The notes below the pieces were generated by a model. The model ran no database searches, had not been told where the DNA came from, and saw nothing but the letters and a program-made list of their open reading frames with translations. Shown here one piece after another: positions 1-37,087 of a stretch of DNA of 37,087 nucleotides. Source of the DNA: Sneathiella sp. (GTDB lineage: Bacteria > Pseudomonadota > Alphaproteobacteria > Sneathiellales > Sneathiellaceae). Numbering within the stretch: the stretch's first letter is position 1; each line of letters opens with the position of its first letter. Location: NCBI GenBank assembly GCA_021741195.1, contig JAIOYL010000010.1, positions 1 through 37,087 of the forward strand. Direction: 5' to 3'. The translations under genes were made by a program, and so were the position numbers.

Positions 1-565
1 TGAACCGACGCCGCCGCGTCCGCTCGCGCCGTCGCGGGATGTTGATGAGAGCGCGGTCCGCTCGCCGCTCGGGACCGATGATGGCCAGCGGTTCCAGCGC
101 GGATTAATTATTCACCGCCTGCTTGTAACGCTGCCCAATATTACACCGGAGAATCGGGAACGTGTTGCCGCCGCCTGGCTTGCCCGTCCGGTCCATGGGC
201 TCGATACGGGGCGCCGTGACGCCATCCTGAAAGAGACCCTCGCCGTCCTCAACGATCCGGAATTTGCAGCAATTTTTGGACCCGGCAGCATGGCTGAAGT
301 ACCGATCACCGGCGTCTTCGGCGATCAGGTTATGTCGGGGCAGGTGGACCGGCTGCTGGTTACGGAGACGGAAATTCTGGTGATTGACTATAAAACCAAC
401 CGTCCCTCACCTTCGACTTTAGCGGATATTCCAAAAATTTATCTCCGCCAGATGGCGCTCTACAGGCAGGCATTAAGCCAGATGTTTCCCGGAAAACCGG
501 TCAAAACGGCGCTGCTCTGGACGGACGGGCCCCGGCTGATGGTGTTGCCGTCCACAGGGTTGTGA
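1..565 (+). CDS. addA: AddA helicase-nuclease, C-terminal fragment
   Basis: This is the 3' end of a gene that begins before the window; the reading frame starts at base 2 and is open to a TGA at 563-565 (about 187 residues). The visible part is the RecB-family nuclease domain of AddA, which with AddB processes double-strand breaks for recombination. Diagnostic pieces are GLIIHRLL near the start of the fragment and the nuclease core GQVDRLLV followed by EILVIDYKTNR, where the Asp and the Asp-Tyr-Lys residues are the metal-binding and catalytic ones. The helicase motifs lie outside the window. The next gene on the same strand is trxA; addB-addA-trxA is a familiar alphaproteobacterial order. Confidence 0.9.
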   Translation, partial: EPTPPRPLAPSRDVDESAVRSPLGTDDGQRFQRGLIIHRLLVTLPNITPENRERVAAAWLARPVHGLDTGRRDAILKETLAVLNDPEFAAIFGPGSMAEVPITGVFGDQVMSGQVDRLLVTETEILVIDYKTNRPSPSTLADIPKIYLRQMALYRQALSQMFPGKPVKTALLWTDGPRLMVLPSTGL

Positions 566-575
566 TCTTGTTCAC

Positions 576-604
576 TTGACGTTGGCCCAGTCGATACGTA
601 ATTA
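576..604 (+). promoter_or_regulatory. Candidate sigma70-type promoter for trxA
   Basis: TTGACG at 576-581 matches the -35 consensus in five of six bases. Seventeen bases later is an AT-rich stretch, TAATTA at 599-604, which runs into TATAAA at 603-608. The -10 match is weak at ideal spacing. It lies just after the addA stop and about 70 bases before trxA, so separate transcription of trxA is plausible but not shown. Confidence 0.4.
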
Positions 605-674
605 TAAAATGATGTAAAGATGTTCCGCCGGGGTGCAGGAGGTCTTTGAGAGTTTAGCCTGAAATGAGGATATT

Positions 675-995
675 ATGACCACTACGAAAGTCACCGACAG
701 TTCCTTTGCCAAGGACGTACTAGAAAGCTCAGGCCTTGTTCTGGTCGATTTCTGGGCCGAATGGTGCGGTCCCTGCAAGCAGATTGCCCCCGCTCTCGAC
801 GAAATTTCCAAGGAAATGGGTGGGAAACTGACAGTTGCCAAGATCAATATCGACGAGAACCCGAACACGCCGACTAAATACGGCGTGCGCGGTATCCCGA
901 CTCTGATGTTGTTCAAGGATGGCCAGATTGCCGCGACGAAAGTCGGCGCCTCGCCAAAAAGCGCGATCGAAGACTGGATCAAGTCTGCCAGCTAA
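675..995 (+). CDS. trxA: Thioredoxin
   Basis: A 106-residue cytoplasmic dithiol-disulfide oxidoreductase that reduces disulfides in target proteins and is itself reduced by thioredoxin reductase. The active site WCGPC is at residues 30-34 (Cys31 and Cys34), preceded by VDFWAEW. The cis-proline motif GIPTLMLF and the Gly-rich end are also present. Length matches classical TrxA. The start ATG has a GAGGA element a few bases upstream. The gene sits between addA and a Rho-independent terminator, so it may be transcribed alone or with addA. Confidence 0.98.
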
Positions 996-1023
996 GGCGC
1001 AGTCAATACCGAATACAGGAAAG

Positions 1024-1047
1024 CGGGCCATTCTGGTCCGTTTTTTT
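1024..1047 (+). terminator. Rho-independent terminator after trxA
   Basis: The arms CGGGCC (1024-1029) and GGTCCG (1035-1040) pair over six positions with one G-T wobble. The loop is five bases, and seven T residues follow at 1041-1047. It lies 29 bases after the trxA stop. Confidence 0.8.
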
Positions 1048-1075
1048 GTGCAACTGGGACATCGGAAAAGAAACC

Positions 1076-1963
1076 ATGGCAAATGTGATCAGTAACGGCT
1101 TGTCGCTTGAATATGAAACTTTTGGGTTGGCATCCGATCCGGCGGTGATCCTGATTGCCGGATTGGGGTTTCAACTGATCGACTGGCCAGCCGCCTTTTG
1201 CGAGAGGGTCGCGGCGGAGAAGTTTTTTGTAATCCGGTTTGATAACCGCGATATCGGCTTGTCACAGAAGCTGGACGCGAAGGGACTGCCGGACCTAGGC
1301 CATATCGTGACGCAATTGCGCGCAGGAGAGGCACCGCAAGTTCCCTATCGATTGAGTGAGATGGCTGCCGATACTGCCGGGCTTATGGAGGCGCTATCGA
1401 TTGAAAACGCCCATATCGTCGGCATGTCGATGGGGGGGATGATCGCCCAGTTGATGGCGATTTTCTATCCCGAGAAGGTTCGCTCCCTTACCTCCATCAT
1501 GTCCTCGAGCGGCAACCGATATCTGCCGCCGCCGACGCCCGCGGCGATGACCGTCCTGATGTCAGCCCCGGCAAGCCAGGATATGGAAGACGTGGTTGCC
1601 TTCGGCCTGCAGGTCAATGACGTCATCGGCAGTCCAGGGTTTCGCTGGAACAGGGCGGCCCTGACTGAGCATGTCCGCGCCTGCGTTGCCCGTTGCTACT
1701 GTCCGGCCGGTTATCTACGCCAGTATGCAGCCGTACAGGCGTCAAACCCACGCACATCGGAGCTGCCCGGCATAACAGCGCCGACGCTTGTTATCCACGG
1801 CAAGGACGACCCGCTGGTGCCGCCGGAAGCGGGAGAAGAGACGGCGCGGCTCATCCCGAATGCGCGGCTCGAACTGGTGGAGGGGATGGGGCATGACCTG
1901 TCGCCAGCCCTTTGCGAGCATCTCGCCGGGCTTTTGCTGCCGCACCTTTCCGTCATCCGTTAG
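1076..1963 (+). CDS. Alpha/beta-fold hydrolase
   Basis: A 295-residue serine hydrolase of the alpha/beta-hydrolase superfamily; the substrate cannot be read from sequence. The nucleophile elbow GMSMGG places Ser118. The acid is probably Asp245 in HGKDDPLVP and the base His273 in GMGHDL. The oxyanion region LIAGLGFQ is near residues 26-33. No signal peptide is seen, so it is probably cytoplasmic. An in-frame ATG at 1046 lies inside the trxA terminator T-tract, so I chose the ATG at 1076, which follows a purine-rich GGAAAAGAAA. It converges on amn with only 17 bases between the stop codons. Confidence 0.88.
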   Translation: MANVISNGLSLEYETFGLASDPAVILIAGLGFQLIDWPAAFCERVAAEKFFVIRFDNRDIGLSQKLDAKGLPDLGHIVTQLRAGEAPQVPYRLSEMAADTAGLMEALSIENAHIVGMSMGGMIAQLMAIFYPEKVRSLTSIMSSSGNRYLPPPTPAAMTVLMSAPASQDMEDVVAFGLQVNDVIGSPGFRWNRAALTEHVRACVARCYCPAGYLRQYAAVQASNPRTSELPGITAPTLVIHGKDDPLVPPEAGEETARLIPNARLELVEGMGHDLSPALCEHLAGLLLPHLSVIR

Positions 1964-1980
1964 GGTCTTGATCCTACATC

Positions 1981-3474
1981 TCAGCGGAAGGCCGGTTCGT
2001 CGAAGCTTCTGAGCTTTCTTGAATGCAGGCTTTCGACTCCGCCTTTTCGGAGCTGCTGTAATGTATCGATGCCGATATGCAGATGTTTCGCCGTTCGTCC
2101 TTCATAGAACTTGTTTGCCATACCGGGCAGCTTGATTTCCCCATGGATAGGCTTGTCGGAAACGCAGAGAAGCGTGCCATAGGGCACTCGGAAGCGAAAG
2201 CCGTTGGCGGCGATGGTCGCTGATTCCATATCGACCGCAATCGCCCGTGACTGGTTGAAGCGGACGGCCAGCTCCTTGTGGCGTAGCTCCCAGTCGCGGT
2301 CATCTGTCGTGTAAACGGTTCCCGTGCGGAAATGTTCCTTGATATCCGCAGCCCCCGTCGAGACATCGGCGGCGCGCGCCACGGCCTCCGTCAGCGCGAC
2401 CTGGATCTCCGCGATGGCGGGAAGCGGCACGGACGGGTGGACATCCTCATCCAATACATGGTCCTCGCGTACATAGGCATGGGCAAGTACGAAATCCCCG
2501 AGCCGCTGGGTGCGCCGGAGGCCGCCGCAATGCCCGACCATCAGCCAGCAATGCGGCCGGAGCACGGCGATATGGTCAGTGATGGTCTTGGCGTTCGACG
2601 GCCCGACGCCGATATTCACCAGCGTAATGCCAAGGTGCCTTTCGCCGACCAGATGATAGGCGGGCATCTGCGGCAGATGGGGCGGCGCGGTGCCGGTGGC
2701 CGGGTCATCGGTAAAGCGGCTATTGGGCGTTACGACATTTCCAGGTTCGACAAAGGCCCTGTATTCATTCCCGTTGCGAACCTGGTCCAGGCCGTACTGG
2801 ATAAATTCGTCGACATAGCGCTGATAATTGGTAAACAGTACGAAGCGCTGGAAATGCTCCGGCGTCGTGCCGGTATAATGCGAAAGCCGGAGCAAGGAAT
2901 AATCCACCCTTTCGGCCGTAAAAAGCGAAAGTGGCCGCGGCGCCATGCCCACCGGCACGAAGGTGCCGTTGGCGATGCTGTCATTGATATTGGAGAGCTC
3001 CGGCATGGAAAAGATATTCTGGAGCGCGCGCATGTCATCGGCGGAGACGTTGGAGGAGGCCGCTTCGATAACAAAGGGAAGCGGCATCGGCCGGTCGCTC
3101 AATCCGACATAGACAGGCTTTTGATGATTTTTCAGGATCAGCCTGATCTGCTCCTGATAATAACTCTCAAACAGAAGGGGCTGGGTCAGCGTGGAGCCGA
3201 ATGTCCCGGCAGCATCGATATTGCCATAGGCGCGCTTGCCGCTCAGGTTGATATCGGCGGATTCTACCGTTAATCCGAGATAGGGATAAAAAGCCGGGTC
3301 CGCAGGGCTGGTCTTGTCGCCCGCCTCAAATTCGGCAAAACGGGATTTTACCTTTTCGACATTTTCTTCATACAGCGCTTTGATATAGTCAAATGCTTCT
3401 GTCGCGTCTGTGAATTCCTGAAGATTTGTGACGTTGCCGTGATTCTGGTCTGTGCCAAACAGAAATTCACTCAT
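1981..3474 (-). CDS. amn: AMP nucleosidase
   Basis: A 497-residue enzyme that hydrolyses AMP to adenine and ribose 5-phosphate, balancing adenylate pools. The N-terminal half is the Amn-specific domain, and the C-terminal half is a nucleoside phosphorylase fold. Supporting motifs are GVGPSNAKTITDH, VGHCGGLRRTQRLGDFV and VDMESATIAANG, the last carrying the conserved purine-site Met-Glu. Length fits the Amn family. The ATG start has a strong AAGGAAG element at good distance. It is divergent from dusC across 116 bases that contain a short dyad. Confidence 0.95.
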   Translation of the reverse strand: MSEFLFGTDQNHGNVTNLQEFTDATEAFDYIKALYEENVEKVKSRFAEFEAGDKTSPADPAFYPYLGLTVESADINLSGKRAYGNIDAAGTFGSTLTQPLLFESYYQEQIRLILKNHQKPVYVGLSDRPMPLPFVIEAASSNVSADDMRALQNIFSMPELSNINDSIANGTFVPVGMAPRPLSLFTAERVDYSLLRLSHYTGTTPEHFQRFVLFTNYQRYVDEFIQYGLDQVRNGNEYRAFVEPGNVVTPNSRFTDDPATGTAPPHLPQMPAYHLVGERHLGITLVNIGVGPSNAKTITDHIAVLRPHCWLMVGHCGGLRRTQRLGDFVLAHAYVREDHVLDEDVHPSVPLPAIAEIQVALTEAVARAADVSTGAADIKEHFRTGTVYTTDDRDWELRHKELAVRFNQSRAIAVDMESATIAANGFRFRVPYGTLLCVSDKPIHGEIKLPGMANKFYEGRTAKHLHIGIDTLQQLRKGGVESLHSRKLRSFDEPAFR

Positions 3475-3494
3475 TTAATTCTTCCTTTTGCAGG

Positions 3495-3515
3495 GAACTG
3501 CCCCTATGACAGTTC
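3495..3515. repeat. Short inverted repeat upstream of amn
   Basis: GAACTG at 3495-3500 and CAGTTC at 3510-3515 are perfect complements separated by nine bases. It sits about 20 bases upstream of the amn start, in the divergent amn/dusC gap, where an operator or a 5' leader hairpin would lie. No T-tract follows on either strand, so it is not a terminator. Six-base arms can occur by chance. Confidence 0.3.
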
Positions 3516-3590
3516 AGAAATTTCTTATCTTTCATATACCCCAGTATTTTAGCATTAAAATATGACAAGGAAAATAGAGGAAAACAGACT

Positions 3591-4565
3591 GTGGCGACGG
3601 TGACGCTTGCTCCCATGGAAGGTGTGATCGATGTCCATATGCGGGATATTCTGACCCGGATTGGCGGGATTGATCTCTGCGTGTCGGAGTTTGTCCGCGT
3701 CAGTCAGCATCTTTATCCGGCTTCTGTTTTCTATAATTATTGCCCCGAACTCAAAACTGGCGGAAAAACGGCGGCGGGCGTGCCGGTTCATGTCCAGATC
3801 ATGGGCGGCGAAGCGCCGGTGATGGCGGAAAACGCTGAATTTGTTGCAAGTCTCGGCGCGCCGGGGATCGATATCAATTTCGGCTGTCCCGCGAAAACCG
3901 TCAACCGCCATGATGCGGGCGCGACGCTGCTGCAATGGCCCGAAAGACTGCATGATATCGCCGCTGCCGTCCGCCGCGCCGTGCCGGACCATATTCCGGT
4001 GAGCGCCAAGATGCGGCTCGGCTTTTCGGAAAAATCGCTCGCACTTGAAAATGCGCTGGCGATTGCCGAGGCGGGAGCCGCCAAGCTGACCGTCCATGCC
4101 CGCACCAAGCTCGAAGGCTATAAACCCCCCGCGCATTGGGAATGTCTCCGTCCGATCGCGGAGGCCCTCAGCATCCCGGTCGTCGCAAACGGCGAGATCT
4201 GGACCCGGCAGGACTATCTCAAATGCCGGGAGATCAGCGGCTGCACGGATGTGATGATCGGGCGTGGCATGATCGCCCGGCCCGGCCTTGCGCGCGAAAT
4301 CACCGCGCCGCCAAGCGGCGCTCAGACAAGAGCGGGCTTTGCCTGGCTGGAAATACTTGATCTTATCATTGACTACCATCGCCTGATCGCAGGGGTTCCC
4401 CATCCCGTCTGGCAGGCGGGGCGGCTCAAGCAATGGATCAAGCTTCTCGGCCGGACATATGGCGAATCAGCGGATTTGTTCCTGCGGATCAGGAGGCTTG
4501 AGGAGCCAGTGGACATTCTCAGCGAAGTAAATTCCGAGCGGGAACGGATTTACGCAGACGCCTGA
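3591..4565 (+). CDS. dusC: tRNA-dihydrouridine synthase, DusC type
   Basis: A 324-residue FMN-dependent enzyme that reduces uridine to dihydrouridine in the tRNA D-loop; DusC enzymes act on U16. The N-terminus LAPMEGVID and the run LCVSEFVRV are DusC-like. The catalytic cysteine is Cys99 in NFGCPAKTVN. Lys in SAKMRLGF and the phosphate-binding VVANGEIW and VMIGRG segments of the TIM barrel follow. The C-terminal helical tRNA-binding part includes LKQWIKLLGRTY. The start is GTG at 3591 with GAGG about ten bases upstream; no better ATG exists before the conserved N-terminus. Assignment to DusC over DusA/DusB is by pattern resemblance. Confidence 0.9.
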   Translation: MATVTLAPMEGVIDVHMRDILTRIGGIDLCVSEFVRVSQHLYPASVFYNYCPELKTGGKTAAGVPVHVQIMGGEAPVMAENAEFVASLGAPGIDINFGCPAKTVNRHDAGATLLQWPERLHDIAAAVRRAVPDHIPVSAKMRLGFSEKSLALENALAIAEAGAAKLTVHARTKLEGYKPPAHWECLRPIAEALSIPVVANGEIWTRQDYLKCREISGCTDVMIGRGMIARPGLAREITAPPSGAQTRAGFAWLEILDLIIDYHRLIAGVPHPVWQAGRLKQWIKLLGRTYGESADLFLRIRRLEEPVDILSEVNSERERIYADA

Positions 4566-4580
4566 ACCGTCTAAGCTGCG

Positions 4581-5156
4581 ATGGAACATTTTTGCAAGGT
4601 GGATGTATTGGACAGCAGTAAGGGCGGAACGCGGCGGACCTGGTGTCATGGCGCCGCCCGGATACTCGTATTGGCCCTCGCGGCTGCTTTGCTGGGGACG
4701 AGCTGCAGCGCGCCGCCACCGCCGAAAACCTCCGGTACGCAGCTTTACAAGGCTCTGTTCAAAGACACCGGCTACCAGCTGGGCGATGATGTGCCAGCCG
4801 GCAACAGCAGGTCGGGAGAATGCGCGGCGGAAAGCCGGTATGGCAATACAGAAACCGGGCCGGTCGCCCTGCTAGTCTGCACGGGAAAAAGTGGCGATGG
4901 CTCGGGACGGGTAAAATACCGCGTCAATTATACACCGCCGGAGGCCGGTCACAGGATCTGGAAGATCGCCGCGACATTTCCGGATAAAAGCTTGCAGGAC
5001 ATTGATTTTATTAAGAGTTTCGAAGAGAAATATGGGACACCACGCAAAGTCGTTAACCCCTTCGCGCTAACCTGGCAATGGGAAGACGCTTATCTTGAAC
5101 TAAGTGAAGATCAGTATGGCGTGCATCTGCAATTGTGGGACAGAAGTTTACGGTGA
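4581..5156 (+). CDS. Hypothetical secreted protein, probable lipoprotein
   Basis: A 191-residue protein that I do not recognise. A basic N-terminus is followed by a hydrophobic stretch ILVLALAAALLGTSC, which resembles a type II signal peptide ending at Cys42 or so, although the residues before the Cys (Gly-Thr-Ser) are not an ideal lipobox. A proline-rich spacer follows, then a mixed domain with conserved-looking Trp residues (HRIWKIA, LTWQWEDAYLEL) suggesting a small beta-rich periplasmic fold. It starts 16 bases after dusC and may be cotranscribed. It ends two bases before the convergent VanZ-like gene. The true start may be downstream, because the region before the signal is long. Confidence 0.6.
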   Translation: MEHFCKVDVLDSSKGGTRRTWCHGAARILVLALAAALLGTSCSAPPPPKTSGTQLYKALFKDTGYQLGDDVPAGNSRSGECAAESRYGNTETGPVALLVCTGKSGDGSGRVKYRVNYTPPEAGHRIWKIAATFPDKSLQDIDFIKSFEEKYGTPRKVVNPFALTWQWEDAYLELSEDQYGVHLQLWDRSLR

Positions 5157-5158
5157 CT

Positions 5159-5527
5159 TTATGATCTGGCTTTCGTCCGCGGCCAGCGAAGGAACAGAAT
5201 CATAACGCCAATTCCGCCAAGAATTCCGGACAGGTTCGCCGCCATATCGAGAAGTTCGAAATCCCGGCCGACATAAGGCTGTATGAACTCAATAGCGACG
5301 CTGATCGCGAATGTAATGATGCAAAGCAGAAACCTCTGACGCCATTCACTGCTCGCATGACAGGCGATATGGGCAACAATGCCATAGCAGACGAAATGCT
5401 TCACCTTGTCATTCAGGAAGCCTGAGAAAGCGGGTTCTTGGCCAGGGGGCATAACGGACAGGACAGCGATTGCAAGCATTCCGGTCCCCCAAAGAAAATA
5501 GGCTACTCGGAAATTACCCAGAGGCAT
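5159..5527 (-). CDS. VanZ-like membrane protein
   Basis: A 122-residue membrane protein with about four hydrophobic segments. VanZ-family marks are LNDKVKHFVCYGIVAH (the Asp-Lys and His-Phe pair) and AIEFIQPYVGRDFELLDMAANLSG (the Glu-Gln, Gly-Arg and Asp-Asn residues). The biochemical role of such short VanZ proteins is not settled. They often lie near exopolysaccharide/exosortase genes, and this one sits next to such a locus, divergent from the sugar transferase gene across about 200 bases. Confidence 0.8.
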   Translation of the reverse strand: MPLGNFRVAYFLWGTGMLAIAVLSVMPPGQEPAFSGFLNDKVKHFVCYGIVAHIACHASSEWRQRFLLCIITFAISVAIEFIQPYVGRDFELLDMAANLSGILGGIGVMILFLRWPRTKARS

Positions 5528-5599
5528 TATTTTTACTACTCATAAAGCTTCCATTTGAGGCGGAGTGATTTATAAAAAATTAACCTTAATGAATGTAAA

Positions 5600-5628
5600 T
5601 TGCCATCAAGCTATGTATGATTTGTAAT
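5600..5628 (+). promoter_or_regulatory. Candidate sigma70-type promoter of the exopolysaccharide locus
   Basis: TTGCCA at 5600-5605 and TGTAAT at 5623-5628 each match consensus in five of six bases, with an ideal 17-base spacer. Transcription would start near 5635, giving an untranslated leader of about 90 bases before the sugar transferase gene. This is the strongest promoter match noted in the window. Confidence 0.6.
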
Positions 5629-5727
5629 GTATTCTTTGAGGCAGGTCGAGGCCAGTCATTACCTGAATAAAGAACGCATTTTCTCGCTGGGCTGAAAATA
5701 TATCAGGCCGGCTTTCGGAGTGATTTG

Positions 5728-7200
5728 TTGAACAAGATTTCGAATGACGGATTAAAAAGCAGGAATGCTTCTGCTGGGAACGGCTCCAGGCTTGGGGGCG
5801 GTTATCCATTGTCTTCGCGCGTATTGACTCGCATTTTTGGCTTTCTGGATATTTTCTGGCTGGTTCTTGCGGGTTATCTCAGTTTTTACTTTGTGATCGG
5901 CGGGAGTTTGATCGCGCATGATAACTACCTGATTGCAATCATCCTTGCCGTGTTCATTTTCTTTTTGCTGGGACGCTACGCCGGGATTTATTCCTTCTCG
6001 ACAATAATCTCGCCTCTGACGAATTTACCGAATCTGGCGATTGTCTGCCTGACGACGTTTATGCTCTTGCTGGCCATTGCCTTCTCTTTGAAGGTTTCCG
6101 GCGAGTTTTCCAGAATCTGGATGTATAGCTTTGGATTTGCTACGTTTTTCGTTATCCTGGCCCATCGTCTTATCGCTTTTGTTATTATCAACTACCTTGC
6201 CAGCCGCGGAATTTGTACACGGAAAGTGGTGGTCCTTGGCGGAGGAAAGCAGACGGAACGCCTGCTCCGCCAGCTGGAGAACGAAAAGCCCACTATCAAC
6301 AAGGTCGTCGGAATTTTTGACGATCGGATCGGCCGCGTCGGGCCAACGGTCGGCGGGCATTCTCTGCTTGGCAATATCGACGCTCTGATAAAGTTCGTCC
6401 GCAACAATCATGTTGACGATATTATTGTGGCGCTGCCCTGGAACGCGGATGAACGGCAGATAGAGATTGTCAGCCGGCTCCGCGAACTGCCGGCCCATGT
6501 CCATCTGGTTTCGGATCTGGTGGGCTTTCGCTTTCCCTATCAACCCTCACCCAATCATTTCGGCGGCGTCCCTATGATCGAAGTGGTTGATTCGCCGCTT
6601 TCAGGATTTAAAATCGTTATCAAGGCTCTGGAGGACCGGATTCTTGGTTCTTTGGCGCTGCTTGTCTTTTCTCCGGTTTTTCTGCTGGTTGCTCTAGCCA
6701 TCCGGCTGGAAAGCAAAGGGCCAGTCCTGTTCAAGCAGAAACGCTATGGGTATAACAACCAGATATTCGAGATCTATAAGTTCCGCTCCATGTATCATGA
6801 CGGCGAGAAACGCGCCGTGACGGTGCAGGCGTCGAAAGACGATCCGCGCATCACCCGTGTCGGCAAATTCATTCGCAGGACCAGTCTTGATGAATTGCCG
6901 CAGCTTTTCAATGTCGTGTTGGGCACTATGTCACTCGTCGGCCCGAGACCGCATGCAATTGATCATAATGAAGAATACTCGGAACTGATAGAAGGTTACT
7001 TTGCACGGCACAAGGTTAAACCCGGAATAACGGGTTGGGCGCAGGTAAAGGGGTATCGTGGCGAAACGGATACACTTGAGAAAATGGAAGCCAGAGTGAC
7101 GTATGATACTTATTATGTTGAGAACTGGTCGCTATTTTTTGACTTGCAGATTTTGGCAATGACCGTTTTCGTAGGCTTTATTAACAAGAATGCGTATTGA
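5728..7200 (+). CDS. Polyprenyl-phosphate sugar-1-phosphate transferase (WcaJ/PHPT type)
   Basis: A 490-residue membrane enzyme that transfers a sugar 1-phosphate from a nucleotide sugar to undecaprenyl phosphate, the first step of lipid-linked exopolysaccharide repeat assembly. About four transmembrane segments occupy residues 35-160. A Rossmann-like domain begins with [15 protein letters not shown] further membrane segment near 305-328 leads to the bacterial sugar transferase domain with KFRSM (about 352-356), [14 protein letters not shown] and PGITGWAQV. The sugar (glucose, galactose or other) cannot be fixed from sequence. The start is TTG at 5728 or 5725; GGAG at 5717-5720 favours 5728. 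It is the first gene after the locus promoter. Confidence 0.93.
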
Positions 7201-7513
7201 TGGAAATACACTTTGATGAGACAAAGATTGCCGAATTGCAAAAATGCGGGCAATTTTCACAAATTTCCCACATTTTTAGTATGTTGTAATATAGTATTCA
7301 TTGATTGGCCGGATGTTTTTCGGAAAATAAAATTTGACGCAATCTTGCCTAATTATTGCAGATACCAACCATTCCTTAACTCTTTGCACCTAAAAAGGCA
7401 TATGGTATTTGCTGATCCGGTCGGATGGTTGTAAGGCGTACCTACAGATCGACTGTGAAGTATCAGACTATGATTTTCTGTTGCGATTGCACTTAACGAA
7501 TTCGAGTAAAAGA
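7201..7513 (+). other. AT-rich intergenic region before the chain-length determinant gene
   Basis: These 313 bases hold no coding sequence I can support. An upstream in-frame extension of the chain-length gene from about 7409 exists, but it looks unlike a protein N-terminus. The segment is visibly AT-rich. A weak promoter-like pair is TTCACA and TATGTT with 18 bases between them, around 7256-7285. A small dyad ATCCG/CGGAT lies at 7415-7426. The length suggests a secondary promoter or a long leader within the locus. Confidence 0.4.
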
Positions 7514-9166
7514 ATGAGCCAAGATTTTACGTTACATGAAGAAGAGGCATCGCCGATTAACTTGGGCGCCATCCTGGCGGCCGCCAAAAGACGGTTCTTG
7601 TTTTTTTTGATTCCCTTTGTCCTCATCCTGGTCGGAAGTGTGGTTGTTGGTCTCGTTTTACCACCGGTCTATAATTCACAAGGTACAATTCTGGTCGAAA
7701 CTCAGCAAATCTCGCCTGATCTTGTAGACTCGGGTGTCAATACAGACCCCAATCAGCGGATTACGATGATCAAGCAACGGGTAATGACGCGTGAAAATCT
7801 GCTGAAGATTATCGATAAATATAATGTATTTGGAGACGACAGAAAAATCCTGCCGGTCTCGACACTGGTTGAAAAGATGCAGGATGAGATATGGGTTGAT
7901 GTCATAACATCTGCCGTTGGCAGCGGACGGAGAGGTGACACGACAATCGCTTTTAATGTAGGTTTTTTACACGAAAACCCGAGAATGGCCTCGGAAGTGG
8001 CAAATGAGCTTGTTACCTTGTTTTTAAGCGAGAATGTGAGAACAAGAACGGAGCGCGCCACCGAGGCGACCGCCTTCCTGAGTGACGAAGCGCGGAAAGT
8101 TCGCGAGCAGTTGACTGAGGTTGAGAATCAGATCGTCGCTTACAAACAGAAGCATGGGAATGCGTTGCCGGAACATCTTGGCCTGCGTCAGAACATGCTG
8201 GAAAGAACAGAAAGTGAAGCTCGTGACTTAAATCGGGATATTCGGGCGCTCGAAGAAGACAAGCGTTATCTTCAGATCGAACTGACGTCGGCGAAAACCG
8301 GCCGGACATCAGCAGGAGGCGGCGGCAGCGACCAAACGGAACTGGAACGAAATATCGCCGACCTGAAGAAATCGCTTCTTGATGCCTCTACCCGGCTTAC
8401 AGATTCTCACCCGGATATCATAGCGCTCAAGAAGCGAATTGCCGCACTTGAAAAGCAGCAAGAAAAGGAAAGTACTGCAGCACTCGCTTCGGCGGCGGCG
8501 GAAAAGCCGGCCCCGGACGCTGTCTATAATCCTTTGGTCGAAAAGCTACAGATACGGATTGACGCAACGGATCAGAAAATTGCCGAGGCAAAACGTCAAC
8601 TCGCGGCGACCAAGAAGAAAGCCGCGCAACTTGAAGACATCATTATTGAAATACCGCAGGTCGAGCGTGGACTAACTGTTCTCGATCGAACCTACTCGGA
8701 TCTTCTGGGCAAGCTAAATGACCTTGAAGGAAAGCAGGCGCAGGCGCAGTTGTCGCAAAATCTTGAAGAAGAGAAAAAGGCGGAACGCTTTGTCCTTATT
8801 GAGCCGCCTATCGTCCCTACCAATCCCATTTCACCGAACCGCGTGAAGATCATGGGCGTGGGCAGTTTGTTCGCTCTGGTTTTTGGTGTCGCCTGTGTTT
8901 TTCTTATCGAGTTCTTTGACAAGAGAATAAGAAGCGCCGCGGAACTGGAAGCTGTTCTCAAGCATCCTCCAATCGTGTCAATTCCGTATATTCATACGAA
9001 GGAAGAAGCAAACCGGCATAATCTGAAGGTTGTTCTTTACTTCCTTGTGCCTGTCGTTCTTCTTGCCGGATTGCTGATGGCCGTCCATTTCCTCTATCAG
9101 CCGCTGGATGATTTATTTTATAAGGCCTGGGTGGCCTTGGACAAACTCAAAGTTATGTTGTTCTAG
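7514..9166 (+). CDS. Polysaccharide chain-length determinant (Wzz/PCP, exosortase-locus type)
   Basis: A 550-residue inner-membrane polysaccharide co-polymerase that sets chain length together with the tyrosine kinase encoded next. A transmembrane segment at about residues 28-50 is followed by the Wzz domain. A long periplasmic coiled-coil region rich in Glu, Lys, Gln and Ala comes next. The family proline motif PIVPTNPISPNR precedes a second membrane segment, and a third hydrophobic stretch lies near the C-terminus (VVLYFLVPVVLLAGLLMAV). The ATG at 7514 was chosen because the first 35 in-frame codons upstream look non-coding; the ribosome site is weak. No kinase domain is fused. It is nine bases upstream of the kinase gene. 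Confidence 0.9.
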   Translation: MSQDFTLHEEEASPINLGAILAAAKRRFLFFLIPFVLILVGSVVVGLVLPPVYNSQGTILVETQQISPDLVDSGVNTDPNQRITMIKQRVMTRENLLKIIDKYNVFGDDRKILPVSTLVEKMQDEIWVDVITSAVGSGRRGDTTIAFNVGFLHENPRMASEVANELVTLFLSENVRTRTERATEATAFLSDEARKVREQLTEVENQIVAYKQKHGNALPEHLGLRQNMLERTESEARDLNRDIRALEEDKRYLQIELTSAKTGRTSAGGGGSDQTELERNIADLKKSLLDASTRLTDSHPDIIALKKRIAALEKQQEKESTAALASAAAEKPAPDAVYNPLVEKLQIRIDATDQKIAEAKRQLAATKKKAAQLEDIIIEIPQVERGLTVLDRTYSDLLGKLNDLEGKQAQAQLSQNLEEEKKAERFVLIEPPIVPTNPISPNRVKIMGVGSLFALVFGVACVFLIEFFDKRIRSAAELEAVLKHPPIVSIPYIHTKEEANRHNLKVVLYFLVPVVLLAGLLMAVHFLYQPLDDLFYKAWVALDKLKVMLF

Positions 9167-9175
9167 GGGGTCGAT

Positions 9176-9994
9176 GTGGAACGTATTAAAGAAGCAATCG
9201 CCAGGGCTAAAGAGAAACAGGCGGGCGCCCCTAAAGACCGGATGGGGTCCGCCGCAGCGGCCAAAATTAAGAATGCGGAAATTGTTGAAGGCCCAATCGT
9301 CTATGACCAAACGCGGGTGGTCGAGCTCGATATCGCGCATTTGGAACGCAACCGGATTATCACACTTGATAGTGAAGACCCGAACTCAATTAGTTTCGAT
9401 ATCTTGAGAACTCAGATCCTGGCGAAGATGGAGGCGAATGACTGGCGGACGCTTGCCATCACATCGCCTACGCCCGCCTGCGGGAAGACAGTGGTTGCCA
9501 TAAATCTCGCGCTAAGTATTGCCAAACAAACCGATTACACTGCCCTTCTTGTAGATTTTGATTTACGTCGCCCACAGGTGGCGGCGTATCTCGGCTTGCC
9601 GAAGGAGAACAGTTTTTCGGACTATCTGGATGGCAAGATCGAGTTTAATGACGCCTTGATCAACCCGGGGATTTCCCGCTTTGTTGTGCTTCCGAACCGC
9701 CGACCGATAAAAAATTCAACCGAAATACTGACCTCGCGCAAAATCAAGGCAATGGTTTCCGATTTGCGCGATCGCTATGAAAAGCGCATCTGCATTTTTG
9801 ATCTTCCTCCCTTGCAAGCGACAGATGACGCGATAGGCTTTATTCCCCAGGTCGATTGCGTGCTGCTGGTGGTCGCGAGCGGAGAAACCAAACCTGCCGA
9901 AGTCAAAGAGTGCCGCCGGCAGCTCCAGTCAACTAATTTGCTGGGCGTTGTTCTCAACAAATCGGAAGAAGTCTCCAAAACATACTATTACTAG
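9176..9994 (+). CDS. Tyrosine autokinase of the CpsD/CapB (BY-kinase) type
   Basis: A 272-residue cytoplasmic ATPase that autophosphorylates on C-terminal tyrosines and works with the chain-length protein to control polysaccharide export. The Walker A region is SPTPACGKT (residues 97-105, Lys104), Walker A' is LLVDFDLRRP (124-133) and Walker B is ICIFDLPP (205-212). The protein ends in a short tyrosine cluster, KTYYY. The N-terminus ERIKEAIARAKEK resembles kinases of exosortase-linked loci. The start is GTG at 9176 with a GGGGG element upstream. Cys in place of the usual Glu or Gly before Gly-Lys in the P-loop is a small oddity. Confidence 0.9.
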   Translation: MERIKEAIARAKEKQAGAPKDRMGSAAAAKIKNAEIVEGPIVYDQTRVVELDIAHLERNRIITLDSEDPNSISFDILRTQILAKMEANDWRTLAITSPTPACGKTVVAINLALSIAKQTDYTALLVDFDLRRPQVAAYLGLPKENSFSDYLDGKIEFNDALINPGISRFVVLPNRRPIKNSTEILTSRKIKAMVSDLRDRYEKRICIFDLPPLQATDDAIGFIPQVDCVLLVVASGETKPAEVKECRRQLQSTNLLGVVLNKSEEVSKTYYY

Positions 9995-10094
9995 CTTGTT
10001 GCTGTGTGGCGGCTATCCAAATTTCCGAAACGGTTGGGAACGATAGAATACCGGTCTAAACTCTATGTGACGTTTAGAAGTAATGAGGAAATGC

Positions 10095-11636
10095 ATGGAG
10101 TTGACGTTGCAACGGATTGACAGGACAAGATTGGTACTGCCCCTTCTGCTTTGCCTGGTCCTTTTCGTTTATATCCCCGACGGCGCCCTGCTTTGGGATG
10201 ACTGGATGGGCCTTGAAGAGTTCAGCCATGGTCCGTTGATGCTTCTGGTTTCCCTCTACCTGTTATGGGCGCGCCGCAGTCTCTTGCAATCCCATGATAG
10301 CCGCGGCAACTGGCTTGGGCTGGCATTTTGCCTGATTGCGGCAATTGTTTATGCCCTCGCGATAAAGGCGGGAATAGAAAATATCCGTCATTTGAGCCTT
10401 TTCCTGATGATTTTAGGGTTATTCATGGTGTTTGGCGGTATTACCTACGGCCGTTATGTTCTGCCCTCTCTTGTCTTGCTGCCTTTCGTGGTGCCACCGC
10501 CTGCCTTTTTGAATGCAAACCTGACTTACGGACTGCAGCTCTTTTCGACAGATATGAGTGTCGGATTGCTGCGCGCCGCCGGGCTTTCCGTGTTTCAAGA
10601 CGGCAATATCATTGATATGGGTACCGTCAAACTGGCGGTTGTCGAGGCATGCGCGGGCCTTCGATATCTCTATCCGATGATCGGTCTTGGCGTTCTTCTG
10701 GCGATGCTGTTTGATATGCCGCTTTGGAAGCGGGCCCTGTTTGTCGTTTTTGCCGCCATTGTTTCCGTCATCATGAACAGCGTCCGTATTTTTCTTACCG
10801 GCGCTTTCGCGGAATGGACCGATACGGCTGTTTCCGACGGATTTTTCCATCTGTTCGAAGGCTGGGTCTTTTTTCTGTTCTCCTTTGTGGTGATGCTGGC
10901 GGTTTGCTATCTGACGCTTAGCAGAAAGGAAAAAGCAACGATTGGCGGCGGGGTTTTGAAAGTCTCCGTGCCTAAGGGACAGGATGTTGAAAAACCCGCG
11001 CGCATCGGGCCGATAATTGCGGTCAGTTTGCTGTGCATCGCCCTCGTCCTGAGCATTACCATGCTCCGGGGCCTCAAGCCGGAAATTCCGGAGAGGAGGT
11101 CCTTTTCAAGCTTTCCTCTTAAAATCGATGGCATGATAGCGGAAGAGGATGTGCTGCCCAGTGTTGAGCAGACAATCCTCAATATGAGCGATTATTTCCT
11201 CGGCCATTATCATGAAGACGGCGAACCTTCGGTGACTGTCTTTATCGGATATTATGAGCAACAGTCAGCCGGCAGCACACCGCACTCTCCCCGGGTTTGT
11301 ATCCCTTCCGGGGGCTGGAAAATTCAGGACCTGACAGAGATTACGCTGAAAAATGGCGATACCGAGGTTCCCGTCAACCGGGTTCTCGTCACCCATGGCG
11401 AAGACAAGCTGCTTGTCTATTATTGGTTTCAGCAACGTGGTAAATATATTGCAAATGAATATAAGGCGAAATTCAACCTGCTTTGGGGCGGCCTGACGTC
11501 CGCGCGTACGGACGGAGCGCTTGTGAGATTATCGATGCCGGTCGAGTCAACCATGTCGGAAGCACGGGCGGATGAAAAGCTGACTGAATTCTCGAAAGAG
11601 CTTTTCAAGGTTCTGCCGACGTACGTTCCGGATTAA
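10095..11636 (+). CDS. Exosortase fused to EpsI domain (XrtD-like)
   Basis: A 513-residue polytopic membrane protein. Exosortases are cysteine transpeptidases that process proteins carrying PEP-CTERM-type C-terminal signals. The catalytic triad is visible as Cys186 in VEACAGLR, Arg231 in NSVRIFLTG and His252 in FHLFEGW, within about eight membrane segments (residues 12-275). A linker and another membrane segment near 295-310 lead to an EpsI-like periplasmic domain containing HSPRVCIPSGGW. Single-chain exosortase-EpsI fusions include the VPLPA-CTERM enzyme XrtD of alphaproteobacteria; that subtype is inferred from architecture only. An upstream ATG at 10083 exists, but GAGGA at 10085-10089 fits the ATG at 10095 best. 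Confidence 0.9.
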   Translation: MELTLQRIDRTRLVLPLLLCLVLFVYIPDGALLWDDWMGLEEFSHGPLMLLVSLYLLWARRSLLQSHDSRGNWLGLAFCLIAAIVYALAIKAGIENIRHLSLFLMILGLFMVFGGITYGRYVLPSLVLLPFVVPPPAFLNANLTYGLQLFSTDMSVGLLRAAGLSVFQDGNIIDMGTVKLAVVEACAGLRYLYPMIGLGVLLAMLFDMPLWKRALFVVFAAIVSVIMNSVRIFLTGAFAEWTDTAVSDGFFHLFEGWVFFLFSFVVMLAVCYLTLSRKEKATIGGGVLKVSVPKGQDVEKPARIGPIIAVSLLCIALVLSITMLRGLKPEIPERRSFSSFPLKIDGMIAEEDVLPSVEQTILNMSDYFLGHYHEDGEPSVTVFIGYYEQQSAGSTPHSPRVCIPSGGWKIQDLTEITLKNGDTEVPVNRVLVTHGEDKLLVYYWFQQRGKYIANEYKAKFNLLWGGLTSARTDGALVRLSMPVESTMSEARADEKLTEFSKELFKVLPTYVPD

Positions 11637-11751
11637 TATTCGAAACGCCAAGACTTGCCGCGGTCGAAGAGAAATGATGAATAAGGTAAGCCGGGCGCGG
11701 CGCGATAAAGCGCGGGAACATAATCTTTTCCAAACTGCAGTGGAGGATGTA

Positions 11752-13404
11752 ATGGCGCAGGATTCAGCATTTATCGTAAAGGCGAGAAAAATCATTCCAC
11801 TTTTTTTACTTGGCATTATGCTGGGACAGGCAGCGTGCGTTCAGGATAGCGTGGGCGGTAACGCCGGCAGCCGTCCGACAGGAGAGGATGCCAAGGTCAT
11901 TGCGCATTGGAATGTCGTCCCCTATCAAGCGATTAACACGCCCTTTAATGCCGGAGTTGTTGCCTTTCACATTAACGGGATTGACCGGGTGGATTTCCGG
12001 GTAAACGGTGGCGATGCCATCACCGTGACCGAAATGAGTCTTAATGAGCGGACCAACACTTATGAATACTGGGCGGCCATTGACCCGGCGTCGCTTGGCC
12101 CATTGAACAAGGAAAAGCCGGTTATAGAAATATCTGCAACGGCTTTTCCCAAAAAAGCGGGGATACCACGGCAATTGGAACCGATGTTTCTGAACGTGAA
12201 ACCGGCGGACGAACGTCAGGATGCGTTTGTCTGGGTCTCGGGCCAGGGCGATGATAGAAAAGGCGACGGAACGAAAACCAAACCGTTCCGGCAGCCGGCG
12301 CGTGCATTGGAGGCTCTTGAGGAAATAGAGGATGACCGTGACGAGGCGGTTTTCGGAACGGTCTATCTCATGGAAGGTGAATATATCTGGGGATCGTCCG
12401 GCCATTCCGCGCCGCAATCGGAGGACCGCTGGGCTGTGATTGCGGCGGCGCCCGGCGTTGAAAAAGGCAAGGCTGTTTTTAATGGCGATGACGGTGGCGG
12501 GTTTCTGCCCAAATTGCTGAAGGTGAAGGGTGTGACCATTCAGAACGTTTACTTCGTTCCCGAGGGCGGGAAGCCGAGCCGTTTATGGCTGGATAACAGT
12601 GACATGATTGGTCAGGGCGCAACGACGGGAGAGGGTTTTTACCATTCGCCTGCCTGGAAAGATGCCTACTTCACCAATGTTCACCTGTCTGCCTTTCCGA
12701 ACGGGGCGACGGATCTGACTATCGCCCGGGACGTAAAGATTTCGAATATCGGCTCCGACGCGTTTAGCGGATCGCGCCTTATCGTCAATAGCGAGGTGGA
12801 CGGGATCGACCGCGGTGACACTAAATTCCACCCGGATGTTTTCCAGATATATTGCGGCAACACCGACATGGAGAATTTTATCATCTACGGGCTTGTCGCG
12901 AAAAATGCCGAAGCGCAAGGCATTTTCGCCGGTGGCTGTTCGTCGCTCAATAATGTGGCGGTTGTCAATGCGCTTTTGGTCCGGCCGCTGCATTCGAAGT
13001 TGCCGTTCTTTTCGCAATGGGGTGTTCCGGCGAACCATTTAATCCTGTCCGGCGTCACGCTTCCTAATTCCGCATTTCTCTGGCGTAACAACGAAGTGCG
13101 GAATGTCCTGATTGACGGGTCGGTTTTTTACGCCATGGGGACCACTTTCAAGGGATATGGATTTGAGGATGGCGCGATTGCCTATCAGCACAACCATATT
13201 CTGGACACCCGCGGCGGTGGTGGCATGCCTGTCGATGGTATCGATATTACATCGGGAGACGCGGAATTCGTCGATGAAGATGAAGGTGATTTCCGGCCGA
13301 CACCGAATTCGCCGCTTCGCAACCGCGTTGACAACCCCTTCAGCAAGGTTGATGCCACAGGCAGGCCAAGAAAAGCGCCGTCGACCATTGGCGCCATCGA
13401 GTAA
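11752..13404 (+). CDS. Secreted right-handed beta-helix protein, possible lipoprotein
   Basis: A 550-residue protein with a signal-like segment IIPLFLLGIMLGQAAC; Cys29 may be lipidated, though Gln at -3 is unusual. An N-terminal beta-rich domain is followed by VSGQGDDRKGDGTKTKPF, the usual entry to a pectate-lyase-like beta-helix. The rest has repeated short strands (VKGVTIQNVYFV, NFIIYGLV). Such folds bind or cleave polysaccharides, but I see no assignable catalytic residues. The position between exosortase and glycosyltransferase suggests a role in polymer modification or surface retention. The ATG at 11752 is chosen because GGAGG sits five bases upstream; an in-frame ATG at 11674 lacks such a site. 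It has no exosortase C-terminal signal. Confidence 0.8.
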   Translation: MAQDSAFIVKARKIIPLFLLGIMLGQAACVQDSVGGNAGSRPTGEDAKVIAHWNVVPYQAINTPFNAGVVAFHINGIDRVDFRVNGGDAITVTEMSLNERTNTYEYWAAIDPASLGPLNKEKPVIEISATAFPKKAGIPRQLEPMFLNVKPADERQDAFVWVSGQGDDRKGDGTKTKPFRQPARALEALEEIEDDRDEAVFGTVYLMEGEYIWGSSGHSAPQSEDRWAVIAAAPGVEKGKAVFNGDDGGGFLPKLLKVKGVTIQNVYFVPEGGKPSRLWLDNSDMIGQGATTGEGFYHSPAWKDAYFTNVHLSAFPNGATDLTIARDVKISNIGSDAFSGSRLIVNSEVDGIDRGDTKFHPDVFQIYCGNTDMENFIIYGLVAKNAEAQGIFAGGCSSLNNVAVVNALLVRPLHSKLPFFSQWGVPANHLILSGVTLPNSAFLWRNNEVRNVLIDGSVFYAMGTTFKGYGFEDGAIAYQHNHILDTRGGGGMPVDGIDITSGDAEFVDEDEGDFRPTPNSPLRNRVDNPFSKVDATGRPRKAPSTIGAIE

Positions 13405-13418
13405 CGAAAGAGAGTATC

Positions 13419-14366
13419 GTGATCCACCCAGAAGTTTCGATTATTGTTATCAGTTATAATACGCGTGAGCTGACTCTAGAGTGCATAAGATCGGTTTTCG
13501 ATCAGACAAAAAATGTCTCGTTTGAGCTGATTGTGCTCGACAATGCTTCCAGTGACGGCTCCGCTGAAGCCATTGCCGAAGAATTTCCCGATATCCATCT
13601 TATTGCCTCCAAGGAGAATGTCGGCTTTGCGAATGGTAATAACCTGGCCATCGGGCAGGCAAAAGGAGACTTCATCCTCCTGTTAAACCCCGATACGGTC
13701 GTTTTGGATCACGCCATCGACAATATCGTCGAGTTTGCAAAGGCCAATCCCGAAGCCGGAGTCTGGGGGGGGCGGACTTTGTTTGGCGACCGTAGCCTGA
13801 ACGCAACTTCTTGCTGGCACCGGATGACGGTTTGGTCGCTCTTTTGCTATGTGACGGGATTAAGTGGCATTTTACCGTCGAGCGCTTTGTTCAATGTCGA
13901 AGGATATGGCGGCTGGAAGCGGGATACGGTTCGCGAAATTGATATTGTAACGGGCTGTTTTCTTCTCATTAAAAGGAATTTGTGGAATGAACTTGGCGGT
14001 TTCGACCAGCGGTTTTTCATGTATGGCGAAGACGCGGATCTTTGCCTGCGGGCTAAAAGCCGCGGCGCGCGGCCAATGATTACACCGACGGCGACGATTG
14101 TTCACTATGGCGGACAGTCGGAGAAAATCGTCGCCGACAAAATGATCCGCCTCCTGACAGCCAAGGTGACTTTGATGCAGCGGCATTGGACTCCCATGAC
14201 AAGGATTTTTGGCTATATTCTGTTTTATTGCCTGCCGCTCAGCAAAATCCTGACACATTGGCTTTATTCTACCCTCCTGCGCCGGAAAAACCGGAAGACC
14301 AACGCAGATACCTGGAAGGAAATCTGGGCCAAGCGGGATAAATGGCTGGCTGGATTTAGCGGCTGA
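13419..14366 (+). CDS. Family 2 glycosyltransferase (rhamnosyltransferase-like)
   Basis: A 315-residue GT-A fold enzyme that adds one sugar to a growing lipid-linked repeat on the cytoplasmic side. The N-terminal Rossmann-like part has VSIIVISYN and DNASSDGS (41-48). The nucleotide-sugar metal site is LLNPDTV (Asp92), and the acceptor region has GGFDQRFFMYGEDADLC (GEDADL at 203-208). The overall pattern resembles WbbL-type rhamnosyltransferases, but donor and acceptor are not determined. A hydrophobic stretch near the C-terminus may associate with the membrane. The start is GTG at 13419 with GAGAG upstream, 14 bases after the beta-helix gene. It is the last gene of the forward cluster before a terminator. 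Confidence 0.92.
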   Translation: MIHPEVSIIVISYNTRELTLECIRSVFDQTKNVSFELIVLDNASSDGSAEAIAEEFPDIHLIASKENVGFANGNNLAIGQAKGDFILLLNPDTVVLDHAIDNIVEFAKANPEAGVWGGRTLFGDRSLNATSCWHRMTVWSLFCYVTGLSGILPSSALFNVEGYGGWKRDTVREIDIVTGCFLLIKRNLWNELGGFDQRFFMYGEDADLCLRAKSRGARPMITPTATIVHYGGQSEKIVADKMIRLLTAKVTLMQRHWTPMTRIFGYILFYCLPLSKILTHWLYSTLLRRKNRKTNADTWKEIWAKRDKWLAGFSG

Positions 14367-14414
14367 ACGCGTAATTTTTCCATGATGACGTGAAAGTGGA
14401 ACGTTCAAGAAAAC

Positions 14415-14445
14415 GGGCTCCTCAATGCGAAAGCGCGAGGAGCCC
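14415..14445. terminator. Bidirectional Rho-independent terminator
   Basis: Perfect nine-base arms GGGCTCCTC (14415-14423) and GAGGAGCCC (14437-14445) enclose a 13-base loop. On the minus strand the stem is followed by GTTTTCTT, a good T-tract for the RTX gene. On the plus strand the tail ATTTAAACTTT is weaker. It lies between the convergent glycosyltransferase and RTX genes. A second six-base hairpin (GCTTGC/GCAAGC, 14471-14486) lies just after the RTX stop. Confidence 0.78.
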
Positions 14446-14495
14446 ATTTAAACTTTGATCTGCCTATTCTGCTTGCTCTTGCAAGCTCCCTATGA

Positions 14496-16577
14496 TCAGG
14501 TCAGGAAATCGCTATTATCCAGATCGACTGCGGATACCCCGATCAGCTGAATTTCCATATCGATGACGAAGTCGCCATTCAGATCAACAGAAAGCACGTC
14601 CGTACTGTCATTGAAGGAATAATCGAAGCCGGTGGCGGCAAATCCTTCGAATGAAAGATGGTCGCCGTTAGTTGCGTCGAAATCCAGGATAACATCGCGG
14701 TTAGCAGCGCCGATACCGGAGTCACCGACTTCCGTATAGACGAAAGTATCGGAGCCAGCGCCGCCGGTAAGCGTATCTGCGCCGTCACCGCCGATGATAT
14801 AGTCGTTGCCGCCAAATCCGAAAAGTTCGTCGTTGCCATCGAACCCGAAGATCTCGTCCACCGCTGCCGTACCTTCAATATGGTCGTTGCCGACGGTGCC
14901 TTCATTCCAGTTGTCATTGCTGGTAGTGGTCGTCGAACTTGCAACAGTCGTCGCAGAAGAGGTGCTGGATGTACTGCCGCCGTCCTGGAGCAGACTGACG
15001 TCGGCACCTGCATTATAGCCGTTTTCCACTGTGAAATCTGTCGCATCGACCGAACCTATATTCAGGTTGTTGTCGACGAAGATATCGTCATAGGAATAGG
15101 TCGGATTACTGCCCGCGTTCCACGGCACTGTGCTGCCATATGCAACGACATTGCCGCTTTCGCTGACACTGCTGTTGTTATAAATGAAGGAGTTCGAAAT
15201 ATTATCCTCAACGACCCCGTTCGTCACGTTGGACAGGCTGACCCACACTTCGTAGCCTGAAGCGCTGTCGACTGGAGAAATGACCGTATTCCCGGAGACA
15301 GACACGTCATTGGCGGTTGAGATACTAATGCCGTGATAGCCGGACTGGTAAATCACATTGTTCTCGATAACGACGTTATCCAACGGCAGATCCGAGGTCG
15401 CTGTCATGAAAATACCCTGAGTATCATAACCGTCGCCCTGAACCATAAGGTTGTTTTTAATAAGAATATCTTCGTTCGCCTGCAGACCGGCCGTTGCCCA
15501 GAACTGGACATAGTCCGAATGGTCGCCAGTCAGATGATAGAAATCGTGAAAATAGTTACCATCGATTATAACATCCTGGACGCCGGAGAAAGTGATACCA
15601 TCTGAACGGATATCATAAAATTCACTGTCGATGACGTTGACGCCATTCGAGCTAATGAAGCCGGCACCGCCTGACAAATTGTGAAATTCAGTATTTTCAA
15701 TAGTAATATCTTGCGAATTTTTGACGATAGCGCCGATAAAGCCTCCATATATGGCGCCGTCTACGTCGTTACCGATAACGCTGTCTGAAATAACGATATC
15801 AGAACTGTTATTGATAGTGACAAGATATTCACCCCAGGAACCAGAGGCCGCGTTGTAGGAGCTAATATCAAGATTGTCGAAAACCATATTTGACGAATTG
15901 CTTACGGTGATCGATTCAAAATGAGCAGGATTATCCGGGTTCGCCGAGGTGATCGTTACCGGGGATGAGAAATTATAACCATTCAGGTTGATTGTATCAT
16001 ATTCACCGGGCGCGAGGACAATTGTATATCCCGAAACATTTCCGGAAAGCGCCTTGATAAGCTCTGCAGTGCTGCTGACTTCAATGTCGCCCGCCGTTGA
16101 AGAGGTGCCGCCGCCAGACCCGGCATTTGTTGAGCCGCCTGTATTTGCTACCGGCTCATCCCGGCCATTCACATTCACGACAACCTCTGAGGTCGTTCCG
16201 TCAATGGTTTGTACGGTGAAGGTCTCCGTCACCACTTCCCCGGTATCGAGCCCGGTCAGGTGATCTGAATTTGTCAGCGTGTAGGTCCAGTTGCCGTTTC
16301 CATCGATAGCAAAGTTGCCGTAATCACCATTTTCGGTTGCGTCCTGAAAGCCGCTTTCTCCAGCATCTGCGTCGGTTGCGGTCAGTTTGCCGCTGCTCGT
16401 CAGATCTACATCTTCCGTTACATCACCGCTGGATGTGCCCGTAATAATCGCACTGCTATTGCCGTCAACCGGAATATTTGTGTCAACAACCGGGTCGGTC
16501 GTAGTGACATTGTCCGGATTGGTGTCCACGACCGTCGTTGAACCCGTTCCGTCTCCCTGTCCGTCGATCGACAGCAT
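14496..16577 (-). CDS. VCBS/beta-helix/RTX calcium-binding exoprotein, possibly 5'-truncated
   Basis: A 693-residue acidic Ser/Thr/Asn/Asp-rich protein of type I secretion style. Residues about 50-140 form a VCBS-type domain (GDVTEDVDLTSSGKLTATDA). Residues about 165-510 form a right-handed beta-helix with many Asn-rich turns, like polysaccharide lyases and C5-epimerases. A Ser/Thr linker leads to RTX repeats (GNDELFGFGGNDYIIGGDGADTLTGG, given in parts: GFGGND, GGDGAD, GGAGSD) and a serralysin-like C-terminus. There is no classical signal peptide, as expected for secretion by a C-terminal signal. The ATG at 16577 has no ribosome site, and a TGA lies in frame seven codons upstream, so the original N-terminus may be lost. 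No secretion ATPase gene is in the window. Confidence 0.82.
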   Translation of the reverse strand: MLSIDGQGDGTGSTTVVDTNPDNVTTTDPVVDTNIPVDGNSSAIITGTSSGDVTEDVDLTSSGKLTATDADAGESGFQDATENGDYGNFAIDGNGNWTYTLTNSDHLTGLDTGEVVTETFTVQTIDGTTSEVVVNVNGRDEPVANTGGSTNAGSGGGTSSTAGDIEVSSTAELIKALSGNVSGYTIVLAPGEYDTINLNGYNFSSPVTITSANPDNPAHFESITVSNSSNMVFDNLDISSYNAASGSWGEYLVTINNSSDIVISDSVIGNDVDGAIYGGFIGAIVKNSQDITIENTEFHNLSGGAGFISSNGVNVIDSEFYDIRSDGITFSGVQDVIIDGNYFHDFYHLTGDHSDYVQFWATAGLQANEDILIKNNLMVQGDGYDTQGIFMTATSDLPLDNVVIENNVIYQSGYHGISISTANDVSVSGNTVISPVDSASGYEVWVSLSNVTNGVVEDNISNSFIYNNSSVSESGNVVAYGSTVPWNAGSNPTYSYDDIFVDNNLNIGSVDATDFTVENGYNAGADVSLLQDGGSTSSTSSATTVASSTTTTSNDNWNEGTVGNDHIEGTAAVDEIFGFDGNDELFGFGGNDYIIGGDGADTLTGGAGSDTFVYTEVGDSGIGAANRDVILDFDATNGDHLSFEGFAATGFDYSFNDSTDVLSVDLNGDFVIDMEIQLIGVSAVDLDNSDFLT

Positions 16578-16578
16578 A

Positions 16579-16860
16579 ATGGACGCAGTGACCGCTCAAC
16601 CTTTTGATCTGTCCCATAATGGCAGCATCTCGACGCTCGTCAAAAGGAACCGGTGTCACCTATATGTCTTTGCGGGCTCCAAAAGCAAGTTTTCCGACGT
16701 TGTACAATTTTCGATAACCGGTGAATTCTCCCAACAAGAAATTGAGGTTCTGGACGAAAACCGGTCCATCAAACTTGAGGATGGCCGGTTTCAGGACAGC
16801 TTCGGCGCTTACGCTACCCATCTTTACAAGATACCCGTCAACAGGGAAAATTGCGTTTAG
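16579..16860 (+). pseudogene. Remnant of a glycoside-hydrolase-like C-terminal domain
   Basis: Ninety-three codons on the plus strand encode a protein-like segment with STLVKRNRCHLYVFAG, then EIEVLDENRSIKLEDGRF and DSFGAYATHLYKIP. This is the style of the beta-sandwich that closes several bacterial glycoside hydrolases (LYVFA, EVL-ENR, FxDxFxxYxxHxYxIP). Protein-like sequence begins within a few codons of 16579, exactly where the opposing RTX frame begins. No catalytic domain or ribosome site precedes it. I read it as the 3' stump of a gene whose 5' part was removed; the family is inferred by eye. A small intact gene of unknown role is the alternative. Confidence 0.55.
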
Positions 16861-16924
16861 CGAACGCTTGCCCATAATACCAAACGTTCGTTATTTTTCC
16901 GAATTTTTAATCTGATTATTCTCT

Positions 16925-16948
16925 TATGTAAGAAGTCATACTTACATA
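16925..16948. repeat. Inverted repeat, operator candidate
   Basis: TATGTAAG (16925-16932) and CTTACATA (16941-16948) are perfect complements around an eight-base centre. The symmetry and AT content suit a dimeric regulator site. There is no T-tract after it that would make a terminator. It lies about 120 bases upstream of the candidate dehydrogenase promoter. Confidence 0.45.
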
Positions 16949-17067
16949 CGGGGGCTGTTGAAATTGATATATGACATCTGCATTTTACGGGCCGCGAGGG
17001 CTTTTATCTCGTTCCTCATGAGAACCTTTCAGTTTGCATATAAATTAAGCATATCTCAAATAACGCT

Positions 17068-17096
17068 TTGAAAAAAATGAATTTTTTATTTTTAAT
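17068..17096 (+). promoter_or_regulatory. Candidate sigma70-type promoter of glutamate dehydrogenase
   Basis: TTGAAA (17068-17073) and TTTAAT (17091-17096) each match consensus in five of six bases, with a 17-base spacer. Transcription would begin near 17103, about 90 bases before the start codon. The surrounding AT-richness makes chance matches more likely. Confidence 0.45.
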
Positions 17097-17192
17097 ATTC
17101 TTTGCATTATTTTTTCTTCAGGATAATTTAAAGTTACGTTCTTATAGTCCTAGAGAGCAATTGCGAATTCTGAAGGGATAAAGGTTCAGGCG

Positions 17193-20100
17193 ATGGTAGT
17201 TAAGGCACAAAATCTGAAAACGGAACAGATTGATAAAGTTCTCTCTATAGTTGAAAATCGTCTCGACAAAGAGGTGGCGGGCGATGCCGTCACTTTCGTG
17301 CGGCAGTTTTATGAACGCCCCACACCTGAGGATGTTCTGGGCATTTCGCCGGAGTATCTCTACGGATCGGCATTGTCTCTTTATAAATTTGCGGCGACGC
17401 GGCAGCCGGGCAAGACAAAACTCAGGGCATTCACGCCAGATTTGGAAGAACACGGCTGGAAAACAACCCATTCCGTCATCGAAATCGTCAATGATGACAT
17501 GCCCTTCCTCGTCGACAGCATCACCGCCGCCCTGAACCGCCGGGGCCTGACCGTGCATCAGGTCGTCCATCCCGTAGTCTATGTCGAACGGGATGAAAAA
17601 GGTGAGCGCTTACGGACTTTCCAGACGGAGCCGAAGGGCAAGCAGAAGTATTTGCGCGAAAGCGTCATGCATTTCGAAATTGATGAGCAATCTGACCCAG
17701 CCGTGCTTGCTGAAATTGAAACGGCACTGATTGACACGCTGGAAGATGTTCGCCTCGCGGTAGCGGACTGGCGGCCGATACTCGATCGCGTGGACGCGAT
17801 TGCCAAGAACCTGAAAAACAATCCTCCACCTCTTGATAAAGCTGAAATCGATGAAGCGCTGGCGCTCCTGGAGTGGATGTCGGACAACCATTTTACATTT
17901 TTGGGCTACCGCGAATACGATTACGGTAGTGGGGGAAAGGGAAGGACGGATGGCCGAAATATTGTAAAGGATTCGGGACTGGGCATCTTGCGTAGCCCTG
18001 ATCGAAGAATCATGGCGGGCAACACGGAAATATCGCCTGAAGTGAAAGATTTTCTGCGGCGGCGCGAACTGATCATTGTAACCAAGGCCAATGTCCGCTC
18101 GACGGTTCACCGCGCCGTCCATCTGGACTATGTCGGCGTCAAGAAATTCAATGCAAAGGGAGAGGTGATTGGTGAATGCCGGTTTACCGGGCTTTTCACG
18201 TCAGCCGCCTATAACCGAATTCCGAGGGATATTCCCTACCTGCGGCGGAAAGTCGCGCAGACGCTGGAATTGGCGAACCTTCCCAAAAACAGCCATGATG
18301 AAAAGGCCCTAGCGCATATTCTTGAAACCTATCCGCGCGATGAGCTGTTTCAGATATCTGTCGAGAACCTGTATGAAAACTCCTCGAAAATACTCTCCTT
18401 CCAGGAGCGCCCGCGTATCGGCGTTCTGTTGCGGCGAGATCGGTTCGAGCGGTTCGTGTCGGCACTGGTCTATGTTCCGCGCGAAAAATTCAATACGGAC
18501 CTTCGCAAGAAATTCGCGGATATCCTTGCCGAAGCTCACAATGGCTCACTCTCATCCCATTATGCTTTTGTCGGCGATGATGCTCTGGCACGCATCCATT
18601 ATATTATTGCGCTGAAAAGTAAACACAAGCCGGAAGTGGATGAAGCGGACCTGGAACGACGCCTCGCTGCCGCCTCGCGTGAATGGTCAGATGACCTGTT
18701 TGATGCATTGCTTGAAAAATGGGGCGAGGAAAAAGGCCTGCATTTTAAGGCGCGATATGGGGATGCCTTCCCAGCCGGTTATAAAGAACGCTTCAACGCG
18801 GAACTGGCGCTCTATGACGTCGAAAAAATAGAGATCGTCAATAAGACGTCAGAACTGGGTCTCAATCTCTATCGCTGGGTTGAAGATTCGGATAACAAGA
18901 TGCGGTTCAAGGTCTATAGCCCGGAAACCCCCCTGACCCTGTCCGACTGCCTGCCGATGCTGGAAAACATGGGCCTGAAGGTTCTCTCTGAAAATCCCTA
19001 TTTTGTATCCGCTCCGGGCCTGCCGAAGCCGGTCTGGATCCATGATTTCGAGCTTATTGAACCGGGCGGTTTTGCGCTGGACCTGCATACCCTGAAAGCG
19101 AAATTCGAGGAAACATTCCGCCGCGTCTGGACCGGACGCATGGAGAATGACGGCTTCAACCGTCTCGTTCTTCGTGCCGGTCTTGACTGGTCGAATATCG
19201 TCGTTTTGCGCGCCTATGCGAAATATCTGCGCCAGGCGGGCATTACCTTTAGCCAGTCCTACATGATCAATACGCTCTCAAGTAACCCGGAAATTTCAAA
19301 GCGGCTGATCGAGCTGTTCAAAATGCGTTGCGACCCCGGCTTTGAGGGGGACCGCGATGAAAATGTCGCCCGTATTGTCGAGAATATCTGGCAGGAGCTT
19401 GATCGGGTTGCGAGCCTTGACGAGGACAGGATTTTACGGCGCTTCGTCAATCTGATCCTGAATACCCTGCGCACGAATGTCTTCCAGAGTGATTCAGCAG
19501 GCCATGAAAAAGCCTATTATTCCTTCAAGCTTGACAGCCAGAAGGTCGATGAGCTTCCACTTCCGCGGCCGCTTGTCGAAATTTTCGTCTATAGCCCGAG
19601 GGTTGAAGGCGTCCATTTGCGCGGCGGTAAAGTCGCGCGCGGCGGATTACGCTGGTCGGACCGGCGGGAGGATTTCCGGACCGAAGTGCTGGGCCTGATG
19701 AAAGCCCAGATGGTCAAGAATACGGTGATTGTTCCGGTCGGCTCAAAAGGCGGGTTCTTCCCGAAAAGGCTTCCCGCAAATGGTACCCGCGAGGAAGTAC
19801 TCGCGGAAGGGATCGCCTGCTATAAAATCTTCATTTCCGGGCTTCTGGATATTACCGACAATTATGTCGGCGCCGAGGTTGTGCCTCCGAAAAATGTTGT
19901 TCGTCATGATGAGGATGATCCCTATCTCGTCGTCGCCGCAGACAAGGGAACTGCCACTTTTTCCGATATTGCCAATGAAGTGGCCATTTCCTATGGTTTC
20001 TGGCTGGGTGATGCCTTCGCCTCTGGCGGTGCGGCGGGGTATGATCACAAGAAAATGGCAATTACCGCCCGTGGCGCCTGGGAATCGGTGAAACGGCATT

Positions 20101-22028
20101 TCCGCGAAATCGGCCATGATATCCAATCCGAGGAGTTCACCGTTGCAGGCATCGGCGATATGTCAGGGGACGTTTTTGGCAATGGCATGCTGCTTTCGAA
20201 GCAGATCCGGCTGATCGCCGCGTTTGACCACCGCAATATCTTTATCGACCCCGCACCGGACGCGGCCAAAAGCTTCAAGGAACGGCAACGGATATTTGCC
20301 CTGCCCCGGTCCTCCTGGGAAGACTATGATGCGAAACTGATATCAACCGGCGGCGGTATCTTCGACCGCAAGGCGAAATCGGTCGCATTGACCCCGGAAA
20401 TCAAGAAGCTGCTGGACATCAAGACCGATCAGGTGACGCCGAATGAACTGATCGTTGCCATCCTCAAGTCAAAGGTTGACCTTCTCTGGTTCGGCGGGAT
20501 TGGTACCTACATCAAGGCAACGCACCAGAGCAGCGGAGAGGTGGGCGACCGCGCCAACGACGCCATTCGCATCAATGGCAAGGAGGTGCGGGCAAAGGTT
20601 ATTGGCGAGGGTGGAAATCTTGGTGTGACCCAGCTTGGACGTATCGAATATGCGCTGGCCGGCGGCCGATTGAATACCGATGCCATTGACAATTCCGCCG
20701 GCGTTGATTGCTCGGACCATGAGGTCAATATCAAGATCTTGCTGAGAGCGGTTCTCGATGACGGCGAAATGACCGAAAAACAGCGTGACCGCCTTCTCGT
20801 CGAAATGACCGACGACGTCGCCGCACATGTGTTGAACGACAATTACCTGCAAACACAGGCGCTTACGACCTCGGAACGCCAGGGCGTCGATAATTTTGCG
20901 GAAAACGTCCTCTTTATCCGTGATCTGGAAAAGAAGGGCCGGTTGGATCGGGCAGTGGAAAACTTGCCCGATGATGAGGAACTTGTCCGCCGTCAGGCAA
21001 TGGGCATGGGCCTCACGCGCCCGGAAATGTCGGTGCTTCTGGCCTATGCCAAAATGACTCTCTATAGCGATATTCTGGAAACCACCCTGCCGGATGATCC
21101 CTATTATAACATATGGCTCGCGCAGTATTTTCCGCCGCAGCTGCAGGAAAAATACGCGTCCTATGTGGCGGGGCACAGGCTCCGCCGTGAGATCATCACG
21201 ACGATCATCGTCAATCGGCTGGTCAATCGCGCCGGTCCGACGTTCGTCATGCAAATGATGGAAGAGCAGGGATGCCAGGTCGACGACGTCGCGCGGGCCT
21301 TTGCCCTTGTTTGCGCGGTCTTCGACCTTGAAGGCCTCTGGGCGGCAATCGAATCTCTTGATAACAAGGTCAGTACCGATATCCAGGGTCGCATGATAGA
21401 CGTTACGCAGAAGCTGGGCCGCAGGGCGACGCTCTGGTGCCTGCGTCATTTATCGCGGACGGCCGATATCGCCGCGGACGTAAAACTTCTGTCGGCCGAT
21501 ATGCGCCAGCTTGAAAAAGGTCTGGAAGGGCTCTTGAGCGAAGAGGGCCGCACCCTCTTTATCAGCCGGGCCAATCAGCTGATTTCTGACGGCGTTCCCG
21601 AAAACCTAGCCCGTCGCGTCGCCGCCCTTGGGCCATTGCGCTCGTCCCTTGATGTGGTTCAGGCAGGCACGAGCAATGCCCGCCCGATTACGGAGGTCGG
21701 AGAGGTCTATTTCGCGATTGGCGCGGAATTGCATCTCGATTGGCTGCGCGGTGCAGCGGAAGCGATCGAGCCCGACAGCAACTGGGACCGGCTTGCCATC
21801 ACGGCGCTCATCGACGATCTTTATGGGCAACAAAGGGCAATCACCGGTTCAGTGTTCGCCGGGGCCAATGGTCATACCGGCCGCGCCGCGTTCGATCATT
21901 GGGTGAAACAAAACCAGACGTCCATCAAACGCTCTTCCGATCTGGTCAAGGAGTTTAAATCCACCGGCCCTCTGGATATTTCAAAACTCGCATTTGCCAA
22001 CCGGCAATTCAGATCGATGATTAGCTGA
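17193..22028 (+). CDS. NAD-specific glutamate dehydrogenase, large (about 180 kDa) type
   Basis: A 1611-residue cytoplasmic enzyme converting glutamate plus NAD to 2-oxoglutarate, ammonium and NADH, normally in the catabolic direction. The length fits the GDH-180 family (called gdhB or gdhZ in other bacteria). The N-terminal half is regulatory, with ACT-like and helical parts. The catalytic core has GGKVARGGLRWSDRR (about 809-823), VPVGSKGGFFPK (about 847) and the dinucleotide-binding AGIGDMSGDVFGNG (about 986). A long helical C-terminal region follows. I see no frameshift. The ATG at 17193 follows a purine-rich stretch ending AGGCG. It has its own upstream regulatory region and is followed after 19 bases by a DJ-1/PfpI gene. 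Confidence 0.96.
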   Translation: MVVKAQNLKTEQIDKVLSIVENRLDKEVAGDAVTFVRQFYERPTPEDVLGISPEYLYGSALSLYKFAATRQPGKTKLRAFTPDLEEHGWKTTHSVIEIVNDDMPFLVDSITAALNRRGLTVHQVVHPVVYVERDEKGERLRTFQTEPKGKQKYLRESVMHFEIDEQSDPAVLAEIETALIDTLEDVRLAVADWRPILDRVDAIAKNLKNNPPPLDKAEIDEALALLEWMSDNHFTFLGYREYDYGSGGKGRTDGRNIVKDSGLGILRSPDRRIMAGNTEISPEVKDFLRRRELIIVTKANVRSTVHRAVHLDYVGVKKFNAKGEVIGECRFTGLFTSAAYNRIPRDIPYLRRKVAQTLELANLPKNSHDEKALAHILETYPRDELFQISVENLYENSSKILSFQERPRIGVLLRRDRFERFVSALVYVPREKFNTDLRKKFADILAEAHNGSLSSHYAFVGDDALARIHYIIALKSKHKPEVDEADLERRLAAASREWSDDLFDALLEKWGEEKGLHFKARYGDAFPAGYKERFNAELALYDVEKIEIVNKTSELGLNLYRWVEDSDNKMRFKVYSPETPLTLSDCLPMLENMGLKVLSENPYFVSAPGLPKPVWIHDFELIEPGGFALDLHTLKAKFEETFRRVWTGRMENDGFNRLVLRAGLDWSNIVVLRAYAKYLRQAGITFSQSYMINTLSSNPEISKRLIELFKMRCDPGFEGDRDENVARIVENIWQELDRVASLDEDRILRRFVNLILNTLRTNVFQSDSAGHEKAYYSFKLDSQKVDELPLPRPLVEIFVYSPRVEGVHLRGGKVARGGLRWSDRREDFRTEVLGLMKAQMVKNTVIVPVGSKGGFFPKRLPANGTREEVLAEGIACYKIFISGLLDITDNYVGAEVVPPKNVVRHDEDDPYLVVAADKGTATFSDIANEVAISYGFWLGDAFASGGAAGYDHKKMAITARGAWESVKRHFREIGHDIQSEEFTVAGIGDMSGDVFGNGMLLSKQIRLIAAFDHRNIFIDPAPDAAKSFKERQRIFALPRSSWEDYDAKLISTGGGIFDRKAKSVALTPEIKKLLDIKTDQVTPNELIVAILKSKVDLLWFGGIGTYIKATHQSSGEVGDRANDAIRINGKEVRAKVIGEGGNLGVTQLGRIEYALAGGRLNTDAIDNSAGVDCSDHEVNIKILLRAVLDDGEMTEKQRDRLLVEMTDDVAAHVLNDNYLQTQALTTSERQGVDNFAENVLFIRDLEKKGRLDRAVENLPDDEELVRRQAMGMGLTRPEMSVLLAYAKMTLYSDILETTLPDDPYYNIWLAQYFPPQLQEKYASYVAGHRLRREIITTIIVNRLVNRAGPTFVMQMMEEQGCQVDDVARAFALVCAVFDLEGLWAAIESLDNKVSTDIQGRMIDVTQKLGRRATLWCLRHLSRTADIAADVKLLSADMRQLEKGLEGLLSEEGRTLFISRANQLISDGVPENLARRVAALGPLRSSLDVVQAGTSNARPITEVGEVYFAIGAELHLDWLRGAAEAIEPDSNWDRLAITALIDDLYGQQRAITGSVFAGANGHTGRAAFDHWVKQNQTSIKRSSDLVKEFKSTGPLDISKLAFANRQFRSMIS

Positions 22029-22047
22029 AGATAAATCCGGAGAAACC

Positions 22048-22656
22048 ATGAGGAAAATTGGCGCGCTGGTGTTTCCGGATTTTGACCTGCTCGATCTGTT
22101 CGGTCCGCTCGAATTTTTCGGAATGCTGATGGATACCTTCAGCATTCGGATTGTCGCCGAAAATAAAGGTGCAGTTAAAAGCCAGTCCGGCCCACAAGTT
22201 CAAGCGGAGGCCAGCCTGACGGATCCGATTGACTATGATTTGATTCTCATTCCCGGAGGTTTCGGGACCCGGAAGGAAATCGATAATCGGCCTCTTCTGA
22301 ACTGGATTTCTAAGGCGTCACGGCGTGCGGAAATAACCATGAGCGTCTGCACGGGAAGTGCATTGCTCGCAAAATCAGGTGTGTTGGACGGCAAACGGGC
22401 GACGAGCAACAAGAAAGCCTTCGATTGGGCTTGCTCTCAATCCTCCAAGGTTCACTGGGTAAAACAGGCGCGATGGGTGGAAGATCAGACTATTTTCACC
22501 TCCTCCGGCGTATCGGCCGGTCTCGATATGGCGCTGGCGGTCATTGCCCGGCTTTGCAGTATGGAGATGGCGAAAAATATCGCGGTCGCGGCGGAGTATG
22601 AATGGCATCAGGACCCAAATTGGGATCCATTCGCGAAAATTCATGGTCTGATCTGA
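22048..22656 (+). CDS. DJ-1/PfpI family protein
   Basis: A 202-residue protein of the glutamine-amidotransferase-like DJ-1/PfpI superfamily. The nucleophile-elbow cysteine is Cys101 in MSVCTGS, and Glu22 in FGPLEFF is the usual partner acid. The segments LILIPGGFGTR, LLAKSGVLDGKRAT and TSSGVSAGLDMAL resemble isonitrile-hydratase-like and AraC-associated members, but no DNA-binding domain is attached. Activity cannot be assigned. The ATG at 22048 has GGAG at good spacing. It lies 19 bases after the dehydrogenase stop and may be cotranscribed. Confidence 0.88.
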   Translation: MRKIGALVFPDFDLLDLFGPLEFFGMLMDTFSIRIVAENKGAVKSQSGPQVQAEASLTDPIDYDLILIPGGFGTRKEIDNRPLLNWISKASRRAEITMSVCTGSALLAKSGVLDGKRATSNKKAFDWACSQSSKVHWVKQARWVEDQTIFTSSGVSAGLDMALAVIARLCSMEMAKNIAVAAEYEWHQDPNWDPFAKIHGLI

Positions 22657-22736
22657 AGTTTATTATCGAACGTGATTGTCTGGTGTGTTTCTTTGTCGTA
22701 GCGTGAACGCCATCGGGGAGCTGAAGGGGGATTGGC

Positions 22737-24095
22737 ATGACGATGCATGGCGCGGTTGGGACGGCGGAAACGGGTAAGCTCGGGAAATTTTCCTGGGCTT
22801 TGTTTGACTGGGCCAACCAGCCGTATTTTACGGTTGTCACCACTTTTATTTTTGCGCCCTATTTCACGTCTTTCGTTGCGGCGACACCTGCGGAAGGCCA
22901 GGCCTATTGGGGATATACGCAGGCGATTGCCGGGATTTTGATCGCCATATTGAGCCCTGTCTTTGGCTCCATTGCCGACGCGGGCGGCGCGCGCAAACCC
23001 TGGATACTTTTCTTCTCGATCCTCTGTGCAATCGGGTCTTTTGCGCTCTGGTGGGCGGTGCCGGGCCAGCAGAGCGGAATTACCCTGATTTTGGCGGCAA
23101 TTATTCTCGGAACCCTCGGTGTCGAGTTCAGCATTGTCTTTAACAATGCCATGCTGCCGAATCTGGTTCCTCACTCGAAAATGGGACGCCTCAGCGGCTT
23201 CGGTTGGGGGCTGGGGTACATCGGCGGTCTGATTGCGCTCTTTATCGTTCTGTTCGGCTTTTCCTTACCAGAGGTACCGTTGTTCGGGCTCGATAAACTG
23301 GCCCATGAGCCGGATCGGATCACGGGGCCGATGTCGGCGATCTGGTTTCTGATCTTTATCATACCGATGCTGCTGTTTACGCCCGATACCAAATCGACCG
23401 GAATATCCAAGACGGTGGCCGTCCGTCAGGGATTGAAAGCATTGCTGGTCACTCTGCGGGAACTCAAAAATTACCGGAATGTGGTGTTTTTTCTCATCGC
23501 CCGGATGTTTTATAACGACGGGATATTGGCATTGATCGGTTTTTCAGGGATTTATGCCGCCGGATTGTTTGGTTGGGGAACGACTGAACTCGGCATTTTC
23601 GGTATCCTGATCAATGTTTTCGCTATCGCCGGATGCTTTATCGGCGGCTCGCTGGACGACCGGCTCGGCTCCAAGCCGACGATTGTCGTCTCTGTGCTCG
23701 GGCTTGCCTTTGCGTCCATCGGCGTATTGTCGATCAGCGACGGCGAGGTCCTGTTCGGCCTGCCCGCTGCCATGCCGGTTGAGGGTGGCGCCTTGTTCGC
23801 GAGCCCGGCTGAAATGGTGTTTATGGTCTTCGCCTTTATCATGGGCTTCTTCTTTGGTCCCGCTCAGGCGGCCAGCCGGACGCTGATCGCGCGCATGGCG
23901 CCGCCGAAAAAGGCCGGCGAATTCTTTGGCCTTTTTGCCCTGTCCGGCAAGGCGACGGCCTTTGTCGCGCCGCTTCTGATCGGCGTCGTCACCTCGGCTA
24001 CCGGCCAGCAACGGCCTGCGATGATCGTCATCTTTGTTCTGCTGATGATCGGTGCGGCGTTGATGAGCTTCGTGCGCGAACCCGATCGCGGGTAA
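22737..24095 (+). CDS. MFS transporter, UMF1/Atg22-like
   Basis: A 452-residue inner-membrane protein with about twelve hydrophobic segments. The N-terminal FSWALFDWANQPYFTVVTTFIFAPYF and the loop GSIADAGGARKPW mark the UMF1 (Atg22-like) branch of the major facilitator superfamily. GGSLDDRLGSKPT is the matching loop in the second half. The substrate is not known; related eukaryotic proteins export amino acids from the vacuole. The ATG at 22737 follows an AAGGGGG element. It is 80 bases downstream of the DJ-1 gene and converges on the YbjQ-like gene with three bases between. Confidence 0.88.
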   Translation: MTMHGAVGTAETGKLGKFSWALFDWANQPYFTVVTTFIFAPYFTSFVAATPAEGQAYWGYTQAIAGILIAILSPVFGSIADAGGARKPWILFFSILCAIGSFALWWAVPGQQSGITLILAAIILGTLGVEFSIVFNNAMLPNLVPHSKMGRLSGFGWGLGYIGGLIALFIVLFGFSLPEVPLFGLDKLAHEPDRITGPMSAIWFLIFIIPMLLFTPDTKSTGISKTVAVRQGLKALLVTLRELKNYRNVVFFLIARMFYNDGILALIGFSGIYAAGLFGWGTTELGIFGILINVFAIAGCFIGGSLDDRLGSKPTIVVSVLGLAFASIGVLSISDGEVLFGLPAAMPVEGGALFASPAEMVFMVFAFIMGFFFGPAQAASRTLIARMAPPKKAGEFFGLFALSGKATAFVAPLLIGVVTSATGQQRPAMIVIFVLLMIGAALMSFVREPDRG

Positions 24096-24098
24096 AGT

Positions 24099-24413
24099 TC
24101 AGGAAAGGGTGACGGCAGTGCCTGCAACCGTTACCATCAGCATGCTATCGCCGATTACCTCGACATCGACGCTGATGCCAATGACGGCATGGGCGCCCAT
24201 GCCGGTGGCTTCTTCTTTCAGGTCCGCAAGCGCGAGCGCACGGGCGTTGCGGAGTTCCTTCTGGTAGGTATCCGACCGACCCCCCAGTTTGTCTGTGACG
24301 CGGGCGAAGAAATCGCGAATAAAATTCGTTCCCATAACAGCTTCGCCGCCGACGATACCAAGATAGGCCGTGATAGATTTACCATCGATCGATCCAGTGG
24401 TGGTTATAATCAT
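24099..24413 (-). CDS. YbjQ/UPF0145 family protein
   Basis: A 104-residue protein of the YbjQ (putative heavy-metal-binding) family, whose biochemical role is unknown. Typical marks are [43 protein letters not shown] and GISVDVEVI (shown in pieces of one block). The ATG at 24413 was chosen because GGGAG lies seven bases upstream; a GTG at 24419 is too close to that element. It follows purH on the same strand after 24 bases and is probably cotranscribed. Confidence 0.85.
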
Positions 24414-24437
24414 TGCCACGCTCCCGTTTCAGAAAAC

Positions 24438-26036
24438 TCAATGGCGGAAATGTCGCATACCTGTGAAGACCATGGCAAGCCCGGCGTCATCCGCAGCCGC
24501 AATCACTTCATCGTCGCGCATGGAGCCGCCGGGCTGGATAACCGCAGTTGCGCCCGCTTCCGCGGCGGCCAGCAGACCGTCGGCAAAGGGGAAGAAGGCA
24601 TCAGAGGCGACGACGGAGCCTTTCGCCCAAGGGGTTGTTTCCCCGGCATTCTGGGCTGCTTCCAGTGACTTGGAGGCGGCGATTTTCGACGAATCAACCC
24701 GGCTCATCTGCCCGGCGCCAACGCCGACGGTCGCGCCGTTTCGTACATAGATAATAGCGTTGGATTTGACATGCTTGGCGACTGTGAAGGCAAATTTTAG
24801 GTCCTTCAATTCCTGCGCACTCGGTGCGCGCTTGGTGACGACTTTAAGTTCCGGTGTTGCCGTCAGCGCGTTGTCGCGATCCTGGATCAGATAGCCTCCT
24901 GCAAGCGATTTCACCAGCCTTCCGCCAATTGCCGGATCGGGAAGGCCGCCGGTCAATAGCAGGCGCAAGTTTTTCTTGGCGGCAATAATTTCCTTTGCTG
25001 CTGCATCTGCGTCCGGCGCTATGATGACTTCGGTGAAAATCTTGACAATTTCCTCTGCGGTCGCCGCGTCCAGTGTTTGGTTGAGGGCAATAATCCCGCC
25101 GAAGGCTGAGGTAGTGTCGCAGACGAAGGCGGATTTGTAGGCCTCGACCAGAGTTGAGCCCATCGCCACGCCGCAAGGATTGGCATGCTTGATGATGGCG
25201 CAGGCCGGACCGCTGGTTTTCGGGTCAAATTCGGCAACCAGTTCCAGTGCGGCATCGGTATCGTTGAAATTATTGTAGGACAGCTCCTTGCCCTGGATTT
25301 GGCGGGCGCTGGCGACACCAATCCGTTTCTCGTCATTGGCATAGAAGGCGGCCGACTGATGCGGATTTTCGCCATAACGCAGGACCTGCTGACGGGTCCC
25401 GGCTAGCACCAGACGATCCGGGAAAGTCTCACCGAGCTGTGTGGCATACCAGCTGGAGATCGCCGCATCATAGGCGCCTGTCCGCGCATAGGCTTTGGCC
25501 GCCAGTTTTTTGCGAAGCTCGATACTTGTCTTGCCGCCGGTCGCCGTCAGTTCGTCTATCACAGCCGTATAATCACTGGCATCGACAACGACCGTGACGA
25601 AGCCATAATTCTTGGCGGCGGAACGGATCATGGCGGGTCCGCCGATATCGATATTCTCGATGCAAGTATGGAAATCCGCGCCCTTGGCGACGGTTTCCTC
25701 GAACGGATAAAGATTGACTATCACCAGATCAATGCCGCCAATGTCATGATCGGTCATCGCCTTTACATGATCCTTGTTATCGCGAAGCGCCAGAATGCCG
25801 CCATGGATCTTCGGATGCAGGGTTTTTACCCGCCCGTCCATCATCTCCGGAAAGCCGGTATGCTCAGCGACTTCAGTCACTTTGATCCCGGCATCCATCA
25901 GCATTTTGGCGCTGCCGCCAGTTGAGAGAATTTCGACATTCAGCGCGGCGAGCGCCTGACCAAGCTCGACAAGGCCGGATTTATCTGAGACGGAAATTAG
26001 AGCGCGGGAAACCGCTTGCAAATCGGTGCGGGACAT
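24438..26036 (-). CDS. purH: Bifunctional AICAR transformylase/IMP cyclohydrolase
   Basis: A 532-residue enzyme for the last two steps of de novo purine synthesis: formylation of AICAR with 10-formyl-tetrahydrofolate, then closure to IMP. The N-terminal cyclohydrolase (MGS-like) domain has [15 protein letters not shown] and [12 protein letters not shown]. The transformylase domain has the catalytic Lys-His in KHANPCGVA (about residues 282-290), and [17 protein letters not shown] near the C-terminus. The length is normal. The ATG at 26036 is the only plausible start, with AGGA about twelve bases upstream. In many alphaproteobacteria purH follows a rsmB-heparinase string; here a divergent dehydrogenase gene stands between. 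Confidence 0.97.
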
Positions 26037-26082
26037 CGACGAACGTCATCCTTTAAAAGAGGGGATTCGGAAGTATGCGCGC

Positions 26083-26091
26083 GCTATAGCA
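26083..26091 (-). promoter_or_regulatory. Possible extended -10 element for purH
   Basis: On the minus strand TGCTATAGC forms an extended -10 (TG, one base, TATAGC) about 47 bases upstream of the purH start. No convincing -35 is seen at 17 bases (TTCCGT). The core is also palindromic, so this is a weak call. Confidence 0.28.
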
Positions 26092-26194
26092 TGGCGCAGG
26101 GTTTCACGGAACCTTTTAACGAAAAAAAAACTTGGACAAACTAGTATCCCAGCGTTACCAACGACAAACAATTTATTATTGGACGACTTATCCT

Positions 26195-27505
26195 ATGGCG
26201 AAATCAGTACCGGCGGCCCTTAATGGGCGCGACAAGGTCAGCAACAAAACGAAAATATCTATCGTCGGCCTCGGCTATGTCGGGCTTCCGCTTGCAGTCG
26301 CGCTGGCGAAAAGCTTCGATGTCATCGGCTTTGATGTGAACGAGGAGCGGGTTGGCGAGCTCCGCCATGGCCTTGACCGGACTTTTGAAATCGATACGCC
26401 GAGCCTGCGGGCGAGCAGCATGCGCTTTACGACGGATATAAATGACACGCGCGATGCCGATGTTCATATTGTCACGGTCCCTACGCCGGTTGATAAAGAC
26501 AACAAACCGGACCTCGGACCGCTCAAGAGTGCCTGTGACGCTGTTGGTCCGGTCATGAAGGAAGGCGCCATTGTGGTCGTCGAAAGCACGGTTTATCCGG
26601 GCGTCACCGAAGATTTCTGCGGGCCTATCTTGGAAGAGAAGTCAGGAATGAAATCCGGGGAAGAATTTTACCTCGGATATTCTCCGGAGCGCATTAATCC
26701 TGGTGATAAAGTCCATACGGTTGACAAGATCATCAAGGTTGTCTCGGGCCAAACGGAAGAAGTGACAGATATTCTTGCCGATATATATGGCTCGGCAACG
26801 ACGGGCGGGACCTTCCGCGCGCGCAATATCAAGACGGCTGAGGCCGCGAAAGTCATTGAAAATGCCCAGCGCGACATCAATATCGCGTTCGTCAATGAAG
26901 CAACGATGATCTTCCAGAAGCTCGGTATCTCCGCCTATGACGTGCTGGAGACCGCGGGCACGAAATGGAATTTCCTTAATTTCACGCCCGGCCTTGTCGG
27001 CGGCCATTGTATCGGCATCGACCCCTTTTACCTTGCCCATCGGGCCAACGAGGTCGGACATTTCGCCGACCTGATTTTGACCGGTCGCCGCATCAACGAA
27101 TCCATGGGCAAGTTTATCGCCGACAGCATTCATAAAAACCTGGACGGGAAAAGCAAGATTCTCATCCTCGGATTAACGTTCAAGGAAAATGTCCCCGATT
27201 TGCGCAATACCAAGGTCAAGGATATCATCACGGTGCTGCGTGATCTCGGTCATCAGGTGGATGTACATGATCCGCTTGCCGACAAGGAAGAAGCGAAGCA
27301 GTTCCTTGATATCGACCTGATTGAAAGCCTGTCGGATTTGAGCGGTTATGACGCCATCGTCGGCGCGGTTGCCCATTCCGTTTACAAGGATCTTTCCACA
27401 GCGGCAATCGAGGGGATGATGATCGGCAAGGGCCTTGTCGCGGACGTCAAGGGTATCTGGCGTAATACGGAATTTTCTCCCGACATAAAGCGCTGGCAGC
27501 TCTAG
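26195..27505 (+). CDS. Nucleotide-sugar 6-dehydrogenase (TviB/WbpO-like)
   Basis: A 436-residue cytoplasmic enzyme that oxidises C6 of a UDP-sugar to a uronic acid in two NAD-dependent steps. The NAD-binding motif is ISIVGLGYVGLPLAVALAK (residues 21-39). TVPTPVD, ESTVYPGVTE and YSPERINPGD follow, and the catalytic Cys is near residue 270 in GLVGGHCIGIDPFYL. The LGLTFKENVPDLRNTK segment is typical. The pattern fits UDP-GlcNAc/GalNAc dehydrogenases (TviB/WbpO) better than UDP-glucose dehydrogenase, but the substrate is not proven. The ATG at 26195 is preferred; a TTG at 26132 is possible. It stands alone on the plus strand, and its last four bases overlap the heparinase-like gene tail-to-tail. 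Confidence 0.92.
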   Translation: MAKSVPAALNGRDKVSNKTKISIVGLGYVGLPLAVALAKSFDVIGFDVNEERVGELRHGLDRTFEIDTPSLRASSMRFTTDINDTRDADVHIVTVPTPVDKDNKPDLGPLKSACDAVGPVMKEGAIVVVESTVYPGVTEDFCGPILEEKSGMKSGEEFYLGYSPERINPGDKVHTVDKIIKVVSGQTEEVTDILADIYGSATTGGTFRARNIKTAEAAKVIENAQRDINIAFVNEATMIFQKLGISAYDVLETAGTKWNFLNFTPGLVGGHCIGIDPFYLAHRANEVGHFADLILTGRRINESMGKFIADSIHKNLDGKSKILILGLTFKENVPDLRNTKVKDIITVLRDLGHQVDVHDPLADKEEAKQFLDIDLIESLSDLSGYDAIVGAVAHSVYKDLSTAAIEGMMIGKGLVADVKGIWRNTEFSPDIKRWQL

Positions 27506-29148
27506 TCCGAGAGGCGGGTCAAGGCCCATTTGATCAGGATCGGTTCCTGATCGATGAGCTGGCCGTTAATGACGATTTGCTGGTTACGGCGCCGCTCACC
27601 CGGTTCGCTGCAATAGACACTTTCCTCAAGCGATAGCGTTGGCGCCCCTGTCAGAAACTTCCATCCTGTCCCACTCGGTGTCCGGATAAGGATATTCTTG
27701 CCGCCTGCGCTTCTTGAAATACTCAAATCGGGATGAAGGTGAAAACGTATGGTGAAATGGGATCGGCCCGAGGGCGGCATCCGCTCCGGAATAATCTGGT
27801 CCTCCCCCCGCAAGGCAAGGCCGCTTGCATCCAGGTAGAGACGGCGGCGGTGTAATGCCCCGATTGACATTAAATAACCTTCGCTTTCGAGATCGAGCCA
27901 GATATTTCCGTCCTCTTCATTGCGGACAACCGGATTGTGTTGGCTATCCCCCGATGATCGTTCGGGAAAGACGGCATTCAGATTGTTAAAGCTGAGGGTT
28001 GAATGGGCGGCCGTGGCCGCCAATGCCTTTCCCCAGCTGGACGTGAGATCGCGCACGGCCCCGCAATTGACAATGAGACGCTCCCGCCCATAGCTGAACT
28101 CGAAGCTGAGAAGGCCTGAATGGCGCAGGTCCTGCTTGTCGCGTCCACCTTCACCGCTTTCAAGGATCAGCAGCGCCCGCCCCGCCTTGAGCCGTTCGAA
28201 GCCGCCTTGTGGAAAGCGGTGTGGCGGTCGGCCCGTGGCGTCCGATAGCGATAGCAGATTGTCGCATTGGCCCTCTTTCAGTCGCATACCTCCGTTGAAG
28301 AGCGCGAGGCAACCATCGCCATGCTGGAAAAACCGGATCGCCGGAGCCAACCGGTCGATCGCGTTATTGATTGCTACGGGAACCATTTCGCTCGCTGCCA
28401 TCAATGTATTGCGAAGCCCGAGGAGATCGCCGAGCAACGTGAGATGTCGTTCCGGATTGCGGGAAATGTGGCAGCCGTCGGCCAGTACTACGCGGTTAAG
28501 CTCGGCTTCGAGTGACGTCAGCAAGCGATCGCAATTTTTCCGCATATCGGCAAATCCGAGGGCGCCATAAAGCAACGCCTGCCAGGTTTGCACCTTGTCT
28601 TCCGTCCGGGGCTTGGTTTTGCTGATCCGGCTTAAATGGACGTACTGGCGGCGGAGGGAGCGCAGGAAACTGAAATCGCTTTCCTCCTTTTCCAGGAGGA
28701 AGTCGCTATGGCAGAACCAGGCGATCAGGCGGCGGGCAAGCACTTCTTCGTCCCAGATATAGGGATGATAGATATCGAACCCGGCGATCCAGGACTGGAT
28801 CAGCGCACGGGCATGGCGCCTTGCCGCCTCGCTGCCATTGGCAGCAAAGTCCCGCAACCAGCCGAATTCATGTAATTCCTTATGCCAGGCGAGTGGCATG
28901 CCCAGGGCTTGCCAGGGTTCCTGGTTGCCCAGTTCGATGCTGAAACCGGCAAAATCAAACTGTCCCTGGAATATATTGTCGGCGCGTTCCCCGTCACCCG
29001 GAAAAATATCGGCGGGAGCAAGCGCGAGCCTTTTTGGCACCCGGCATTTCAGGCTGGCCTGATAAGCACCGCTTGAAAAAATGACATCGGAAACGGAGCG
29101 CCGCGACGGCAGGCCTTCTTTCGCAGGCATTATCGCGGTTTTGCTCAT
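27502..29148 (-). CDS. Heparinase II/III family protein
   Basis: A 548-residue protein. The N-terminal half is helical, as in the alpha/alpha toroid of uronate-polysaccharide lyases ([32 protein letters not shown]). The C-terminal half is the heparinase II/III beta domain ([48 protein letters not shown]). Family members cleave or bind acidic polysaccharides. I see no signal peptide, so it seems cytoplasmic, and its substrate is unknown. Its start overlaps the rpe stop by four bases (ATGA), implying translational coupling. Its 3' end overlaps the opposing nucleotide-sugar dehydrogenase by four bases. Confidence 0.9.
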
Positions 29149-29810
29149 GCGTGACCCAGCAAGGCTTTTATGTTGGCGGCATATTGTTCCGGTCCGCCGT
29201 TAAAGACGGCGCTGCCTGCAACCAGCAGGTCGGCCCCCGCCTCAATGACAAGGGGCGCTGTTTTGGCGTTGATCCCGCCGTCGACCTCAAGATCGATATC
29301 GCGGCCCGACGCGTCAATCATGCCGCGCAAGGTGCGGATTTTATTGAGCTGCGAGGCGATGAATTTCTGCCCTCCGAACCCGGGATTAACGCTCATGACC
29401 AGGATGAGATCGATCTCATCCATGACATGTTCCAGCGCTGTGGCCGGCGTTGCCGGATTGAGCGACACGCCGGCCTTGATCCCGTGGGACCGGATAAGCT
29501 GCAGGCTGCGGTGGAGATGCGCGCCGGCCTCCTGATGTACAGTAATGATATTGGCGCCCGCATCGACGAATTCGCCGATATAGGGATCAACCGGGGAAAT
29601 CATCAGATGGCAGTCAAAGGGGATGTCGGTGTAGCCGCGCACGGATTTCGTCACGGCGGGGCCAAAGCTGATATTGGGAACGAAATGACCGTCCATGATA
29701 TCGACATGGATATAGTCCGCGCCTGCCTCGGTTACCGCCCTGACCTCTTCGCCCAGCTTCGCGAAATCCGCCGCGAGGATGGAGGGCGCTATTCTGACCG
29801 GTTTACGCAT
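29145..29810 (-). CDS. rpe: Ribulose-phosphate 3-epimerase
   Basis: A 221-residue TIM-barrel enzyme interconverting ribulose 5-phosphate and xylulose 5-phosphate in the pentose phosphate and related pathways. The opening [29 protein letters not shown] (metal-binding His and catalytic Asp), [12 protein letters not shown] and LEVDGGIN (second catalytic Asp) are all present. The length is normal. It lies 75 bases after rsmB on the same strand and overlaps the heparinase-like gene by four bases. Confidence 0.97.
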
Positions 29811-29885
29811 GATGTTTCCTCAAATGACTTCCGGTCCTCGTCGAACCCATGGCAAGCTTTTGTTTACCATGTCGCATTAGGGGGC

Positions 29886-31184
29886 TCAAGCTTGAGCGCC
29901 AGAAATTTTCACAAGCCGCGCCGCATAGAAGCCGTCCATGCCGCCCAAATGAAACGGCAGGCAGCGAAGATCGCCGTCGGCATTTATGAGTTCGCTTGCG
30001 CCGCCGATTTCCGCCGGATGAATCGGCTGTCGTTTCAGGCTGGGGTCACGGGCGAGAAGCGCCGCGATCTGCTGCTCGCCTTCCTCTCCTTGCAAGGAGC
30101 AGACACTGTAGACCAGAAGGCCACCCGGCGCGAGTTGCGTCGACGCCGCCTCCAGAAGCCGGGCCTGTAACAAGCTGAGTTTTTCAACATCCGCCGCGGA
30201 TTTGAGATAGGCGACGTCGGGATGGCGACGAAGTGTGCCGGTGCTGGAACAGGGCGCATCCAGCAAGATCCCGTCCGGCTTTTCAGGCGCCGTGAATGTT
30301 TCCGCGTCCGCAACTTGCAAGATTGCAGTCAGGTGCAGGCGGATCAGGTTTTCTTCAAGCCGCCCCAGTCGTGATTTCGAGCGGTCGAGCGCGATGACGC
30401 GTGCTCCGGCTGCGGCCAGTTGCGCCGTTTTACCGCCAGGCGCCGCGCATAAATCGACGATCAGCTTGTCTTTAACATCCCCGAAGAGTTTCGCCGGTAG
30501 CGCCGCCGCCGCATCCTGCACCCACCATTCTCCCTCGTCAAAACCGGCGAGATCAGGGAGGGAGCCGCCGGATTTACGGCGAAGTGTCCCCGTCGGCAGA
30601 ATGTTCGCTTCCAGCCGTTCCGCCCATGCTTCTGGATTGCTCTTGACCGAGATATCAAGCGCGGCCTCGTTCAAATGGGCCAGCGCGATCTTGCGGGCAA
30701 TCTCGGCGCCGTAATGCGCCTCCCAGGCGGTCCAGAGCCAGTCCGGTGTATTCGAACGCGGAATATCAATCTTTTCCAGCAGCTTCGCGCCTTGGCGGTC
30801 GATGCGACGGAGCAGCGCATTGGTAAGCCCCTTGTGCTTGCTGCCCGCCGGGACAAGCTCCACGGTATCATGAACGGCCGCATGGGACGGGATATTCAGG
30901 AACAGGATCTGCGTTATGCCGATGCGCAAAATATGTTGCAGCTCCACTGCCTTTTCCGGCAGCGGCCGGTCCAGCATTTTATCGATCAGCGTATCGATAA
31001 CACCGAGATGACGGAGCGTGGTTGAGGTGATCGCGCGGGCGAGCGTGCGGTCACGCGGCGACAGGCCCTTTAATTCGGGATCAAGTACTTCTTCAAGAAG
31101 CTGGCGCTTTTGCAGCACCCTCTTAAGAAGATGCACGGCGGCAGCGCGCGCATTGGCGGGAGGAACATTCATGACCGGCTTCAT
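29886..31184 (-). CDS. rsmB: 16S rRNA m5C967 methyltransferase RsmB
   Basis: A 432-residue SAM-dependent enzyme that methylates C967 of 16S rRNA. An N-terminal NusB-like helical domain (AVHLLKRVLQKRQLLEEVL, HAAVHDTVELV) precedes the Rossmann methyltransferase domain. The SAM loop is DLCAAPGGKTAQLA. The two cysteines are in LDAPCSSTGTLRRHPD (motif IV) and VYSVCSLQGEEGEQQ (motif VI, the nucleophile). It starts at the ATG at 31184 or possibly 31172; no clear ribosome site decides. A 14-base palindrome GCTCAAGCTTGAGC spans its stop codon. It is divergent from sdhAF4 across 58 bases. Confidence 0.95.
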   Translation of the reverse strand: MKPVMNVPPANARAAAVHLLKRVLQKRQLLEEVLDPELKGLSPRDRTLARAITSTTLRHLGVIDTLIDKMLDRPLPEKAVELQHILRIGITQILFLNIPSHAAVHDTVELVPAGSKHKGLTNALLRRIDRQGAKLLEKIDIPRSNTPDWLWTAWEAHYGAEIARKIALAHLNEAALDISVKSNPEAWAERLEANILPTGTLRRKSGGSLPDLAGFDEGEWWVQDAAAALPAKLFGDVKDKLIVDLCAAPGGKTAQLAAAGARVIALDRSKSRLGRLEENLIRLHLTAILQVADAETFTAPEKPDGILLDAPCSSTGTLRRHPDVAYLKSAADVEKLSLLQARLLEAASTQLAPGGLLVYSVCSLQGEEGEQQIAALLARDPSLKRQPIHPAEIGGASELINADGDLRCLPFHLGGMDGFYAARLVKISGAQA

Positions 31185-31242
31185 ACGGGAATTTCAGCTT
31201 GCGGTCTATAGGAGGATCGGAAATACTGGAACAACGGGTTAA

Positions 31243-31443
31243 ATGATCCGAAACCCAACCTCTTTTTACGACAGAGCTGTTATGACACAGAAGAAAGCGG
31301 ACGCTGGCGAGACCAAAAAGGCCGACGGTAAACCGGCGGCGATCAAGCAAAAACAGGCAAAGGGCGAGATCGGCGGCCCCTCCGGTCCGGAACCCACCCG
31401 CTACGGGGATTGGGAACGCAAGGGGATCGTCAGCGATTTCTGA
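31243..31443 (+). CDS. Succinate dehydrogenase assembly factor 4 (DUF1674)
   Basis: A 66-residue protein. The C-terminal signature [20 protein letters not shown] followed by GIVSDF is that of SdhAF4/DUF1674, which binds flavinylated SdhA and helps assemble complex II. The N-terminal half is low-complexity and rich in Lys and Ala. The ATG at 31282 (MTQKKADAG) is an equally good start; neither has a strong ribosome site. It is divergent from rsmB and convergent with the EamA transporter gene eleven bases away. Confidence 0.9.
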
Positions 31444-31454
31444 GGACGTCGCCC

Positions 31455-32369
31455 CTAGGCTGGCTTGCCGTGTTCCGACAACCAGATGCCGAACAGGACC
31501 AGGCCGAGAGCGACGCCATGGTACATCTCGAAGGGTTCGCCGAGAAAGGTAACGGCGAGAATGGCGGCAAACACGGGCACCAGATTGACAAAAACGCCAG
31601 CCCGCCCCGGCCCGAGCATACCGACGCCGGTGATAAAGGCGATCTGGGCGATGAAGGACGGGAATAGGGTGATCATGGCGATTACCATCCAGCCAGTCGC
31701 CGTCGGCGCCTGAAATCGTTCAAGCCCAATTTCGATAAAGACGAAGGGCAAGGATGTGACAAACGCCGCCAGCGCCATAATCGTAAAGAAGGCTAACGCT
31801 GAAACATTCGGCCGGTTGCGCAGCGCCACCGTATAACCCGCATACAACACACAGGCGGCCAGCATCATTGCATCGCCGCGATTAATTTCAAAACTCGCGA
31901 GCCGCTGAAGCGACCCGCCCGATCCGACAATGACGACACCGGTTATGGTCAGCAGCACGCCGACAATCTGTAACGGCGTCACTTTTGTTTTCAGCGCGAG
32001 AAAGGCGCCGAGAAGCACGAACACGGGGATCGAGCCCTGCAGGATGCCGATATTTACCGCCGTCGTTGAATGGGCGGAAAGATAAAAGAGGATATTGAAA
32101 CCGGTGAAGCCAAGGGTACCCATTGCCAGAATATAACCCAGGCGGTGGCGCAAAATCGGCCAGTCGCGGCGGACATGGTTTCGGGCAATGATTGTGAGCA
32201 GTATGACAACGCCAAACCAGCGCAGGCTGACAATGGCCATGGGCGAGACCTCGCCAACCGCAAGCTTCCCCAAAACCGCATTCATCGCCCAGCAAAGAGA
32301 CGTAAGGGTCAGAAGCAAGTAAGCGCGCAGGTTTCCGGCTTTCGGAACTGTTTCATCAGCTGTGTTCAT
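31455..32369 (-). CDS. EamA/DMT family transporter
   Basis: A 304-residue inner-membrane protein with about ten hydrophobic segments in two EamA repeats. The first repeat begins LLLTLTSLCWAMNAVLGKLA and the second DAMMLAACVLYAGYTVALRN. Short inter-repeat loops and the Pro-Val-Phe run near the end of each repeat (GSIPVFVLLGAFLAL, NLVPVFAAILAVTFLGE) are typical. Such carriers export metabolites or amino acids; the substrate is not predictable. It lies nine bases after the EVE gene on the same strand, so it may be the last gene of that run. Confidence 0.9.
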   Translation of the reverse strand: MNTADETVPKAGNLRAYLLLTLTSLCWAMNAVLGKLAVGEVSPMAIVSLRWFGVVILLTIIARNHVRRDWPILRHRLGYILAMGTLGFTGFNILFYLSAHSTTAVNIGILQGSIPVFVLLGAFLALKTKVTPLQIVGVLLTITGVVIVGSGGSLQRLASFEINRGDAMMLAACVLYAGYTVALRNRPNVSALAFFTIMALAAFVTSLPFVFIEIGLERFQAPTATGWMVIAMITLFPSFIAQIAFITGVGMLGPGRAGVFVNLVPVFAAILAVTFLGEPFEMYHGVALGLVLFGIWLSEHGKPA

Positions 32370-32378
32370 TTGTTCTGG

Positions 32379-32792
32379 TCAGAGCCCGCCCATCTTGCTG
32401 ATCAGTTTCCATGACGCATTATCCACCGGAACGACCGATAGGCGGCTCTGGCGCACGAGCGCGAGGTTTTCAAGCCGGGGCTCGGCCTTGATATCGGCAA
32501 GGGTAACCGGTTTGGGCAGGGACTTGACCGCCTTGACATCGACCATGCCGAAGCGGCTCTTGGCATCACTCGGGTCGGGATAATATTCCTTGATAACCTC
32601 AACGATGCCGACAATTTGCTTTTCCGTCACGGAATGATAGAAGAAGCATTGATCGCCGATTTTCATTTCTTTCAGGTTGTTGGACGCTTGGTAATTGCGC
32701 ACGCCATTCCAAAATGTCCCATCTTCACCGGCATCCAGCTGATCCTGCCATGACCATGTCCCGGGTTCCGATTTCACAAGCCAGTGGTTCAT
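32379..32792 (-). CDS. EVE domain protein
   Basis: A 137-residue protein made of one EVE domain, the PUA-like fold of thymocyte nuclear protein 1, thought to bind modified bases in nucleic acid. Marks are WLVKSEPGTWSW, DGTFWNGVRNYQASNNLKEM, GDQCFFYHSVTEKQIVGIVEV and MVDVKAVKSL (fragments of one block). The ATG at 32792 has AAGGAG five bases upstream; a TTG one codon earlier is rejected. It is followed after nine bases by the EamA gene and lies 34 bases after the acyl-CoA dehydrogenase gene. Confidence 0.93.
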   Translation of the reverse strand: MNHWLVKSEPGTWSWQDQLDAGEDGTFWNGVRNYQASNNLKEMKIGDQCFFYHSVTEKQIVGIVEVIKEYYPDPSDAKSRFGMVDVKAVKSLPKPVTLADIKAEPRLENLALVRQSRLSVVPVDNASWKLISKMGGL

Positions 32793-32826
32793 CAATGCTC
32801 CTTCGTCTTCGGCTAGAGTCCTAACC

Positions 32827-33987
32827 CTAGTTTCTCATGCCCGGATAAATTCCCATTTGCTTGGCGATAATTTCCAGCATGATCTCGTTGGCGCCGCCGC
32901 CGATCCCGGTCAGGCGAAGATCGCGGTAGGCGCGGGAAATCCAGTTCTCCGACATAAAGCCCTGTCCACCCCAATATTGCAAGCAGGCGCTCGGGATTTT
33001 ATTGGCGAGACTGCCCATCATGAACTTGGTCATGGAGGCGAGTTTGGTCACATCCTCTCCGCCAATATATTGCTCGGTCGTCCGGTAGAGAAGGGCCCGC
33101 GCTGCTTCCAGCTCACTCTGCATCTCCGCCATCTTGTGATAGACGACCTGATTATCGAGGATGGTACCGCCAAAGGCTTTCCGCTGACCGGTATAGTCGA
33201 TCGTATCCTCGATCGCCATTTCCATGCCGCGAAGCGCCCGCGCTGCAACGAATAACCGTTCCTCCTGAAACTGCCGCATCTGATACGTGAAACCCTTGTT
33301 TTCCTCGCCAATCAGGTTCCGGGCGGGCACGCGGACGTCATCGAAGTACAGCTGCGCCGTGTCGGAACAACGTAGGCCCAGCTTATCGAGCTTGCGGGCG
33401 ACGGAGACGCCCTTGGTTTTAAGCGGGACGATGATCAGGGACTTGTTGCGGTGCGGCCCGCCTTCTTCCGACGTGTTGGCGAGAAGGCAGATCCAGTCGC
33501 CCTGCACCCCGTTCGTGATCCACATTTTCGATCCGTTGATCACAAAGTCACTGCCATCACGCCTCGCAGATGTGCGGGTATTGGCAACATCCGAGCCTGC
33601 GCTCTCTTCACTGACGCCAATGCAGCCAACCATTTCGCCAGCGATGGTCGGGACCAGAAATTCCTGTTTCAATTCCTCGCTGCCGTATTTGGTGAGCGCC
33701 GGGGTGCACATGGTGGTCTGCACGCCGATGGAGGTGGAGACGCCGTTCGCGCGAATGCCGCCGAGAGCTTCGGCGAACACCATCTCGTAGGAAAAATCAA
33801 GATCCAGTCCGCCATATGCGACGGGCTTGCCGATGCCGAGCAGTCCAGCCTCGGCCAGGAGTTTCATCACCCTATGGGCAGGAAAGATCCCGGCGTTTTC
33901 CCATTCATCGACATTGGGGTTGATATGTTCTTCAATGATCCGGTTTATGGTTTGCTTGAGCGCGATATGCTCTTCTGTAAACAGCAT
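32827..33987 (-). CDS. Acyl-CoA dehydrogenase, catalytic base in the LCAD/IVD position
   Basis: A 386-residue FAD enzyme that oxidises an acyl-CoA to the 2-enoyl-CoA and passes electrons to ETF. The flavin segments CIGVSEESAGSDVANTRT and KMWITNGVQGDW are standard. The usual medium/short-chain catalytic Glu is absent: the segment reads GIGGGANEI (361-369), with Gly364 where the Glu would be. Instead FQEERLF places Glu243 where long-chain and isovaleryl-CoA dehydrogenases keep their base. This favours a branched or long substrate, for example citronellyl-CoA (AtuD-like), but that is inference. The ATG at 33987 has AGGTGG upstream. It stands between the YciI and EVE genes. Confidence 0.92.
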   Translation of the reverse strand: MLFTEEHIALKQTINRIIEEHINPNVDEWENAGIFPAHRVMKLLAEAGLLGIGKPVAYGGLDLDFSYEMVFAEALGGIRANGVSTSIGVQTTMCTPALTKYGSEELKQEFLVPTIAGEMVGCIGVSEESAGSDVANTRTSARRDGSDFVINGSKMWITNGVQGDWICLLANTSEEGGPHRNKSLIIVPLKTKGVSVARKLDKLGLRCSDTAQLYFDDVRVPARNLIGEENKGFTYQMRQFQEERLFVAARALRGMEMAIEDTIDYTGQRKAFGGTILDNQVVYHKMAEMQSELEAARALLYRTTEQYIGGEDVTKLASMTKFMMGSLANKIPSACLQYWGGQGFMSENWISRAYRDLRLTGIGGGANEIMLEIIAKQMGIYPGMRN

Positions 33988-34075
33988 TGTGCCACCTGTC
34001 GTTGTTCTTATTGTTTTTTTGAGGGGTCAACTAGACCATGAAATTCCGGTGATGGCAATGCGCTTCGACGCAATC

Positions 34076-34363
34076 CTATAGTCCGTCGCCAATCACATGT
34101 TTCCAGGGCTGGACGATGACGCTGTCGAACAGACCGGCCGCCGCGTAAGGGTCTCCGGCAATCCAGGCCTTCGCGGCGACAAGGTCGCTATCTTCAAATA
34201 TCAGGATGCTACCCGTTGGCGTTTCGCCATCTGCGTCCGTTGTTGGCCCGCCGAGTTTAAGGGCGCTCCCTTTCGCTTTTAAAAAGGCAAGGTGATCCGG
34301 GCGGGTGTCGAGCCTGACCTGAAGATGACCGGGTTTATCAGTGCAATGGGCGATAAAAAGCAT
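34076..34363 (-). CDS. YciI-like protein
   Basis: A 95-residue ferredoxin-like-fold protein of the YCII family. Features are the N-terminal LFIAHCTDKPG, TRPDHLAFLKA with the conserved His near residue 24, and a GDPYAAAGLFDSV segment where the family has an Asp-Pro pair. Function is not established. The ATG has a strong AAGGAGG. It begins 18 bases after the gpsA stop on the same strand; YciI beside gpsA is common in alphaproteobacteria. Confidence 0.9.
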   Translation of the reverse strand: MLFIAHCTDKPGHLQVRLDTRPDHLAFLKAKGSALKLGGPTTDADGETPTGSILIFEDSDLVAAKAWIAGDPYAAAGLFDSVIVQPWKHVIGDGL

Positions 34364-34381
34364 GTCTTTCCTCCTTATATA

Positions 34382-35386
34382 TCACGAAAAGCCCGCGAGC
34401 CTTTCGTCGCGAAACGGCCGTGCGAGCAAATCCTCGATGGCGTTGGAGACGGCGATACCACCATTCAATATCTCGTCGACCGCAAAGCAGATTGGCATCT
34501 CGATATTATATTTCTCGGCAAGGCGGCAAATGGCGGAGGCGGTATAGACGCCTTCTGTGACGCTATGGCGCTGCTGCAAAATTTCCCCGAGAATATCACC
34601 TTGCCCCAGCGCCGCGCCGAGTGAGAAATTCCGTGAGGTAGGCGAGCTGCAGGTGAGAACAAGATCGCCAAGACCGGATAGGCCCATCAGGGTTTCGGCG
34701 CGGGCGCCGCGCTTTTCGCCGAGCCGCAATATCTCTGCCATGCCCCGGGTTATGAGCGCGGCGCGGGCGTTCTCGCCAAGCCGTCCGCCGGAAACAACGC
34801 CGCAGGCAATGGCGAGCACATTCTTGACGGCGCCTCCAATCTGGGCGCCGATCACATCGTCCGTCAGGTAGGGCCGGAAGGCCGGCAGGCCGATAGCCTT
34901 TACCAGCTCCCTGCCAATTTCCGGATCCTGACAGGCAAGCGTTGTGGCCGTCGGTAACCCAAGCGCAATTTCCCGGGCGAAATTGGGTCCTGACAAAATG
35001 GCGAGCGGATTATCGGGTACGATTTCTTCCATCACCTCACTCATCATTTGCCCGCTGTCTTGTTCGATCCCCTTGGCGCAGATGACCAGAATAGTTTGCG
35101 CCGCCAGCGCCGGTTTTAATTGTGCAAGGGTTTCACGGACATGTTGCGCAGGCACGGCCAACAGCAGGATTCTCGACCGCGCCGCCCGCGCAAGGTCCGA
35201 GGTTGCCTCGATCCCTGCCGTTAGCGGGATAGTGTCAAGATATTTGCGATTGATTTTTTCCCTGTTGAGCTCCTCGGCATGAGCTGCATGCCGGGTCCAG
35301 AGCAGCACATCGTTCCCGGCCTTTTTGGCTGTCATGGCAAGGGCCGTTCCAAAAGCCCCCGCGCCAATTACATTCAGTGTCGTCAT
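34382..35386 (-). CDS. gpsA: NAD(P)-dependent glycerol-3-phosphate dehydrogenase
   Basis: A 334-residue enzyme that reduces dihydroxyacetone phosphate to sn-glycerol 3-phosphate for phospholipid synthesis. The dinucleotide motif NVIGAGAFGTALA is at residues 5-17. GPNFAREIALGLPTA, the catalytic Lys in GGAVKNVLAIACGV, GLSGLGDLVLTCSSPTSRN and VTEGVYTASA follow in family order. The length is normal. It lies 118 bases downstream of the VTT membrane protein gene and just upstream of the YciI gene, which is probably in the same transcript. Confidence 0.97.
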   Translation of the reverse strand: MTTLNVIGAGAFGTALAMTAKKAGNDVLLWTRHAAHAEELNREKINRKYLDTIPLTAGIEATSDLARAARSRILLLAVPAQHVRETLAQLKPALAAQTILVICAKGIEQDSGQMMSEVMEEIVPDNPLAILSGPNFAREIALGLPTATTLACQDPEIGRELVKAIGLPAFRPYLTDDVIGAQIGGAVKNVLAIACGVVSGGRLGENARAALITRGMAEILRLGEKRGARAETLMGLSGLGDLVLTCSSPTSRNFSLGAALGQGDILGEILQQRHSVTEGVYTASAICRLAEKYNIEMPICFAVDEILNGGIAVSNAIEDLLARPFRDERLAGFS

Positions 35387-35504
35387 CAGGCTCGTATTTT
35401 CCGTATAGCTCGCGTCCAGGATAAAGGTTGATTAACATGAACAGCGCCTAACATGAAGCAGAGAATGGTGGAGGGAGTCGTCATCGGATGCTGTCCCGGT
35501 GGTT

Positions 35505-36146
35505 TCAGAAAGTTGAGTGGGTCCACAAAAAAACCAGCGGGACTGGGGCGACAGCTATAAGGATGGTCAGCAGAAAGGCGGGAAAGCGGTAAATTCCGCT
35601 GATGCCGGCAAGAAGGGCTATTCCCCCTCCGCCGCCGATGATTGAATTTCCGGGTAGATTGAGTGCGACCAAGAGCGCCAGGTAGCGGTGACGCAGCAAA
35701 AAGGGAAGGATACGGCTTGGCGCCCGTTCGGTTAGAAATTCAAGGCGTTCGGCGGCGGAAAGGGGTCCAAGTTGCAGCGTCAGGTTTGCGGCCCTTTCAA
35801 GACCGAAGAATTTGAAAGCGCCTGAAATTACCGAAATGGGTACAAGCCATCCAACCAGATAGGAGAGGGTCAGGGCGATTACCATGGAAATATAGACCAG
35901 AAAAAGAACCTCGCTGCCGAGCAGCATGATCAGGCCAAGACCGATTTCAGCGCCGGGTACGAAGGGCGTGGCAGAGGCGAGAATGAATATTCCCGCGATA
36001 AACAGGATCATCGTGCGGGCGGCGGGGCCCTTGAACGCCTCGGGAGAGATATCGAGAAGCTCCGGCAGCCATTTTCCGGCGGCCCAACCGCCGAGCAGCA
36101 GGAGGGCGTAAATTACGAGCAGTAATAACCAACGACGATGTTTCAT
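35505..36146 (-). CDS. VTT/DedA-like membrane protein
   Basis: A 213-residue polytopic protein with about five hydrophobic segments. ATPFVPGAEIGLGLIMLLG and LVALNLPGNSIIGGGGGIAL are the paired re-entrant-type segments of VTT (SNARE-associated/TVP38) proteins, a group that includes lipid flippases and transporters. The substrate is unknown. An in-frame GTG at 36215 would add 23 residues but has no ribosome site. The ATG at 36146 overlaps the stop codon of a 15-codon leader frame (ATGA), which itself has a strong ribosome site, so coupled translation explains the start. It lies between rpiA and gpsA. Confidence 0.8.
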   Translation of the reverse strand: MKHRRWLLLLVIYALLLLGGWAAGKWLPELLDISPEAFKGPAARTMILFIAGIFILASATPFVPGAEIGLGLIMLLGSEVLFLVYISMVIALTLSYLVGWLVPISVISGAFKFFGLERAANLTLQLGPLSAAERLEFLTERAPSRILPFLLRHRYLALLVALNLPGNSIIGGGGGIALLAGISGIYRFPAFLLTILIAVAPVPLVFLWTHSTF

Positions 36147-36190
36147 CGGACTGAACGAGGCGAAATGGTAGCAATCAAGCTCATGGTCAT
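36143..36190 (-). CDS. Possible 15-codon leader peptide, coupled to the VTT gene
   Basis: On the minus strand GGAGGG (36203-36198) lies eight bases before an ATG at 36190. That ATG opens a frame reading MTMSLIATISPRSVR and stops at a TGA (36145-36143) that overlaps the ATG of the VTT gene. The strong ribosome site here and its absence before the VTT start suggest that ribosomes load on the leader and restart. A sequencing or real frameshift joining the two frames is the alternative. Confidence 0.4.
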   Translation of the reverse strand: MTMSLIATISPRSVR

Positions 36191-36230
36191 CACTAGTCCC
36201 TCCAGAATATCTCACGCCGCGACGATGAGG

Positions 36231-36914
36231 CTAACCTTCGAAAGTAGTTACTTCAACGCCGTCATCGGTACCGATAATGACGATATCCGCATAACCAATG
36301 AACAGGCCATGCTCGACGATGCCCGGCATGGTGCTGAGGGTAAGGGCGAGGTCTGAAGGATCGTCGATTTTGCCAAAGTCACAATCAAAAATGTAGTTTC
36401 CCTCGTCTGTAACGAAGGGCGCTCCGTCTTTTGCGAGCCTCAGCGCAGGTGTTGAGCCAAGCGCTTCCAGTTTCGGCTGAAGAGCGGGCGCGGCGAAACG
36501 GACCACTTCCACCGGCAGCTTGAAGGCACCCAGTTGCGGAACCCGCTTTTTAGATTCCGCAATCACGATCATCCTGTCCGAGAGCGAGGCAACGATCTTC
36601 TCGCGAAGATGCGCGCCGCCACCACCCTTGATCAGGCGCCCTTCCGGATCAACCTCATCGGTTCCGTCGATGGTCAGATCGATAACGCTGACCTCATCAA
36701 GGCTGGCGATGGGAATGCCAAGGGCGCGGGCCTGGGCAGCGGTCGCCTCCGAGGTCGGAACACCGGTGATGTAAAGCCCGTGCCGGACCTTCATGCCCAG
36801 CAAGTCAACCATCCTGGCGGCGCAGGAGCCGGTGCCGAGCCCGACGATCATGCCGTCCTCGACATATTCGACAGCCTTTTTGGCGGCGGCCTGCTTCTGT
36901 TCGTCTTCAGTCAT
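36231..36914 (-). CDS. rpiA: Ribose-5-phosphate isomerase A
   Basis: A 227-residue enzyme interconverting ribose 5-phosphate and ribulose 5-phosphate. VGLGTGSCAARMVDLLG is the phosphate-binding loop. DGTDEVDPEGRLIKGGGGAH carries the catalytic Asp and Glu (near residues 80-85), and REKIVA and SKKRVPQLG are conserved. Two ATGs are in frame; the second (36914) is chosen because GGGAG lies seven bases upstream, while the first is one base from it. It follows tsaD by 18 bases. Together with rpe in this window it covers both pentose-phosphate isomerisation steps. Confidence 0.96.
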   Translation of the reverse strand: MTEDEQKQAAAKKAVEYVEDGMIVGLGTGSCAARMVDLLGMKVRHGLYITGVPTSEATAAQARALGIPIASLDEVSVIDLTIDGTDEVDPEGRLIKGGGGAHLREKIVASLSDRMIVIAESKKRVPQLGAFKLPVEVVRFAAPALQPKLEALGSTPALRLAKDGAPFVTDEGNYIFDCDFGKIDDPSDLALTLSTMPGIVEHGLFIGYADIVIIGTDDGVEVTTFEG

Positions 36915-36932
36915 TGGCATACTCCCTTTTGG

Positions 36933-37087
36933 TTAGGCTTTATATCCGGCGTAAGGGGCGGGTTCCGCATCCGGATCAAGCGGCCAGCGGGCCCGCGCCG
37001 CTAAATCGAGTGGGTCCGTAAACCCGGCTTTTAATCGCTCGATCCCGGCCCAGGCGATCATGGCGCCGTTATCCGTGCAGAGTTTGG
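36933..37087 (-). CDS. tsaD: TsaD, C-terminal fragment
   Basis: The last 51 codons of a gene that starts beyond the window. The segment [17 protein letters not shown] is the C-terminal signature of TsaD (Kae1/Gcp), the subunit that transfers threonylcarbamoyl to A37 of ANN-decoding tRNAs; the Asp of TDNGAMI is a metal ligand. The C-terminal tail ends in a TAA at 36935-36933, just upstream of rpiA. tsaD near gpsA and YciI is a common alphaproteobacterial arrangement; here rpiA and a VTT gene lie between. Confidence 0.93.

Follow-up and report, generated by a model that had tools for sequence, protein, structure and literature searches.

In the accepted view, exosortases cleave exported proteins that are still anchored, doing so at a C-terminal motif, after which the products are released or attached to the surface matrix. 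The VPLPA-CTERM tail is the named partner signal of the subtype known as XrtD, a pairing represented by the models TIGR04152 (enzyme) and TIGR03370 (tail). In the PEP-CTERM/EpsH system, as set out by Haft et al. (2006; PMC1569441), 90% of EpsH homologues lie near exopolysaccharide genes, EpsI is found adjacent to or fused with EpsH and the substrates are dispersed. A further paper (PMC12188702) reports that deletion of a cyanoexosortase abolishes motility and biofilm formation, and discusses whether the enzyme helps to attach exopolysaccharide to the cell surface. A literature search covering few subscription journals returned nothing on exosortases in connection with VPLPA, XrtD or Sneathiella.

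Here we analyse a window of about 37 kb, the complete contig C153 of a Sneathiella sp. genome (G000; 3.38 Mb in 220 contigs, 92% complete), in which the gene at 10095..11636 (+ strand) encodes a 513 amino acid exosortase with a fused EpsI (DUF3485) domain. Judged from sequence, this is very probably an ordinary EpsI-fused XrtD exosortase, located in an exopolysaccharide cluster and likely to act on VPLPA-tailed proteins encoded on contigs C110, C52 and C39. It resembles the XrtD/VPLPA-CTERM system in passing the XrtD model, in its exosortase–EpsI fusion and in the presence of VPLPA-type tails in the same genome, but differs in that those tails fall below the stock VPLPA cut-off and only three were found. 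With the PEP-CTERM/EpsH system of Haft et al. (2006), the locus shares the exopolysaccharide cluster, the association with EpsI and the dispersal of substrates, whereas its motif is VPLPA rather than PEP.

The exosortase domain (approximately residues 20–271) matches PF09721 (Exosortase_EpsH) at 206.2 bits (cut-off 25.7), and the EpsI domain (approximately residues 312–510) matches PF11984/DUF3485 at 178.7 bits (cut-off 26.1) and TIGR02914 EpsI at 133.7 bits (cut-off 42.8). The first-pass annotation had described an intact exosortase–EpsI fusion, which these matches and the presence of Cys186, Arg231 and His252 confirm. It had also guessed at an XrtD-like subtype; the guess was right, since the protein passes the NCBI model TIGR04152 (XrtD, 'VPLPA-CTERM-specific exosortase') with 464.6 bits against a curated cut-off of 400. 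Generic exosortase models were passed too, but XrtD was the only subtype model to be so: the next-ranked subtype, XrtW, scored 275.6 bits against a cut-off of 425 and XrtA 177.4 bits against 208. The open reading frame can be extended to a start at 10083, but the start at 10095 is preceded by AGGAAA and is where the matches to relatives begin. A simple 19-residue hydropathy cut, a rough method, gives eight membrane segments, where about eight would be expected. The closest named relatives are from Sneathiella genomes (79–82% identity), S. chungangensis and S. litorea being among the species with the cluster, and a sequence search of solved structures found no relative, returning only a lipocalin at E 0.27. 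The genome contains no other exosortase.

The Cys/Arg/His triad was examined in a 28-row alignment comprising the window's protein (P0001) and 27 relatives from related loci, among them a second copy of P0001 and fragments. C186 (in EACAG), R231 (in NSVRI) and H252 (in FFHLF) are identical in all 26 ungapped rows.

The genes around xrtD make up the usual exosortase setting, an exopolysaccharide neighbourhood. The cluster begins with a WcaJ-type undecaprenyl-phosphate glucose phosphotransferase (5725..7200, +; TIGR03023 509.6 bits, cut-off 410.75), followed by a polysaccharide chain-length determinant (PCP/Wzz) of the XrtA-system type (7409..9166, +; TIGR03007 274.3 bits, just below the cut-off of 278.85) and a CpsD-like ATPase resembling the XrtA-associated tyrosine autokinase (9176..9994, +; TIGR03018 158.7 bits, below the cut-off of 230.65). 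Downstream of xrtD lie a gene for a 576 amino acid protein with one hydrophobic segment near its N-terminus and no Pfam or NCBIfam match (11674..13404, +) and a family-2 glycosyltransferase gene (13419..14366, +; PF00535 88.7 bits). The former protein has a 62% identical counterpart in the cluster of genome G011. Comparison with nine related loci (L157, L161, L162, L038–L041, L043 and L045) shows the order WcaJ, PCP, CpsD, XrtD preserved in every one, and the upstream side, with dus and AMP nucleosidase, in seven (the exceptions being L157 and L162). Beside the polysaccharide cluster, on the minus strand at 14496–16577, is a gene for a 693 amino acid protein that combines RTX calcium-binding repeats with a VCBS domain and a beta-helix, and that may act on polysaccharide after type I secretion.

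No protein with a sorting tail had been seen in the window at first pass, and profile searches and a tail scan of the contig likewise found none. Neither the stock VPLPA model, searched across the whole genome at E ≤ 10, nor a genus-derived tail model (A1, described below) produced a match on this contig, and in an hmmsearch over the open reading frames of the window and nine related loci the best window frame reached 6.5 bits (E 0.87). A crude scan for hydrophobic and basic tails picked out three window frames (32054–32281, 5159–5539 and 24438–26045), in all of which the motif was absent by eye.

The targets had been supposed to lie elsewhere, and a scan of the whole genome bears this out. 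Using the stock VPLPA and PEP-CTERM models, A1 and a VPL/FPA DNA pattern, we found three proteins ending in motif, helix and basic residues, all on other contigs. The C110 protein (P0002) is 202 amino acids long, with a hydrophobic, signal-like N-terminus and the C-terminal end SAVPLPAALPLYGAGLAVMGFVGWRKRRKSATATA; reading of the sequence together with hydropathy indicates that export signal, motif, helix and basic tail are all present, and its ectodomain passes NF050191 ('exosortase-dependent surface protein') with 33.8 bits against a cut-off of 29. The C52 protein ends in SEVPLPVAWPLFGAALLGIGYLGRHRKKRPVQEK, with the motif variant VPLPV, and the C39 protein in SVIPLPATLPLFFAGLILMAFVGWCKRRRANIRR, with the variant IPLPA; both have hydrophobic N-termini. 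The absence of a target at the locus is thus ordinary, because proteins with matching tails are encoded on other contigs. To the extent that the first-pass annotation implied something odd in a locus lacking an adjacent substrate, dispersed substrates are already described by Haft et al. (2006; PMC1569441), as are EpsH–EpsI fusions.

A1 was built from 27 tails, that of C110 (row 1) and 26 from relatives, with the C52 and C39 tails not included. Across the genome it gave E 2.8e-16 for C110, a score that is partly circular because the C110 tail is a row of the model, 3.4e-11 for C52 and 1.9e-9 for C39; the next match was at 0.159. From that value downwards, the matches on C36, C184 and C15 were not accepted as substrates once their frames had been read, C184 having a helix and basic tail at its end but lacking the VPLPA motif. 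Against stock VPLPA-CTERM (TIGR03370) C110 scored 18.9 bits in the genome and 19.9 as a protein, short of the cut-off of 25.35, and against the stock PEP-CTERM model 19.9 bits (cut-off 20.7); we term P0002 VPLPA-type on its anatomy, the stock cut-off not being reached. C52 and C39 are absent from both stock match lists for the genome. The second stock VPLPA match, on C26, is a chance one, its frame stopping with neither a helix nor basic residues at the end, and among the five sub-threshold stock PEP-CTERM matches C110 is real by its anatomy while the other four lack a terminal motif. The VPL/FPA pattern, which is blind to the C52 and C39 variants, gave 29 matches against 54 in a reversed control; inspected by eye over up to 60 amino acids of tail, only C110 runs into a helix and basic tail. 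Further substrates could exist, since the genome is 92% complete.

Enzyme and tails were then compared across 24 genomes of the genus, this one included. PF09721 matches in 17, and the same 17 match TIGR04152, exceeding its cut-off in 16; the exception is G023, where XrtD is split over two contigs. A1 tails occur in 22 genomes, among them all 17 with an exosortase match; the search included the genomes that supplied rows of A1, and high scores in these arise partly by construction. Tails and exosortase are both absent from G018 and G022. Orthologues of the C110 protein (63–77% identity) are present in eight other genomes, all of which have XrtD, that of G023 in its split form. Genome G001 links signal and enzyme directly, since its exosortase cluster itself contains a VPLPA-type gene (L157:10085-10726, minus strand), flanked by those for WcaJ and PCP.

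Against strict pairing, five of the seven enzyme-negative genomes have tails (G009, G012, G013, G016 and G017), of which G013, G016 and G017 are only 56–66% complete. G012 (94% complete) has three tails, the best at E 5.7e-15, and no exosortase, EpsI or PCP match. G009 (99% complete) has 31 tails, and a search of it for exosortase, EpsI and PCP found no match. We read the stretches around its tails and most of its contig ends. Its contig C17 opens with a VPLPA-type gene (L193:258-896) that shares 57% identity with the in-cluster gene of G001; WcaJ (L193:1294-2799) comes next and then the upstream genes also present in G001; the contig ends about 260 bases past the VPLPA-type gene, where PCP, CpsD and XrtD would be expected next. 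The simplest explanation is a gap in the assembly, the contig having broken within the operon; a less likely one is a true deletion with its end at this point, which would make G009 a substrate genome lacking the enzyme.

It had been suggested at first pass that the enzyme might recognise some unidentified signal, the VPLPA proteins then being incidental. That there are only three targets, none above the stock-model cut-offs, would fit such an undescribed signal, but this reading is most improbable given that the enzyme belongs by model to the VPLPA-specific subtype, that it is the sole exosortase of the genome and that across the genus the enzyme is accompanied by tails. Equally improbable is that XrtD is an inactive relic: the target set is small beside those of relatives (up to 31 tails), but the reading frame is open, the triad invariant, the surrounding gene order conserved in named Sneathiella loci and the C110 protein retained in other XrtD-bearing genomes.

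Family, intact site, gene cluster, tails and co-occurrence are thus established at the level of sequence for an ordinary XrtD system. From what is established for the family, XrtD would most likely work in the inner membrane, on exported proteins held there by a C-terminal anchor of VPLPA motif, helix and basic tail; its Cys/Arg/His site would cut them at the motif or close to it, and the product set free would join the surface polysaccharide. The role of EpsI may be considered on the same footing. Residues 397–402 of the EpsI domain form an HSPRVC stretch in which H397, R400 and C402 are invariant in 26/26 ungapped rows, which is weak evidence because many residues are invariant among relatives this close. 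We suggest, as an outside chance, that the fused EpsI is a working partner in which HSPRVC could form a second reactive site, handing the cleaved protein to a polysaccharide or lipid acceptor.

The system is an ordinary one of known type, and the puzzle of the absent target is explained: for exosortase systems in a fragmented genome, a substrate missing from any one contig is to be expected. What novelty remains is small: the VPLPA tails of this genus are a low-scoring variant, and the conserved EpsI stretch has a candidate role. The stock VPLPA model misses some tails of the genus, finding one in this genome where the genus-derived model finds three, and the short, conserved list of targets here would suit a small test set for XrtD.
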